Program-made: the position numbers and the translations under genes | Part shown: positions 1-64,000 of the stretch, one piece after another | Layout of the letters: the number at the start of each line of letters is the position of its first letter | How positions within the stretch are numbered: position 1 is the stretch's first letter | The notes under the pieces: model-generated | The model's input: the letters and a program-made list of their open reading frames with translations, nothing else | Databases searched by the model: none | Told to the model about the DNA's origin: nothing | Origin: Aurantibacillus circumpalustris | GTDB lineage: Bacteria; Bacteroidota; Bacteroidia; B-17B0; Aurantibacillaceae | Assembly (NCBI RefSeq): GCF_029625215.1 | Contig: NZ_CP121197.1 | Coordinates: 744,001-808,000 of the forward strand | DNA: 64,000 nucleotides | Reading direction: 5' to 3'

Positions 1-134
1 TTTTTTACCTACTAAACTTGACATAAATTTTTATTTGATTTTTAAATTATTTTTTAAGATTTGCAAAAGTATACATTCCTTTTTAAACCATTTTACAGTA
101 TTTTTGTTTTATATAGAACTTAACAAATATTAAT

Positions 135-608
135 ATGAATCCTGAACTAAACAGCAAAGCGCCAGACTTTAAATTATTTAATACATTTAAAAAAGAAATC
201 GGTCTCTCAGAACAAAAAGGCAAAAACGTTGTGTTATTGTTTTTTCCACTAGCTTTTACTAGCACATGTACAAAAGAATTATGTAGCATTCGAGATAATT
301 ATGCAATGTATAATGGCTTGAACGCCGTTGTATTTGGTATCTCAGGCGACTCTCTGTACAGCTTGGGTAAATTTAAAGAAGAACAAAAACTTAATTTTGA
401 TTTACTCAGCGACTTTAATAAAGATGTATCAACAGCTTATGGAAGTATTTATGAATTGTTCGGTTTTGGAATGAAAGGCGTTACTAAACGCGCGGCATTC
501 GTAATTGATGCAGGCGGTATAATAAAGTATAAGGAAGTACTTGAAAACGCGAGTGAAGAGCCGAGTTATGAAGGAATCACAAGTACTTTGAGAGCATTAA
601 TCGCTTAG
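135..608 (+). CDS. Peroxiredoxin, AhpE/BCP-like
   Basis: This 157-residue protein is a thiol peroxidase that should reduce hydrogen peroxide and organic hydroperoxides in the cytoplasm. The active-site motif PxxxTxxC is complete (Pro38, Thr42, Cys45), so Cys45 is the predicted peroxidatic cysteine. Cys50 lies five residues later, where BCP/PrxQ enzymes carry their resolving cysteine. The surrounding FFPLAFT and the C-terminal FVIDAGGIIKY resemble AhpE-type enzymes. There is no signal peptide, and the length is normal for the family. It is followed by a short gap and then rnhB on the same strand. The assignment to the peroxiredoxin family is firm; the subfamily is uncertain. Confidence 0.93.
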   Translation: MNPELNSKAPDFKLFNTFKKEIGLSEQKGKNVVLLFFPLAFTSTCTKELCSIRDNYAMYNGLNAVVFGISGDSLYSLGKFKEEQKLNFDLLSDFNKDVSTAYGSIYELFGFGMKGVTKRAAFVIDAGGIIKYKEVLENASEEPSYEGITSTLRALIA

Positions 609-716
609 TTCCACTCAGTGGTTTTGAACTAACGATACCACTTTTACAAACTAATGCCTAAAAGTTAAACTATCTGTCCAAATTTTTGACTAATAGTAAA
701 TCAAAGGTTTTAACCA

Positions 717-1319
717 ATGCTAAAATCATATTTTGATAAAAAATTAAATGAAGCCGGCTGCGACGAAGCTGGACGTGGTTGTCTTGCTGGTCCAGTGTAT
801 GCAGCGGCAGTTATTCTTCCCAAGAAATACAGAAACAAATGGCTCGACGATAGCAAAAAGTTGAGCGATAAAGACCGTTATGAACTCCGCCCTGAGATTG
901 AAGAAAAAGCTCTTTCCTGGGCCGTTGGCGTTGTTACACATTTAGAAATTGACAAAATAAATATTCTCAACGCGTCCTTTTTAGCAATGCATCGTGCAAT
1001 AGATCAACTCAACGTTGTGCCAGAACTTTTGCTTATTGATGGTAATCGTTTTAATCCCTATAAAAAATTAGTCCACAAATGTATCATTGGTGGAGACGCC
1101 AAATACATGAGCATTGCCGCAGCAAGTATTCTTGCTAAAACGTACCGGGATGATTTTATGAAGGCTGCCGCAGAAAAACATCCTCAATATTCTTGGGAAA
1201 AAAATATGGGTTATGCAACTAAACTCCACCGCAAAGCTATTCGTGAACACGGCCCCTGCGAGCTGCACAGAATGAGTTTTACTTTACTCCCAGGGCAACT
1301 GAATCTAACGTTCGATTGA
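717..1319 (+). CDS. rnhB: Ribonuclease HII
   Basis: RNase HII cuts the RNA strand of RNA-DNA hybrids and removes single ribonucleotides misincorporated into DNA. The N-terminal motif DEAGRG (residues 16-21) supplies the first two acidic metal ligands. LLIDGNRF near residue 105 and [12 protein letters not shown] near residues 135-146 match the remaining conserved family blocks. At 200 residues the length is typical. The ATG start leaves about 15 residues before the catalytic motif, as expected. It probably forms a single transcription unit or follows the peroxiredoxin gene; no terminator is obvious between them. Confidence 0.96.
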
Positions 1320-1449
1320 TCGCCTTAAATAAAAGTACGTTTAAGCGTCAATTACTGAATTTAAAGGAATCCAAACTACCAACAGTCACTTTTTAATAAG
1401 TCAGCTTTAAAATATATCCGAGTGAACTTATATTCCATACTTTTATGTA

Positions 1450-4053
1450 GTGTCGCGCTTTAAAACATTAACGTTCTGGATATTCGTATTTGCTGCCCTG
1501 GGAATTGGCGTTTACGCGTATTTCCATCTTAAAAATAACAAGAAACCAGAATTAGAAGCGATCACTTTATTGCCGGATCACTGTCTGTTTTATCTAAATA
1601 CAACTGACTTCACTGAGCTCAACAAAAAAATTAATTCACAAAGTTTAATTGCTGATAAATTGAAACTCTTTAAGGAAGTCAATGATTTTTGCAACCTCAT
1701 AAACACATTTGATTCTCTTAGCAATTCAAACGAAGAACTTCAAGAGCAATTAAAAGGCAACACCATACATTTTGCTGCCTATCAAGAAAAAAACGCTTGG
1801 CTAGCCGTTTTAAACATTCAACAACTGGGCGAACAAGAATCTGTTTCTAAATACTTGCTCGAAATTTTTCACGCAACAAAAAACAAAGAAAATACTTATT
1901 CTTTCAAAATTAATTCAGTGCCAATGTATTTCTCACTCAACGAAGGGGTTGTTGCGTTTTCCAATAGAACAGAATTAATTCTTGAATCCCTAAATAAAAC
2001 AAGTACTAAACTCGTAAATAATCCAAATTTTGTTCAATTTAAAAACACGCTTGCCGAAAACAGTAACTTAGCTATCTATGTAAACCACGAACCGTATTCT
2101 AAAAGCACAGCGGCTTCAAAACTAAATTTAACCAGCACTTTTAAAAAAGGTTACTCGGCAGGTGCAATAGAAATTAAGCCATCACAAATTAAAATTAACG
2201 GCTACGTAAATCCAGAAGAAGACGAAATGATCTCACTCTTTGCTGACCAAAAGCCTCAACCAAGCAGAGAACTTCTTAGTAATCTTCCTCAAAACACAAG
2301 TTATTTTAAAGCCTTTGGGTTTAGTTCGTACCCTGAACTAAGAATTGGTTTTCCCCTAACTAGAGTTCATATCCGTTATTGGATGAGAGCCAACGAAAAC
2401 GGACTCTACAATGTGGAAGATGAATTTTACGCCAACACGATTAATCACTTGGTAGAATTTGAAACACAGGTGCCAAATAGCAAGTTCATCTGTTTTGAGG
2501 TAAACGATACATTAAAAGCTTCTGAAAACCTCAAATACATGAGTGACTCCATTCTACGAAAAGACTCGCTACTCATATATCGGATAAATGATAGTTTAGA
2601 AAAAACTTTGCAGTTGTTTATACCATTGTCATACAATAGCACAAACTATGCGGTGGTATTTCGCTCTCACATTTACTTTGCAGATAAAAGTGACGAACTC
2701 CTTTCATTAATAAACGATCTTAGAAATAATCGTTTTGCAATTTTAAATTCCAGCTTCGCCTCATACAGCAATCAAAACTTTCCCGACTATTTTAATTATC
2801 TCAGTTACAGTTCGCCGAATCAAAACCAGAAAGATATTCCATCGTTCTTTAATTTCAATCTCTCTAACCAAGAAGATCCATTTGCTAATTTCAGGCACAG
2901 TTCATTTTCCGTTGGCAAACACAACAACATGTTTAAATTTCGTTTTCATCTTATGTACGAAGTTGAAAATCTCAACAAAGAACAAAATGTTTTATGGACT
3001 CTAAATCTTGATAATGCTTGTTCAATGCAATCCAGTGGCTTTGTAAACCATATTACAGGTGAAAATGAAATTGTTGTTCAAGACGATAACAATGTTCTTT
3101 ACCTTATTAACGCCAAAGGAAATATACTTTGGAAGAAAAAATTAAATGAAAAAATAATTTCACAGATTCACACAATAGATGCCTATAAGAATAACAAATA
3201 TCAATTACTTTTTAATACAAAAAGCCAAATACACTTAATCGACCGGAATGGTAATTACGTTGAGGCTTACCCCGTTAAATTAGCTGCTGAAACAGTTTCA
3301 GAATTAAGTTTGTTTGATTATGTAGGCGATAAAGATTATCGTGTTTTTATTCCCTGCAAAAACAAGCGCATTTATAATTATTCTATAAACGGAAGTTTAC
3401 AAGACAAATTCGCCACAGTTGAAACTGACGCGGAAGTAAATCTCCCGATACAATACGTAAAAGTTGGCACAAGTGATTATCTTGTTGCTCTGGATGTTGA
3501 AGGTAAAATATACACGTTTAGCCGCAGAGGAGCCGGTCGCATAGGTTTAAGAAACAGAGCCAATGTTAACACCTCAGCTTTTTATGTTGATGCAAATAAC
3601 TCATTAAGTTCAACTCGTTTAATTTATGTGGATGATAAAAACGGGTTAATTAATAAAATATCTTTTGATGATAAAAAAGAAATTGTGAAACTAAACGTGG
3701 ATCTAGAAAATGCCGGCATTAGCTATGCGCTAGTGGACGACAATAACAGTATGGATTTGATTGTGACAAAGAATAACATGTTTCGTGCGTATAATTTCAC
3801 TGGTAATTTAATTCTCGAAAAAACAAACGACTTATCTTTAATGAAAACCAATTATTATGGCGACGAAAGTCATTCTGTGTTTTATTCTTTAAGTCAGGAT
3901 AAAAAAGAAATAGTTGTATTCGATCAAATTAAATCAAGAAGCAAAACATACAAGGCTACAAATTTACCGCTGGTTAGCAATTTATTTAAGGATAATAAAA
4001 AATATCTGATCATAACAAATGGTGCGCAGTTAACCTGCGTTCCGCTAAACTAG
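1450..4053 (+). CDS. Membrane-anchored DUF3352-like protein with C-terminal beta-propeller-like repeats
   Basis: I do not recognise a named gene. The 867-residue product starts at GTG, because an upstream ATG runs straight into a stop. Residues 8-26 form one hydrophobic segment, so the bulk of the protein should lie in the periplasm. The middle section (about 35-480), with phrases such as LLPDHCLFYLNT, resembles the DUF3352 family of Bacteroidota. From about residue 510 there are repeated blades of the type NVLWTLNLD, NNVLYLINAKGNILWKK and SQIHLIDRNGNYV, which suggest a PQQ/WD-like beta-propeller used for binding rather than catalysis. Its stop codon overlaps that of the convergent cytochrome c peroxidase gene by 4 bases. 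Its function is unknown. Confidence 0.8.
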   Translation: MSRFKTLTFWIFVFAALGIGVYAYFHLKNNKKPELEAITLLPDHCLFYLNTTDFTELNKKINSQSLIADKLKLFKEVNDFCNLINTFDSLSNSNEELQEQLKGNTIHFAAYQEKNAWLAVLNIQQLGEQESVSKYLLEIFHATKNKENTYSFKINSVPMYFSLNEGVVAFSNRTELILESLNKTSTKLVNNPNFVQFKNTLAENSNLAIYVNHEPYSKSTAASKLNLTSTFKKGYSAGAIEIKPSQIKINGYVNPEEDEMISLFADQKPQPSRELLSNLPQNTSYFKAFGFSSYPELRIGFPLTRVHIRYWMRANENGLYNVEDEFYANTINHLVEFETQVPNSKFICFEVNDTLKASENLKYMSDSILRKDSLLIYRINDSLEKTLQLFIPLSYNSTNYAVVFRSHIYFADKSDELLSLINDLRNNRFAILNSSFASYSNQNFPDYFNYLSYSSPNQNQKDIPSFFNFNLSNQEDPFANFRHSSFSVGKHNNMFKFRFHLMYEVENLNKEQNVLWTLNLDNACSMQSSGFVNHITGENEIVVQDDNNVLYLINAKGNILWKKKLNEKIISQIHTIDAYKNNKYQLLFNTKSQIHLIDRNGNYVEAYPVKLAAETVSELSLFDYVGDKDYRVFIPCKNKRIYNYSINGSLQDKFATVETDAEVNLPIQYVKVGTSDYLVALDVEGKIYTFSRRGAGRIGLRNRANVNTSAFYVDANNSLSSTRLIYVDDKNGLINKISFDDKKEIVKLNVDLENAGISYALVDDNNSMDLIVTKNNMFRAYNFTGNLILEKTNDLSLMKTNYYGDESHSVFYSLSQDKKEIVVFDQIKSRSKTYKATNLPLVSNLFKDNKKYLIITNGAQLTCVPLN

Positions 4054-5981
4054 TACTCACCACCAATTTTTCTTGAATTTAATCTTTGATTTTCAAACCT
4101 AGGGAGTTTATTAGGTTTACCTGTTAATCCAACCGTATCACTGAGCGTTAACAGGAAGGACTTAATGTTGTTCAATTCCTTTTTTGATAAGCCTAAGGAA
4201 TCAAAAGGTAAAGTTTGATTTTCGACTTTTAAACCGAGCCCAACTCCTCCACCCCGATTATAAAATACAAGAACTGAATCTAAATTATCATACACACCGT
4301 TATGCATATAAGGCGCGGTATATTCAATATTTCGCAAGGATGGTGTTTTAAACGCGTGTTCATGTATAGAAGAACCTGTAATGTGCTTTCTACCACGGTC
4401 AGGATCTATGTTCTTATTGTCGCCTCTTTCAGGAGTGCCTATTACTTCAAATTCATTATCGTTAAACATTGGTGGCACTGTGCCATTAAACAAAGGGAAA
4501 AAATGACAAGACCCACACAGAGCTTTTCCAGCGAATAAATTGTACCCGTTTTTTTCTTCTACAGTTAATGCTGTTTTAGTTCCTCTCAAGTACTTATCAA
4601 ATTTACTGCTTCTTGATTCGAGCGTTTTAATATACTCTGAAAGAGATTTTAAAATTGAATAAGCCGTAATTGATGAGTCTTGTGTGTTTTTATAAGCATT
4701 AGAAAACAATTCTCTATATTCCCTACTCTGCTTTAGTTTGAGAACAATTTCTTTTTCGTTTGTATTCATTTCATGAACATTATTAAACACAGAATTCGCC
4801 TGTTCTTCTAAATTAAATTGTCTGCCGTCGTGAAAAAATAATTTCTGATACGCGGCATTAATTAATGTTGGCGCATTTCTTGTCAGTTTATCACTACCGT
4901 TGTAAGACAAACTTTTATCCTGTGCATCCGTAAATGCCATAGAACTATTATGACAAGAAGCGCAAGCCCGTTTATTATTACCAGACAAAACAGGGTCATA
5001 AAACAATAAGCGACCTAATTCAGCTTGTTCCTTTAATGCAGTCGAATCGTGAACATAAACCGAAAAACATTGCCGGTTAATGCTTTCATTTTCGAAAAAA
5101 GAGGTCACTTCAAAGTTTACTGCATAAGACAAATCTGATTTTTTAACCTGAAGCTCTTTAAGAAAAATTTGCAGTTCAATATAAAGCGGATTTAGAAAGT
5201 CAATCATAAATCTCAGCCTATCAAAAGTGTCAGAATCAGGATGTTTTAGCAACTCCTTTCTACAAGCTTTAAAAGCCATCGTAAGACGGCTATATGCATT
5301 CTCCTCAGGTTCGGTTAAGGTACTTTTCTCTTTATAAAAACACATGATGGCCTCCATACCCGCAATTGCATGTGCACTCTCTTTAATACTTTCTTTATTA
5401 ATTGTACAGTCGTAACCGTTCAGTGTAAGACACATTATTCTTACAATTTGTAGTTGTAACGCATCGTGCAGTTTGTTTTCTTCAATGTTTATGGTGGAAT
5501 AATGCTCTTTTAGAAACTCAAACTTTTGAATAAGCAAATCGTACTCTTTAGTTAAGCCTTCCGAATCAATCTTGTCATCGCTAAAAAGAATTTCTTCTAT
5601 CACTTGAAAACCCCTTGGAGGAAAAGGTTCACTGCTAATCTCTAATTCAATTTTTGGAACTAGTGGTCCGTTGATAAAGAATTTTGCGTCAAATGCAGAA
5701 TAATACTCAATAAAAAATTCAATCTCTTTATAAGCCTTACGTGCTTTACTATATGACTTAACAAGCTTAGTTGATTTTATACTCTTCGAAGTTTCTAAAA
5801 TTGTTTTAGCACTTTTAAGTTGAATAAGAATTTCGTTTATACTCCCAGATACTTTTGTACGACAAAACTCCTCCAAACTTTTGGAGGAGTTTTGTTGTTT
5901 AAATGCAACCAACAATGGCAGAGCTACAATTATTAAAAATAAAGCAGCAGCAGCTCTTATAATTTTTAACTTCCTATTCAA
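4050..5981 (-). CDS. Di-haem cytochrome c peroxidase with imelysin-like N-terminal domain
   Basis: This 643-residue protein belongs to the MauG/CcpA family of di-haem peroxidases, which reduce peroxide in the periplasm with electrons from cytochrome c. Two CxxCH haem-binding motifs are present: CASCH at about 340-344 and CGSCH at about 489-493. The late YMHNGVYDNLDSVL block is typical of the family. A hydrophobic segment at 8-26 serves as export signal or anchor. Residues about 35-290 are helical and rich in EFFIEYY/KAYKEIE-type sequence, resembling the imelysin-like domain that precedes many Bacteroidota CCP proteins. Its start overlaps the 3' end of the upstream secreted metallophosphoesterase by 8 bases, so the two are probably translationally coupled. 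The natural substrate is unknown. Confidence 0.92.
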   Translation of the reverse strand: MNRKLKIIRAAAALFLIIVALPLLVAFKQQNSSKSLEEFCRTKVSGSINEILIQLKSAKTILETSKSIKSTKLVKSYSKARKAYKEIEFFIEYYSAFDAKFFINGPLVPKIELEISSEPFPPRGFQVIEEILFSDDKIDSEGLTKEYDLLIQKFEFLKEHYSTINIEENKLHDALQLQIVRIMCLTLNGYDCTINKESIKESAHAIAGMEAIMCFYKEKSTLTEPEENAYSRLTMAFKACRKELLKHPDSDTFDRLRFMIDFLNPLYIELQIFLKELQVKKSDLSYAVNFEVTSFFENESINRQCFSVYVHDSTALKEQAELGRLLFYDPVLSGNNKRACASCHNSSMAFTDAQDKSLSYNGSDKLTRNAPTLINAAYQKLFFHDGRQFNLEEQANSVFNNVHEMNTNEKEIVLKLKQSREYRELFSNAYKNTQDSSITAYSILKSLSEYIKTLESRSSKFDKYLRGTKTALTVEEKNGYNLFAGKALCGSCHFFPLFNGTVPPMFNDNEFEVIGTPERGDNKNIDPDRGRKHITGSSIHEHAFKTPSLRNIEYTAPYMHNGVYDNLDSVLVFYNRGGGVGLGLKVENQTLPFDSLGLSKKELNNIKSFLLTLSDTVGLTGKPNKLPRFENQRLNSRKIGGEY

Positions 5982-8900
5982 TTACTATTTTTCCTGTTTC
6001 AAAAGCTTTATTCTCGTTAAGAATAACGTAGAAATAAATTCCTTGGTTTCCATTTAGACTAATACCATTATTCCCTTTTTGTAGATCAGACGAATGAATG
6101 TGTTGACCTAGTGAGTTAAATATTTCCACTGTGAAAATCCCTTCCATTTTTAATTCAATGTTAAATGAGCCAATATTTGGATTTGGATAAATAAGCAGAT
6201 TACTCTCTAACATTAATTTTCCAATACTGGTACATTCGTTAACTTTCTGCTCAATGTTTGTTGAAGCAGAACAATTATTGGGATTAGTTCCTGTAACGCT
6301 ATAATGGGTGCTTTGAAGAGGCGACACAACAATAGATGAAGTAGAAGCACTCGTATTCCATAAATAATTACTTGCTCCCGACACTGATAGCGTTGCGCTC
6401 TCGCCGGCACAAATTAAAGTTTGATTTGATGTTGCAATTATTGTTGGTGATGGATTAACCGTAAAACTTGTAAGAGCAGAGTTTTTACAAGAATTTAAAT
6501 CAGTTCCAATTACCGAATAGTTAGAGCCAATTATTGGATTAAGAATTAAATTTGGACTGATAATTCCATTACTCCAAGAATAAGTGCTAGCGCCGCTAGC
6601 AGCAATCGTTGCTGTTTCTCCAAAACAAAGAAGCATGTTTCCTGAAAGAGTAATCGTTGGAAGTGGATTAATGCTAATGTTTTTTAGCGCGGAATTTTGA
6701 CAACCATTGATATCAGTCGCTATTACAGTATACGAGGTGTTTACTAATGGCGTAACTGAAATACTGTTCGAGATTGCAATTGATGCCCAGGTATAAGATA
6801 CGGCTCCGCTTGCAGTTAAATTAAGACTAGCCCCAAGACAAACGTTATTGTTACCGTTAATCAAAACAACGGGAAGAGGATTAACGATTGTATTTACTGT
6901 GGAAATAGCCTCACAGCCATTAACGTCTTTTCCAACCACAGTGTAGGCAGCGCTGGTTGTGGGAGATAAAGTCAGTGCCACATTGTTAACAGTTCCATTC
7001 CATGTATAAGTATTGGCGCCCGAAGCAAGTAATTGCAAAATATCTCCTAAACAAATAGTTGTATTTCCGCTTATCGAAATAATCGGCAAGGCGTGAACAG
7101 TTACAGTACTTGCTGCCAAGTTAGAACACCCATTATTATCTATTCCCGACACTGTGTAATTTGTTGTACTTGTAGGATTAGGAGAAATAGTTGCGGATGT
7201 ATTTGAAGTATTCCATGTATAGGTGTTTGCACCACTGGCAGTTAAAAGCAACGCATCACCAAGACAAATTGCGCTAGAAGAACTTACAATTGTCACAACC
7301 GGTAATGGGTGCATGGTAATGCTGAGACTTTGAGTGCTACTTAATCCACAGCTGTTGCTAGCGGCTACTGTTAATAATCCACCAACTGAAAACGGATTAG
7401 CTGTTACTATATTTGTTGTGCTTGACCCAGACCATGCAACGGGTAAAGTCCAAGAATAACTTGACGCTCCTGTAACAGGTGTGATACTGTATACGCTTTG
7501 TGCTGTTCCTAGACAAATAGTATTTGTGCCACTTATCGTAGCTGGACTTGGTGGAATAGTATTCACAGTAATATTTAAACTTCGGGATGGAGAAATTCCG
7601 CACGCATTCATAGCGAAAATCGTTATGGCCCCGCTCGCAGTTCCTGCAGTAGCACTAAGTGAATTACTTTGCGATGTTCCGCTCCAACTGCTTTGAAGTG
7701 CCCAAGAATAGGATGTTGCTCCGTTTACCGAACTTATGCTATAATTTTGGACAGAACCAATACAAGGGTTCACATTTCCGTTAATCACTCCCGGTTGTCC
7801 CGGAGTTGTTGTAACAATTACATTCATAGTGTCTCTTGAAATACAACTTAAGCTATCCGTAACTTGAAGCGTTACCATTGTGCTCGTGTTTACACTTATG
7901 CTAGCACTGTTAGAACCATTCATCCATAACATAGAAACAGATAACGTTGGAACGTTTAATGGCGTTACAATTAAATTACCTCCACATAAAATTGTATCTA
8001 AAGGCAACCTTGTTTGATAAGCATTTGTTTTAAAATTATACGTTTGGCTTTTAGAAGCAGTGTTATTATCACTAGCTGTAGCATACCATTCATAGTCAGT
8101 TCCACCTAATGTATTGTTCCAGTTTATAAAAGCATTTTGCCCAGATGCAACCTTCACTGAATCAATCAGTGTATAAGGTAGTCCAAAATCGTAATCTAAA
8201 ATAAACTGGCTATCAGCATCTGTTTCAGATTGATTTAATTTGGGTGAGTATGTGTAAACATTAATCTTCCCAAGTGAAGGTCTAAATTTTACAATTCTAA
8301 TCCACCCATCCCCTCCGTTTGCTCTTGATTGATAATCGCTTAACAAACAATGAACCGTATTTCCATTAAAAACCTCTGTCCTTTTTGCTTCACCTGAAAC
8401 ATGCCCACAAAGCATTAAAAAGAAATTAGGATAGCCCTTCAGTGCATTGTATGTTGCCTGGCCCTGCGCCCCGAATGTTCCATTTAAGTTTAGTAACCAA
8501 TGACTCGATACAATTGCTTTTCTTGTTGGGTATGTCTGTAATAAACCTGCTGCCCAAATAAGCACTGCTGGATCAGCAGCCTGATCGTACTCAAGATTTA
8601 TAACAATGAAATCAATTCCTTCGGCTGTAAAGAGTTGGTAGTTATTATCAGCGTTGCTCCCATAATTTCCTCCCCAATAGTTTCTTCCACTAAAACGATT
8701 CACTCCAAAATATTGATTAAAATACGTGGTGGTTCCGTTCGGGTTGCCGGCAGGTGATTGATCGTGATTTCCCACGTTCAAACCATATGGAATTCCATCA
8801 GGAAAAATAATTGTTGTATTCGTTTCAACTATTCGCATTGCAGTGTCGGCCCGTTTCCATTCAACATCGTTCCCCCCATTGTCGCCATTCTCTACACAAT

Positions 8901-9972
8901 CTCCAAGACCAGAAATAAATTTAATATTTAGCGAATCTCTTTTGGCTGTTACCCAATTCATCTGCGATTTATAAGATACGTTGGTTGCTCCGTTTATTTC
9001 GCTCGTGTAAAATTGAGTATCGGGCAAAGGAATAATTGAGAAATCATTTGAATTGTTTTTTTTCCTTCCATAAAACTTTATCCACAAACTATCACCTTCG
9101 GGATCGGAAACACTCACTGTGAGTTTGGAAGAAGTATTATTGCAAGTTGAAAGATTAACTGGAGAGACGAGCGTTGGCGTATTTGGTGCAATATTGATAT
9201 TAAAAGGTGCTGGTGTGGTTACCCAAGACCAATTTGAACCTACAATAGTTCCATTAATGGTTGTTCCAGCGGTACTACCAACTGTTGTGCCAGAACCTTC
9301 ATCTAATCCCCATCGAGCCACCAAACCACTTGCAGTACTAGTAATTACACTGTTTATGGTTGAAATTATTTGCGAAAAATTTCTTGCGTTGTTCCAAATT
9401 CTAACCTCATCAATTGTCCCGTGAAAAAAACCTTGCGCTGTTCCATTAGAAGTTTGCGCACTTCCAATTGCCGAATGTTGAATGCTAAGATTCTGTACAG
9501 GTTGATTAATTGTAACCTGAGATTCTAATTGTCCATTTAAATAAAGTTTCCACGTTGAATTATCATACGTAACTGCTACATGGTACCACACGTTTCTTGA
9601 TAACTTTGTTATACCGATTATTGGATGATTTAATCCTGGAGAACCTCCACCCGAACCTTCTTCGAAATCTGCAACCAATGTACTATCAGATTGCCTGATA
9701 CCCAAAAAATAATTCATGTCCAGCGTGCTTCCATCTGCTTCACCCCTTCCCTTTGTCACAAGCGGCACACCCGTTACGCCACCTGTACCAGTTGACGTAG
9801 TTGTTCCTGAGCCAGTTCGCTTAAACCAACATTCTATCGAAAATTGTGATAGTCCTAAATTAGAGTTGTTACCAAAAGTAATGTAGCCATTTGTACCGTT
9901 AAACTGGATAGCGTTTTGGGATTCTGCTGAGGCAAAAAACAAAACAGTAAAAAGTAAAATTATTTTTTTCAT
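5974..9972 (-). CDS. T9SS-secreted LamG-metallophosphoesterase with Ig/PKD-like repeats
   Basis: This 1332-residue exoprotein has a signal peptide (residues 1-19) and a LamG/concanavalin-like domain at about 20-250. A calcineurin-like metallophosphoesterase domain spans about 310-570, with LPDTQ (Asp318), GDCVENGD (from 357), GNHD (401-404) and CGHVSG (522-527) as metal-binding motifs. Two PKD-like units follow at about 735-890, then five ~70-residue Ig-like units containing ICxGxxxxLxASGAxTYxW. The C-terminal ~80 residues, beginning LLIYPNPN and ending TGKIVIE, are a T9SS type A sorting domain. The product should therefore be exported through the Por/Gld system and attached or released at the cell surface. 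Its last ~220 residues closely match those of the neighbouring secreted phosphatase. The substrate is unknown. Confidence 0.9.
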   Translation of the reverse strand: MKKIILLFTVLFFASAESQNAIQFNGTNGYITFGNNSNLGLSQFSIECWFKRTGSGTTTSTGTGGVTGVPLVTKGRGEADGSTLDMNYFLGIRQSDSTLVADFEEGSGGGSPGLNHPIIGITKLSRNVWYHVAVTYDNSTWKLYLNGQLESQVTINQPVQNLSIQHSAIGSAQTSNGTAQGFFHGTIDEVRIWNNARNFSQIISTINSVITSTASGLVARWGLDEGSGTTVGSTAGTTINGTIVGSNWSWVTTPAPFNINIAPNTPTLVSPVNLSTCNNTSSKLTVSVSDPEGDSLWIKFYGRKKNNSNDFSIIPLPDTQFYTSEINGATNVSYKSQMNWVTAKRDSLNIKFISGLGDCVENGDNGGNDVEWKRADTAMRIVETNTTIIFPDGIPYGLNVGNHDQSPAGNPNGTTTYFNQYFGVNRFSGRNYWGGNYGSNADNNYQLFTAEGIDFIVINLEYDQAADPAVLIWAAGLLQTYPTRKAIVSSHWLLNLNGTFGAQGQATYNALKGYPNFFLMLCGHVSGEAKRTEVFNGNTVHCLLSDYQSRANGGDGWIRIVKFRPSLGKINVYTYSPKLNQSETDADSQFILDYDFGLPYTLIDSVKVASGQNAFINWNNTLGGTDYEWYATASDNNTASKSQTYNFKTNAYQTRLPLDTILCGGNLIVTPLNVPTLSVSMLWMNGSNSASISVNTSTMVTLQVTDSLSCISRDTMNVIVTTTPGQPGVINGNVNPCIGSVQNYSISSVNGATSYSWALQSSWSGTSQSNSLSATAGTASGAITIFAMNACGISPSRSLNITVNTIPPSPATISGTNTICLGTAQSVYSITPVTGASSYSWTLPVAWSGSSTTNIVTANPFSVGGLLTVAASNSCGLSSTQSLSITMHPLPVVTIVSSSSAICLGDALLLTASGANTYTWNTSNTSATISPNPTSTTNYTVSGIDNNGCSNLAASTVTVHALPIISISGNTTICLGDILQLLASGANTYTWNGTVNNVALTLSPTTSAAYTVVGKDVNGCEAISTVNTIVNPLPVVLINGNNNVCLGASLNLTASGAVSYTWASIAISNSISVTPLVNTSYTVIATDINGCQNSALKNISINPLPTITLSGNMLLCFGETATIAASGASTYSWSNGIISPNLILNPIIGSNYSVIGTDLNSCKNSALTSFTVNPSPTIIATSNQTLICAGESATLSVSGASNYLWNTSASTSSIVVSPLQSTHYSVTGTNPNNCSASTNIEQKVNECTSIGKLMLESNLLIYPNPNIGSFNIELKMEGIFTVEIFNSLGQHIHSSDLQKGNNGISLNGNQGIYFYVILNENKAFETGKIVIE

Positions 9973-10031
9973 GTTTTTTTATTGAAGGGTGAAAATGTTT
10001 TTGAAATGAGATACTAAAGTCCACTGGTTTT

Positions 10032-10067
10032 AGAAAAACAAAGCCAGAAGAGTTTTCCGGCTTTGTT
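10032..10067 (-). terminator. Rho-independent terminator after the purple-acid-phosphatase-like gene
   Basis: Reading the minus strand, a 9-bp stem (AACAAAGCC paired with GGCTTTGTT) encloses a 13-base loop and is followed by five T residues. It sits just past the stop codon at 10087, so the two big phosphatase genes are probably separate transcription units. Confidence 0.6.
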
Positions 10068-10086
10068 GGATTAACATCCCTGTTTA

Positions 10087-13000
10087 TTATTCTATAATTA
10101 TCTTTCCAGTTTCTTGCGCCCTATTCTCACTAAGAATAACGTAGAAATAAATTCCTTTGTTTTCATTTATACTTATAGGGTTATTTCCCTTTTGCAAATC
10201 AGTTGTATAAACACGTTGACCCAGTGTATTAAAAAACTCCACTTTAAAATCTCCTTCCGTATTCAATTCAATATTAAATGCTCCTTTGTTTGGATTCGGA
10301 TAAATAAGCGAGTTTTCCCCAAGACTAAGTTTTCCAATTCCAGTACATCCATTTACCTTTTGCTCTACATTTACTGAAGCGGAGCAGTTGTTTGAGTTTG
10401 TTCCCGTCACGCTATAATTAGTGGTTTGAATTGGCGTAGCTATAATAGAAGATGTCGATGCATTCGTGTTCCACATAAAGTTATTTGCTCCCGATGCAGT
10501 TAATGTTACGCTCTCACCAGCACAAATTAATGTTTGACTTGATATAGCAGTAATTGTTGGAGAAGGATTAACTGTAAAACCTGTCAGAGCGGAGTTTTTA
10601 CATGAGTTTAAATCTGTACCTATCACCGAGTAATTAGCCCCTATTATCGGGCTCAAAATCAAATTGGCGTTTGTAATGCCATTGCTCCAGGAATATGTAT
10701 TCGCACCACTTGCTGTGATAGTTGCCGTTTCTCCATCACATATTAACATGTTTCCTGAAAGGATTATTGTAGGAAGCGGGTTAATTGAAATAGATTTAAA
10801 TACGGTATTTTGACAACCGTTAGCGTCTGTTCCAGTAACACTATAAGTTGTATTTGAGGTCGGCGTAATATTAACCGTTGCATTTATCGAACCGTTGCTC
10901 CACAGATAGGATGAAGCACCATTAGCTGTTAAACTCGTTGTTTGTCCTAGGCACACTATTGATGAACCGGAAATGCTTACGGATGGTAAACTGTTTACTG
11001 TTACAGATTGAGTCGTACTGTTCTTGCACCCGTTGTTATCTGTTGCTATAACTGTATATACAGAGCCAGTTGACGGCACAAACGAAGTGCCATTGATCAC
11101 GGTTCCGCTCCAGGTGTAAGTGCTGGCACCTGACGCAGTTACTATGAGCGAAGAGCCTGCGCAAACACTTGCATTGCTGGGTGATGAAACAACATTTAAC
11201 ACCGGAAGAGAATTTACTGTGATGGATTGCGTACTTGAACTTTGACATCCATTCGCATCAGTACCAGTAACTGAATAAGCTGTACCCGCATTCAATGTAA
11301 AACTAGTAGCGTTATTTATTCCACCCGTCCAACTATATGAACTTGCGCCGGAAGCGGTCAACGAAATCGCGTCTCCATCACAAACAACCGCTGTGGTTGG
11401 ACTTACTGCAACGCTTAGAATAGGTAAAGCGTTTACTAAAAGCGATTTAATACTCATGTTCTTACATCCATTTCCATTCGTACCTATTAAAGTATACGAT
11501 GTATTGGCTGTAGGACTAACTGTAACTGAAGTTGCAGTAGAACCAGTGTTCCAACTAAATGATGGCGCTCCTGTAGCTGTTAATGTAGCAGTTTGGTTTA
11601 AACAAATTGCGGTTGAACTTATACTTGCCAGTACATTTGGATTTGCATTAATTGTAATTGTTTTGGTCACAACAATTCCTGAACCATAGGCGTTATTCGC
11701 TATTAGGGAAATTGTATACGTTCCTGCTGTATTGAAAGTTATGTTTGGATTTTCTGTAGATGAAGAACTAATGCTTACTCCTGTTGAAGGCGAAACTGCC
11801 CAGTTCCAAGCTGTTGTATTGTTTGTAGAAAGATTGGTAAATGAAATTGGACTCGCTGCACAATATGGAACAGCCGCAGTAAAATCAACAGCTGGCAATA
11901 CTTTTAACTTAAAGGTATCCGCAACACAATTATTAGGATCAACTACTAAAATGGTTGAATCTGATAAAGCGCTTGCAGTTGCACTGCGACTTGTACTTGC
12001 ATCAGGCCATAAATAAGCTCCAGGCCATGAAGCGGTGAGTGTTTTTGTTTCTCCTGGTAAAACGGTAAATGTATTACTTGTTTTTACGTCTTTAAACATG
12101 GTGAAATTATCACGAATAATTCCATCTGCGCACAACCATTTTGCATCCAATTTATTGTCTTCAATATCTAAAATAAATGTTCCTCCATTAGAAGCGTTAG
12201 AGTAATGCATAGCATTGTGAGGAAAAGCTCCTTGCTGTCCACCTAACTGACCAGCAGATCCAGACACGACATAAACTGTCCCGATTTTATTTACAGTTGA
12301 GTCTTTTGTATAAGGACAAGAGTTTGAAGATCCATCGTATTTTCCACTTGATGAACTTAGGTTATGGTTACTTGCATTAAAAGACGCTTCATTTCCATAG
12401 TGCCCATTCATTAATTTTGATCTTTCATAATCATGACTGTGCCCTGTAATAATCATATCCACACCATAACGTTCCAAGATTTTAATAAAACGTGTGTGAA
12501 TATTTACAAGGTCTCCTTCAGTGTCAGAATTGTGTGAGCCCATAGTATATGGTGGGTGGTGCCAGTAGGCGATTACCCACTTTTTGTTATTAGCCGCTAA
12601 ATCTGCCTTTATCCAATTTACTTGCGCTCCTGTGGTATCATACATTTTGTCACTACCAACTTTTCCGTAAGAATCTAGAGAAAGAAAATGCACGTTACCA
12701 TAGTCAAAAGAATAATAAGCTGGGTTATTAGAAGGAATACCCCCTGCCTCACCATTGGTAGGCGTTTGAAAGTGGGTAAAATAAGGTACTGTGGTTGCTG
12801 TGGATGCACCATTATTATAGTCATGGTTGCCGGGAGCAGAATACATTGTCATTTTTTTCAATATATCATTCTGGTAAATACCAAAAAAACTGGTATTGTA
12901 CTCCGCATTTGTGCCACTGCTATAGGCGTTATCGCCAGAAAGCAACATAGCGTTTGTTATTCTATTACCGTTGTAGGCAATGTATTGGTTCTTACAATTT

Positions 13001-13929
13001 ATTTGATTTGTGGAAGCGTTACCACAGTCACCTACCATCCAAAAACGGTACTGACCAGGGGTTCCTGGAATTGGATTTGTAAGAAAATAATTATTAGTAT
13101 CTCCTTGAATTACAAGAGAGCTTGACCCAATGTTGTAATAGTATTTTGTATAGGGTGTTAATCCGCTAATTTGTAACGAGTGTATGGTGGCTGAAACCGT
13201 GTTTGTAACGGTTGCTGTGAGGGCGCTAGCGCTAGTTCCATATGTTACTTGGCCATCGGTAGCAACATTTGTTTCCCAACGAACTACCATCGAAGTCGGC
13301 GTTCCAACCGCTAGATAAGGTCCCTTAACAATAGTGGGTATAACATAATTGGTGTTTCCAACTAAATTAAACTCAAAAGAAATGTCAGAACTTGATCCAC
13401 CATTTTGGTGAATTTCGACAGCGATTACATTTGTGCCCGTTACAATTACTGTTGGTGATAGAATAATTGAGAAAACAGTGTTCCCGTCATCTGAACATGC
13501 AGTCGGAGCGATTGTAGTATATGTAATAGTGCCTGTTGGCAATCCATTTCTGTATACTTCGTTTCCATTAAAATAAACAATAATAGCATCGTCTCTTCTA
13601 AAATTCATAGTGTACGCAGTGTAAGAAGATGTACTTGGCACATTAATTGTTTTTCTAAAATAAGTGGTGATGTATTTGTTTGTGCAAGAAGGGTTTTGAA
13701 CTACAGTGCCACATGCATTTACTATCGTAGTTTCATCACCATCTCCGTAGCCGAACTCAGAATTCCCAGATGACCAGCCGGTATCGCTAAAAGTTGTTCC
13801 TTGCCATGCTGTTCCTTGATTCGATCCATTATCAAGATATTTCCATGTGGAGCCGTAAGGAAAAATAGTAACCTGAGCAGAAAGTACACAGGTAAAGAGG
13901 AGTAAAAATAAAGTAATGTTCTTTTTCAT
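10087..13929 (-). CDS. T9SS-secreted purple acid phosphatase-like metallophosphoesterase
   Basis: This 1280-residue protein has a signal peptide (1-18) and a beta-rich N-terminal region (about 20-190). An FN3-like purple acid phosphatase N-terminal domain follows (about 197-290, VKGPYLAVGTPTSMVVRW). The catalytic metallophosphoesterase domain is at about 294-590, with metal-ligand motifs GDCGN (300-304), GDNAY (332-336), GNHD (367-370), WHHPP (456-460) and GHSHDYER (496-503). A PKD domain (about 680-770), six Ig-like units of ~70 residues and a T9SS type A sorting domain make up the rest. It likely releases phosphate from organic substrates outside the cell. It lies directly upstream of a second secreted metallophosphoesterase with the same C-terminal repeats. 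A weak -7 box (TAATTTTG on the minus strand, 13958-13965) lies 29 bases before the ATG. Confidence 0.92.
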   Translation of the reverse strand: MKKNITLFLLLFTCVLSAQVTIFPYGSTWKYLDNGSNQGTAWQGTTFSDTGWSSGNSEFGYGDGDETTIVNACGTVVQNPSCTNKYITTYFRKTINVPSTSSYTAYTMNFRRDDAIIVYFNGNEVYRNGLPTGTITYTTIAPTACSDDGNTVFSIILSPTVIVTGTNVIAVEIHQNGGSSSDISFEFNLVGNTNYVIPTIVKGPYLAVGTPTSMVVRWETNVATDGQVTYGTSASALTATVTNTVSATIHSLQISGLTPYTKYYYNIGSSSLVIQGDTNNYFLTNPIPGTPGQYRFWMVGDCGNASTNQINCKNQYIAYNGNRITNAMLLSGDNAYSSGTNAEYNTSFFGIYQNDILKKMTMYSAPGNHDYNNGASTATTVPYFTHFQTPTNGEAGGIPSNNPAYYSFDYGNVHFLSLDSYGKVGSDKMYDTTGAQVNWIKADLAANNKKWVIAYWHHPPYTMGSHNSDTEGDLVNIHTRFIKILERYGVDMIITGHSHDYERSKLMNGHYGNEASFNASNHNLSSSSGKYDGSSNSCPYTKDSTVNKIGTVYVVSGSAGQLGGQQGAFPHNAMHYSNASNGGTFILDIEDNKLDAKWLCADGIIRDNFTMFKDVKTSNTFTVLPGETKTLTASWPGAYLWPDASTSRSATASALSDSTILVVDPNNCVADTFKLKVLPAVDFTAAVPYCAASPISFTNLSTNNTTAWNWAVSPSTGVSISSSSTENPNITFNTAGTYTISLIANNAYGSGIVVTKTITINANPNVLASISSTAICLNQTATLTATGAPSFSWNTGSTATSVTVSPTANTSYTLIGTNGNGCKNMSIKSLLVNALPILSVAVSPTTAVVCDGDAISLTASGASSYSWTGGINNATSFTLNAGTAYSVTGTDANGCQSSSTQSITVNSLPVLNVVSSPSNASVCAGSSLIVTASGASTYTWSGTVINGTSFVPSTGSVYTVIATDNNGCKNSTTQSVTVNSLPSVSISGSSIVCLGQTTSLTANGASSYLWSNGSINATVNITPTSNTTYSVTGTDANGCQNTVFKSISINPLPTIILSGNMLICDGETATITASGANTYSWSNGITNANLILSPIIGANYSVIGTDLNSCKNSALTGFTVNPSPTITAISSQTLICAGESVTLTASGANNFMWNTNASTSSIIATPIQTTNYSVTGTNSNNCSASVNVEQKVNGCTGIGKLSLGENSLIYPNPNKGAFNIELNTEGDFKVEFFNTLGQRVYTTDLQKGNNPISINENKGIYFYVILSENRAQETGKIIIE

Positions 13930-14152
13930 TTGAATTAATTTTGTATGTGTTGTTTGCCAAAATTAGTTCTGAAAAAGAACGGGGATACATCAATCAGTTT
14001 ATGATTGCGTTATGAAAATCAGCGCAAAAAATACAAATGTTAACCTTCACGCAAAAAGAAATATTAAATTAAATCTGAGGTAATAATTTCGTTACATTGA
14101 AATAATGTTAGACGAACAATCAAAAGAAAAACAAGAATAAAAAGTAGTAAGA

Positions 14153-15355
14153 TTAGTACTCAAACGTACCATACGTTGATTTAATGGTGACGTGCTTTCC
14201 AGAACCCTTTTCCACACGCCCAATAATCTGCGCATCCACATTAAAACTTTTGCTAATAGCAATTATTTTTTCGGCGTATGCTTCATCAACATATAATTCC
14301 ATGCGGTGACCCATGTTAAACACCTTATACATTTCTTTATAATCGGTATGACTCTGTTCGTGAATGGTTTTAAAAAGAACTGGCACCTCAAACAAATTAT
14401 CTTTAATGATATGTAAATTATCGTTAATAAAATGTAAAACCTTTGTTTGCGCGCCGCCACTGCAATGCACGATACCATCAATAAAAGCACCAACTTCAGA
14501 AATTATTTTTTTAATAATTGGTCCATAGGTGCGTGTAGACGACAAAACTAATTTCGCGGCGTCTATTTTTTCTGTGATGATTTTTCCGTTTTCATCTTTA
14601 TAAGAGACTTCTACTTTGTCCTGCAAATTCAAGCCGCCGGTGTACACAACACTCTCTGGTAAAGCAGAATCAAAACTCTCTGGATATTTTTTAGCAAGTG
14701 ACTTATTAAACACATCGTGACGCGCACTGGTAAGTCCATTGCTGCCCATCCCTGCATTGTATTCGTTTTCATAGGTCGCCTTTCCTGAACTGCTTAAGCC
14801 AACAATAACATTTCCAGCTTTTATATTGTGATTAGAAATTACTTTGTTGCGAGCCATTCTGCATGTAACTGTACTATCCACAATAATTGTTCGGACTAAA
14901 TCGCCAACATCCGCAGTTTCACCACCTGTGGAGGTAATAGAGATCCCATTCTCTCTAAGATTTTGTAACACCTCTTCTGTTCCGTTAATGATTGCTGAAA
15001 TAACATCGCCGGGAATTAAATTTTTATTTCTTCCGATGGTGGATGACAAAATAATGTTTTCTGTTGCGCCAACACAAATCAAATCGTCCACATTCATAAT
15101 CACAGCGTCTTGCGCAATTCCCTTCCACACACTTAAATCACCGGTTTCTTTCCAATACATATAAGCTAAAGCAGATTTTGTTCCTGCTCCATCTGCATGC
15201 ATCACTAAACAATGTTCTTCACTGCCAGTTAAAAGATCTGGAACAATCTTACAAAAGGCTCTTGGAAACAGTCCTTTATCTATATTGGCAATGGCCGCGT
15301 GTACATCTTCTTTACCCGCCGAAACGCCTCGTAATTGGTATTTATTATCGCTCAT
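14153..15355 (-). CDS. purM: Phosphoribosylformylglycinamidine cyclo-ligase (AIR synthase)
   Basis: PurM converts FGAM to aminoimidazole ribonucleotide with ATP, the fifth step of purine synthesis. The 400-residue protein shows the PurM fold signatures: MHADGAGTKSALAYMYW near residue 55, IAQDAVIMNVDDLICVGA near residue 85, ITSTGGETADVGDL near residue 145, GLSSSGKATYENEYN near residue 185, and a late CSGGAQTKVLHF. Some conserved glycines of the compact ~345-residue E. coli type are replaced, as in the longer Bacteroidota form. It is divergently transcribed from mqnA, with only about 40 bases between start codons. No other pur genes are in the window. Confidence 0.9.
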   Translation of the reverse strand: MSDNKYQLRGVSAGKEDVHAAIANIDKGLFPRAFCKIVPDLLTGSEEHCLVMHADGAGTKSALAYMYWKETGDLSVWKGIAQDAVIMNVDDLICVGATENIILSSTIGRNKNLIPGDVISAIINGTEEVLQNLRENGISITSTGGETADVGDLVRTIIVDSTVTCRMARNKVISNHNIKAGNVIVGLSSSGKATYENEYNAGMGSNGLTSARHDVFNKSLAKKYPESFDSALPESVVYTGGLNLQDKVEVSYKDENGKIITEKIDAAKLVLSSTRTYGPIIKKIISEVGAFIDGIVHCSGGAQTKVLHFINDNLHIIKDNLFEVPVLFKTIHEQSHTDYKEMYKVFNMGHRMELYVDEAYAEKIIAISKSFNVDAQIIGRVEKGSGKHVTIKSTYGTFEY

Positions 15356-15393
15356 AAATCGAGCCTAAAGATAAAGATTTGATTCAAGATAAT

Positions 15394-16170
15394 ATGTTTA
15401 TTTTTGCACACTTGAATTCAGAAAAGCTCAGAATATCCATTGTAAACTACACTAACACCCTACCTTTTAAATGGGCTTTAAAACGCAATTCTTTGTTGGA
15501 ACAAATAGATCTTCAGGAAGATATTCCCAGTATTTGCGCACAAAAATTAAAATTCAAACAAGTTGATCTTGCTCTAGTGCCAGTTGCCCTTATTTCAGAA
15601 CTCGATACTTATTTTATAGAGACAGATTATTGCATTGGCGCAAACGGAAAAGTTGATAGTGTTAAACTATATAGTGAGGTTCCTTTAGATCAGATTAAAA
15701 CCGTTACTCTCGATTATCAATCCAAATCTTCCATCACGCTTACTAAAGTACTTTTTAAGTTTTTTTGGAAACTCCCTGTACATTATGTGGATGCCAAGCC
15801 TGGTTTTGAGAATGAGATAAAAGATGCTAATGCTGCTGTTATTATTGGCGATAGAACTTTTGGATTAAGCGGAAAATACTCTTACGAGTTTGACTTAGCA
15901 GAAGAGTGGAAAAAATATGCAGGATTACCCTTCGTGTTCGCTGCCTGGGTAAGCACTGAAAGGTTAGACCCTTCGTTCATTGCTCAATTTAATACTGCTT
16001 TAAAACAGGGTGTTGACAATATCATTCAAGCCGTTGAAGACGACTATCATGTAAAAACGCTTTCTAAAGAAAACACTATTGAATACCTTACTCATCGCAT
16101 AGATTACAAGCTAGATGAGGAAAAACGAAAGGCTTTGGAGCTCTTTTTATCTTACATAAACCAGTTGTAA
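15394..16170 (+). CDS. mqnA: Chorismate dehydratase, futalosine pathway of menaquinone synthesis
   Basis: MqnA dehydrates chorismate to 3-enolpyruvoyl-benzoate, the entry step of the futalosine route to menaquinone. Family blocks are RISIVNYTNTLPF at the N-terminus, VDLALVPVALIS near residue 50, LDYQSKSSITLTKVL, AAVIIGDRTF, and DLAEEWKKYAGLPFVFAAW in the C-terminal lobe. No signal peptide is convincing. The start is uncertain: I use the ATG at 15394, but an in-frame TTG lies upstream at 15379 and another at 15412, just before the first conserved strand. A promoter-like TTG-N17-TATTTTTG at 15379-15406 would overlap the chosen start and favour the later TTG. The gene is divergent from purM. Confidence 0.88.
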   Translation: MFIFAHLNSEKLRISIVNYTNTLPFKWALKRNSLLEQIDLQEDIPSICAQKLKFKQVDLALVPVALISELDTYFIETDYCIGANGKVDSVKLYSEVPLDQIKTVTLDYQSKSSITLTKVLFKFFWKLPVHYVDAKPGFENEIKDANAAVIIGDRTFGLSGKYSYEFDLAEEWKKYAGLPFVFAAWVSTERLDPSFIAQFNTALKQGVDNIIQAVEDDYHVKTLSKENTIEYLTHRIDYKLDEEKRKALELFLSYINQL

Positions 16171-16211
16171 TAAGCTTTTCGATGCAGATCTTCAAGAAAT
16201 TCTACCACAAA

Positions 16212-16268
16212 TTACACCAATTTTCACTAAAAAATTATTCAAGTTAATTCGTGAAATTCGTGGTGTAA
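16212..16268. repeat. Imperfect inverted repeat, TTACACCA...TGGTGTAA
   Basis: The arms TTACACCAATTTTCACTAA (from 16212) and the reverse complement of the sequence ending at 16268 (TTACACCACGAATTTCACGA) pair imperfectly around an AT-rich centre. Related wording (CACGAATTACACT) recurs near 53179, so this may be a dispersed intergenic repeat. It lies between mqnA and the tRNA-remnant region. Confidence 0.45.
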
Positions 16269-16312
16269 AACGATGGATCGAAAAAAAGCCCCAACAATTG
16301 TCGCGACTTTAG

Positions 16313-16375
16313 TGGAGAATATCGGATTCGAACCGATCACCTCTTCATCCCGACCCGAGTCGGGACGAAGCGCTC
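16313..16375 (-). pseudogene. tRNA-Ala 3' remnant with replaced anticodon loop
   Basis: On the minus strand this segment repeats the D-arm 3' strand, anticodon stem, variable loop, T-arm and acceptor 3' strand of the intact tRNA-Ala at 16646-16719. The whole flanking copy 16282-16347 matches 16615-16680 over 66 bases with one mismatch, and ten more bases (CGAAGCGCTC) match beyond the loop. The 7-base anticodon loop is replaced by an 18-base palindrome (TCCCGACCCGAGTCGGGA on the plus strand). No 5' half exists, so it cannot make a tRNA. A copy of the terminator-like tail follows it at 16281-16308. Confidence 0.85.
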
Positions 16376-16608
16376 AGCAGACTTTCAATGTACTTTCTAC
16401 TTTTCTTTCGTTTAATCGCATTTTCCCTCTTACGTGTTTCCGTTCTGGTAGCGTACTGTTCGAAATAAACTATTTCCCAATCTGAAGCAATCGAAGTATA
16501 TGGAGAAGTGCCAGAATTATGAGACACTAATCGCGTTTCCAAATTATCAGTTTGACCAACATAATATTTGTCTTTGACTTTTGAGTATAATATGTAAACA
16601 AAAAACAT
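16345..16608 (-). CDS. GIY-YIG single-domain nuclease inserted at tRNA-Ala
   Basis: This 87-residue protein is a stand-alone GIY-YIG (UvrC/Slx1/URI-type) endonuclease domain. The motif appears as VYILYSK at residues 4-10 and YYVGQT at 15-20. The family's Arg is present in LETRLVSHN, and the Glu region reads RKRENAIKRKKSRKYIE. Relatives of this size are common in Bacteroidota; their cellular role is unsettled. Its ATG lies only 7 bases past the T-run of the tRNA-Ala terminator-like hairpin, leaving no room for its own promoter. Its last codons and TGA stop lie in the modified anticodon arm of the tRNA remnant. Near-identical 66-bp repeats flank the gene, so it appears to be the cargo of a small inserted unit of about 333 bp. 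Confidence 0.88.
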   Translation of the reverse strand: MFFVYILYSKVKDKYYVGQTDNLETRLVSHNSGTSPYTSIASDWEIVYFEQYATRTETRKRENAIKRKKSRKYIESLLSASSRLGSG

Positions 16609-16614
16609 CTTATT

Positions 16615-16639
16615 AAAAAAGCCCCAACAATTGTCGGGA
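16615..16639 (-). terminator. Terminator-like hairpin after tRNA-Ala
   Basis: On the minus strand CCCGAC-AATT-GTTGGG forms a 6-bp stem (one G-U) followed by GC and six T residues, directly downstream of the tRNA. A second copy with one mismatch that weakens the stem lies at 16281-16308. Confidence 0.65.
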
Positions 16640-16645
16640 CTTTAG

Positions 16646-16719
16646 TGGAGAATATCGGATTCGAACCGATCACCTCTTCACTGCCAGCGAAGCGCTCTAG
16701 CCAAATGAGCTAATCCCCC
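16646..16719 (-). tRNA. tRNA-Ala (anticodon GGC)
   Basis: The 74-base minus-strand sequence folds into a full cloverleaf. The acceptor stem GGGGGAT pairs with ATTCTCC (two G-U pairs). The D-arm contains TAGCTCA...GAGC. The anticodon arm CTTCG-CTGGCAG-TGAAG carries GGC, and the T-arm ATCGG-TTCGAAT-CCGAT is perfect. The discriminator is A and CCA is not encoded. A -7-like box TATTTTTG lies just upstream (16736-16743 on the plus-strand numbering). Its 3' part is duplicated 333 bases downstream beyond a GIY-YIG gene. Confidence 0.97.
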
Positions 16720-16930
16720 GCGATATTTAGGAATGCAAAAATAGGATAAATATTCAATTTCGGAAAAAATACCTCAGGCTGTCTTTACCCATTTAAACCT
16801 GGTATGTTTTTCTTTAAACCCAACGACTGTTAAAATTTCACTCATTTTAACGCTCTAAAAGCCTCCTATTACTGTAATCCAGAGATCTGGTACGAAAGTT
16901 GATCCGTAAATACTACTAAATACCACACTC

Positions 16931-17308
16931 ATGGAACCACATCTAATCAACATCCTACTCATTGACGATGATGAGAATTTTCTTTATCTGCTAGCTGAAA
17001 TTTTAGATAAACATGGCTATCAGGTTTATACTGCATCAAATGGTCTAAAAGCTCTGGAAGAAATGGATCTTCATAAAATTGATTTGGTTATTTCTGATGT
17101 AATCATGGAAGATACTCCTATTATGTCACTCACATGTACCTTAAAGCATCTCTACCCTGCAACTCCTATACTTCTAGTTTCTTGTTTGTCGACCGGACCA
17201 GTCATCGATCATACCCTAGCCTTAGGGGCAGATGAGTTTTTGCCTAAACCAATAGACTTGGATTTGCTTTATAAAACAATTGATAAATTAAGTGAAATGG
17301 CGGCTTAA
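16931..17308 (+). CDS. Stand-alone response regulator receiver domain (CheY-like)
   Basis: The 125-residue protein is a single receiver domain with no output domain. Asp12-Asp13-Asp14 form the acidic pocket, Asp56 in VISDVIM is the predicted phosphoacceptor, Ser84 takes the Thr/Ser position (LLVSCLS), and Lys106 in FLPKP is the conserved lysine. Such proteins act by protein-protein contact or as phosphate relays. No histidine kinase is adjacent; the downstream TPR-SpoIIE phosphatase is separated by gcvP. The partner and the output cannot be told from this window. Confidence 0.92.
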   Translation: MEPHLINILLIDDDENFLYLLAEILDKHGYQVYTASNGLKALEEMDLHKIDLVISDVIMEDTPIMSLTCTLKHLYPATPILLVSCLSTGPVIDHTLALGADEFLPKPIDLDLLYKTIDKLSEMAA

Positions 17309-17362
17309 AGATCAAATCTCTTTTTAACAATTCTTCCCCACCGCTTTTATTTACAAAGTCCC

Positions 17363-17391
17363 TTGAAAACACCTTATTTTTCTTAAATTTG
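17363..17391 (+). promoter_or_regulatory. Bacteroidota-type promoter for gcvP
   Basis: TTG (17363-17365), an 18-base spacer and TAAATTTG (17384-17391) match the Bacteroidota sigma-A pattern TTG-N17/23-TAnnTTTG. The predicted start site falls near 17397, just before the ATG at 17413, which argues against any upstream TTG start for gcvP. Confidence 0.65.
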
Positions 17392-17412
17392 CGCTCTAAA
17401 ATTTTGCGTTTA

Positions 17413-20271
17413 ATGACTACCGACAAATTTGTTAGCCGACATAACGGCCCTCGTGAGCAAGAGGTAAAAGCGATGCTTAAAAAAATTGGTGTTGCAAGCA
17501 TCGATGAATTAATTAATCAAACTGTTCCGCCGAACATTCGTTTAAAGAAACCGCTGCAAATCGCGCCAGCTTTGAGCGAGTATCAGTACATTAAACATTT
17601 AAAAGCCCTTGGTAAAAAAAACAAAGTGTTTCGTTCTTATATCGGTATGGGATACTACAACAATATTTTACCAGCAGTTATTCAACGTAACGTTTTAGAA
17701 AATCCAGGTTGGTATACAGCTTACACGCCATACCAGGCAGAAATTGCGCAAGGTCGTTTAGAAGCGATTTTAAACTTCCAAACAATGGTTATGGATTTAA
17801 CAGCCATGCCAATTGCTAATGCTTCTCTTTTAGATGAAGCAACTGCTGCTGCTGAAGCTCTTTTTATGTTTTACAGCAACCGCAGTAAAGACAAAGTAAA
17901 AAACAACTCCAATAAGTTTTTTATCAGCGAAACGTGTTTTCCTCAAACCATCGATGTGGTTAAAACACGCGCAGTTCCTTATGGAATTGAATTGGTAATA
18001 GGCGATGCAAACACCATCAAATTAGATGATTCGTTTTTCGGAATGTTGATTCAATATCCTGATATCAATGGTGAAGCAAATAATTACAAAAAATTTGTTG
18101 CTGATGCAAAAGCTAACGGTATACAAGTTGCCGTCGCTACAGACCTTTTAGCACTTGCTTTATTAACTCCTCCAGGTGAATGGGGTGCCGATTGTGTTGT
18201 AGGTAATTCACAACGTTTTGGTGTGCCGTTAGGTTACGGTGGTCCACACGCTGCTTTCTTTACTTGCCGCGAAGACTACAAACGTTTAATCCCAGGTCGT
18301 ATTATTGGTGTATCTGTTGACACAGAAGGAAACCAGGCATTACGTATGGCACTTCAAACACGTGAACAACATATTAAACGCGACAAAGCAACTTCAAACA
18401 TTTGTACAGCTCAAGCACTTCTTGCTATCATGGCGAGTATGTATGCAGTGTATCATGGACAAGAAGGCATTAAAGCTATCGCTCAAGGTGTTCACAATGT
18501 AACGAACAACATTGCCGAAGAATTAAAAAAGGCAGGTTTAGCAGTAAAAACAAAATTGTTTTTTGACACAATTGTAGTTGAATGTGATGCAGCTAAAATT
18601 ATGTCAGTTGCCGTTTTTAAAGAAATTAACTTTCGAAAGATCGACGAAAAACATGTCGCCATGAGCTTCGACCAAACTATTGAAGCAAATGACGTTATAG
18701 ATATTTTATCTTGCTTTGGTATCCAATCAAAAGGTGAGGTGAAAAATTCAGATTTAATTAAATCTTCAGATTTAAAACGTACTTCTTCTTATTTAACACA
18801 TCCTGTATTTAACAGCTATCACAGCGAAACAGACATGATGCGTTACATCAAACGTCTTGAAAATAAAGATCTTTCATTGGTTCACTCCATGATATCGTTA
18901 GGATCTTGCACAATGAAATTGAATGCCGCTTCTGAACTTTTAGCGTTGACCTGGCCTGAGTTCGCAAGCATACATCCTTTTGTGCCGCTTGATCAAGCAC
19001 AAGGCTATGCTGAATTAATTGAACAGTTAAATAAAGACCTTTCTGAAATTACCGGTTTTGCCCGTATGAGCTTCCAACCTAATTCTGGCGCGCAAGGTGA
19101 GTACGCAGGCTTAATGGTAATTCGCGCGTACCACATTGCAAATGGAAACGCAAACAGAAATGTAGCTTTAATTCCTTCTTCTGCACATGGCACCAATCCT
19201 GCCAGTGCGGCAATGGCAGGCATGACCATTGTTGTTACAAAATGTGATGAAAAAGGAAACATCGACCTTGTTGATTTAAAGGAAAAAGCAGAAAAATACA
19301 AAGACAATTTATCGTGCTTAATGGTAACCTACCCTTCTACACATGGTGTGTATGAGGAATCTATAATGGACATTACTAAACTCATTCATGATAATGGCGG
19401 TTTAGTATATATGGATGGCGCTAACATGAATGCTCAAGTTGGTCTTACTTCGCCAGGTAACATTGGTGCCGATGTGTGTCATTTAAACTTACACAAAACA
19501 TTTGCTATCCCTCACGGTGGTGGTGGTCCTGGAATGGGACCAATTGGTGTAGTTGAAAAACTTGTGCCATTTTTACCTTCTCATACTGTTGTAAATACAA
19601 GTGGAGACAAAGGTATCACAGCGGTTTCAGCTGCACCTTATGGAAGTGCGCTTATATTGCTTATTTCTTATGGGTATATAAAAATGCTTGGAAACGATGG
19701 TGTAAAACAAGCTACAGAGACAGCTATATTAAACGCTAACTATATTAAAGACTCTCTTAAAGAACATTTCAAAATTTTATATACTGGCAAAAACGGCCGT
19801 TGTGCTCATGAAATGATTTTAGATTGTAACGCATTTAAAATGGCCACGGGTGTTGAAGTAGCAGATATTGCAAAGCGTTTAATGGATTACGGATTTCATG
19901 CTCCGACGGTAGCATTTCCCGTTGTAAATACGTTAATGGTTGAACCAACTGAATCTGAATCAAAAGCAGAATTAGATCGTTTTTGTGAGGCCATGATTTC
20001 AATTCGCAACGAGATTAAAGAAATTGAAGAAGGTAAATTTGAAAAAACAGATAACGTCATTAAAAATGCACCTCATACTTGTAAATCGGTTGTAAGCGAC
20101 GATTGGAAAAAACCTTACTCACGTCAAAAAGCGGCATTCCCTTTAAACTGGGTGCGAGATAATAAATTCTGGCCAAGTGTTGGTAGAGTAGACAATGCAT
20201 ACGGCGATCGGAATCTTGTATGTTCGTGTGCCCCAATTGAGGCATATATGGAAGAAGTTGAAACAGTATAA
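17413..20271 (+). CDS. gcvP: Glycine dehydrogenase (decarboxylating), P protein
   Basis: The P protein decarboxylates glycine with pyridoxal phosphate and passes the aminomethyl group to the lipoylated H protein in the glycine cleavage system. The 952-residue product is the single-chain type, with the N-terminal half (FVSRHNGP, YIGMGYYN, YTPYQAEIAQGRLE) and C-terminal half (GSCTMKLNA, SAHGTNPASAAMAGM) both present. The PLP lysine is in LNLHKTFAIPHGGGGPG at about residue 695. I chose the ATG at 17413; an in-frame TTG 24 bases earlier overlaps the promoter. A terminator hairpin follows the stop, so it looks monocistronic. The genes for the T, H and L proteins are not nearby. Confidence 0.97.
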   Translation: MTTDKFVSRHNGPREQEVKAMLKKIGVASIDELINQTVPPNIRLKKPLQIAPALSEYQYIKHLKALGKKNKVFRSYIGMGYYNNILPAVIQRNVLENPGWYTAYTPYQAEIAQGRLEAILNFQTMVMDLTAMPIANASLLDEATAAAEALFMFYSNRSKDKVKNNSNKFFISETCFPQTIDVVKTRAVPYGIELVIGDANTIKLDDSFFGMLIQYPDINGEANNYKKFVADAKANGIQVAVATDLLALALLTPPGEWGADCVVGNSQRFGVPLGYGGPHAAFFTCREDYKRLIPGRIIGVSVDTEGNQALRMALQTREQHIKRDKATSNICTAQALLAIMASMYAVYHGQEGIKAIAQGVHNVTNNIAEELKKAGLAVKTKLFFDTIVVECDAAKIMSVAVFKEINFRKIDEKHVAMSFDQTIEANDVIDILSCFGIQSKGEVKNSDLIKSSDLKRTSSYLTHPVFNSYHSETDMMRYIKRLENKDLSLVHSMISLGSCTMKLNAASELLALTWPEFASIHPFVPLDQAQGYAELIEQLNKDLSEITGFARMSFQPNSGAQGEYAGLMVIRAYHIANGNANRNVALIPSSAHGTNPASAAMAGMTIVVTKCDEKGNIDLVDLKEKAEKYKDNLSCLMVTYPSTHGVYEESIMDITKLIHDNGGLVYMDGANMNAQVGLTSPGNIGADVCHLNLHKTFAIPHGGGGPGMGPIGVVEKLVPFLPSHTVVNTSGDKGITAVSAAPYGSALILLISYGYIKMLGNDGVKQATETAILNANYIKDSLKEHFKILYTGKNGRCAHEMILDCNAFKMATGVEVADIAKRLMDYGFHAPTVAFPVVNTLMVEPTESESKAELDRFCEAMISIRNEIKEIEEGKFEKTDNVIKNAPHTCKSVVSDDWKKPYSRQKAAFPLNWVRDNKFWPSVGRVDNAYGDRNLVCSCAPIEAYMEEVETV

Positions 20272-20281
20272 ATAAACAATC

Positions 20282-20314
20282 AAAATCCCTGGCAATTCGC
20301 CGGGGATTTTAATT
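20282..20314 (+). terminator. Rho-independent terminator after gcvP
   Basis: AAAATCCCTGGC and GCCGGGGATTTT form a 12-position stem with one mismatch (or bulge) around AATTC, ending in a short T-run. It lies 10 bases beyond the gcvP stop. Confidence 0.75.
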
Positions 20315-20345
20315 ATATGACTTATTTTAACGAGTTTACTAAAAC

Positions 20346-22403
20346 ATGACGAAGCAAATTATTTTAATAGTATTGTTCTCCTTTACAATTATTTCTGCTT
20401 TAAAAGCGCAGAATAGGAAGCTGGACAGTCTTTTAAAAGTCACTCGTGCAGAACACGCTGATTCAACACTAGCAAAGAACTACTATAAAATTGCCAGCAT
20501 TTATTTAAATAAAGGCCAGTTAGACTCTTGCCTTATTTATACTAGAAAATCTTTTACTCTTTCAAAAAAGATAAATTTTTTAAAAGGGATGGCCGTTTCA
20601 AACAATTATTTTGGCCAGGTTAGTAACTATATGGGCTTTGCTGATTCAGCGATTTACTATTTTACTGCGTCAATGAACTTATATAAAGATCTCAAAGATA
20701 CAAGTAGAGTAGCAGGCATGTTGAATAACCTTGGCGTTGTTTACAATAGTCAGGGAAACATTTCTAAAGCCCTCGACTACTATTTCTTATCATTAAAAAC
20801 CAAAGCACAGTTGCACGATTCCGTCGGACTTGCCAATGCTTTTCATAACATAGCTCAGCTTTATATTGACTCAAAAGATACCGTTAACAGTCTAAAATAT
20901 CACAAATTAGCTTTGGAGATTAGAAGAAAACTTCACGACCGATCTGGCATAGGAGCCTCACTGATAGCGATTGGATTAGCCTATAAAAATAGTAACAGGA
21001 CAGATTCTGCTATTCAAACTATTAAAGAGGCTCTGAAAATAGCAGAAGATTTGGGTGAAGAAGAGTCTATTGCAATAGCCTGTTATAACTTAGGAAGTAT
21101 CTATTATGATCAGGGAAACATAAAAGAGTGTACAGCTCTTTTTCATAAGTCTCTTGAATTGTCGAGAAATAATAAGAATGCAAAAGGCATTGCTGTTTGC
21201 CTTGAAGCTCTCGGGATGGTGCAGATAAAAGTAAATAATTCAAAGGAGGCTGTAAATCTTCTTGAAGAGGCTTACAAAATAGGCAGAGAGATTGGTGCAC
21301 ATGATATACTTTTTAGTATAAGCGAAAAACTAAGCGATGCCTATGAAAAAACAGGTGAACACAAAAACGCGCTTTTTTATCTTAAGATAGCGAATGCGGT
21401 TAAAGATAGTTTATACAATGAGGAGAATATCAGAAAGCTCACAAGTGAGAGTTTGAAATATGAGTACGAAAAAGAAAAACTCCTTGCCGAAAAAGAACTT
21501 GAAAAAAAGGAGGCTTTGACAAGTGCGGCTTCCTTCAAAAAAAACCTGATCATTGGTGTTTCCATTTTGTTTTTACTCGTAGTGTCCTATTTCAGTTACA
21601 CACTGTTTAAAAAATTAGAAGAGAATAAGAGGCAAAAACTAATTATTGAAGAACAACAAAAAGAAATGATTGCATCTATTAATTATGCAAAAAGAATTCA
21701 ATATGCCTTACTTGCCCATAAAGATTTACTTGAACAAAACTTACCTAAACATTTTATCCTTTTTAAACCAAAAGACATTGTAAGCGGCGATTTTTATTGG
21801 GGCACTTTAAAAAACAATTATTTTTATCTTGCAGTGTGCGATTGCACAGGTCATGGTGTCCCAGGAGCATTTATGAGCTTATTAAATATAAATTTTCTAA
21901 ATGAGGCAATTAACGAAAAAGGAATTGAAGCGCCTGGTGAAATATTAAATCATGTTCGCGAACAACTTATCAAAAGACTTGACGGGGGACGTGATGGCAT
22001 GGATGCCATCCTTTTGAAAATACCTGTTAGTAAAAAAAACAATGTGCCTATCGAATATGCCGCAGCAAATAATTCGGCACTGCTAATAAGAGAAAATCAA
22101 ACATCAGAGTTATCTAAAGATTCTATGCCAGTGGGGCTTGGTGAAAAAACAGATTCATTTAAAACATTTACACTCGATGTTAAAGTTGGTGATTCCTTAT
22201 ATCTATACACCGATGGCCTTGCTGATCAATTCGGTGGTCCAAAAGGAAAAAAATTCAAGTACAAACAGCTCGATGATATTCTTCTTAAAAACGCAATAAA
22301 TACGATGGATTCACAAAACAATTTATTAGTTGATGCATTTGAACAATGGCGTGGTAACTTAGAACAAGTGGATGATGTTTGTGTTTTAGGAATTCGATTT
22401 TAA
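20346..22403 (+). CDS. TPR sensor with SpoIIE-type serine phosphatase domain
   Basis: The 685-residue protein has a signal peptide (1-21), about seven TPR units (about 35-345, for example ARVAGMLNNLGVVYNSQGN), a membrane segment at about 399-420 and a short coiled coil. The cytoplasmic PP2C/SpoIIE domain runs from about 455 to the end. Metal-site motifs IVSGDFYW (about 478) and CDCTGHGVPG (about 498) are intact, and LYLYTDGLADQ and QVDDVCVLGIRF close the domain. The layout suggests that periplasmic TPRs sense something and control phosphatase activity on an anti-sigma-factor antagonist or similar target. This architecture is common in Bacteroidota, but the targets are mostly unknown. A strong terminator follows. 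Confidence 0.92.
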   Translation: MTKQIILIVLFSFTIISALKAQNRKLDSLLKVTRAEHADSTLAKNYYKIASIYLNKGQLDSCLIYTRKSFTLSKKINFLKGMAVSNNYFGQVSNYMGFADSAIYYFTASMNLYKDLKDTSRVAGMLNNLGVVYNSQGNISKALDYYFLSLKTKAQLHDSVGLANAFHNIAQLYIDSKDTVNSLKYHKLALEIRRKLHDRSGIGASLIAIGLAYKNSNRTDSAIQTIKEALKIAEDLGEEESIAIACYNLGSIYYDQGNIKECTALFHKSLELSRNNKNAKGIAVCLEALGMVQIKVNNSKEAVNLLEEAYKIGREIGAHDILFSISEKLSDAYEKTGEHKNALFYLKIANAVKDSLYNEENIRKLTSESLKYEYEKEKLLAEKELEKKEALTSAASFKKNLIIGVSILFLLVVSYFSYTLFKKLEENKRQKLIIEEQQKEMIASINYAKRIQYALLAHKDLLEQNLPKHFILFKPKDIVSGDFYWGTLKNNYFYLAVCDCTGHGVPGAFMSLLNINFLNEAINEKGIEAPGEILNHVREQLIKRLDGGRDGMDAILLKIPVSKKNNVPIEYAAANNSALLIRENQTSELSKDSMPVGLGEKTDSFKTFTLDVKVGDSLYLYTDGLADQFGGPKGKKFKYKQLDDILLKNAINTMDSQNNLLVDAFEQWRGNLEQVDDVCVLGIRF

Positions 22404-22476
22404 ATCGAATTACAAAAAATCCTTCATGATTTAATTCTAATCTTATTAAATGTTAAGACGCTGTTAAAAAATAATA

Positions 22477-22503
22477 AGCCCTCCAAACCGAGGGCTTTTT
22501 TTT
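22477..22503 (+). terminator. Rho-independent terminator after the SpoIIE-domain gene
   Basis: AGCCCTC-CAAACC-GAGGGCT forms a perfect 7-bp stem with a 6-base loop and is followed by a run of eight or more T residues. Confidence 0.9.
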
Positions 22504-22550
22504 ATAACTTTATAAGGAAAGTCGTATTGATGCGCTTTTCCACACTTTAA

Positions 22551-23564
22551 ATGAAAAAAATTCTTTCAATCATAGGACTTCTAATTGCGATGAGCTTATT
22601 TTTTAGTAGGTGCTATCTCGAAAAGTTTGTCTATTCAGATAAAGAATTACAAGAACACTATGAAGATAAAAGCATTAAGCCTAAATATAAAAAATCTCTT
22701 TTCTCTGGACATAAAATGCACTACGCAGTCTTCAGTAAAAGCGACACGCTTCCCCTTTTAATAATGATTCACGGTGCTCCAGGAGCTTGGTATGGGTACT
22801 TAAACCTAACTGACGACAGCTTATTACAAGCTAATTATAAAATCGTTTCAGTAGATCGCTTAGGATACGGGAAATCTGGTTATGGGAAAGAAATTCTATC
22901 TACTCAAATTCAGGCGGCGGCTATAAAAAAAATAATTGACACAGAAAACACGACAGGGCGTAAGGTATTTCTGTTAGGTAGATCATACGGCGCACCTATT
23001 GCAGCATGGTTGGCAATTCATTATCCTGAAACATTTGAAAAACTTGTACTCGTTTCTCCAGTGATTGACCCAGACAAAGAAAAGTTTTACTGGTTCAGTA
23101 ATATTGGCAAATCTAAACTCATACAAAAAATTCTTCCTGGATTTTTAAATGTGGCCACAAAAGAAAAATTTTCGCATTCACGCGAAATGCGTTTAATGAA
23201 AAACGAATGGAAAAGGCTTTACATACCAACTTATGTGATGGTAGGGGAAGAAGACCGCATCGCGGATACTGCCAACTTTTCGTTTGCCAAAAATTACATG
23301 GTTCATTGTCCCGCTGTGTTTGTAAAACTAAAACACACCGGCCACCAGATAACAATACAACAACCCGACTTAATTAAACAGTTTTTGATGGATAAATCAA
23401 ATTGCAGAAAAATTTGCAAAATAGATTCGACTCTATGTGGAGAAATTTGTGAACGCTCTCCAATAAAAAGCTTCGCCGATGATTTACGTGCAGAAACTCA
23501 CGTAATAACTATAAAAGACAAACAGAGTTTTGACCTACACGTTAATAATAACAGGAACAATTAA
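22551..23564 (+). CDS. Alpha/beta hydrolase lipoprotein with Cys-rich tail
   Basis: This 337-residue protein has a lipoprotein-type signal with FFSRC ending at Cys21. It carries an alpha/beta hydrolase fold: MIHGAPGAW is the oxyanion region near residue 74, GRSYGAP holds the nucleophile Ser near residue 145, GEEDRIAD the acidic residue and HTGHQ the histidine, so the triad looks complete. After the fold ends, about 55 extra residues contain a cysteine cluster (SNCRKICKIDSTLCGEICER) not usual for the family. The stop overlaps the convergent SPOR-like gene by 4 bases. The substrate cannot be predicted; lipase/esterase or haloperoxidase-like activity are the usual options. Confidence 0.85.
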   Translation: MKKILSIIGLLIAMSLFFSRCYLEKFVYSDKELQEHYEDKSIKPKYKKSLFSGHKMHYAVFSKSDTLPLLIMIHGAPGAWYGYLNLTDDSLLQANYKIVSVDRLGYGKSGYGKEILSTQIQAAAIKKIIDTENTTGRKVFLLGRSYGAPIAAWLAIHYPETFEKLVLVSPVIDPDKEKFYWFSNIGKSKLIQKILPGFLNVATKEKFSHSREMRLMKNEWKRLYIPTYVMVGEEDRIADTANFSFAKNYMVHCPAVFVKLKHTGHQITIQQPDLIKQFLMDKSNCRKICKIDSTLCGEICERSPIKSFADDLRAETHVITIKDKQSFDLHVNNNRNN

Positions 23565-23956
23565 AGAACTTTAATTCGTCCTTTCACAATAAAAGAATTG
23601 GGGAATTCTCCTTGTATTTTTCTTAAAGATTCGAACGCCTCTAATTTCGATTTATAACTTCCAACCAATATTACAAAATTAGGTTGCTGATATTCTTTAT
23701 CTGTAGGATAATCAGGAAACTTCAATAAAAATTTTTCACGAACAGCTTCAGCAGCATCCCTGTCAATTCCAAAATGAATTTTAATGCGATAACCCTCTTG
23801 TTCACCGCCTGTTAGCCGATGGTACTCTGCCTTTTTTTCAACAAGCTCTTGAACCTTAAGCTGCGTCTGACTTTGTGGTGGATTTAGATTAGGATTTTCC
23901 TGCGAAACTAAAAAGTTGGCAAAAAGAAAAAAAACTATGACAAACAAATGTTTCAA
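23561..23956 (-). CDS. Small secreted SPOR-like domain protein
   Basis: The 131-residue protein has a signal peptide (1-18, ending near VSQ). The C-terminal ~75 residues (YRIKIHFGIDRDAAEAVREK ... VILVGSYKSKLEAFESLRKI) have the two repeated strand-helix units of a SPOR domain, which in characterised proteins binds denuded peptidoglycan at septa. The short Pro/Gln-rich stretch after the signal is a linker. It is convergent with the hydrolase gene and divergent from the next outer-membrane protein gene. The domain call rests on pattern, not on an alignment. Confidence 0.75.
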   Translation of the reverse strand: MKHLFVIVFFLFANFLVSQENPNLNPPQSQTQLKVQELVEKKAEYHRLTGGEQEGYRIKIHFGIDRDAAEAVREKFLLKFPDYPTDKEYQQPNFVILVGSYKSKLEAFESLRKIQGEFPNSFIVKGRIKVL

Positions 23957-24016
23957 GCCACAAAGGTAAATAAAAAACCAAAAATTATACTATATTAGTG
24001 TTATTTATGAATAGAC

Positions 24017-24964
24017 ATGATAACCCGAATCATCATAAAATATTTATTGATTTTAATTTTTACATCCTCTAATACCACTTTATTTGGTCAATTGGCAAGC
24101 TTTGGAACACATTCAAAGCGTAAACCATTAACCCGCTATAAATTTGCTGCCTATTCTTATTTCGATTTTTGGCGGGAAGCAGGCATTGGTATCCAAAGTC
24201 AAATAGGGTCAAAATGGAGCATCGATCTTTCCGCGTTTTATATTCGGCCTAATTCTTTTATTAAAACAAAAATCAGAAATTGGGAATATTACAATTTTGA
24301 TGGCGCAGGAATTTCTTTAAAACCAAAACTATACATAGGAATAACAGGCTTATATATTGGAATGGCGTATTCTTTGGAGTATTTAGAGCACAAAAAAATA
24401 CGCGTGGCTTATAATGCTTCGAATTTAAACCCAGACCTTGATATCTATTATAATGAAGAATCCTGTTATGGCTGGGCTTCAACTATTGGCTTTACAGTCG
24501 GGAACAAGTTCCAAAATCGCAAATTAATTATTGAACCTTTTTATGTGATAGGAATTACGGTTGCAAGTTTAACCGGCACAACCTATTCCTCTACTTCACC
24601 CTATAGTTATGGGATACACTATCCCTATCAATTCACTTCAGTTTCGCCATATCTATGTATGAATTTTGGTTTAAAAATAGGATTCAACTTTAAAAAAAAT
24701 AAAAAGGCAGAAAGGATCGATTCAAAATTTGATGCCATTTATCTTCCACGGCATTCGGCACTAATGAAATACATGGAAACCATTGATTTTAAAAGGCTGG
24801 AGCATCCAAAATCTTTTAAAAAAGCAAATTCAAAAATTAAAAAAGCAGATAAGGCCCTTCTAAAAATATATCTGAATAACTACAGTGATACAACCGAAAT
24901 GTATCTTAAAATCGAAAACTATTTCGATGAAATAGATAACCTTATTGAACAAGGAAAAAAATAA
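24017..24964 (+). CDS. Secreted or outer-membrane protein of unknown function
   Basis: I do not recognise this 315-residue protein. It has a signal peptide (about 1-25, ending LFGQ). The mature part to about residue 230 has alternating aromatic/hydrophobic strands (SIDLSAFYIRPNSF, GLYIGMAYSLEYLE, LIIEPFYVIGITV) as in an eight- to ten-stranded outer-membrane barrel. The last ~85 residues are polar and helical, rich in Lys and Glu, and may lie outside the barrel. It stands alone between divergent and downstream genes. Confidence 0.7.
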   Translation: MITRIIIKYLLILIFTSSNTTLFGQLASFGTHSKRKPLTRYKFAAYSYFDFWREAGIGIQSQIGSKWSIDLSAFYIRPNSFIKTKIRNWEYYNFDGAGISLKPKLYIGITGLYIGMAYSLEYLEHKKIRVAYNASNLNPDLDIYYNEESCYGWASTIGFTVGNKFQNRKLIIEPFYVIGITVASLTGTTYSSTSPYSYGIHYPYQFTSVSPYLCMNFGLKIGFNFKKNKKAERIDSKFDAIYLPRHSALMKYMETIDFKRLEHPKSFKKANSKIKKADKALLKIYLNNYSDTTEMYLKIENYFDEIDNLIEQGKK

Positions 24965-25056
24965 CAAACGGCTCACCACCCTGCCATATTTTTAGGGTTT
25001 TTCGGACTTAAATCCAATAATTTCTTTAAATTTACCCATTATTCTAACTCGGTAAA

Positions 25057-27801
25057 ATGGACAAATTTTCGTACGTAGGAAACAGCGATGTGGTTGCAAT
25101 TGAAGCGCTCTATAACCAATTTCTAAAAGATCCTAATTCAGTTGATAAAACCTGGCAGGACTTCTTTAAAGGTTTTGAGTTTGCGAGAACAGACTATTCA
25201 CAAACTACTACAAGCTCAAATACCGGAACCACTAACATTCCAGAAAATGTTGCAAAAGAATTTGCGGTAATCAACTTAATTAATGGATACCGAACGCGTG
25301 GACACTTGTTTACTAAAACCAATCCCGTTAGAAAACGCCGAAAATACAAACCAGATCTAGGGCTCGACGTTTTTGAACTTGAAGATAAAGATCTTGAAAC
25401 CGTATTTCACGCCGGTACTCAAATACAAATTGGAGACGCTAAATTAAAAGACATTGTTGCTCACCTTGAAAGAACCTATTGTCAAAGCATTGGTGTTGAG
25501 TACATGTTTATCCGTAACCCCAACTTATTGACTTGGTTGCAGGAAAGAATGGAAACTTCACGAAATATTCCAAAATTCGACAAAGAACAAAAAAGAAGTA
25601 TCCTTAAAAAAGTTACCGAGGCCGTAACATTTGAAAATTTTCTAGCAACAAAGTTTGTAGGTCAAAAAAGATTTTCACTCGAAGGCGCTGAATCATTTTT
25701 ACCCGCAATGAATGCATTAATGGAACATGGCGCAGAGCTGGGTATTGAAGACTACATAATAGGAATGGCTCACCGCGGACGTTTGAACGTTCTTGCGAAC
25801 ATTATGAATAAACCTACCATTGATATTTTTACTGAATTTGAAGGTCGCCCAAGTGAAGACGGTTTGTTTGACGGTGATGTTAAGTATCACATGGGTTATA
25901 GTAATGATGTAATTAGTGAATCCGGTAAATCTGTTCACGTATCTTTAACTCCAAATCCTTCTCACCTTGAAACAGTTGCTCCTGTAGTGGAAGGTATTAC
26001 TCGTGCAAAAATAGATGGTCGTCACAAGGGCAATCATAGAAAAGCTTGCCCAATCATTGTTCATGGTGACGCCGCTATTGCAGGTCAGGGCGTTGTATAT
26101 GAAGTAGTTCAAATGGCTCATTTAGATGCTTATAAAGTAGGTGGAACTGTTCACTTCATTATTAATAATCAAGTTGGTTTTACAACTAATTATAGAGATG
26201 CGCGTTCAAGTACCTACTGTACAGACGTTGCTAAAGTAACCAAGGCTCCAGTATTTCATGTTAACGGCGATGATGTGGAAGCACTAACCCTCGTTGCAAA
26301 AATGGCAATCGAGTTTCGCTTAAATTTCCGTAAAGATGTATTTATTGACATTCTATGTTATCGTAAATATGGGCATAATGAGGGTGATGAACCTCGCTTC
26401 ACGCAGCCTTTGCTTTACAGAGAAATTGCTAAACATCCGAACCCAAAAGAAATTTACGCAAAAAAATTAATCGAAGAAGGAAGCTTCACGCAGGATGAAA
26501 TTGATGAACTTGAAAAATCAATCAAAAGCGATCTTGAAAAAAATCTTGAGTCAGCGAAAAAGGTAGAAAAAGCTAAAGTAACTTCGTATCTACAAGGCCC
26601 ATGGCAGGGAGTTCAAATGGCTAGTGATACAGCTTTTGATGAGTCTCCTGTAACTGCTATAGGTAAAAAAACATTTTTAGACCTCGCTCAAAAAACTACC
26701 GAACTCCCAAAAGACAAAAAGTTTTTTAATAAAACTGAACGCTTGTTTAATGATCGTAGAAATATGATTAAGTCTGATACCTACGATTGGGCAATGGGAG
26801 AGCTATTAGCATACGCGTCGTTAATGACAGAAGGACATAGGGTTCGCTTTAGCGGTCAGGATGTTGAACGCGGAACTTTCTCACACCGCCATGCCGTTAT
26901 TACAATGGAAGATAGCGAAGAAGAATATGTTCCACTAAATAATATTGGTGCCCCTGAACGACTCGAAATTTATAATTCCCATCTCAGTGAATATGCCGTT
27001 CTAGGTTTTGAATATGGGTATGCTTATGCCTCACCCAATGCTTTAACTATTTGGGAAGCACAATTTGGTGATTTCTTTAATGGCGCTCAAATTATTATCG
27101 ACCAATATTTATCTTCTTCTGAATATAAATGGAGAAGGATGAACGGGCTAGTAGTATTGTTACCGCATGGTTATGAAGGACAGGGGCCAGAACACTCAAG
27201 TGCACGTGTAGAGCGTTTTTTACAAATGTGTGCAGAAAATAATATGCAGATTGTAAATGCAACGACTCCTGCACAACAATTTCACGCACTTCGTCGCCAA
27301 CTAAAACGAGGATTCCGTAAACCACTAATTTGTTTCACGCCAAAAAAATTATTGAGATACCCTACTTGTGTAAGCGGTGTAAAAGATTTTACAGAAGGTA
27401 AATTTCAAGAGTTAATCGATGATATAAGTGCTGATGTTAAAAAAATAACGCGTGTTGCATTTTGTAGCGGTAAAATTTATTACGATTTAATAGAACGCAG
27501 AGAAAAAGAAGGTGCTAGTGATATTGCCTTTATTCGGTTAGAGCAGCTATATCCGTTTCCACAAAAACAAGTAGATGCGATCCTTGCCAAATATAAAAAC
27601 GCAAAAGAGTATTTATTTGTTCAAGAAGAATCTGAAAATATGGGCGCCTGGAGATTTGTCGACAAAAATTTACGCTCTTTAAATATGAGATACGTTGGTA
27701 GAGATGAAGCAGCAAGCCCTGCAACAGGTTTTGCAAAGAGACATGCAGCAGAAAGTGAAGAAATTATGCTTGGTATTTTTTCGAAAGTACTGGTTAAATA
27801 A
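25057..27801 (+). CDS. sucA: 2-oxoglutarate dehydrogenase E1 component
   Basis: SucA is the thiamine-diphosphate E1 subunit that decarboxylates 2-oxoglutarate in the TCA cycle. The 914-residue length and the N-terminal MDKFSYVGNSDVVAIEALY with the short E2-binding region are typical. Conserved blocks include YRTRGHL, FLATKFVGQKRFSLEGAES, GMAHRGRLNVLANI, the TPP-binding GDAAIAGQGVVYEV, RFSGQDVERGTFSHRHAV and LLPHGYEGQGPEHSSARVER. It is followed after 34 bases by sucB on the same strand, so the two form an operon. The E3 subunit (lpd) is not in the window. Confidence 0.98.
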   Translation: MDKFSYVGNSDVVAIEALYNQFLKDPNSVDKTWQDFFKGFEFARTDYSQTTTSSNTGTTNIPENVAKEFAVINLINGYRTRGHLFTKTNPVRKRRKYKPDLGLDVFELEDKDLETVFHAGTQIQIGDAKLKDIVAHLERTYCQSIGVEYMFIRNPNLLTWLQERMETSRNIPKFDKEQKRSILKKVTEAVTFENFLATKFVGQKRFSLEGAESFLPAMNALMEHGAELGIEDYIIGMAHRGRLNVLANIMNKPTIDIFTEFEGRPSEDGLFDGDVKYHMGYSNDVISESGKSVHVSLTPNPSHLETVAPVVEGITRAKIDGRHKGNHRKACPIIVHGDAAIAGQGVVYEVVQMAHLDAYKVGGTVHFIINNQVGFTTNYRDARSSTYCTDVAKVTKAPVFHVNGDDVEALTLVAKMAIEFRLNFRKDVFIDILCYRKYGHNEGDEPRFTQPLLYREIAKHPNPKEIYAKKLIEEGSFTQDEIDELEKSIKSDLEKNLESAKKVEKAKVTSYLQGPWQGVQMASDTAFDESPVTAIGKKTFLDLAQKTTELPKDKKFFNKTERLFNDRRNMIKSDTYDWAMGELLAYASLMTEGHRVRFSGQDVERGTFSHRHAVITMEDSEEEYVPLNNIGAPERLEIYNSHLSEYAVLGFEYGYAYASPNALTIWEAQFGDFFNGAQIIIDQYLSSSEYKWRRMNGLVVLLPHGYEGQGPEHSSARVERFLQMCAENNMQIVNATTPAQQFHALRRQLKRGFRKPLICFTPKKLLRYPTCVSGVKDFTEGKFQELIDDISADVKKITRVAFCSGKIYYDLIERREKEGASDIAFIRLEQLYPFPQKQVDAILAKYKNAKEYLFVQEESENMGAWRFVDKNLRSLNMRYVGRDEAASPATGFAKRHAAESEEIMLGIFSKVLVK

Positions 27802-27835
27802 AACGAAAATATAAACACATTCAATAAAATCATTT

Positions 27836-29098
27836 ATGGCAATTGTAGAATTAAAAGTTCCTAGTCCGGGAGAATCGATCACAGAAGTTATAATAGCCCG
27901 TTGGGTAAAACAAACTGGTGATGTTGTAGAAAAAGATGAAGTGTTAGCAGAGATCGATTCCGATAAAGCTACATTGACCTTGAATGCCGAAGAATCGGGA
28001 AAAATTGAATTATTAGCCGCAGAAGGTGACACGGTAAAAGTTGGTCAAGTTGTACTTAAGATAGATACCTCTTTCAAACCTGAAGCAAAAAAAGAAGCTC
28101 CGAAAGCTGAAGTAAAAGTCGAAGCAAAAAAAGAAGAAAAAGTAGCGGTACAGCAAGAAACTGCTCCAGTAAAAACTTCAAGCCAATCCTACGCAACAGG
28201 GACACCCAGTCCCGCTGCTGCAAAAATAATGGCAGAAAATAACATTGCTTCAAATCAATTGAATGGCAGTGGTAAAGATGGTCGTATAACTAAACAAGAT
28301 GTATTAGCTGCACTTTCTAACGGCTTGCCTTCTGCCGTAAAAGCACTCAGCAATAGTTGGCAAGGTAATCGTGACAAAGAGCGTGTGAAAATGACTTCGT
28401 TACGCAAAGTAGTTGCTAAAAGATTGGTAGCTGTAAAAAATGAAACCGCTATGCTAACTACTTTTAATGAAGTAGACATGAGCGAGATTTATTCTATACG
28501 CGCTAAATACAAAGATAAATTTAAAGAGGTTTACGGAACTAATGTTGGTTTTATGAGTTTCTTTACAAAAGCAGTTACTGAAGCTTTATTTCATTATCCC
28601 GCTGTAAATGGCATGATTGATGGTGACGAAATTGTGTATAGCAAATATTGTGACATTGGCATTGCTGTGAGTGCACCAAAAGGTTTAATGGTTCCTGTTT
28701 TACGCAATGCTGAATTAATGAGTTTAGCAGAGATTGAAATGGGTATTAAAGGATTAGCGATTAAAGCCCGTGATGGTAAATTAGGTATCCCTGACATGGA
28801 AGGTGGTACGTTTACCATTACTAATGGTGGTGTTTTCGGAAGTATGATGAGTACTCCAATTATCAATCCTCCTCAAAGTGCTATTTTAGGAATGCACAAT
28901 GTTGTTGATCGCCCAATGGCGGTAAACGGACAAGTAGTGATTCGTCCTATGATGTATGTTGCTCTTAGCTATGATCACCGTATTATTGATGGTAAAGAAA
29001 GTGTTGGCTTTTTAGTGAAAGTAAAAGAAATGCTTGAAAATCCAAGTCGCATGTTATTTGGAGGTAAAAATCCAGAAGAAATTTTACTTGGATTATAA
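27836..29098 (+). CDS. sucB: Dihydrolipoyl succinyltransferase (2-oxoglutarate dehydrogenase E2)
   Basis: The E2 subunit transfers the succinyl group to CoA. The 420-residue protein has one lipoyl domain (about 1-78) with the lipoylated Lys44 in IDSDKATL, an Ala/Lys/Glu-rich linker, a peripheral-subunit-binding domain at about 122-160 ([23 protein letters not shown]) and the catalytic domain ending with [12 protein letters not shown], which carries the active His and Asp. One lipoyl domain is normal for SucB. The gene directly follows sucA. Confidence 0.97.
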
Positions 29099-29262
29099 TT
29101 CCTTCGTTTAACAACTCTTCATTATTTCTTGGCAAATATCATACAATTGCTAAATTATGTCAAGCAATTGCCTTGTTTCGTCTAAAATCTAAGGTTTTAA
29201 CACTTAATTGGTTTATTATAGGCTTTCAATTAATTAAATTCGAAATACTAAAACTCGTAGCT

Positions 29263-29880
29263 ATGAAGAATAAAAATTATTTTACAATTATTTTATTAGC
29301 TGTTTGCACTGCTCTGTTTTCTTTCATCAGTTTTCCAGTATTAGAAGAGCTTACATTAAATTCACCCGTACCGATGGGTGATTATAAAATGAAAGACGTG
29401 TCCGGCAATTCATTTAGTTTAAACGAAATTAAGACCGCTAAGGGTTTACTGGTAATTTTTTCCTGTAATACCTGCCCATACGTAAAACTGAGTGCGGCGC
29501 GAATTAAAGAATATTCTGATTTTTGCCAGTCGAATGGGATTGGTTGTGCCCTAATTAACAGTAATGAAGCACAACGCAACGAAGACGACAGCTTTGAAGA
29601 AATGGTAAAATATTACAATTCTCAAAAATTAAAATGCGCTTATACCGTAGATGAAAAAAGTCAACTTGCCGATAAATTTGGCGCCGGCCGTACACCGCAA
29701 TGCTTTTTGTTCAACGCTAAGGGTCTTATTTACAAAGGTGCAATTGATGACAATGTGAAAGATCCTGCAGCAGTTAAAGAAGCGTATTTAAAAAATGCCT
29801 TGGCTGCTTTGCTTAAAAATGAGACTCCTAAAACACAAGAAACCAAGTCAATAGGTTGCACGATTAAACGGGCAGAATAA
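29263..29880 (+). CDS. Exported thioredoxin-fold (AhpC/TSA-type) redoxin
   Basis: I start this gene at the ATG at 29263 because it is followed by a clean signal or anchor sequence (MKNKNYFTIILLAVCTALFS); 30 further upstream codons look non-coding. The 205-residue product has the thioredoxin-like sequence VIFSCNTCPYVKLSAARI, with a CNTC motif near residue 68, then NEAQRNEDDSFEEM and GAGRTPQCFLFNAKG with a cis-Pro. This matches the redoxin-domain proteins found widely in Bacteroidota. It is probably a periplasmic thiol-disulphide protein of unknown partner. A terminator follows. Confidence 0.87.
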   Translation: MKNKNYFTIILLAVCTALFSFISFPVLEELTLNSPVPMGDYKMKDVSGNSFSLNEIKTAKGLLVIFSCNTCPYVKLSAARIKEYSDFCQSNGIGCALINSNEAQRNEDDSFEEMVKYYNSQKLKCAYTVDEKSQLADKFGAGRTPQCFLFNAKGLIYKGAIDDNVKDPAAVKEAYLKNALAALLKNETPKTQETKSIGCTIKRAE

Positions 29881-29908
29881 TTATTTTGGTAGTGTTAATG
29901 AGATTGGA

Positions 29909-29937
29909 AGATTCAGCAACTGCTGGATCTTTTTTTA
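29909..29937 (+). terminator. Rho-independent terminator after the redoxin gene
   Basis: AGATTCAGCA and TGCTGGATCT form a stem with one G-U pair and a tight central loop, followed by seven T residues. Confidence 0.75.
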
Positions 29938-29974
29938 TACCTATATTCTTGATAAAACTATGGGACTTAACTAA

Positions 29975-30175
<201 letters not shown>

Positions 30176-30184
30176 TATTATTGC

Positions 30185-32206
30185 ATGTCAACCTCAACGC
30201 AAATTTCATTTAAAGATCTGATTTTACAGGGCATTCCGTCAGCCCTTCCATCACCAAGTTCTTACGATCAAAACATTAACCATGCACCAAAACGCAAAGA
30301 CATTCTTAGTTCCGAAGAAAAAAAATTAGCTGTACGCAATGCTCTGCGTTACTTTGACAAACAGCATCACGCTATTCTAGCCAAAGAATTTGCAGAAGAA
30401 TTAAAAACTTACGGTAGAATATATATGTACCGTTTTCGTCCCGATTACAAAATATATGCAAGGCCAATAAACGAGTATCCGCACAAATCTAAACAAGCGG
30501 CGGCAATCATGCACATGCTCAGCAATAATCTCGACTATGCTGTAGCGCAACATCCGCATGAACTGATAACATATGGCGGTAATGGTTCTGTTTTTCAAAA
30601 CTGGGCTCAATATCTTTTAACCATGCAGTACCTTGCCACCATGACAGATGAACAAACGCTCGTTTTATATAGTGGTCATCCCATGGGTTTGTTTCCCTCG
30701 CCAAAAGACTCTCCGAGACTTATTGTTACTAACGGGATGATGATTCCCAATTACAGTAAACCAGATGACTGGGAAAAATTTAATGCGCTTGGTGTAACAC
30801 AATACGGACAAATGACCGCTGGTAGTTTTATGTATATCGGTCCACAAGGCATTGTACACGGCACAACCATAACCGTTATGAATGCAGCTCGCAAAAAATT
30901 TAAAACGGAAGAAGAGCGTAAAGGTAAACTATTTGTTACCTGCGGTTTAGGTGGAATGAGTGGCGCGCAACCTAAGGCGGCAAAAATTGCAGGACTTGTT
31001 TCTATAACCGCCGAAATAAATCCTAAAGCAGTTAAAACCCGTTTCACTCAGGCTTGGGTAGATGAAGTATATTCAGATCTCGATAAATTAATACAAAGAA
31101 CAAAAGAAGCTCAAAAAAATAAGGAAGCCGTGAGCCTTGCCTATGAAGGAAATGTGGTTGACCTGTGGGAAAAACTGGTTCAAGAAAACATAAAAGTAGA
31201 TATTGGCAGTGATCAAAGTTCATTGCACAACCCTTGGGCAGGTGGTTACTATCCCGCAGGACTGAGTCTTGAAGAGAGTAATACTATGATGGCCGAAAGA
31301 CCCGAGCAATTCAAACAAGAAGTTCAAAAAACATTGGTACGACACATCAATGCTGTAAACGCTTTGACTAAAAACGGCATGTACTTTTTTGATTATGGAA
31401 ACGCTTTTCTTCTTGAGGTTTCAAGGGCAGGTGGAGACGTTTTTGCTGATAATCAAAAAACAGATTTTAAATATAAAAGCTATGTGCAGGATATTTTAGG
31501 TCCTATGTGTTTTGATTATGGATTTGGCCCGTTTAGGTGGGTGTGTACCTCTGCAAAACCAGAAGATTTGGCAGTAACAGACAAACTCGCACAAGAAGTT
31601 CTTGAAGAAATTTATGCAACAGCGCCTTCAGAAATTCAACAACAGCTTTACGATAACATTATTTGGATTAAAGAGGCGCAGCAAAATAATCTGGTTGTAG
31701 GTTCACAAGCCCGTATTTTATACGCAGATAGCGAAGGAAGAATTAAAATTGCACAAGCGATAAATAAAGCAATAAAAGAAGGTAAGATCTCGGCTCCCAT
31801 TGTATTAGGTCGCGATCATCACGATGTAAGTGGCACAGATAGTCCTTATAGAGAAACATCTAATATATATGACGGAAGTAAATTTACCGCAGACATGGCC
31901 GTTCATAATTTTGTAGGTGATGCCTTTCGTGGAGCCACTTGGATTAGTTTACATAATGGCGGCGGTGTTGGTTGGGGAGAGGTAATTAATGGTGGCTTTG
32001 GTTTGGTTTTAGACGGCAGCGTCGAAGCAGAAAAAAAACTTGAACAAATGCTTTTTTGGGATGTGAATAATGGAATAGCCCGTAGAAGTTGGGCGCGTAA
32101 TGACGAAGCTATTTTTGCCATTAAACGTGAAATGGCGCGCCGGCCTGATTTAAAAGTTACACTTCCAAATTTAGTAGATGACAATTTACTTGATGCTTTA
32201 ATATAA
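30185..32206 (+). CDS. hutU: Urocanate hydratase
   Basis: Urocanase adds water to urocanate with a tightly bound NAD, the second step of histidine breakdown. The 673-residue product is the long form, with conserved blocks ELITYGGNGSVFQNWAQY, LVLYSGHPMGLFPS, GQMTAGSFMYIGPQGIVHGT, CGLGGMSGAQPKA, DIGSDQSSLHNPW, CFDYGFGPFRWVCTS and SLHNGGGVGWGEVINGGFG. The extra length compared with the ~555-residue Pseudomonas type is spread through the chain. hutH, hutI and hutG are not adjacent, so the pathway must be completed elsewhere or is incomplete. Confidence 0.95.
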   Translation: MSTSTQISFKDLILQGIPSALPSPSSYDQNINHAPKRKDILSSEEKKLAVRNALRYFDKQHHAILAKEFAEELKTYGRIYMYRFRPDYKIYARPINEYPHKSKQAAAIMHMLSNNLDYAVAQHPHELITYGGNGSVFQNWAQYLLTMQYLATMTDEQTLVLYSGHPMGLFPSPKDSPRLIVTNGMMIPNYSKPDDWEKFNALGVTQYGQMTAGSFMYIGPQGIVHGTTITVMNAARKKFKTEEERKGKLFVTCGLGGMSGAQPKAAKIAGLVSITAEINPKAVKTRFTQAWVDEVYSDLDKLIQRTKEAQKNKEAVSLAYEGNVVDLWEKLVQENIKVDIGSDQSSLHNPWAGGYYPAGLSLEESNTMMAERPEQFKQEVQKTLVRHINAVNALTKNGMYFFDYGNAFLLEVSRAGGDVFADNQKTDFKYKSYVQDILGPMCFDYGFGPFRWVCTSAKPEDLAVTDKLAQEVLEEIYATAPSEIQQQLYDNIIWIKEAQQNNLVVGSQARILYADSEGRIKIAQAINKAIKEGKISAPIVLGRDHHDVSGTDSPYRETSNIYDGSKFTADMAVHNFVGDAFRGATWISLHNGGGVGWGEVINGGFGLVLDGSVEAEKKLEQMLFWDVNNGIARRSWARNDEAIFAIKREMARRPDLKVTLPNLVDDNLLDALI

Positions 32207-32226
32207 ATCTTTGATATTATAAATAC

Positions 32227-33240
32227 ATGAAAAAGTTTTTAGTTTTATTTTTTTGCTTCGCTGCTTTTAGTAAATATATTTGTCAGGTACGACCTATTAA
32301 CAAGCTAACACTTGAAACCACTTACTCTTACACTGAAATAGATAAAAAACTCAGAGACGTTATAGACGAAGCTGATAAGCCATCCTACTTTGATGATGCG
32401 TTTTTTAATTCCTTATTAAAAAGAATTGTAAGTGATAAACAATACTCAGACAAAGAAAAAACACAGCTTTTTTATTTGATGCACAAAAAGCTGGGTTTTG
32501 CATTTGTTGGTGTAAATTATTTACCGCCAAAGCAAAATTACTTTACCTTCTTTCTGGGAGAAGTTATCACCCTTCAAAAAACAGCTTTTTTATTAAGAAG
32601 TCTCAACTACAATGTAAATGAACTGCTTGTCATAGTGGACTCAACCGCGAAACGTGATGCTGTTATTGCTTCTAATGCACTATTGCTAGCCACCGTTCTC
32701 AATCCAAAAGCTGTTTTAGAAAAACTCCACAAATACTCATTGGGCGAAGAAATTCAAAGCGTAAAACACCCAGATATTTTTAATCATTATGTTTGTTTGA
32801 GTGCTGCAATTAGTCAGGATACAATTATCACGGCTAATCTCATAAGTAATATTCTTGGTTTTAAAACAGAAGCTCAAATAGAGGATGCTTTATGCGCTCT
32901 TTATGCCAAAAATAATCCAGTAAGTACAATTAAAGATTATATAATGGGGGAAAACAATCCAGAGAATAATCTTGCGATTCAAACTGCGCTCTGTGCCCTT
33001 GCCGTAAAAGTTCCAGAAGCAACTTTCGAAAAAAGCGTTAAAAGTTTTGCTAAGGAAGCCAGTGAAAAATGGAAAAAAGATTTATTTAAAGATCTCGCCT
33101 CAAACAAAACTCCTTTCAATTATAGTATTAGTGATCCAGAGCAAATTGTCACAAAAAAATGGGAAGGAATTGTTTTAAGCTTTTACACAGATGGGGGACT
33201 TATTAGCAATGGTAATTTGCTTGAGTTTGACCCGAACTAA
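32227..33240 (+). CDS. Secreted protein of unknown function
   Basis: I do not recognise this 337-residue protein. It has a signal peptide (about 1-19, ending YICQ). The mature part is largely helical and polar, with regular hydrophobic spacing (LLKRIVSDKQYSDKEKTQLF, ALLLATVLNPKAVLEKL, ALCALAVKVPEATFEKSV) that suggests helical repeats. There are no recognisable catalytic motifs. It follows hutU by 20 bases, which permits co-transcription, but nothing links it to histidine breakdown. Confidence 0.7.
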   Translation: MKKFLVLFFCFAAFSKYICQVRPINKLTLETTYSYTEIDKKLRDVIDEADKPSYFDDAFFNSLLKRIVSDKQYSDKEKTQLFYLMHKKLGFAFVGVNYLPPKQNYFTFFLGEVITLQKTAFLLRSLNYNVNELLVIVDSTAKRDAVIASNALLLATVLNPKAVLEKLHKYSLGEEIQSVKHPDIFNHYVCLSAAISQDTIITANLISNILGFKTEAQIEDALCALYAKNNPVSTIKDYIMGENNPENNLAIQTALCALAVKVPEATFEKSVKSFAKEASEKWKKDLFKDLASNKTPFNYSISDPEQIVTKKWEGIVLSFYTDGGLISNGNLLEFDPN

Positions 33241-33382
33241 GATTTGAAATTCTTGGAAAGGCTGCTCTCTTGTTCTATTCTAAAAAATCTCAAACAAAGT
33301 CGCTTATCAATTTCCAATATCCCCCCAAAAGATCTGCAAATACCCGACTTTTTTTGATATTTTAGAGGCTTCAATTTTAATT

Positions 33383-35524
33383 ATGAAAAAAATATTTTTA
33401 AGTGTAAGTCTTACTTTTTTAATAAGTATTACCAGTTTAGCCCAAAACAAATTACTAACAATTCAAGATGCGGTTCTTAAGGGGCGCAGCACTCTTGCTC
33501 CAAAACGCCTTCAGAATCTAGGATTTATACCAAACTCAGCCAAAGCTTCTTACATAGATAAAAACGAACTTTTTATTTTAAACACTGTTGATGCAAAGAT
33601 CGTGTCTTCTTTGTCATTATCAGAGTTTAACAAAACGCTTGCTCAAGTTGGTATAGATACCGTTTTAGCTTTTGACGCTTTAAAATGGAAAAACGAAAAT
33701 GCGTTTTATTTTAAAAATAAAAAAAGTGAATCACTCTATAATTTCGATAAAAAAACAATTAGTGAGTCAGACCGTAAAACAGCTGATGCTTCGTTAGAAG
33801 GACTAGATGAGTTTAAAGAAGGTGAAGTTTTTGCTTATGTAAAAGAAAATAATGTTTTTATTTCATCCAACGGAGAAGTTACTCAAATAACTAAAGACGG
33901 TTCATACGAAATTGTTAATGGTAAAAGTGTGCACCGTGATGAATTCGGTATTCATAAAGGAACGTATTGGAGTCCTAATGGCAATTATCTGGCCTATTAT
34001 CGTATGGATCAAACAGATGTAACTGATTATCCTATTATCGATTGGAGTACATATCCTGCACATAACGAAAACATTAAATATCCCATGGCCGGCAACAAAA
34101 GTCATTACGTTAAATTGTTAGTTTATGATCTTAAAAAGAAAACCGCAACTGAAGTAAAAGTAGAGGGCCCGAAAGACCAATACCTCACTAACGTTTCCTG
34201 GAGTCCGGATGAGAAAAAAATTTACATGGCCATTCTAAATCGTGAACAAAATTATTATAAACTAAATGAATACGATGCTCAAAGCGGTGCTTTTGTAAAA
34301 ACCTTATTTGAAGAAAAAGACGAGAAATATACAGAGCCTTCCAATCCAATGCTTTTTGTAAAAAACAATCCTAAACAATTTATCTGGCAAAGCCGTAAAG
34401 ATGGCTTTAACCATTTCTATTTATACAATGTGGATGGAAGTCTTGCTAAGCAGCTTACCAAAGGTAATTGGGAGGTGAAGGCTGAAAACGGTTTTGATAG
34501 CAAAGGTGAAAATTTATTTTTTCACTCCAATGAACAAAGTCCCGTTAACCAGGATTTTTATTTAGTGAATTTAAAATCCGGCAAAATAACCCGTCTGACA
34601 CAAGGTAACGGTTTTCATACAGTTGCTTCCAACAAAGAAGGCTCTTGTTTTTTAGATAATTTTACTTCTTGTTACACGCCTCGTGAATACAGATTTATTC
34701 AGGCAAACGGAAAGTCTGCCACTTTATATAAAGCAGAAAATCCTCTAAAAGAGTACAAGACTGGCAACTGGTCTTTGTTTAGTATCAAAAACAATCAAGG
34801 CACCGACCTTTATTGCCGAATGTTTAAACCGGTTGATTTCGACAGTACAAAAAAATATCCTGTCTTAGTGTATTTGTATAATGGCCCTCATTCGCAACTC
34901 GTTACTAATACCTGGATGGCGGGCGGAGAGGTATGGTATGAATACATGGCTGAAAAAGGATTTATAATATTTACTTTAGATGGCAGAGGAACTTCAAACC
35001 GCGGAAAAGCCTTTGAACAAGCTATACACAGACAGGTGGGCACTGTTGAAATGGAAGATCAACTAAGTGGTGTTTCGTATTTGAAAGGACTTCCTTATGT
35101 TGATGCTACCCGCCTTGGCGTTCACGGCTGGAGTTATGGAGGATTTATGACTACGTCTTTGATGACACGTAATGCCGGCATTTTTAAGGTAGCAGCCGCT
35201 GGCGGGCCCGTAATCGATTGGAGTTATTATGAGATTATGTATGGTGAACGCTATATGGATTCACCCCAAGAAAATAAAGAAGGTTACGATAAAAATAATT
35301 TATTGAATCACGTAGATAAATTAAAAGGAAAATTATTAATGATTCACGGCGCGCAAGACGATGTAGTTGTTTGGCAACACAGCATCATGTACCAAAAGAA
35401 AGCGGTAGACAAAGGTGTACAACTTGATTATTATGTTTATCCAGGACATAAACACAATGTTCTAGGAAAAGACAGAGCGCATTTGATGGAGAAGATCACG
35501 AATTATTTTATTGATAATTTGTAA
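33383..35524 (+). CDS. S9 family peptidase, dipeptidyl peptidase IV-like
   Basis: This 713-residue exported serine peptidase has a signal peptide (1-20), a DPP IV N-terminal beta-propeller (about 80-450; SPNGNYLAYYRMDQTDV and SWSPDEKKIYM are typical) and a C-terminal alpha/beta hydrolase domain. The nucleophile lies in GWSYGG near residue 585, the acid in AQDDVV and the histidine in GHKHNV near the end. DPP IV enzymes remove X-Pro or X-Ala dipeptides from peptide N-termini, in Bacteroidota usually in the periplasm. Length and domain order are normal. It has its own upstream gap and stands alone. Confidence 0.93.
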   Translation: MKKIFLSVSLTFLISITSLAQNKLLTIQDAVLKGRSTLAPKRLQNLGFIPNSAKASYIDKNELFILNTVDAKIVSSLSLSEFNKTLAQVGIDTVLAFDALKWKNENAFYFKNKKSESLYNFDKKTISESDRKTADASLEGLDEFKEGEVFAYVKENNVFISSNGEVTQITKDGSYEIVNGKSVHRDEFGIHKGTYWSPNGNYLAYYRMDQTDVTDYPIIDWSTYPAHNENIKYPMAGNKSHYVKLLVYDLKKKTATEVKVEGPKDQYLTNVSWSPDEKKIYMAILNREQNYYKLNEYDAQSGAFVKTLFEEKDEKYTEPSNPMLFVKNNPKQFIWQSRKDGFNHFYLYNVDGSLAKQLTKGNWEVKAENGFDSKGENLFFHSNEQSPVNQDFYLVNLKSGKITRLTQGNGFHTVASNKEGSCFLDNFTSCYTPREYRFIQANGKSATLYKAENPLKEYKTGNWSLFSIKNNQGTDLYCRMFKPVDFDSTKKYPVLVYLYNGPHSQLVTNTWMAGGEVWYEYMAEKGFIIFTLDGRGTSNRGKAFEQAIHRQVGTVEMEDQLSGVSYLKGLPYVDATRLGVHGWSYGGFMTTSLMTRNAGIFKVAAAGGPVIDWSYYEIMYGERYMDSPQENKEGYDKNNLLNHVDKLKGKLLMIHGAQDDVVVWQHSIMYQKKAVDKGVQLDYYVYPGHKHNVLGKDRAHLMEKITNYFIDNL

Positions 35525-35580
35525 ACAAACACCTATTCAAAAAGGAAATTTTGGATACATTGTAGTGTTATAAAAGGTGT

Positions 35581-36834
35581 ATGAAATTTCTAAATTCCAT
35601 TTATTTTAAAGTTTTTGCTGGTATTTTTATACTGGCGTTACTTTTATATGAGTGTGTGGTACAGCACAATAAAGATTTCGATATTTTCATCAGTGCCTCT
35701 AAAATGATCTTTAATGGAGAAAGTTGTTACGAGGTTTGGATAATGCCAGCTGGATTGAAATATTATTACAGTCCGTTGTTTGCGGTACTGATGTTCCCTC
35801 TAAAATTCCTTCCACAAATTGGATACAATTTAATTTGGTTATCGTTCACTTTTTGGGTTATATATAGAACGTTTATTCTCCTTCCTTTTTTTCTTCCTGT
35901 CAATAAATTATCGCTTCTTGAAAGACACTGGTTTTATATTTTTGTAATTCTTTGTGTAGCACGTTACATCGTTGATAACCTTGCTCTTGGACAAATGACT
36001 TTCTTAATGGTGTGGGCGTCTTTAGAAGCGATTAAATTAATTTTTCAGAAACATCAGATTGCAGGCGCAATCTTGTTGGCTTTGATTATTAACTTTAAAC
36101 TTATTCCTGTCGCAATTTTACCTTACCTGATTTATAAAAGAGAATTCCGCGCCGTGGGACTAACCATCTTGTTTTTTATTTTTTACCTCTATCTGCCGGT
36201 CGTTGTTCTGGGGTATGGGTTTAACAATCAATTAATGCACGCTTGGTTATCTTCATTGGCAAACACAGAAAGCAATAGTATTTTTGAAGACATGGGCCGG
36301 CCCAGTCTGTCATCACTTATCCCTTCTTTGGTGATGGAAACCCCTATTGAGTTTTCTATAAAGCGTAATTTTCTTGCACTTGATTCCGTTACCACGAATT
36401 CTATTTTAATGGTAGCGCGTTTAGCTTTGCTTCTCTTTCTAACCTTTCTGTTTGGCAAACCATTTCAAAAATTTAAAAGTAAAAAGAAATTATTTTATGA
36501 CATTTCCCTTGTATTTATGGCCACTCCAATGGTATTCCCTCATCAGGGTAAATACGCCATTTATTATTTAATAGCCGCCTACGCTTATTGTATATATACG
36601 CTGATTAGATTATTTTATTTAAAGGGCAGGCCACATTACAAAATTGTTTATTCTTTCACCCTTCTCTTTGTGGTTTTGTCTTTTGTTGGTTTAACGCTTA
36701 CCACGGATGGCTTAATCGGCAGAAGACTCAGCGACGCGTCAGAATATCTGAATTTAATAATTTACGGGGCGCTCTTTTTGTTGATTGCCATGGCTTTGCT
36801 TAAACCAAGAAAATTTACCACGCTTCAAAATTAG
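35581..36834 (+). CDS. Polytopic membrane protein, GT87/DUF2029-like mannosyltransferase
   Basis: The 417-residue protein has about nine to ten membrane segments. An early DFDIFISASKMIFNGESCYE and YYSPLFAVLMFPLKFLP match the conserved first-loop region of the GT87 (DUF2029) family. Characterised members are polyprenyl-phosphate-mannose-dependent mannosyltransferases in Actinobacteria; activity in Bacteroidota is unproven. The Asp in DFDIF is the likely catalytic position. The 3' end overlaps the convergent PorP/SprF-family gene by 20 bases. Confidence 0.78.
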   Translation: MKFLNSIYFKVFAGIFILALLLYECVVQHNKDFDIFISASKMIFNGESCYEVWIMPAGLKYYYSPLFAVLMFPLKFLPQIGYNLIWLSFTFWVIYRTFILLPFFLPVNKLSLLERHWFYIFVILCVARYIVDNLALGQMTFLMVWASLEAIKLIFQKHQIAGAILLALIINFKLIPVAILPYLIYKREFRAVGLTILFFIFYLYLPVVVLGYGFNNQLMHAWLSSLANTESNSIFEDMGRPSLSSLIPSLVMETPIEFSIKRNFLALDSVTTNSILMVARLALLLFLTFLFGKPFQKFKSKKKLFYDISLVFMATPMVFPHQGKYAIYYLIAAYAYCIYTLIRLFYLKGRPHYKIVYSFTLLFVVLSFVGLTLTTDGLIGRRLSDASEYLNLIIYGALFLLIAMALLKPRKFTTLQN

Positions 36835-37753
36835 TAATTGAATTCCGTTGTTCTTTATTCCGTAGATTAAAACTCATAATGAACTGCCAGTAATCTTGAT
36901 TGCTTTCTGAAAATGCCGGACTACTACTGTTTTTATTATAGACTAATTGAACAACAAAATAATTAGTTCTGCAGCCAACATTCATAAAAGCCGCGTCTCT
37001 CCAACGGTACCCCACTCCATAAATTAAGTGTTTTAAAATTAAAGCATTGATGGTTACCGACTGGTTTTCATATTTTTTTTGTGTACTATACTGTCCATAT
37101 AAATTAAATAACCAGTTATCCGACAGTCGCAAATTATAGGAAGCGTGTATTTTGAATAGTGGGTTAGTTTTTTGTTCGCTATAAATTCCTACATCTGGTC
37201 TATTCATATTAAACACACTTACACCTCCGTAAAAATTCTTGTAATTAATCAGTAAACCTCCATTCAACGAAAAATACCCCGCGCTTACCCAATTGGAATT
37301 AGTACCCGGTTGCAAAAAAACAGTGTTCGCGTTGTACCCTTCGTTAATTTGGTTAGTGGTATAGCCCACTTGAATAGAAGGAATTATATTTAAATTCTGC
37401 TTAACAGTAAAATATTTCGCAAAAGAGAAACTTCCAGTGGAACTAGAATAATTTAAAGAACGCTCATAGTATCTAGCTGTAAATGCAACACCACTTTTTA
37501 AAGAAGTCAAATAGGCATCAAATACGTTATTAATAGAAAAGCTATTTAACAAGGCCTCAATAGGTGTTTGCGCGAAAGTTTGATTCCTTAACAAACCATT
37601 GCTGCCGGCGAAAGATGGATTAATTGCTACTAAGGATTGATACGGAACATTTGACTCCCCCTGAGCACTACTCTTTTTAGAAAAACAAGCGAGCAAAATG
37701 ATGAGGCAAAACTTCTTTAACATAAAATTAAGGCTTGAATTAATCCCTACCAC
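36815..37753 (-). CDS. PorP/SprF family outer-membrane protein, second copy
   Basis: This 312-residue protein belongs to the PorP/SprF family, whose founding members work with type IX secretion and, in gliding species, with adhesin export. The signal peptide ends near SSAQ, preceded by an unusual MVGINSSLN lead; a start at the second Met (MLKKFCLIIL) is equally possible. The diagnostic N-terminal VAINPSFAGSNGLLRNQ block is intact, followed by repeated beta-strand segments and GVGYRWRDAAFMNVG. It overlaps the upstream paralogue by 7 bases. The two share gene order and strand topology, so they arose by duplication. Confidence 0.88.
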   Translation of the reverse strand: MVGINSSLNFMLKKFCLIILLACFSKKSSAQGESNVPYQSLVAINPSFAGSNGLLRNQTFAQTPIEALLNSFSINNVFDAYLTSLKSGVAFTARYYERSLNYSSSTGSFSFAKYFTVKQNLNIIPSIQVGYTTNQINEGYNANTVFLQPGTNSNWVSAGYFSLNGGLLINYKNFYGGVSVFNMNRPDVGIYSEQKTNPLFKIHASYNLRLSDNWLFNLYGQYSTQKKYENQSVTINALILKHLIYGVGYRWRDAAFMNVGCRTNYFVVQLVYNKNSSSPAFSESNQDYWQFIMSFNLRNKEQRNSITNFEAW

Positions 37754-38655
37754 TTTTCGAAACTCTTAAGAGTGGCATTGTCTGCTTTCTTATGGAGACT
37801 CAATGCCAAAGCAAGTTGACAGCCTCCATTTCTAATTCCAGCAAGTTTGCTCAGCACAACATCATAACCAAGGTTAACACTAAAATAATTACTCCTATAA
37901 CCTAAATTTAAAAATCCAGAATCATTATACGAATAACCCAAACCAAGTATTAAGTGTTTTACAAAAATTGCGTTAGCTGTAAATAGTAAACTATTGAAAT
38001 TATTTTGCTTAGTAAAAATGCTTGCAAAATTGATTAGTGTTTTTTGATTAATCGGTATACTGTAGGAAGCATTAAAACTAAAACGCGCTGGGAGTCTGCT
38101 CTGGCCATAAGCGCCAACGTCTGGCTGGTTTATGTGAAAAATTGTTCCGCCAGCATAAAAGTTTTTGTAATTAAACAATAGGCCTGCGCTTACCTCTAAA
38201 TTAGTTTTCTTAGGAGTTTGTATTGTTGACGACGAGCCCCATTGCTGAAATGTCAAACTCTCAATATCAACTTCTCTTTTTAAACCGGTAAATTGGATCG
38301 AAGGAATTATTTTAAACCCAGTTTCTTTACATTCAAAAATCGGCGCATAAACCAAATTGATTTCTGAATTGCGATACGCGCCTTTGCCCCAAGAATTCAT
38401 GGCTACAGATACGGCCAACCCTCCATGCAGTTTTTTGATATATCCATCCAGTGCGTTATAATACACCGCATTATTATTAGAAACAAAAGGATTAGTGCTT
38501 CTCGCTACCAGCTGATTACGAAACGCTCCATTGCTTCCCGCAAAAGAAGGATTAGTCGCAATTAAGGACTGGTTAGGATTTAACAAAGTTTGATCTTGTG
38601 AATACGCGTTGTTTAAAAGCAAAACTGCTGCGGTAAAAAGAAGAAGTTTTTTCAT
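37747..38655 (-). CDS. PorP/SprF family outer-membrane protein, first copy
   Basis: The 302-residue product has a signal peptide (1-19, ending AYSQ), the family block LIATNPSFAGSNGAFRNQ and ~12 amphipathic strands ending with GLGYSYNDSGFLNLGYRS. It is a paralogue of the next gene on the minus strand and is probably co-transcribed with it. Such proteins are often found next to large T9SS adhesins, but no giant adhesin gene is adjacent here. A candidate promoter with a 13-base palindrome lies directly upstream. Confidence 0.9.
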   Translation of the reverse strand: MKKLLLFTAAVLLLNNAYSQDQTLLNPNQSLIATNPSFAGSNGAFRNQLVARSTNPFVSNNNAVYYNALDGYIKKLHGGLAVSVAMNSWGKGAYRNSEINLVYAPIFECKETGFKIIPSIQFTGLKREVDIESLTFQQWGSSSTIQTPKKTNLEVSAGLLFNYKNFYAGGTIFHINQPDVGAYGQSRLPARFSFNASYSIPINQKTLINFASIFTKQNNFNSLLFTANAIFVKHLILGLGYSYNDSGFLNLGYRSNYFSVNLGYDVVLSKLAGIRNGGCQLALALSLHKKADNATLKSFEKW

Positions 38656-38674
38656 TGGGTGATTTTTAGCTTAA

Positions 38675-38705
38675 CTAAGTTAACCAGAAAACCCTAAAAG
38701 TCCAA
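38675..38705 (-). promoter_or_regulatory. Candidate promoter with overlapping palindrome, PorP/SprF pair
   Basis: On the minus strand TTG (38703-38705), a 20-base spacer and TAACTTAG (38675-38682) resemble TTG-N-TAnnTTTG with one mismatch. The palindrome TTAACTAAGTTAA (38671-38683) covers the -7 box, a position suited to a repressor site. This is inference from pattern only. Confidence 0.4.
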
Positions 38706-38717
38706 CCTATTTAACAC

Positions 38718-40022
38718 TTAAGCCATTATCTTACTTTTACTCATCAACTCTTCAATTTCATCTGCTTCAATAGGAATATTCTTCATTAGGTCTAACTGTC
38801 CGTTTGTAGTTACCAACAAATTATTTTCAATACGAATACCTAGGCCTTCTTCTTGAATATAAATTCCAGGCTCAACGGTAAACACCATTCCCGCTTGAAT
38901 TGGCTCTTGAAAAAAACCAACATCATGTACGTCTAATCCTAAAAAGTGGCTTGTACCATGCATAAAATATTTTTTATACGCAGGCCAATTTGGATTTTGT
39001 TTTTTTACATCTTCGCTCTTCAATAAATTTAATTTTAATAACTCTTCTGTCATTAAATCACCAACAGCTGTATTGTATTTATCAAATGTTTGTCCTGGCA
39101 CCAATAACTTAGCCGCTGCACGGTGCACGCGTAACACGGCATTGTACACTTCTTTCTGACGTTTTGTATACTTTCCATTTACTGGAAGCGCACGTGTTAA
39201 ATCACTGGCGTAATTTGAATATTCTGCTGCCACATCTAACAAAATAACATCCCCATCTTTACACTGCCTATTGTTTTCTACGTAATGTAATACACAAGCG
39301 CTGCTGCCACTGGCAACAATTGGTCCATAAGCAAAGCCCTGAGAACGGTTACGCACAAACTCGTGAATTAATTCTGCTTCAATTTCATATTCCCAAACAC
39401 CCGGTTTAATAAATCCTAAAAGTCTGCGAAATCCTTTTTCTGTGATATCACAGGCTTGTTGAATCAAATCAATTTCTTGCGTGCTTTTAATAGCACGAAT
39501 TCTGTGCATGATTGGAGCACTTCGCTCTATTTTATGAAGAGGGTACTTCGCAGTAATTGATTTATTAAATCTGTCTTGTGCAGTCTCTGTATCGATATAT
39601 CTGCGTGTATGTTCATTACTATTCAGGTAAATGTTTTCAGCCTGTATAAAAAATGCTTTCGTCACTTTTTCAAATTCGTGATGCCAATAAATATGTTCTA
39701 TCCCACTCACCGCTGTAGCTTGTGCTTTATTTAATTTTGCACCTTCCCAAATAGCAATTAATTCACTTGTTTCTTTTACAAACAAAATTTCTTTGTGTTT
39801 GCCATCCTTTACATCTGGGAAAATAACAAGAATCGTGTCTTCTTGATCAATCCCACTTAAATAAAAAAGATCGGCGTTTTGTCTGAACCCCATACTTCCG
39901 TCAGCATTTGTAGGCATTATATCGTTACTTACAAAAACAGCTAAGGAATTTGGTTTTAAATTGTTTTTAAACTTATTTCTGTTTTCAATAAATAAATTAT
40001 TGTCAATGGCTTTGTATTTCAT
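38718..40022 (-). CDS. pepP: Xaa-Pro aminopeptidase, M24B (aminopeptidase P)
   Basis: Aminopeptidase P releases the N-terminal residue from peptides whose second residue is proline. The 434-residue cytoplasmic protein has the AMP_N domain (about 1-150, with GFRQNADLFYLSGI) and the pita-bread catalytic domain. Dinuclear metal ligands are in LDVAAEYSNYASDLTR (two Asp), HGTSHFLGLDVHD (His), FTVEPGIYI (Glu) and GIRIENN (Glu). There is no signal peptide. It lies upstream of the PorP/SprF pair but is separated by a promoter-like gap. Confidence 0.94.
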   Translation of the reverse strand: MKYKAIDNNLFIENRNKFKNNLKPNSLAVFVSNDIMPTNADGSMGFRQNADLFYLSGIDQEDTILVIFPDVKDGKHKEILFVKETSELIAIWEGAKLNKAQATAVSGIEHIYWHHEFEKVTKAFFIQAENIYLNSNEHTRRYIDTETAQDRFNKSITAKYPLHKIERSAPIMHRIRAIKSTQEIDLIQQACDITEKGFRRLLGFIKPGVWEYEIEAELIHEFVRNRSQGFAYGPIVASGSSACVLHYVENNRQCKDGDVILLDVAAEYSNYASDLTRALPVNGKYTKRQKEVYNAVLRVHRAAAKLLVPGQTFDKYNTAVGDLMTEELLKLNLLKSEDVKKQNPNWPAYKKYFMHGTSHFLGLDVHDVGFFQEPIQAGMVFTVEPGIYIQEEGLGIRIENNLLVTTNGQLDLMKNIPIEADEIEELMSKSKIMA

Positions 40023-40111
40023 AGTAAACGTTTTTTGTGTTAGTCTTTATCTTTTAAAAAATATAAAATCTATTTAGAATTGGCAGACTACTAAATTACT
40101 TATTTAAGGAT

Positions 40112-40216
40112 TTAAAACAAAGCTGCATACATAGGAACGCCAAAATCATTTCGTTCAAACCTTACTAATTCACTGGGATTTAGACCCATATCGCTCAAGG
40201 CAGTTAATTTCATCAT
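40112..40216 (-). CDS. Possible 34-residue small protein upstream of pepP
   Basis: A short minus-strand frame starts with two ATG codons and reads MMKLTALSDMGLNPSELVRF and so on, ending in MYAALF. The amino-acid composition looks protein-like, without the Lys/Asn/Ile bias of random AT-rich frames. It sits between pepP and the divergent DUF5606 gene, 89 bases before pepP. I do not recognise it. It could be a leader or small regulatory peptide, the remnant of a longer gene, or chance. Confidence 0.35.
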   Translation of the reverse strand: MMKLTALSDMGLNPSELVRFERNDFGVPMYAALF

Positions 40217-40294
40217 TTTAGAAAAAAAAGAGCCTTTTTTTCAAGCCTTTTAAATTAAAAACTTATCTTTGCCCTTCAAGATAATAAATAAAAT

Positions 40295-40834
40295 ATGATT
40301 GATTTAACAGGTATTATTTCTATTTCAGGTCAACCGGGCTTATATAAAATTGTTGCACAAAGCAAAAATGGTATTATTGTGGAGAGCCTTGCAGACAAAA
40401 AGCGTCTAAATGTTTATGCTTCTACCAAAGTTTCTACTTTAACAGACATTAGTATGTTTACTACTGGTGACGACAAACCTATTGAAGAAATCATGACCTC
40501 TATTTTTGAAAAAGAAAAAGGTGGCGCGGCAATTGACAACAAATCAGATGACAAAGAAATAGAAAAATATTTTTCTGAGATATTACCAGAATACGATAAA
40601 GAGCGCGTTTATGTAAGTAATATGCGCAAATTGATTAACTGGTATAACGCTCTTCAAACCACAGGTAGCCTTAAAGAAAAAGAAGAAGCCAAAGAAGGTG
40701 AAGAAAAAACAAAAACTGTAAAAGCTGAAGAAAAAAATAAGGTGAAGAAAAATCCTACGAAAGATTCTTCTAAAGCCAAAACAAGCGTTGGTGTTAAGAA
40801 AACAACTGGCGTTCGTAAAACTGGTACTGCTTAA
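40295..40834 (+). CDS. DUF5606 family protein
   Basis: This 179-residue cytoplasmic protein starts MIDLTGIISISGQPGLYKIV, a signature of the Bacteroidota-specific DUF5606 family. Residues 1-125 form the conserved part (KKRLNVYASTKVSTLTDISM, KYFSEILPEYDKERVYVSNM, LINWYNAL). The rest is a Lys/Glu-rich low-complexity tail ending VKKTTGVRKTGTA, which may bind nucleic acid, but no function is known. A -7-like box TATCTTTG is at 40264-40271. A terminator follows. Confidence 0.88.
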   Translation: MIDLTGIISISGQPGLYKIVAQSKNGIIVESLADKKRLNVYASTKVSTLTDISMFTTGDDKPIEEIMTSIFEKEKGGAAIDNKSDDKEIEKYFSEILPEYDKERVYVSNMRKLINWYNALQTTGSLKEKEEAKEGEEKTKTVKAEEKNKVKKNPTKDSSKAKTSVGVKKTTGVRKTGTA

Positions 40835-40866
40835 TTTTTCTCAGGCAAAAAATAATTTTAGAAGGA

Positions 40867-40895
40867 AGCCATCCATAAACAGGGTGGCTTTTTTG
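40867..40895 (+). terminator. Rho-independent terminator after the DUF5606 gene
   Basis: AGCCATCC and GGGTGGCT pair over 8 positions (one G-U) with a short AT-rich loop, followed by six T residues. Confidence 0.8.
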
Positions 40896-40941
40896 TTGGA
40901 TACTAAAACCGCCGTTAATCCGTTAATTAAAAAACCCTCCC

Positions 40942-42132
40942 ATGAAATTACTTTTTACTTTCCTATTCCTGAATTTTAGTGTTTCGGCTCAACTTTGGAT
41001 TCAGCTTCCTGATTTCCCTGCATTAAAACGTGATGACGGCGTCGCAGTGGTGGTAAATAATAAAGCTTATTTCGGTACTGGTTTAATTGAATGGGCTGCT
41101 ACCATTGATTTTCATGTTTTAGATCTTACCAATTATTCCTGGTCCACTATGTCTACTATGCCTGGCACCACAGAAAGGCAATATGCCTGTGCCTTCGCAG
41201 GAAACAACTGTTTTTATGTGTTTGGTGGTGATGGTGTTGGTGGCGCGCTTAACAGCATGTATAAGTATGACACTGCAACTAATACGTGGATAGCAGTAGC
41301 TTCTAAGCCTGGTAATGGCTTAATTGGTGCGGTTTGCATGAATTTTGGCGATAAGGTTATCATTAGTGGTGGTAAATTTCAAAACGGCAAAGCAAGTGCT
41401 GAAGTATGGGAATACACTATAAGTAATGACTCCTGGGTTCAAAAAAATAATTATCCTTTTTCCGGAAGATGGCGTGCAAGCGCCACTGTGCATAACAATT
41501 CAGGTTATCTGATATTTGGGCGCGACAGTTCTGGTTTCTATCGCAAAGAGTTATACAGGTATACACCTGCGACAGACAACTGGAGCAAGATTACCAATTT
41601 TGCTTTACCTGAAGGCAGAGTGTATTCTTCTTTAAATGTGGCCAGTGGCAAGCTGTTTGTGTTTGGGGGACAGGATAGTCTGAACCATTTTTATAAAGAT
41701 ATTTGGTATTTCAATGAGTCCGATTCCTCTTGGCTGCAAGGTCCTGATATACCCGGTGTTGGCAGAAGAGGTGGAATGAGTTGTGCTCTGGGAACTAATT
41801 TTTTTTATAGCTGCGGGCTTGGTGAAGGCGATAAGCGTTTAACAGAGACCTGGGTGACCGATATTCCTGTTGGCATAAAAGAAAATTATTTGTCAAACAA
41901 TTTTTCAATATTTCCTAATCCTGTAAATAGCATGCTTACTATTGAAACCCCGGAACAACACTTTGAAAATTTAAATTGCAATTATGAAGATTTGTTCGGA
42001 AGAACATTGGGCAATCTGAGACCAATAAATTCAAGTGATTTTGATCTTTCCGAATTAAATCCCGGAGTATATATTTTTAAATTTTATTCGGAAAACAAAT
42101 TGATTGCGGTTAAAAAAATTCTAAAAAACTAA
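40942..42132 (+). CDS. Kelch-repeat protein with T9SS sorting domain
   Basis: The 396-residue protein has a signal peptide (1-17, ending SVSAQ) and about five to six Kelch repeats (about 20-305) with blades such as AGNNCFYVFGGDGVGGALNS and GKLFVFGGQDSLNH, forming a beta-propeller. A T9SS type A sorting domain starts at FSIFPNPVNSMLTIE (about 325) and ends AVKKILKN. It is expected to be exported across the outer membrane by the Por/Gld system and to act as a surface or released binding protein. It stands alone on the plus strand. Confidence 0.9.
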   Translation: MKLLFTFLFLNFSVSAQLWIQLPDFPALKRDDGVAVVVNNKAYFGTGLIEWAATIDFHVLDLTNYSWSTMSTMPGTTERQYACAFAGNNCFYVFGGDGVGGALNSMYKYDTATNTWIAVASKPGNGLIGAVCMNFGDKVIISGGKFQNGKASAEVWEYTISNDSWVQKNNYPFSGRWRASATVHNNSGYLIFGRDSSGFYRKELYRYTPATDNWSKITNFALPEGRVYSSLNVASGKLFVFGGQDSLNHFYKDIWYFNESDSSWLQGPDIPGVGRRGGMSCALGTNFFYSCGLGEGDKRLTETWVTDIPVGIKENYLSNNFSIFPNPVNSMLTIETPEQHFENLNCNYEDLFGRTLGNLRPINSSDFDLSELNPGVYIFKFYSENKLIAVKKILKN

Positions 42133-42163
42133 CTTTAGCGGTATTCGCCTTTAGCCTAAGGCT

Positions 42164-42706
42164 TTATTTATCCTTGTAAATCACCATGTTGATAATCCCT
42201 TTACTTGGACTAGAATTGTCGCTTAGCGACACAACAAAGGGTTTTCGCTGTCCTTTAAAACAATTGTAAACGATTTGTCCCTTGTCTTCCGTTGGATTTG
42301 GAAGTTTGTTAGCGTAATAATCTTTTAAGTCACAGAACAAGTACGAGCTTAAATCTAGGTCATCGGTGTTTATTTGAACACTGATCTCTTCTAAGCTATC
42401 TTCAGCAAATGTGTAATCAATAGAATAATTGGTCTGGCTATCTGCCTTAAACTCATAGTATATATGCTCTTCAGCGTCTTCAATAGGAGGAACACTTTCG
42501 TTTTTTTTCACTAAGTCAGGATCGGCGTTCAGATTAATTCCCCTAAATACACCATCTTGCGAACGAAGAATTTCATCTAATAAAATGTGATATCCAGGAA
42601 AGGCGCGCGGTTTAACCACAGGTTCTTCCTTTTTTGGCTCCTCGCAACCCAATGCTATAAAAGCCAGAAAAGCGAATGAAATTAGTATTTTGAATGGGAT
42701 ACGCAC
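42164..42706 (-). CDS. Lipoprotein of unknown function
   Basis: The 180-residue protein has a lipoprotein signal ending in ALGC (Cys21), followed by a charged EEPKKEEPVVKPR linker. The remaining ~140 residues contain alternating beta-type sequence (HIYYEFKADSQTNYSIDYTF, SLEEISVQINTD) and two cysteines (LFCDLKDYY, VYNCFKGQ) that may form a disulphide. I do not recognise the family. It is downstream of the lysS region on the same strand but is separated by the lysS tail repeats. Confidence 0.8.
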   Translation of the reverse strand: MRIPFKILISFAFLAFIALGCEEPKKEEPVVKPRAFPGYHILLDEILRSQDGVFRGINLNADPDLVKKNESVPPIEDAEEHIYYEFKADSQTNYSIDYTFAEDSLEEISVQINTDDLDLSSYLFCDLKDYYANKLPNPTEDKGQIVYNCFKGQRKPFVVSLSDNSSPSKGIINMVIYKDK

Positions 42707-42826
42707 AATATTTAAAGGATAAATATAAGTATAAATCTGCCTTCACTTTTAAATAAATAGTGAAACCTAATATATACCTAGTTAAGCAGGAAAGCCAGCT
42801 ATTGTTACCGTTTTATCTTTTGAGAC

Positions 42827-43027
42827 TCAAGAATGAGGCGTTTCTTCGCTAACAACCGCTTCTGGTCTCATTTAGTTCGAGTTGTTTATTTTATATTTTT
42901 GTTCTCATGAATGCGACTATTCGGCGCTAGATGTTACCTCAGGTCGCATTTAGTTCGAGGTTATTATTTTATATTTTGGAACTCATGAATGCGCCTGTTC
43001 CTCGTTTACCTGCACCTCTGGGCGCAT
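42827..43027 (-). repeat. Three lysS 3'-end copies at a 78-bp period
   Basis: The last 15 codons of lysS (42983-43027, MRPEVQVNEEQAHS-stop) recur at 42905-42949 and 42827-42871, each 45 bases long and offset by exactly 78. Minus-strand translations are MRPEVTSSAE-stop-SHS-stop for the middle copy and MRPEAVVSEETPHS-stop for the outer copy. In the first four codons all differences are synonymous (apart from no change in Met). The 33-base spacers after each copy are also alike (AAATATAAAATAA and CTCGAACTAA). The copies lie downstream of the lysS stop and are not part of its frame. Confidence 0.9.
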
Positions 43028-44521
43028 TTGCGGAAAGAAAAGAACCTCTTGAATATTTACATTATTGGTAAACAACATTGTTAAACGATCAATTCCAATT
43101 CCAATGCCCGCTGTTGGAGGCATACCGTACTCAAGCGCTCTCAAAAAATCATGATCAATAAACATCGCCTCATCGTCACCGCGCTCCATTAGCCGAACTT
43201 GCTCTTCAAAACGTTCGCGTTGATCAATTGGATCATTTAACTCGCTGTAAGCATTTGCGATTTCTTTTCCGTTTACCATTAACTCAAAACGTTCTACTAA
43301 ACCTTCAGCGCTGCGGTGTTTTTTGGTTAAAGGGCTCATTTCAACCGGATAATCTGTTATAAATGTTGGCTGAATATAATTCCCTTCACACTTTTCACTA
43401 AAGATTTCATCAATAAGTTTTCCTTTACCCATACTTGTTTCCGTGTGAATGTTCAGTTTTTTACAAACATCGCGTAGCTCGGCCTCACTCATTCCACCAA
43501 TTTCAAAACCAGTAAATTCTTTAATTGCTTCGTACATGGTAACCCTTTTAAATGGAACTTTAAAGTCAATCTGCTTGTCGCCAACCGTTACCTCGCTTCT
43601 CCCGTAAAGATCCATAGCAACTTTCTCAAGTAATTTTTCAGTGAAGCTCATCATCCAATTATAGTCTTTGTAAGCCACGTAAAATTCAAGAATGGTAAAT
43701 TCAGGATTGTGTGTGCGATCCATGCCTTCATTTCTAAAATCTTTTGCAAATTCAAACACGCCCTCAAAACCGCCAACAATAAGACGTTTTAAATACAACT
43801 CATTTGCGATTCGTAAATACAACGGCATATTTAATGCATTGTGATGTGTTATAAATGGTCTGGCAGTTGCACCTCCAGGGATACTTTGTAAGATAGGCGT
43901 TTCCACTTCCAACATGCCAGCGTTGTTTAAACTCTGACGAATAGAATTTACCAACTGCGTTCTTTTCTTAAAGGTATCGCGTACTTGTGGATTAATAATT
44001 AAATCTACGTAACGTTGACGGAATCTAAATTCAGGATCGCTTACCTCGTCAAATGATTTTCCATCTTCGTCGGTTTTTACAATTGGCAAAGGTTTCAGAG
44101 ATTTACTTAAAATTTTAAGGGAAGTTACGTGAAGTGAAATTTCTCCAGTTTTTGTTGTGAAAACATATCCTTCTACACCAATAATATCTCCAATGTCAAT
44201 AAGCTTTTTCCAAATAACATCGTATAAAGTTTTGTCTTCACCAGGACAAATATCGTCTTTACGAACATATAACTGTACTCGGCCTGTTGCATCTTGAATA
44301 ACAGCAAAACTAGCCTTTCCCATATCGCGAACGCTCATGATACGGCCGGCAATTGAAATATCCTTATAATTTAATTTATCACGCTCGTAATTTTCCTTTA
44401 TGTCTAACGCTGTAGCATTTGTTTTAAATTCTTCAGCAGGATAAGCATTAATTCCTAATGCGGTTAATTCACTTAATTTTTGTCTTCTTAATACCTCTTG
44501 TTCGCTTAGTTGACTCGACAT
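42983..44521 (-). CDS. lysS: Lysyl-tRNA synthetase, class II
   Basis: LysS charges tRNA-Lys with lysine. The 512-residue protein has an N-terminal OB-fold anticodon-binding domain (about 55-150, ISIAGRIMSVRDMGKASFAV) and a class II catalytic core with motif 2 FRNEGMDRTHNPEFT and motif 3 GIGIGIDRLTMLF. I start at the ATG at 44521 (MSSQLSEQEVLRRQKL), because the open frame upstream has no resemblance to the family and lies in the divergent promoter region. The C-terminal 14 residues after FFPQ are duplicated twice downstream. The divergent neighbour is an ECF sigma factor gene. Confidence 0.97.
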   Translation of the reverse strand: MSSQLSEQEVLRRQKLSELTALGINAYPAEEFKTNATALDIKENYERDKLNYKDISIAGRIMSVRDMGKASFAVIQDATGRVQLYVRKDDICPGEDKTLYDVIWKKLIDIGDIIGVEGYVFTTKTGEISLHVTSLKILSKSLKPLPIVKTDEDGKSFDEVSDPEFRFRQRYVDLIINPQVRDTFKKRTQLVNSIRQSLNNAGMLEVETPILQSIPGGATARPFITHHNALNMPLYLRIANELYLKRLIVGGFEGVFEFAKDFRNEGMDRTHNPEFTILEFYVAYKDYNWMMSFTEKLLEKVAMDLYGRSEVTVGDKQIDFKVPFKRVTMYEAIKEFTGFEIGGMSEAELRDVCKKLNIHTETSMGKGKLIDEIFSEKCEGNYIQPTFITDYPVEMSPLTKKHRSAEGLVERFELMVNGKEIANAYSELNDPIDQRERFEEQVRLMERGDDEAMFIDHDFLRALEYGMPPTAGIGIGIDRLTMLFTNNVNIQEVLFFPQMRPEVQVNEEQAHS

Positions 44522-44698
44522 TTGTATAAATTTTGAAACGCGAAAATACATTTTTATCTGAAATAAACGGCTATCTAATCTAAAAAACGAGCGCATTCGC
44601 ATTTGTAATAGCGTGACAATCAATTGTTTCTGAGTTTTGTTTAACTTTAATATAAAAACATTAAACAAAACTGTACATTTGTAGTAAATTTGGAAATA

Positions 44699-45205
44699 AT
44701 GACAGCAATTGAATTTAATACAAGAATTGTACAGGAAAGAAATTCTCTGAAAAACTTTGCCTTAAGTCTTACTCACAATGTAGACGATGCTTTAGATTTG
44801 CTGCAGGATACCTATGTGAAGGCTCTAACCTACAGAAGCAAATTTGAAGAGAGCACCAATTTAAAGGCCTGGTTATTTACCATTATGAAAAACACCTTTA
44901 TAAATGCCTATAGAAGAAATAGAAAAACTAAACAGCTAATTAGTAAGGGAGATGACATTGCAATGAACCGTGCCTTTAAACAAAATAGCTACGATCAATG
45001 CGAAAGTCGTATTCATGCCAAAGAAATTATTAAACACATTGAAAGTCTTGAAGATGGCTATAAGGTGCCTTTTACACGATATTACCTGGGTTACAAATAC
45101 GAAGAGATTGCAAAAGAAATGTCGCTGCCCCTGGGAACCATTAAGAGTAGAATTTTTATAGCGCGTAAAATATTAATGGAAGAAATTACTAAAAGAAACA
45201 ATTAA
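44699..45205 (+). CDS. ECF RNA polymerase sigma factor
   Basis: The 168-residue protein is a group 4 (ECF) sigma-70 factor. Region 2 is seen in DALDLLQDTYVKALTYR and LKAWLFTIMKNTFINAYRR, and region 4 in YKYEEIAKEMSLPLGTIKSR, the helix-turn-helix for the -35 element. I start at the ATG at 44699 (MTAIEFNTRI). A TACATTTG box is at 44673-44680. No anti-sigma gene follows; instead a photolyase starts 3 bases after its stop, so the two are co-transcribed. This placement suggests control of a light, UV or oxidative stress response, by inference only. Confidence 0.92.
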   Translation: MTAIEFNTRIVQERNSLKNFALSLTHNVDDALDLLQDTYVKALTYRSKFEESTNLKAWLFTIMKNTFINAYRRNRKTKQLISKGDDIAMNRAFKQNSYDQCESRIHAKEIIKHIESLEDGYKVPFTRYYLGYKYEEIAKEMSLPLGTIKSRIFIARKILMEEITKRNN

Positions 45206-45208
45206 AAC

Positions 45209-46537
45209 ATGGCAGACGAGCATACATTATTTTGGTTTCGACGTGACTTACGTCTAAACGATAATGCGGGCTTATACCACGCGCTTCGCGAAAACAAATC
45301 CGTCCTTCCGATTTTTATTTTTGATACAACTATTTTAAATCAGCTTGAAAATAAATACGACAGACGTGTTGATTTTATTCATCAAGCAATTTCAAAAATC
45401 CATAAAGAGTTATTGAGTCTGGGAAGCTCATTATTAGTGCACTTTGGTACTACTGAGAACACTTTTAAATCCTTACTTAAAACGCATGGCATAAAAAATG
45501 TCTATGCAAACCACGATTACGAGCCGCAAGCAATCGAACGCGATTTATTAATTAAAAATCTGCTTGAAAAAAACGGAATAGAATTTAAAACATTTAAAGA
45601 TCAATGTGTTTTCGAAAAAACAGAAATTACAAAAGACGATGGTAAGCCTTACACGGTGTTTACACCCTACAGCAATAAATGGAAAAAAGCATTAATCCCC
45701 TTTTATTACCGAGCATATCCGACTAAAAAGTATTTTAAAAATTTCGCAACAGTTACTGCGAATTCAATCCCAGAACTAAAGTACTTAGGTTTTGAAAAAA
45801 CAGATATTCGTTTGCCTGAAAAAATAAAAGTAAACGATTTACTCATTCAAAAATATAAAGAACAGCGCGATTACCCCGCTATTGAAGGCACTAGCCGCTT
45901 AAGTGTTCATTTACGCTTTGGAACAGTTAGTATAAGACAATTGGTTGCAAAGTCTTTACCTCTTAGCGAAACATGGTTAAACGAATTAATCTGGCGCGAT
46001 TTTTATATGATGATTCTTTCTAATTTTCCACATGTGGCCAAATCTGCTTTTAAGAAAGATTACGATTATATTCGTTGGAGAAACAACGAAGTGGAATTTG
46101 AAAAATGGTGCAAAGGCGAAACGGGTTTTCCTATCGTAGATGCCGGCATGCGCGAATTAAATGCTACAGGCTTTATGCATAACCGTGTCCGCATGATTAC
46201 CAGTAGTTTTTTGATTAAAGATTTGTTAATTGATTGGCGTTGGGGTGAAGCTTATTTCGCACAAAAACTAAATGACTTTGATTTGAGCGCCAATAATGGA
46301 GGCTGGCAATGGGCTGCCAGTAGTGGTTGCGACGCTGCTCCTTATTTTAGAATTTTTAATCCAACCGAACAACAAAAAAGGTTCGATCCTTATTTTATTT
46401 ACATAAAAAAATGGGTTCCTGAATTTGGAACAAAAAAATATCCAGGTCCTATGGTAGACCATGCTGAAGCAAGATTGAGAACGCTATCGGTGTATAAGAA
46501 CGCTTTGAGTGAAAGCAAACAAATGAATTTATTCTAA
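45209..46537 (+). CDS. phrB: Deoxyribodipyrimidine photolyase (cryptochrome/photolyase family)
   Basis: This flavoenzyme uses blue light to split UV-induced pyrimidine dimers. The 442-residue protein has the N-terminal antenna-binding Rossmann domain (about 1-130, FWFRRDLRLNDN) and the C-terminal FAD domain. Typical FAD/DNA blocks are EGTSRLSVHLRFGTVS, ELIWRDFYMMIL, GFPIVDAGMRELNATGFMHN, RVRMITSSFLIKDLLIDWRW and DLSANNGGWQWAASSGCDAA. This pattern points to a class I CPD photolyase. It begins 3 bases after the ECF sigma factor gene. Convergent with the desaturase gene. Confidence 0.93.
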   Translation: MADEHTLFWFRRDLRLNDNAGLYHALRENKSVLPIFIFDTTILNQLENKYDRRVDFIHQAISKIHKELLSLGSSLLVHFGTTENTFKSLLKTHGIKNVYANHDYEPQAIERDLLIKNLLEKNGIEFKTFKDQCVFEKTEITKDDGKPYTVFTPYSNKWKKALIPFYYRAYPTKKYFKNFATVTANSIPELKYLGFEKTDIRLPEKIKVNDLLIQKYKEQRDYPAIEGTSRLSVHLRFGTVSIRQLVAKSLPLSETWLNELIWRDFYMMILSNFPHVAKSAFKKDYDYIRWRNNEVEFEKWCKGETGFPIVDAGMRELNATGFMHNRVRMITSSFLIKDLLIDWRWGEAYFAQKLNDFDLSANNGGWQWAASSGCDAAPYFRIFNPTEQQKRFDPYFIYIKKWVPEFGTKKYPGPMVDHAEARLRTLSVYKNALSESKQMNLF

Positions 46538-46545
46538 TAATGCAA

Positions 46546-47274
46546 CTAGACCCTTGCTAACTTAATAATCCCAATCTTATTAAATAACAAGATGATTGGA
46601 TAGGTAGGATCAAACTCATACCATTTAGCTGCAAAATTAGGTCTTGAGCCCGCTTGATGATGGTTGTTTTGAAATAATTCACCCATTAATAAAATATCCC
46701 ATAACAGAGTGTTTTTAGAATGATCATCGCTTTCAAAATTACGGTATCCGTATTTATGTCCAGCCCAGTTAACCACAGCGCCTTGAATTGGCCCCATTAA
46801 GAAGTTTATAGGGAGAAAGAGAAACATCCACCATTGCGTTGCAAAAACCGCGTAAAAAGCAATATATAAGGCTGCAAATGTCAAACGACTAGCCCAGCTA
46901 TCGGCAATTTTATCAATTACTGGATAAACAGGATAGTTTCTATCGAATTTAGGATCAACCTCAACACGGTGATTTAAAACATCGTTGTACACTTTTTTAG
47001 TGTGCATCATCATGGTAAATACTTCTTTAAAAAAATGTGGCGTGTGTGGATCTTGCTCCGTATCACTGTAAGCATGGTGCATACGGTGTAATATAGCGTA
47101 AGCTCTAGCGTTTAAATAAGAAGAACCTTGAGTCACCCAGGCAAAAATGTAAAAGAATTTTTCCCAGAATTTATTCATGGTGAACATTTTATGAGCTGCG
47201 TATCTGTGAAGGAAAAAAGTCTGACCGAAAAGAGATAAATACCAGTGAAGGATTAAAAATATAAGTATTGCCAT
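46546..47274 (-). CDS. Acyl-CoA/acyl-lipid fatty acid desaturase
   Basis: The 242-residue membrane enzyme inserts double bonds into fatty acyl chains using a di-iron centre. Three histidine boxes are visible: HRYAAHK (about 23-29), HRMHHAYSD (about 63-71) and NNHHQAG (about 204-210), with hydrophobic spans between them (WWMFLFLPINFLMG). The length is at the short end for Ole1/DesC-like desaturases, consistent with bacterial types. It is probably involved in adjusting membrane fluidity. It stands alone on the minus strand, downstream of nothing in its own direction. Confidence 0.9.
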   Translation of the reverse strand: MAILIFLILHWYLSLFGQTFFLHRYAAHKMFTMNKFWEKFFYIFAWVTQGSSYLNARAYAILHRMHHAYSDTEQDPHTPHFFKEVFTMMMHTKKVYNDVLNHRVEVDPKFDRNYPVYPVIDKIADSWASRLTFAALYIAFYAVFATQWWMFLFLPINFLMGPIQGAVVNWAGHKYGYRNFESDDHSKNTLLWDILLMGELFQNNHHQAGSRPNFAAKWYEFDPTYPIILLFNKIGIIKLARV

Positions 47275-47385
47275 TTAATTGTTTTAAAAAGAATTTTAAT
47301 TCGGTTGCAAAGTACAATAAACTACAGTGCTATGACAACCTTTTTATACTAATTCATGTTATTTATGTTCAACGCCGTTTGTCCC

Positions 47386-47412
47386 AACAAAAAACCCTTT
47401 GAAATCAAAGGG
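47386..47412 (-). terminator. Terminator of the ATP synthase operon
   Basis: On the minus strand CCCTTTGA-TT-TCAAAGGG forms a tight stem followed by six T residues, about 12 bases beyond the atpG stop. Confidence 0.85.
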
Positions 47413-47424
47413 CTTTAAAGTGTT

Positions 47425-48303
47425 TTAACCTTTTAAGGCTTCTGCTCCACCAACAATCTCGAGGATTTCTTTGGTAATAGAAGCTTGACGCGCCTTGTTG
47501 TACATGATTTTTAAATCACGCTGCATCGCCTTAGCGTTATCGGTTGCCTTATGCATGGCAGTCATACGCGCGCCATGCTCACTAGCAAATGAATCTAATA
47601 ATGCTTTGTAAAACTGAGTTTTTACAGAACGAGGAATTAATTCGTTTACAATATATTCCTGACTCGGTTCGTAAATATAATCTGTATTGCTAGTTTTAGT
47701 CTCAGAAGCAGCAGGCAGCACAGGTAATAATTGTTCTTCAGTAGGAATTTGAACCGCAGCGTTTCTGAATTGATTGTACACTACAACCACTTTATCAAAC
47801 TCTTTAGTTAAGAAAGCGTCAATTATCTTTTCCATAACCGGCGCAGCATTTTCATAACTTAATTTGTCAAATAAAGTACTCGTGTGATGTGGAAGATCTT
47901 GTCCGCTAATAAAATATTTAGTTCTTCTAAAAGCGTCGTGTACTTTTTTACCTACAGGAATAACAGTTACATCTAATCCAGCGTATTCATTTTGAATAAG
48001 AAGATTAGTTTTTTTAATGATGTTAGAGTTAAATGCGCCTGCTAATCCACGATTTGATGAAATCGCAATAATCAACACCTTTTTTACAGAAGTGTTTCTT
48101 GCATAAATGTTTTCAGACGCATCCACACTTCCGCTTACATTTTCTAAAATTTCTTTTAGTTTGTTTGCATAAGGGCGCATTTGAGTAATAGCATCCTGAG
48201 CACGTTTTAACTTCGCAGCACTCACCATTTTCATGGCACTTGTAATCTGCATCGTTGAACCAACGGATACTATCTTATTTCTTACTTCCTTTAAACTTGG
48301 CAT
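47425..48303 (-). CDS. atpG: ATP synthase F1 subunit gamma
   Basis: The gamma subunit is the rotating central stalk of F1. The 292-residue protein starts MPSLKEVRNKIVSVGSTMQI and contains TSAMKMVSAAKLKRAQ in the N-terminal helix and a C-terminal SEHGARMTAMHKATDNA helix, the two helices that form the coiled-coil rotor. SSNRGLAGAFN is in the Rossmann-like middle domain. It is the last gene of the operon, separated from atpA by 79 bases containing an AT-rich hairpin. Confidence 0.97.
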   Translation of the reverse strand: MPSLKEVRNKIVSVGSTMQITSAMKMVSAAKLKRAQDAITQMRPYANKLKEILENVSGSVDASENIYARNTSVKKVLIIAISSNRGLAGAFNSNIIKKTNLLIQNEYAGLDVTVIPVGKKVHDAFRRTKYFISGQDLPHHTSTLFDKLSYENAAPVMEKIIDAFLTKEFDKVVVVYNQFRNAAVQIPTEEQLLPVLPAASETKTSNTDYIYEPSQEYIVNELIPRSVKTQFYKALLDSFASEHGARMTAMHKATDNAKAMQRDLKIMYNKARQASITKEILEIVGGAEALKG

Positions 48304-48331
48304 TCAAATTAGTTTTTAGTGGTTAGTTTTA

Positions 48332-48360
48332 AGTTTTTAATATTACTTCTATTAAAAACT
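48332..48360. promoter_or_regulatory. AT-rich hairpin between atpA and atpG
   Basis: AGTTTTTAATA and TATTAAAAACT are perfect 11-bp complements around a 7-base loop. The hairpin could affect mRNA stability or expression of atpG relative to atpA. Without a GC-rich stem it is unlikely to be a strong terminator. Confidence 0.45.
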
Positions 48361-48382
48361 AAACACTTAAAATTTACAATTC

Positions 48383-49960
48383 TTATTTGTATTTCGCTAA
48401 CAAATCAGCAGCAACAGTTTCCAACGTTTTTGTAATATTATCGTTGAATTGACCTGCTTTTAATTCGTCCAATGTTTGTTTATTCTTACGCTCTAAAGTA
48501 TCTAAGAACTCAGCTTCAAATTCTCCTACTTTATTAATCGGAACGCTTCTTAATAAATTTTTAGTTCCTAAATAAATAATCGCAATTTGTTGTTCAACAC
48601 GGAATGGAGAGAACTGCCCTTGTTTAAGGATTTCTGTGTTACGTGCTCCTTTATCTAAAACGGATTTTGTGGCCGCATCTAAGTCAGAACCAAATTTAGA
48701 GAACGCCTCTAATTCACGGTATTGAGCTTGGTCTAATTTTAAAGTACCTGCAACTTTTTTCATCGATTTAATCTGAGCATTTCCACCCACACGTGATACC
48801 GAGATACCAACGTTAATCGCTGGACGAATACCCGAGTTAAATAAGTTTGTCTCAAGGAAAATCTGACCATCGGTAATCGAAATTACGTTGGTTGGAATGT
48901 AAGCTGAAACGTCACCTGCTTGTGTTTCAATGATAGGTAACGCTGTTAATGAACCACCACCTTTAACCATATGTTTAATAGACTCAGGTAAATCGTTCAT
49001 GCTTTTTGCGATATCATCGTTCGCGTTAATTTTCGCAGCACGTTCTAATAAACGAGAGTGAAGGTAAAACACGTCACCAGGATATGCTTCACGTCCTGGA
49101 GGACGACGCAATAATAACGACACCTCACGGTAAGCAACCGCTTGTTTAGATAAATCGTCAAACACGATTAATGCAGGACGACCAGTATCACGGAAAAATT
49201 CTCCGATAGCAGCGCCTGCGAAAGGAGCATAAAATTGTAATGGGGCAGGATCAGCTGCACTTGCTGCAACAACCACTGTATAAGGCATTGCACAGTTCTC
49301 TTCCAACACACGTACTACGTTAGCAACCGTAGACGCTTTTTGTCCAATGGCTACATAAATACAAAATACTGGTTGACCAGCTGCATAAAATTCTTTTTGA
49401 TTAATGATTGTATCGATACAAACCGCAGTTTTACCAATTTGACGATCACCAATAACTAATTCACGTTGACCACGACCGATAGGAATCATCGCATCAATTG
49501 CTTTGATACCAGTTTGTAACGGCTCCGTTACCGGCTGACGGTAGATAACACCTGGCGCTTTACGCTCTAACGGCATTTCATAAGTAGTTCCAGTAATAGG
49601 TCCTTTTCCATCAATTGGCATACCTAAAGTATCCACCACACGGCCTAACATACCTTCTCCTACTTTAATAGAAGCGATACGGCTAGTACGTTTACACGAA
49701 CTGCCTTCACGAATTCCTTCGCTAGAACCTAATAATACAGCACCAACGTTATCTTCTTCAAGATTTAATACGATTGCTTGTACACCAGTTTCAAACTCAA
49801 TCAACTCACCTGACTGAACTTTAGATAGACCGTAAATACGAGCGATACCATCACCTATTTGTAATACAGTTCCTACTTCTTCTAATTGAGCTTCACTTTT
49901 GAAGCCGCTTAATTGTTGTCTTAAAATTGCAGATACTTCTGCTGGTTTTATTTCAGCCAT
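48383..49960 (-). CDS. atpA: ATP synthase F1 subunit alpha
   Basis: The alpha subunit carries the non-catalytic nucleotide sites of F1. The 525-residue protein has the Walker A motif GDRQIGKTA near residue 171, [20 protein letters not shown], and the conserved [20 protein letters not shown]. Length and order are standard. It lies 14 bases after atpH on the same strand. Its usual partner atpD is not in this operon, which is normal for Bacteroidota. Confidence 0.98.
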
Positions 49961-49974
49961 TTTTGTATGGTTTG

Positions 49975-50514
49975 TTAATTTAATTCTTTATTTAATAACT
50001 CTTTTTTAAGGTTGCTTAATTGTCTTGCAACCGTTTTGTCTAACTGTTTATCGCCAATTCTCAAAATAAAACCACCGATAGTGTTTGCGTCAATTTTTTC
50101 AATCAACTCTACTTCTCCGTTCATTTGAGATTTAACCAGGTCTTTTACTTTTTGTTTGGTAGCAGCGTCTAAACCTTTAGCAGATGTAACAACAGCAGTA
50201 AAAATATTTTTGTTTGTTTTATATTGATCGTCAAAAGCAGCAGCAATATGCCCTACCAAAGACTCGCGGTGTTTAGAAGTAATTAGGTTTAAAAAAGATA
50301 AAGTAAGATCAGATATTTTACCCTTGAAGATCTCATTCATCACAACCAGTTTTTTATCGGTTTTAATAACCGGGCTGTTTAAGAATAATTCGAATTCACG
50401 ATTTTCTTTACACACCTGCTCAATGCTTTGCATATCGGCTCTAACAACCTCAAGTTGTTTTGACTCAACTGCAAGATCCATTAAAGATTTAGCGTATCTG
50501 TTTGCAACTATCAT
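49975..50514 (-). CDS. atpH: ATP synthase F1 subunit delta
   Basis: The delta subunit (OSCP) joins F1 to the peripheral stalk. The 179-residue protein starts [20 protein letters not shown], contains helical [20 protein letters not shown], and ends with [20 protein letters not shown], the typical C-terminal block. It starts one base after the atpF stop, so translation is probably coupled. Confidence 0.95.
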
Positions 50515-50515
50515 T

Positions 50516-51031
50516 TTAATTCAGGGTTACGTCTTTCATTAAATTGGTTACCAATGTTTTTTGTTTCTCATCGTTTGATAATTCTGATTTTAATATTTTT
50601 TCAGCAATTTCAATAGAAAGAACAGCTACTTGCTTTTTTAATTCTGCAATTGCAGCATTTTTTTCGTTTGTAATTTGCTCACGTGCAGAAGTCATGATTC
50701 TATCCGACTCATTTTGTGCTTTCACTTTCGCTTCAGCAATAATTGAATCTTTAGTTTCGCGAGCTTCTTTTAAAAGGTTGTCACGCTCGGTACGTGCTTG
50801 CGTTAAAATCATTTCGTTTGCTGATTTTAACTCACGCATATCGTTTAATGCGCTTTCTGCACTTGCTAAAGCTTTGGTAATACCTTCTTCACGCGTTTTA
50901 ATAGCTGTAAGAATTGGTTTCCAGGCAAATTTGCCAAGAATTCCAACCAACAAAAGAAAAACGATGGTTGTCCAGAAAATTAAACCAATTCCTGGTTCAA
51001 TTAAACTTGCTAAAATGAATAAACTATTCAT
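50516..51031 (-). CDS. atpF: ATP synthase F0 subunit b
   Basis: The b subunit forms the peripheral stalk. The 171-residue protein has one N-terminal membrane span (IGLIFWTTIVFLLLVGILGK) and a long charged coiled coil (about 35-160) of Ala/Glu/Lys-rich heptads. Length and layout are typical of the single b type. Confidence 0.95.
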   Translation of the reverse strand: MNSLFILASLIEPGIGLIFWTTIVFLLLVGILGKFAWKPILTAIKTREEGITKALASAESALNDMRELKSANEMILTQARTERDNLLKEARETKDSIIAEAKVKAQNESDRIMTSAREQITNEKNAAIAELKKQVAVLSIEIAEKILKSELSNDEKQKTLVTNLMKDVTLN

Positions 51032-51117
51032 GTGTTTTTATTATTTAATTTTTGTTTAGTCTCAAAATTAAACCAAAACCTTTACCAACCGTAAAGGTTT
51101 TGGTTTTAGGTTTTTAA

Positions 51118-52565
<1,448 letters not shown>

Positions 52566-52601
52566 CTGCTTAAAAAACTATCTTGTTTTTGAATTCGGGT
52601 G

Positions 52602-52631
52602 CAAATGTAGGCATATTTTGAGTAAAAACAA
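52602..52631 (-). promoter_or_regulatory. Bacteroidota-type promoter for the atp operon
   Basis: On the minus strand TTG (52629-52631), a 19-base spacer and TACATTTG (52602-52609) match the Bacteroidota sigma-A consensus exactly. The predicted transcript starts about 30 bases before atpB. Confidence 0.75.
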
Positions 52632-52708
52632 GAGTATTTTGCTGGATTTTTTGCGGTAGTTCAAAGAAGTCTTACTTTTAACACAAAATCATTAAAAATC
52701 TTCGTTTC

Positions 52709-53125
52709 ATGAACTATTGGCTTATAAAATCAGAACCCTCCGCTTACAGCTGGGAGCAACTTAAAAAAGACAAAAAAACAGATTGGACGGGGGTTCGCAA
52801 CTATGCCGCCCGCAACAATCTGCGGGATATGAAAAAGGGAGATTATGCCTTTTATTACCACAGTAACGAAGGGGTTGAAATTGTTGGAATTGCCAAAGTG
52901 GTGAAAGAAAGTTATCAGGATCCGACTACCAAAGAAACGGCTTGGCTGGCGGTGGATTTTGCCCCGGTAAAAGACCTTAAAAAACCTATTAGTTTAGAAA
53001 CGCTCAAGAAAGATCCGTTTTTTGCAAATATGGACTTAGTAAGGCTTGGAAGATTGAGTGTTGGAAAAGTGACGGAAACGGAGTTTTTGAAGATTTGCGA
53101 CATGAGTGGGACGAAACTGGGTTAG
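52709..53125 (+). CDS. EVE domain protein
   Basis: The 138-residue protein is a complete EVE domain (related to the PUA/YTH fold, which reads modified bases). It starts MNYWLIKSEPSAYSWEQL, with DWTGVRNYAARNNLRDMKKG and YYHSNEGVEIVGIAKVVKE following, then the late FFANMDLVRLGRLSV. EVE proteins may recognise modified cytosine or other modified nucleobases, but the role of the free-standing form is not established. It is single and divergent from the atp operon. Confidence 0.93.
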   Translation: MNYWLIKSEPSAYSWEQLKKDKKTDWTGVRNYAARNNLRDMKKGDYAFYYHSNEGVEIVGIAKVVKESYQDPTTKETAWLAVDFAPVKDLKKPISLETLKKDPFFANMDLVRLGRLSVGKVTETEFLKICDMSGTKLG

Positions 53126-53134
53126 TAAAACACT

Positions 53135-53177
53135 AACCTGCCTGCCGTCGCACGGCCTAAACTACGGCAGGCAGGTT
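53135..53177. repeat. GC-rich inverted repeat with 14-bp arms
   Basis: AACCTGCCTGCCGT (53135-53148) and ACGGCAGGCAGGTT (53164-53177) are perfect complements around a 15-base loop, 10 bases after the EVE gene stop. There is no T-run. It is GC-rich compared with its surroundings and resembles dispersed REP-like palindromes. It is followed by CACGAATTACACT, related to the repeat at 16212-16268. Confidence 0.75.
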
Positions 53178-53348
53178 TCACGAATTACACTAAGCTGGGT
53201 GTGTAAGACACTAATTTTTCACTAATGTCAGAATTTCGACCGACTTTCTAATAAGCATTAAATCACGTGCAAGCTAACAAATTTATGCACGTTATGGCAC
53301 TTTTAAATTCAAGTAATTTTCATTAAATTAGAGTTTATATTCATAAGC

Positions 53349-53579
53349 ATGACATCAAAGGCAATAAAGAAAAAAGTTATAGAATACATTACTCAGGCGG
53401 AGGATAATGTGGTTGAAGCTGTTTACGAAATGCTTAAATCATACGAAGTTGGTGATGGTGAAAGTTTAATGACGGATGAACAGAAAACTGAAATCGAAAA
53501 AAGATCTGCGTTATATAAACAAGGCAAACTCAAGGCCTCTTCTTGGGAAGACGTAAAAAAACGTTCGCGTACAGCTTAA
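53349..53579 (+). CDS. Putative addiction-module antitoxin (TIGR02574-like)
   Basis: The 76-residue acidic protein has the pattern of the putative addiction module component family: an N-terminal helical part (IKKKVIEYITQAEDNVVEAV), then LMTDEQKTEIEKRSALYKQG and the C-terminal SSWEDVKKRSR, where SWEEVK-type motifs are typical. It lies 6 bases upstream of a ParE/RelE-like toxin frame, the normal antitoxin-toxin order. It should neutralise the toxin and repress the operon. Confidence 0.75.
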   Translation: MTSKAIKKKVIEYITQAEDNVVEAVYEMLKSYEVGDGESLMTDEQKTEIEKRSALYKQGKLKASSWEDVKKRSRTA

Positions 53580-53585
53580 TATTTT

Positions 53586-53886
53586 GTGGCCTTTAAACTA
53601 GAAATAACTAGTCTAGCTGAAGAAGAGTATTCTTCTGCCTTTCAATATTATGAAGAGAAGCAACCTGGATTAGGTGATAAATTCGAAAAAGAAACAGACC
53701 ATCTAATCGACAGATTAAAATTAAATCCATATCTCTTTCAGCACAAATACAAACATTATAGAGAAGCCGTATTCAAGAAGTTTCCCTAATATGGTTTATG
53801 AAGTAATAGAGAATTCAGTAATTATTCATTCGTTCTTTCATGCCAAACGTAATCCAAAAAGCAAATTAAAACGCAGAGAATTGTAA
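53586..53886 (+). pseudogene. ParE/RelE-like toxin gene, split by a one-base frameshift
   Basis: From a GTG start the frame encodes 67 residues (MAFKLEITSLAEEEYSSAFQ ... AVFKKFP) with the ParE-type first half, then a TAA at 53787. The missing C-terminal half is present in the +1 frame from 53791 to 53886 (MVYEVIENSVIIHSFFHAKR ... LKRREL). Joined, the protein would be about 99 residues, the usual ParE length. Removing one base at TTT-CCC-TAA-T restores the family's FPYMVYEV. The gene is therefore either inactivated or read by +1 slippage at CCC-TAA. The upstream antitoxin is intact. Confidence 0.8.
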
Positions 53887-53995
53887 AATATCAAAAACCA
53901 CATCAGTGATTTTCTTTTTAAATCTCTTTGACATTTGTACTTTTATAAACTCCGAGACCAATGCAGAACAAACACCTACTTTCTAAACAAAACAA

Positions 53996-55453
53996 GTGAA
54001 ACCAAAACCAACATCTGAATTTATCTGGGATTACGCTCCTGCTCCTGAATCTACTGATCATGTGAAAATAGAGTCGCGTTACGGACTATTTATTAATGGG
54101 AAATTTGTTGCGCCAAAAAGTAAAAAATATTTTGGGACATATAATCCTGCAACGGATGAAAAACTCGCAGACATTGCAGAAGCGAATGCAGCAGACGTTG
54201 ATCTGGCTTTTTCTGCTGCGCATAATGCGTATGAAAAAGTTTGGAAAAAAATGCCTCCTAAGGAAAGAGCAAAATACATTTTTAGAATTGCGCGTGTTAT
54301 TCAAGAAAGGGCGCGTGAACTTTCGGTGATTGAAAGCATGGATGGCGGAAAACCGATCCGTGAGAGCCGCGATTTTGATATTCCCACGGCAGCTAATCAT
54401 TTTTTTTATTACGCAGGTTGGGCTGATAAACTCGATTACGCTTTTCCAAACAGAAAGCCGAAATCACTTGGAGTTGTTGCGCAAATTATTCCATGGAATT
54501 TTCCTTTATTAATGGCGGCCTGGAAAATAGCACCAGCATTGGCAACCGGAAATACCGTTGTTTTAAAACCTGCCGAAAGCACTTCACTCTCTGCCTTAAA
54601 ATTAGCAGAGATTATTCGCGATTGTGATCTTCCACCAGGTGTTGTAAACATCATTACGGGATTTGCAGATACTGGTAAAGCCATGGTCACTCACCCACAA
54701 GCAAATAAAATAGCTTTTACTGGAAGTACAGACGTTGGTAAATACATTCAAAAAGCAACAGCGGGAACGAATAAAAAACTCACTTTAGAATTAGGCGGAA
54801 AAGCTGCTCACATTATTTTTGACGATGCACCCATTAACCAAGCAGTTGAAGGGATTGTGAACGGCATCTTTTTTAATCAGGGTCATGTGTGTTGCGCTGG
54901 ATCACGTTTGTTTTTGCAAGAAAATGTAGCTGATGAAGTCATTCGTAAGCTAAAAGACAGAATGAAAACTTTAATTGTTGGCGATCCACTGGATAAGAAC
55001 ACAGACATTGGCGCAATCAATAATAAACAGCAATTAGAGAAAATAAATAAGTATTTGAAAATTGGTTTAGAAGAAGGTTTAGAAATTTATCAATCGGATT
55101 GTGTCTTGCCAAAAAAAGGTTGTTTTTGTAAACCCACTTTGTTTTTAAACGTAGCGCAAAGCAATCGCATTATGCAGGAAGAGATTTTTGGTCCAGTGTT
55201 AGCGATCCAAACTTTCAGAACCATAGAAGAAGTAATAGAAAAAGCAAACAATACCCCTTATGGTTTAAGTGCGGGAGTATGGACAGACAAAGGCGCCAAG
55301 ATTTTCCATTTAACAAGTAAATTAAAAGCTGGCGTTGTTTGGGCAAACACTTATAATAAATTTGATCCCACTTCACCCTTTGGTGGCTATAAAGAATCTG
55401 GTTTTGGAAGAGAAGGCGGTTTACATGGATTGATGGGGTATTTGGATATGTAA
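53996..55453 (+). CDS. NAD(P)-dependent aldehyde dehydrogenase
   Basis: The 485-residue enzyme oxidises aldehydes to acids. Family motifs are PWNFPLLMAAWKIAPALATG, KPAESTSLSAL, FTGSTDVGKYIQ, LELGGKAA (general-base Glu), NQGHVCCAGSR (nucleophilic Cys) and EEIFGPV. The first codon is GTG, since no suitable ATG precedes the ALDH core. The N-terminal DYAPAPES...YGLFINGKF resembles ALDH proteins that accompany deoC in deoxyribose catabolism, but deoC is not in this window. The substrate is unknown. Confidence 0.93.
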   Translation: MKPKPTSEFIWDYAPAPESTDHVKIESRYGLFINGKFVAPKSKKYFGTYNPATDEKLADIAEANAADVDLAFSAAHNAYEKVWKKMPPKERAKYIFRIARVIQERARELSVIESMDGGKPIRESRDFDIPTAANHFFYYAGWADKLDYAFPNRKPKSLGVVAQIIPWNFPLLMAAWKIAPALATGNTVVLKPAESTSLSALKLAEIIRDCDLPPGVVNIITGFADTGKAMVTHPQANKIAFTGSTDVGKYIQKATAGTNKKLTLELGGKAAHIIFDDAPINQAVEGIVNGIFFNQGHVCCAGSRLFLQENVADEVIRKLKDRMKTLIVGDPLDKNTDIGAINNKQQLEKINKYLKIGLEEGLEIYQSDCVLPKKGCFCKPTLFLNVAQSNRIMQEEIFGPVLAIQTFRTIEEVIEKANNTPYGLSAGVWTDKGAKIFHLTSKLKAGVVWANTYNKFDPTSPFGGYKESGFGREGGLHGLMGYLDM

Positions 55454-55586
55454 AAGTAGAGCTCGGCCTTGTTCGAAAAAGAATTAACAATTTCCTTACT
55501 GCTTTGGCGCGATTTTTGTCGCTTTCTAGTCAAAGAGACCCATAAAAATTCTTTGGACTTAAGATAAATTTTAGTGCTTTAAGAAC

Positions 55587-56258
55587 ATGAACAAATTACT
55601 TGTTTTCGTAACTTTCGTTTCAATTTTTAATGCATTAAGCGCACAGTCTTATTTGTATGTTGGAACCAGTACAGTCAATCCTAAAGTTCCAAGTCAAAAA
55701 GATTCTATAAAAATATATACTTATACAGGAACCTCTTATCTTTCGAATCAACTCAGTCGTTCATTTAGCATTGATACATCCCAAAAAATTATTGATATTG
55801 AATTTTGTTATTATATCGCCGGGTTTTCGTTTCCTATGGCGTCCGCCTACTTCGATAGTTTATGCATTGGAAAAATGAACGCCGGAATTTATACCGTAAA
55901 CGTAAAATCCTTTCTATCAAGTTCATTTAGTACCTGTGTTTCTTATACTACTAATTCAAACTCTTTTACATTTCCCGTTAGTGATAATATTACTGGATAC
56001 AAAAGCATTGAGGAAATCACAATTCCAATAACTGCTTTTCCTAATCCAGTAAAAGACAAGTTGGAATTTAAACTTGAATCGAATGTTTCACCAAAAACAA
56101 ACTTGAAAATTATAAATGCGCTTGGACAAATTGTTTATTCGAAACACAACTATGATCTAAAAAACGAGCTAGACCTTAGCTTTCTTCAAATCGGAATTTA
56201 CTATCTAAACATAGGAAATACGAATGGGCAAAAAGTTTTTAAAATTGTTAAGGATTAA
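55587..56258 (+). CDS. Small T9SS-secreted protein of unknown function
   Basis: The 223-residue protein has a signal peptide (1-19, ending ALSAQ), a beta-rich middle (about 20-140) without recognisable motifs, and a T9SS type A sorting domain (AFPNPVKDKLEFKLE ... GQKVFKIVKD). The sorting domain closely resembles that of the next gene. It likely reaches the cell surface or medium. The gap to the next gene is 4 bases, so the two form an operon. Confidence 0.82.
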   Translation: MNKLLVFVTFVSIFNALSAQSYLYVGTSTVNPKVPSQKDSIKIYTYTGTSYLSNQLSRSFSIDTSQKIIDIEFCYYIAGFSFPMASAYFDSLCIGKMNAGIYTVNVKSFLSSSFSTCVSYTTNSNSFTFPVSDNITGYKSIEEITIPITAFPNPVKDKLEFKLESNVSPKTNLKIINALGQIVYSKHNYDLKNELDLSFLQIGIYYLNIGNTNGQKVFKIVKD

Positions 56259-56262
56259 AAAA

Positions 56263-57321
56263 ATGAAACTAGTAAAAGTTCTAATTTTATTAACTGTGAT
56301 TCTTAGAAGCTCTGACTTAAAAGCTCAACTTACCTTTACCGTAAACAACTCCAGCAGTTCATATAGCATTACTTGCAGCAATCCAACGCTAAATCTTTCC
56401 GCTACAAGCAATTTCTCTTCAACGCTTTCTTATACATGGATTAGTCCGCAATTGATTAGCATAGCGTCAAATTCTATCGGAATAACAAGCCCTGGCGCTT
56501 ATACTATAAATGCTACAAGTGGAGCTTTGAGTGCTTCACAAACTATAGCAATTGGAATAAACACGACCGTTCCCACTCTAACACTAAGTTCTTCGAACGC
56601 ATCGTTGACGTGTCTAACCCACACTGTTCTCGTAAGCGGAATAGTGTCCCCAACAAACGTTCAAATAAGTTGGGTCGAACCATTTACAGAATTTCCTTGT
56701 GTAACTAACACGTGTGTATTTGTGGCAGCTGGAACTTACCATTTAAAAATAACTGATCCGATAAACGGTTGTGCAAATTCGGGCACAATTAGTATTGGTG
56801 ATGGTCGTAATTATTTTCAAATGAGTACCCCTGAACCTTTTCTAGTGAATTGTCCGGATGGAACGGTAACTATAAGTCCTATCTACTCTACAAATATAAA
56901 TTCAATAAACTTTGCTTGGACGAGTCCAATTAATGCTTCTGTTAGTGGTGCCAATACCTCGTCTCTTACAACTAACGCTCCTGGCACATATACCGTTATG
57001 GTCACAGATACCACTAACGGCTGTATAACCAAAAATCTCATTTATGTTTATGCTTGTGTAGGTATAAACCTAGATCTCTTCGAGACAAATTTTAAGATAT
57101 TTCCGAATCCTGTAAAAGATAAATTGCAATTTGAACTAAATGATTTACTAATCTTCGATCTTAAATTAATGATCGCTGATGCTCTAGGACAAATAGTTTA
57201 TTCAGAAAATAATTTTGATCTGAAAATGGAATTAGATCTAAATTTTTTAAAATCCGGGATTTATTATCTGAAACTTGTAGGGTTCAAAAATCAAAAAGTT
57301 TTTAAGTTGATTAAAGACTGA
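56263..57321 (+). CDS. T9SS-secreted protein with Ig-like regions
   Basis: I start at the ATG at 56263 (MKLVKVLILLTVILRSSDLK), since this gives a proper signal peptide ending KAQ; a longer frame begins inside the previous gene. The 352-residue protein has three or four Ig/PKD-like units (SYTWISPQLISIASNSIGIT, APGTYTVMVTDTTNGC, TYHLKITDPINGCANSG) and a T9SS sorting domain (IFPNPVKDKLQFEL ... FKNQKVFKLIKD). The sorting domain is paralogous to that of the upstream gene. The function is unknown; adhesion or matrix roles are possible. Confidence 0.85.
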   Translation: MKLVKVLILLTVILRSSDLKAQLTFTVNNSSSSYSITCSNPTLNLSATSNFSSTLSYTWISPQLISIASNSIGITSPGAYTINATSGALSASQTIAIGINTTVPTLTLSSSNASLTCLTHTVLVSGIVSPTNVQISWVEPFTEFPCVTNTCVFVAAGTYHLKITDPINGCANSGTISIGDGRNYFQMSTPEPFLVNCPDGTVTISPIYSTNINSINFAWTSPINASVSGANTSSLTTNAPGTYTVMVTDTTNGCITKNLIYVYACVGINLDLFETNFKIFPNPVKDKLQFELNDLLIFDLKLMIADALGQIVYSENNFDLKMELDLNFLKSGIYYLKLVGFKNQKVFKLIKD

Positions 57322-57362
57322 TGAATATTTCGATCGAACATGAATTTCTTTAAACTTCACTT

Positions 57363-58352
57363 TCATTTAGTACTGCCCTTAACAGTTTTCAAAATCTTTA
57401 GAGTGTATTCGTATCGCGGCAATCCACCTAAAGGCTTAGAAAATAAGGGTACTGGTACATCATACTCATTCGTGACACATATAACAAAGTTGTTTTTACT
57501 ATTCCCGCTTTTTACGATTTGCAAATCGAGACATTTACTTTTTTCTTTTTCCACAATTGGCTGGCTATCAATGCTCCATTCTTTATTATTAGAAGTGTTT
57601 ATTATTCTTCCGTTTTTAACTGAAGAATATAATTTTATGTCACCATCATTATCAAAACCGAATGTTTTTATTTTAAATCCTGTTATTAAATTATCTGCAT
57701 AGGGATACACATGAGAGATAGAATTTTTTGCTTCCAACAATCTCACACTATACTCGTATGCAAAAGCATTTCCACCTTCCATAGCTATGTTATCATCATT
57801 CTTTACACTTAAAAAAAGTTTATATCCGTTACCGTCGTCACCTTTTAAACCATCAATTACTATTTTAAATACGTAACTATCGAACTCGCTCACAAGCTCT
57901 CCTTGTTGCGGATTAAAAGGGCCGAAACTAATCCATTTACCATCGGTTGCCGCTTCAGATCCAAAAATTCGTGATTCAATTAAAATGCCGCTTTTGTAAT
58001 TTCCTATTGGGTTTATTCCTCTTGCGTCCTTATCATAATATGAATCTTTTCCGCCATAAATAGAATATTTGATTTTTGTATCCCAACCATTACTTATTTC
58101 ATCCAAATCTCCAAAAGTTTCAGGATCAAAAACACGAATATAGAAAGGAGTTGTTTGATTTTTTGGAATAGAAAAGAAAACGGTTTGTGAAAAATCATCG
58201 TCGCCCCAGGAATGATCTCCATTGATACCAAAGGTTACAAGGCAAGCAATGTTCTCTTGTGCTGAAGGAACTTGTTGCGCAAACTGTTTTGTGGAAACTA
58301 AAATTCCTAGTAATAAAAACACCCTCTTTATATAACTATCATTTACCACCAT
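57363..58352 (-). CDS. Secreted protein of unknown function, partner of a TPR-PKD protein
   Basis: I do not recognise this 329-residue protein. It has a signal peptide (about 1-25, ending FAQ). The mature protein is rich in Asp, Gly and aromatic residues (YIRVFDPETFGDLDEISNGW, YKLFLSVKNDDNIAMEGGNA) and looks all-beta. Its start overlaps the end of the upstream TPR-PKD gene by 14 bases, so the two are translationally coupled and probably function together on the cell surface. Confidence 0.78.
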   Translation of the reverse strand: MVVNDSYIKRVFLLLGILVSTKQFAQQVPSAQENIACLVTFGINGDHSWGDDDFSQTVFFSIPKNQTTPFYIRVFDPETFGDLDEISNGWDTKIKYSIYGGKDSYYDKDARGINPIGNYKSGILIESRIFGSEAATDGKWISFGPFNPQQGELVSEFDSYVFKIVIDGLKGDDGNGYKLFLSVKNDDNIAMEGGNAFAYEYSVRLLEAKNSISHVYPYADNLITGFKIKTFGFDNDGDIKLYSSVKNGRIINTSNNKEWSIDSQPIVEKEKSKCLDLQIVKSGNSKNNFVICVTNEYDVPVPLFSKPLGGLPRYEYTLKILKTVKGSTK

Positions 58353-59358
58353 CTAATGAGTCTGAAAATTTTTTACTCGGTACTTCGTAATTCTCAAGCA
58401 CCGTAAATTTTTTATTAGCCGAAAACAATTTATATGCCCCGCTTAGCTTATTCTTCGCTATAACAGTAAGTTTTATTTGATAATCCCCACCGTTATTATA
58501 TTTGTGTTTAATGCTTTTCCCATTATTTATCTCGCCATTTCCCATGTCCCACAAATAATCAACAATTTCAAAATCAGGAAGACTGGTTCTATCTACATTG
58601 AATTCTAAATAAAAATAACGTCTGCCAATTTCCGGCACTGTAAATTTAATTGGAGGATTTTCTACAAGCAGTGTTAGCGAAGTATCTCTATTCCTGGTCA
58701 ACCCGGTTCTTTTATCTATAATGTTTAAAACCACATGGTGTATTCCTGTCTCTTTAAAACAATGTTCTACTATTAAACCTTGACTTGTTTTACCATCATC
58801 AAATGCCCAACTATAAAACATTGGGGTCGCCAAGGTATCTAAAGACTCAGAAGCATCAATGGTGACACATTTGTAATTCGAATCCAAATTATAAGAATGA
58901 ACCCATGCCGAAGAATCAACATACAGTTTATAAATTTCTAACATACGTTTTGAAGAATCAGCTTGCGTAACGTTGTATAGCTTTTGGTAAAGTTGTACGG
59001 CCTCCGAAATTTTACCGCTGAGTCTGCAGCTTCTCACATAATAACCAAATTGTGGGATGTGCTCATAAACACTGTCATTAAAGTATTTAGAATAATACTT
59101 CCGTGCCTGGGGATAATTTTCGTTTAAATAATTTGCGTCTGCTAACTTTAATAAGATCACGCGATCCTTTTTTGCTTCATAAATTTTATTATAAAGCGGT
59201 ATAGCCTCTCCAAATCGTTTTTCGTTAAAAAGCGTGTTAGCATTTGAAATTAAATCCTTTTGTGAAAACGCAAGCAAATTTGTTAATCCAAAGATAACTA
59301 CATACACCATCTTTTTTAACGAACCTGAACTAGATATAAATGAAGTGCTTGAAGGCAT
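58339..59358 (-). CDS. TPR-PKD periplasmic/surface protein
   Basis: The 339-residue protein has an N-terminal signal (about 17-33 of the long frame, MVYVVIFGLTNLLAFSQ); the start could be the first ATG or the internal Met at residue 17. Residues about 35-155 hold three TPR-like units (DLISNANTLFNEKRFGEAIP, ALYQKLYN type). Two PKD-like beta-sandwich regions follow (MFYSWAFDDGKTSQGLIVEH; YLWDMGNGEINNGKSIKHKY). TPR plus PKD is also the beginning of the T9SS component PorE, but no OmpA domain is present. It is followed in the same operon by a secreted protein. Confidence 0.8.
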   Translation of the reverse strand: MPSSTSFISSSGSLKKMVYVVIFGLTNLLAFSQKDLISNANTLFNEKRFGEAIPLYNKIYEAKKDRVILLKLADANYLNENYPQARKYYSKYFNDSVYEHIPQFGYYVRSCRLSGKISEAVQLYQKLYNVTQADSSKRMLEIYKLYVDSSAWVHSYNLDSNYKCVTIDASESLDTLATPMFYSWAFDDGKTSQGLIVEHCFKETGIHHVVLNIIDKRTGLTRNRDTSLTLLVENPPIKFTVPEIGRRYFYLEFNVDRTSLPDFEIVDYLWDMGNGEINNGKSIKHKYNNGGDYQIKLTVIAKNKLSGAYKLFSANKKFTVLENYEVPSKKFSDSLDGGK

Positions 59359-59488
59359 AGCTACAATGGAATACCTTCAAAACTAGCGAAAAGCGGCATG
59401 GTTTCAAAATTTATAGACCTTATATTGCAGTTAAGCGGCTCCAAATGGCTTATTTGACGTTAAAATTTTAGTATTTTTACAAGGCTAT

Positions 59489-61369
59489 ATGTACCGCATA
59501 TTTAAACTTTTCTGGCAATACAATTTACCTCGTTGGTCAATATTGATCATAGATACATTTATCTGCGCATTTGCTTTAAGTTTAGCCTTTGTTATTCGTT
59601 TTGATTTTTCATCTATTCCTATTAACGATGCAAAAAACCTCCCCTATGATTTTATAATTGTACTTGGAATACGTTTCGTTTCATTCGCTATTTCAAAAAC
59701 ATACAAAGGTGTTGTACGTTATACCAGCACGAGAGATACGGTTAGGATTTTTACGGTTGTAGTAAGCGGTAGTGTGATCGTGTTTATTATCAATCTCATT
59801 TGCCTTTCAACTCAAGGATTTTATTTTATACCAAACTCCGTTTTAATCATTGATGCACTTGTATCACTATTTCTAATGATTAGTTCACGTTTAACCATTA
59901 AAGCCTTGTATTTCGAAATAAAAAATCCTGCGCGTGAAAAGATGAACGTCATTATTTACGGAGCAGGAGAGTCTGGCATTATAACCAAGCGCACACTCGA
60001 TCGCGATGCCGCCATAAAGTATAATGTTGTTGGTTTTATTGATGACGATGAAAAAAAACATGGCAGAAGTATGGAAGGCGTTTTTGTTTATGGGCTAGGT
60101 AAACTTCAAGAATTGATTTCTCAAAATGGTGTTGAATTTGTTATCATATCCATTCAAAAAATTTCCATCAAAAAGAAAAACCATATCACCGATATTTGTT
60201 TAGACAACAATGTTCGCGTCCTAAACGTTCCACCTGCTTCTAAATGGATTAATGGAGAACTTAGTTTCAATCAAATTAAAAGTATCCGAATTGAAGATCT
60301 TTTAGAGAGGGAGCCAATTCAGTTAGATACAGTGAGCATTCAAGCAGAATTAAAGAATAAAATTATTTTAATTACCGGAGCTGCTGGTAGTATAGGCAGT
60401 GAATTAGCCCGACAATGCGCGAAATTCGGTCCGAAAAAATTGTATTTACTAGACCAGTCTGAAAGCCCACTACATGAGCTTGATTTAGAGTTTTCAGATA
60501 GACTAATTAAACCACCTTACGAAGTAATTATGGCTGATGTACGTAATTACGACCGTATGAAGAACGTATTTAACACCTTTAAACCCCAGATTGTTTTTCA
60601 CGCCGCCGCATATAAACATGTGCCAATGATGGAAAACAATCCATCTGAATCGATACTTACAAATATTCTGGGAACTAAAACACTTGCCGATCTTTCGAAT
60701 GAATTTAATGTAGAGCGTTTTGTTTTTGTAAGCACTGATAAAGCAGTGAATCCTACTAACGTTATGGGTGCCAGTAAACGTATTGCGGAAATTTACATTC
60801 AGAGTTTAGGCAAAAATTCAACTACTAAATTTATTACAACCCGGTTTGGAAATGTGCTAGGCTCTAACGGTTCTGTAATACCCAGATTTAAAAAACAAAT
60901 TGAACAAGGCGGACCTATTACCATTACACATCCTGAAATAACGCGTTACTTTATGACTATTCCTGAAGCTAGTCAATTAGTCCTTGAAGCTTCTGCGATG
61001 GGAAAAGGTGGAGAGATTTTTGTTTTCGACATGGGCGATTCTATTAAAATTGTTGATCTTGCCCGTAAAATGATTCTTTTGGTAGGAATGAAAGAGGGGA
61101 AGGACATTAGCATTGTGTATACTGGTCTACGTCCGGGCGAAAAACTTTACGAGGAATTGCTTGCAAACAACGAAAACACTTTACCAACGCATCACAGTCA
61201 AATTTTGATTGGAAAGGTAAGAGAATACGAGTACGCCGACGTTAAAAAAATTATTGAAGAACTCATAAAAACATTTGATACACAAGATAATGAACTCATT
61301 GTTCAACGCATGAAGGATCTTGTGCCAGAGTACATCAGCAATAACTCAATCTTTCAAAAATTAGATTAA
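59489..61369 (+). CDS. CapD/FlaA1-like membrane nucleoside-diphosphate-sugar dehydratase
   Basis: The 626-residue protein has four N-terminal membrane spans (about 15-130), a first Rossmann region with VIIYGAGESGIITKRTL, and a C-terminal short-chain dehydrogenase domain from about 285 (ILITGAAGSIGSELARQC). The catalytic segment STDKAVNPTNVMGASKR has Met instead of the usual Tyr, as in WbpM/PglF-type enzymes. Such proteins are UDP-GlcNAc 4,6-dehydratases that feed deoxysugars to capsule, O-antigen or glycoprotein synthesis. The next gene starts within its stop (overlapping TAATG), so translation is coupled, although no further polysaccharide genes are visible. Confidence 0.93.
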   Translation: MYRIFKLFWQYNLPRWSILIIDTFICAFALSLAFVIRFDFSSIPINDAKNLPYDFIIVLGIRFVSFAISKTYKGVVRYTSTRDTVRIFTVVVSGSVIVFIINLICLSTQGFYFIPNSVLIIDALVSLFLMISSRLTIKALYFEIKNPAREKMNVIIYGAGESGIITKRTLDRDAAIKYNVVGFIDDDEKKHGRSMEGVFVYGLGKLQELISQNGVEFVIISIQKISIKKKNHITDICLDNNVRVLNVPPASKWINGELSFNQIKSIRIEDLLEREPIQLDTVSIQAELKNKIILITGAAGSIGSELARQCAKFGPKKLYLLDQSESPLHELDLEFSDRLIKPPYEVIMADVRNYDRMKNVFNTFKPQIVFHAAAYKHVPMMENNPSESILTNILGTKTLADLSNEFNVERFVFVSTDKAVNPTNVMGASKRIAEIYIQSLGKNSTTKFITTRFGNVLGSNGSVIPRFKKQIEQGGPITITHPEITRYFMTIPEASQLVLEASAMGKGGEIFVFDMGDSIKIVDLARKMILLVGMKEGKDISIVYTGLRPGEKLYEELLANNENTLPTHHSQILIGKVREYEYADVKKIIEELIKTFDTQDNELIVQRMKDLVPEYISNNSIFQKLD

Positions 61370-63012
61370 TGAAAAAGTCTCTCCATTATTTTAGTATCAT
61401 TTTCATCTTGCTAAATTATTTTCCTACACATTCTCAAAACAATAAAACTGAAAATAAAAAACCAAAATTAGTGATTGGGATCGTTGTTGATCAAATGCGC
61501 AACGACTATCTCTACCGTTATTGGAAGCGTTATGGAAACGGAGGTTTTAAACGACTAGTAAATCAAGGTTATTATTTTAAAAACGCGCATTACAATTATG
61601 TACCCACATATACCGGTCCTGGACATTGCAGTATTTATACCGGTGCCACTCCCAAAACACATGGCATTATCGGTAACGACTGGTTTGTTAAGGCGAATGG
61701 CACTATCACTTACTGTGTCTCTGACAGTAATCAGAAAAGTGTTGGCACAGAAAGTAAAAACGGAAAAATGTCTCCTAAAAATCAATTAAGCAGCACTATC
61801 GGTGATGAATTAAAAATGAGTTCTAATCAAAATGCGAAAGTTTTTGCAATTTCTCTTAAAGATAGAAGTGCCGTGTTGCCGGCCGGACATGCTGCTAATG
61901 GGGCTTTTTGGTTCGACGACGTAACCGGAAATTTTATTAGTTCTACCTGGTACATGAAAGAACTACCAGAGTGGGTAAAAACGTTTAATGATAAAAAATT
62001 ATGTAAAAATTATTTGGAGAAAGGCTGGAGTACACTTTATCCCATTGATAGCTACACAAGCTCTCTGCCTGACAACAACCGTTATGAAGAAACTTTAGGA
62101 AAAGAAAAACCAATTTTCCCTTACGAATTTAAAACTCAAATAGAAAAAGCTAAATGGGGAATAATTAAAACTATACCTGCAGGAAATTCGCTTACTAAGG
62201 ATCTGGCTCTTACTTGCATTTTGAGCGAGTCACTCGGAAAAGGCAGCGAAACAGATTTGCTTAGCATTAGTTTTTCAAGTACTGATTATATTGGTCACGC
62301 TTTTGGCACAAGGGCGATTGAAACGGAAGATGTTTATTTACGTTTAGATAAGGATATAGAAGAGATTTTAATTACTCTGGACAAAGAACTTGGAGAAGGT
62401 AATTATACAGTGTTTCTAACCGCCGATCATGGTGGTGCAGATGTGCCAAATCATTTATTAGACTATAAAATTTTAGCAGGTTACATTAACGAAAAACAAA
62501 TAGTTAAAGCCGTAAAAAAATACTTTAAAACAAACTATTCGGACACTTTACTTTTCGCGAATATGAGCAACGAACAAGTTTTTTTAAATGAACAAAAAAT
62601 TACTGAGCTTAAATTAAATAAGAATGATTTAGAAACTGATCTTGCTTCCTTTTTAATTACTCTCCCAGGAATTGCAGAAGCGTACACTTCTATCTCATTA
62701 AAAAATACAAGTTATCCGGCTAACGATTTTAAAACTCTTTTGCAGAACGGCTACAATCATAAACTCAGTGGCAACGTTGCTATAATTTACCAACCAGCCT
62801 GGATGGATCATGCCGAAAAAGGCACAACTCACGGCGCCGCTTATAATTACGACACACATGTTCCGGTTATTTTTTACGGCATGGGAATTCCTAAAGGCGA
62901 TTCTTATAAGTATATAAGCATTACTCAAATTGCACCAACGGTATGCGAACTTCTTAAAATCAATCAACCTAATGGCTCAACAGCAGAGCCTTTGAATGAT
63001 TATTTTAAATGA
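61369..63012 (+). CDS. PafA-like alkaline phosphatase (secreted)
   Basis: The 547-residue protein has a signal peptide (1-22, ending THSQ) and an alkaline phosphatase superfamily core. VVDQMRNDY carries the first metal Asp (about 41). VPTYTGPGHCSIYTG carries the Thr nucleophile (Thr82 by comparison with the family), and TADHGGADVPNH carries Asp/His metal ligands. A late HGAAYNYDTHVPVIFYG block completes the site. Thr rather than Ser matches PafA, the calcium-activated, phosphate-insensitive alkaline phosphatase of Bacteroidota. It should release phosphate from phosphomonoesters in the periplasm. It begins at the stop of the dehydratase gene. Confidence 0.92.
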   Translation: MKKSLHYFSIIFILLNYFPTHSQNNKTENKKPKLVIGIVVDQMRNDYLYRYWKRYGNGGFKRLVNQGYYFKNAHYNYVPTYTGPGHCSIYTGATPKTHGIIGNDWFVKANGTITYCVSDSNQKSVGTESKNGKMSPKNQLSSTIGDELKMSSNQNAKVFAISLKDRSAVLPAGHAANGAFWFDDVTGNFISSTWYMKELPEWVKTFNDKKLCKNYLEKGWSTLYPIDSYTSSLPDNNRYEETLGKEKPIFPYEFKTQIEKAKWGIIKTIPAGNSLTKDLALTCILSESLGKGSETDLLSISFSSTDYIGHAFGTRAIETEDVYLRLDKDIEEILITLDKELGEGNYTVFLTADHGGADVPNHLLDYKILAGYINEKQIVKAVKKYFKTNYSDTLLFANMSNEQVFLNEQKITELKLNKNDLETDLASFLITLPGIAEAYTSISLKNTSYPANDFKTLLQNGYNHKLSGNVAIIYQPAWMDHAEKGTTHGAAYNYDTHVPVIFYGMGIPKGDSYKYISITQIAPTVCELLKINQPNGSTAEPLNDYFK

Positions 63013-63025
63013 TTTAAGACTGAGA

Positions 63026-64000
63026 TTATTTTTTGTTGTGTTCCTTATGTCCCAAACTAATTTTCATTTTTTTGCTTGGACCATTAAAGTTCAATTTTAA
63101 ACCCTTCGTGTTCTCTGCGCTTTGCCCTGTGCTTTTTGGTACATAGTTTTTTCCCCGGCGCTTAAGGTTACTCCAAGGAACTAGAATGTTCATATTTGAG
63201 TTGCCGTTAAAGTTATAAAGTCCATCCACTACAAATAAGTTCAATACATTGGATGCAATTTCCAACTCATCGATTTGCATTTCGTAGCCTTTGAGTTTAA
63301 ATTTTTCGTTTAATTCAGAAAACGTTACGTCATTAAAATCACGGTTCCTAAAAAGGAAATTCGAGAGGTTCTGCACAGGTTCAAAGTTTATAAGGTGGCC
63401 ATTCGTTAATTTCAACTTCACGTCGCCCAGCATTGTTTCAGGTTTCAGATTCATGTTATTATCTAATTCCGTTTTAAAATTTCCATTTAAAGAAATGTTT
63501 CCTTTAAGGTTAGATGCAACAACTGCTTCTTGTCCGAAGTTTTCAAACTGCGTGAAAAGCTTGTTCACGTTTACATCCTCGATTGCAATATCTGCATCCA
63601 GTTTATTAAAATTTTTAATATTCGCTTTGCCCTTTATAGTTCCATCACAGGTATTTACTGAAAGGGATTTAACATCGAGCGAATTATCTTTGTAGAAAAG
63701 TGCAACATCTGCATTATTGGCCTCAACCTTTCTGAATAGAAGATGTTTCGCAAAAAGACTCACATCAAATTCGAACTGACTCTCACTCATTTTTTCTTTA
63801 TTATTCTTCGATTCTTTAGTTTGTGGCTTTTTAACCTCTTCGCGCGTAACAAAAAGCGGATCCAGTGTTAGCATGTCGGTACGGGCAGAAATTGTTGCTT
63901 TAAATTTTTTTGTAAAACCAAAAATATACAGCACAAACCCTTCCACTTTTCCTTTCACATTCGCATTGGCAATATCTGTTATCACACTTAAGTTATCGAA
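63026..64000 (-). CDS. AsmA-like protein, C-terminal part (continues past the window)
   Basis: The visible 324 codons are the end of a larger protein: the frame stays open to the window edge, and the only start-like codon (GTG at 63985) is internal. Sequence such as VKSLSVNTCDGTIKGKANI, KGNISLNGNFKTELDN, MLGDVKLKLTNGHLINFEP and LFVVDGLYNFNGNSNMNI is typical of the AsmA C-terminal region, with repeated beta-strands. AsmA-family proteins bridge the inner and outer membranes and are linked to phospholipid transport. It is convergent with the PafA-like gene. Confidence 0.85.
   Translation of the reverse strand, partial: FDNLSVITDIANANVKGKVEGFVLYIFGFTKKFKATISARTDMLTLDPLFVTREEVKKPQTKESKNNKEKMSESQFEFDVSLFAKHLLFRKVEANNADVALFYKDNSLDVKSLSVNTCDGTIKGKANIKNFNKLDADIAIEDVNVNKLFTQFENFGQEAVVASNLKGNISLNGNFKTELDNNMNLKPETMLGDVKLKLTNGHLINFEPVQNLSNFLFRNRDFNDVTFSELNEKFKLKGYEMQIDELEIASNVLNLFVVDGLYNFNGNSNMNILVPWSNLKRRGKNYVPKSTGQSAENTKGLKLNFNGPSKKMKISLGHKEHNKK

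Follow-up and report, generated by a model that had tools for sequence, protein, structure and literature searches.

A single-domain GIY-YIG nuclease gene and a hairpin-altered tRNA copy form a candidate mobile unit at tRNA genes of Bacteroidota

Background

In integrase islands that target tRNA genes the 3' end of the tRNA is duplicated and an intact tRNA is restored, and in the anticodon loops of tRNAs group I introns with GIY-YIG genes combine a tRNA target with a homing nuclease. In RAYT/REP systems a DNA-cutting enzyme has its own palindromes beside it. The GIY-YIG nucleases UPF0213 and SLX1 are not known to be tRNA-linked or mobile. A free-standing GIY-YIG homing endonuclease, SegB, is found in T-even phages, and a study of it reports that its gene adjoins tRNA genes of many isotypes, and that in phage T6 there is a SegB-dependent tandem amplification of the unit formed by tRNA-Tyr and segB, for which recombination between sequence shared by the tRNA and segB is proposed (PMC13096335).

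Here we describe a locus of Aurantibacillus circumpalustris, within a stretch of 64,000 nt of contig NZ_CP121197.1 (positions 744,001 to 808,000; hereafter the window), where a small GIY-YIG gene, of a kind that family libraries label by domain only, is flanked by a tRNA gene and by a disabled part of the same tRNA. It looks like a minimal selfish element with tRNA genes as its targets, which it does not destroy. Among the matches listed from the open-licence full-text PMC literature there was no description of a nuclease arranged with a hairpin-altered tRNA copy, and the palindrome strings and one encoded peptide occur in no open-licence full-text PMC paper.

The tRNA-Ala(GGC) locus

All features of the locus lie on the minus strand. 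No second gene with the anticodon of the intact tRNA-Ala(GGC) (16645-16719, called by ARAGORN) was found in the complete 4.6-Mb genome, where the remaining two full-length matches are 84% identical and both tRNA-Ala(TGC). The intact tRNA is followed at 16615-16644 by a terminator-like hairpin and T-run, identified by eye, which belongs to a 66-bp repeat (16282-16347 versus 16615-16680) with one mismatch and a spacing of 333, reported by the first-pass annotation and confirmed here. The repeat consists of nt 40-75 of the tRNA and the 30-nt terminator and is far beyond chance; in the displaced copy the tRNA part (16312-16347) is 100% identical to the intact tRNA and the terminator (16282-16311) has the one mismatch. 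That the repeat resumes for 10 bases past the anticodon loop was likewise borne out by the sequence and by chained alignment blocks, the piece in question (16366-16375) being tRNA nt 23-32 (GAGCGCTTCG), which reaches the 5' strand of the anticodon stem.

What had been overlooked is the hairpin that lies between these two pieces. The displaced copy has the 18-nt palindrome TCCCGACTCGGGTCGGGA with its 7-bp arms (16348-16365, from the sequence, a genome pattern search and a fold) exactly where the intact tRNA has its 7-nt anticodon loop CTGGCAG, and it retains the stem strands CTTCG and TGAAG on both sides. When folded as single-stranded DNA the displaced copy forms a continuous 12-bp hairpin and a T arm, at -16.4 kcal/mol (z -3.4). 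The single-domain GIY-YIG frame of 87 aa (16345-16608, from the list of open reading frames and a match to PF01541) is the sole conserved gene of the 333-bp unit and terminates within the displaced copy, and it lies outside introns and inteins as its own ORF between the tRNA copies. The description of the unit as containing only a GIY-YIG gene needs correction, as it left out both the palindrome and the end of the frame within the displaced copy.

Two kinds of element known from tRNA genes were considered and rejected, a group I intron as the tRNA is uninterrupted and there is no ribozyme, and an integrase element as the unit holds no integrase; the earlier analogy with integrases fails on the same point of content. 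The earlier statement that the element brought a replacement 3' half is unsupported, since an identity of 98% between the two 66-bp copies, with the terminators counted in, leaves the direction unreadable. That same likeness would suit a passive history, in which a tandem duplication of the tRNA was followed by the arrival of a harmless GIY-YIG gene between the copies and by decay of the spare one, with no homing at all. We consider such a history improbable, and points on both sides of it are given below as they arise.

The nuclease

The window protein matches PF01541 with an E value of 1.8e-15 (57.4 bits, cut-off 22.6), as do all 17 aligned members of the family, and a domain search found no second domain in its 87 aa. 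Four residues, Y5, G18, R26 and E62, are invariant in 17/17 aligned members and correspond to the conserved Tyr, Gly, Arg and Glu positions of the GIY-YIG nuclease superfamily. The nearest solved sequences are the UPF0213 proteins 1zg2 (E 1.5e-11) and 1ywl (2.9e-9), followed by SLX1 (1.7e-4), and no other solved relative appears at E 0.01. Two of the 17 members match the phage homing-endonuclease family phrog_314 and two match phrog_5123, the window protein matching neither, and a group I intron endonuclease model gives a weak match, below its cut-off, in five.

Over 102 close pairs of nucleases, which are not independent of each other, the median dN/dS is 0.107 and 99% of values fall below 0.5, a pattern that points to strong purifying selection on the family and speaks against a harmless bystander. 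Some recent tandem pairs are without sign of constraint, with dN/dS of 0.77 at locus L145 and 0.76 at L136, and the tandem copies at L153 differ by 3-4 replacement changes and zero silent ones.

At E 1e-5 the window protein has no match in 50,697 phage records or in 72,556 plasmid records, so that no vector is seen, and carriage by phage or plasmid was rejected on these two record sets. A scan of viral contigs with the tRNA-Val subfamily gave 95 pattern matches, of which 0 were confirmed.

Other units in the same genome

There are five GIY-YIG matches in the complete genome, and a tRNA gene with a GIY-YIG gene and a repeated tRNA part, the pattern that the first-pass annotation had suggested looking for, recurs at tRNA-Val(TAC) and tRNA-Arg(TCT). 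Two GIY-YIG genes lie in tandem 3' of tRNA-Val(TAC), and after each comes a displaced tRNA-Val copy with a palindrome as its anticodon arm; a fourth gene lies 3' of tRNA-Arg(TCT), where long palindromes occupy the D loop of the displaced copies. At the tRNA-Val locus (L002 1815-2773, contig C1 of the same genome, about 2150423-2151381) there are also about ten near-identical 89-bp units, each formed of the 5' part of tRNA-Val and a palindrome. The array is placed between the intact tRNA-Val(TAC) and an apparent promoter, judged by eye from its motif, and its units would be part of the tRNA-Val precursor transcript. The fifth gene (L005, 28% identity) sits without a tRNA within an array of repeats of about 68 bp that resemble CGTCACTGCGAGG (L005 267-2475).

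The palindrome TCCCGAC..GTCGGGA, searched as TCCCGACN{0,12}GTCGGGA, has 12 sites in the genome, of which 11 are in displaced tRNA copies and one is in an ordinary terminator, and the reversed control pattern has 0 genome sites. There are four exact genome sites of CCTGCCG..CGGCAGG, three in the tRNA-Arg(TCT) unit and the only one outside it in the window at 53137-53175, a 39-nt palindrome (CCTGCCTGCCG..CGGCAGGCAGG) directly after an ORF at 52709-53125.

Association with tRNA genes across Bacteroidota

Relatives of the nuclease are present in at least 72 of 100 genomes searched, the genome of the window included. One set of 94 loci was taken from this and related genomes as part of the matches listed, and a second set of 79 named loci was chosen on nuclease similarity alone, being the best 79 of 188 confirmed stretches. 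In the second set ARAGORN placed a tRNA within 300 nt on the same strand at 62 of 79 loci, 51 upstream and 11 downstream, with 0 antisense; the background density in the same scan was 4 tRNAs in 257,574 bases lying more than 600 nt from nuclease genes. With both sets pooled, the same-strand 300 nt around 177 distinct nucleases hold a called tRNA in 124 cases, some of which may sit on displaced copies as with three known miscalls, a tRNA fragment only in 45 and neither in 8, against 0 called tRNAs and 3 fragments in 80 control window pairs.

The targets range over twelve amino-acid classes of tRNA and one tmRNA, and to find one association at all of these, never antisense among the 79, is not what a passive history would lead one to expect. 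At the tmRNA (L144 485-1197) the GIY-YIG gene lies directly 3', with the tmRNA terminator region repeated on its far side. Two named Patescibacteria are among the four loci of a tRNA-Ser(GGA) clade. At L151 (about 830-1380) a GIY-YIG gene without a nearby tRNA or fragment has inverted-repeat units, GACGTTGGACT..AGTCCAACGTC, on both sides.

Two architectures of the displaced copy

A significant displaced copy was found in 108 of 129 rows, a table in which L006/L173 and L008/L177 are each one place under two names, with one of the two pairs among the 108. In 84 of these rows, the window included, the order is intact tRNA with terminator, nuclease and displaced copy, often with its own terminator (type A). 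The 24 others have the mirror order (type B), in which a promoter region and the 5' part of the tRNA with a palindrome precede the nuclease, and a further promoter region and the intact tRNA follow it; these become 21 when L002 'Cys', L014 and L226, which are ARAGORN calls on displaced copies, are removed. In type A the median distance from the tRNA end to the nuclease domain is 46 nt and the nuclease frame enters the displaced copy in 67 of 84 rows.

The displaced copies of type A start at tRNA nt 1-9 in 30 rows, at nt 10-25 in 38 and later in 16, the full range being nt 1-59. An impression from the Val, Arg and Ala loci that the copy always starts at nt 8 was rejected on this range, and the same range, together with the mirror type, leaves no general rule of entry near the anticodon such as had been proposed. 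Such varied starting points, with 4 of the 84 at nt 1, are in keeping with a passive history. The two ancient full-length tRNA-Ala copies that would have refuted the first-pass interpretation were not seen at the tRNA-Ala locus, though in view of the same four rows duplication first and invasion later may have been the route. Against simple decay, the displaced tRNA keeps 91% identity over its last 20 nt in 34 loci whose terminators have diverged, a figure favoured by the choice of alignment.

Hairpins within the displaced copies

The hairpins are substituted into arms of displaced copies only, in the D, anticodon or T arm. Inserts of at least 10 nt number 125, centred on the anticodon loop in 39, the D loop in 23, the T loop in 16 and the stems of these arms in 40. 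A perfect stem of at least 6 bp is present in 72% of them and in 7% of their shuffles, the 28% without such a stem including some long stretches between chance alignment blocks. The commonest form is TCCCGN..NCGGGA, with 33 of 68 distinct hairpin inserts beginning TCCCG and 33 ending CGGGA.

Covariation was followed in 20 inserts hand-picked among those of 18 nt, two of them poorly paired, in which 96.4% of cells are paired, with 21 two-sided changes, 0 one-sided changes and 5 unpaired cells. The covariation score of these hand-picked inserts is 0.423, compared with a shuffled mean of 0.136 and 0/500 shuffles as high; one of five measures, the number of further pair types (6, shuffled mean 7.5), is not above the shuffles. 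Decay of a spare copy would not place paired, covarying hairpins in the loops of a tRNA, and this again counts against a passive history. G.U pairs make up 7 of 514 in the hairpins, 31 of 551 in the terminators after displaced copies and 286 of 2204 in the tRNAs, and since they are so rare in the hairpins the pairing is, we suggest, kept as DNA.

This last observation favours a second explanation, in which what moves or is processed is really the hairpin, the nuclease recognises the cruciform of its own hairpin in a RAYT/REP-like manner and the tRNA is a favourable scaffold for folding. It is helped by the solved relatives named above, which are structure-specific nucleases, and by the distribution of the hairpins over the nuclease tree. 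In 74 rows the hairpin arm needs 17 changes, with at least 20 in 500 shuffles and at least 18 in shuffles within isotype (0/500 as low), and the hairpin shape needs 21 changes, with at least 26 in shuffles and 2/500 as low within isotype. Furthermore, one nuclease clade (SH-aLRT 97) has units at tRNA-His, -Pro, -Lys and -Leu(GAG), in all of which a double hairpin immediately precedes the conserved TTCRA of the T loop, and the member at tRNA-Arg(CCG) has a double hairpin of like kind in the D loop. Against it, no displaced copy outscored the shuffles in the members of this clade at tRNA-Arg(TCT), which also has a double hairpin, and tRNA-Leu(CAG), and the match of hairpin type to clade could in part arise because nuclease and remnant are simply inherited together in a single cassette.

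Palindromes of the form TCCCGAT..ATCGGGA are also dispersed away from GIY genes, at 0 to 76 per genome in 15 genomes, and the hairpins are therefore not exclusive to the nuclease unit. A restriction of palindromes to tRNA copies is borne out by TCCCGAC..GTCGGGA (11/12) and mostly by CCTGCCG..CGGCAGG (3/4), and not by this dispersed form. By eye, at least 3 of 18 dispersed copies (L250, L253 and L264 of the set L250-L267) occupy a loop closed by a larger inverted repeat, as might be expected if they targeted hairpin loops; this would agree with the hairpin being the mobile part. Their number does not obviously scale with that of GIY genes, as G013, G017 and G081 have 3-4 GIY matches listed and 0 palindromes, and taking both sides together we think it unlikely that the hairpin is the mobile part and the tRNA a scaffold.

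Nuclease lineages, tRNA identity and host

The nuclease tree of 116 rows, from which three with odd tRNA labels (L189 '???', L226 'Stop' and L014 'Glu') were left out, has few columns and 62 of its 113 inner branches are open, and for this reason only its overall clustering is used. On it tRNA isotype and anticodon require 39 changes, compared with a minimum of 79 and a mean of 86.5 in 200 shuffles. Host genus, in the 86 rows that have one and with labels that mix group codes and NCBI names as two unmerged schemes, requires 43 changes, compared with a minimum of 48 and a mean of 52.5. Nuclease lineages follow tRNA identity more than they follow host.

Occupied, decayed and empty sites

The tRNA-Ala(GGC) site was compared over 30 loci of the genus, out of 37 genomes with a match; a tRNA was called in 29, four of these only 87-92% identical. 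G000 has the full unit. In G030, within the same RR/gcvP neighbourhood, there are three tandem 258-bp units in which the nuclease appears by eye to be reduced to its first and last codons, a nuclease profile search of them finding none, and hairpins occupy both the anticodon loop and the T loop of the displaced copy. G016 lacks a nuclease and has a displaced copy whose anticodon hairpin is nearly identical, and G015 has an 18-nt tRNA piece upstream of the tRNA. In G039 a nuclease lies 359 nt downstream, and G021 gives a partial match in antisense. In three species, G010, G028 and G033 (loci L072, L076 and L080), exact 16-17-nt pieces of the tRNA-Ala 3' end lie at +143 to +152 without a nuclease, possible scars of the nuclease unit or of integrase elements.

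At 20 of the 29 loci, one of which (L069) ends 89 nt after the tRNA, there is neither nuclease nor tRNA piece, and in G017 (L078) the empty site keeps gcvP divergent from the tRNA, as in the window. Relatives therefore have unoccupied sites, as for a free-standing homing endonuclease. A gene-order search by mqnA, covering loci from 29 of 39 relatives, gave no empty site, as 0 of these have a tRNA within about 1500 nt; it was the tRNA query together with gcvP that gave them. The recurrence of the unit at other tRNA genes and the existence of relatives that lack it support the first-pass view of a small unit that leaves a working tRNA and a displaced remnant, and that interpretation as a whole is partly supported.

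The patchy presence of the unit within one genus bears on a third explanation, a system useful to its host, in which the displaced tRNA end diverts integrases as a decoy attachment site, or tRNA dosage under attack is raised by the nuclease. Type A copies often retain the T arm, acceptor strand and terminator, which is the part of a tRNA that integrases use, and strong purifying selection on the nuclease would be expected of a useful gene. There is a precedent for dosage in the SegB study, where SegB is reported to amplify tRNA-Tyr against Septu (PMC13096335). However, type B copies hold the 5' part instead, a disabled copy yields no extra tRNA, and matches to defence models are weak and partial only, on which ground a reading as a defence system was dropped; with the patchiness added, benefit to the host seems a remote prospect.

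A possible mechanism

We give about even weight to the proposal that the locus is one unit of a homing-like, tRNA-gene-specific mobile element, made of a single-domain free-standing GIY-YIG gene and a partial, disabled copy of the target tRNA, the cleavage and the movement being read from sequence arrangement. In a chromosome or sister copy that lacks the unit, the nuclease would cut the cognate tRNA gene or a hairpin into which that gene folds, and homologous recombination would repair the break, with one arm supplied by the intact tRNA and the other by the displaced tRNA part. Because these are the arms of repair, the nuclease gene would be copied in and one functional tRNA, which is essential and here single-copy, would always be rebuilt. 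The hairpin would stop the displaced copy from acting as a tRNA and probably shields it from re-cutting or marks the end of the unit, and it may itself be the structure recognised by the nuclease. The same breaks would yield the tandem units, the arrays of 89-bp remnants and the internally deleted units.

A difficulty for homing is that the intact tRNA adjoining the nuclease should be cut as well, and no clear mechanism of immunity is apparent; the tandem units and arrays may mean that this neighbouring tRNA is sometimes cut. In the genome comparisons made, no strain-level insertion polymorphism of the unit was seen. A broader formulation, which we hold to be doubtful, would make this a new class of minimal mobile element that joins a single-domain, structure-specific GIY-YIG nuclease to a cognate DNA hairpin placed in, or recognised from, the loops of a spare tRNA copy, both spreading jointly among the tRNA and tmRNA genes of Bacteroidota and of some Patescibacteria as a GIY-YIG counterpart of RAYT/REP with the cloverleaf as scaffold.

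If about 95% of a sampled branch lies on tRNA genes or pieces together with a hairpin-disabled copy, that branch gains a context and a testable role, with the unit as perhaps the smallest mobile element to target tRNA genes, made of a single nuclease domain and a borrowed piece of tRNA. It would also explain arrays of tRNA remnants and palindromes at tRNA genes, would tie chromosomal biology to the SegB amplification of phages, and might provide nucleases specific for individual tRNA genes.

Comparison with known systems

Each of the systems named at the outset shares something with this unit. Integrase islands also act at tRNA genes, whereas the unit here is without an integrase, is about 333 bp long and has copies that hold the 5' part (type B) or are altered by hairpins. 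In group I introns a tRNA target and a homing nuclease also come together, whereas the tRNA here is uninterrupted and an Rfam search of 37 other loci listed no intron. RAYT is a Y1 (tyrosine) transposase, from a different superfamily to the GIY-YIG enzyme here, and the hairpins here lie in tRNA arms. UPF0213 and SLX1 are alike in being the closest solved sequences to the window protein.

SegB of the T-even phages is the nearest known parallel. The sections of its description that were consulted make no mention of a hairpin-substituted tRNA copy, and SegB is phage-borne (PMC13096335), unlike the window protein, which is unmatched in phage records at E 1e-5. What the two have in common is a GIY-YIG gene beside tRNAs, tandem repeats of tRNA and nuclease, and sequence shared by the 3' end of the nuclease gene and the tRNA (PMC13096335).
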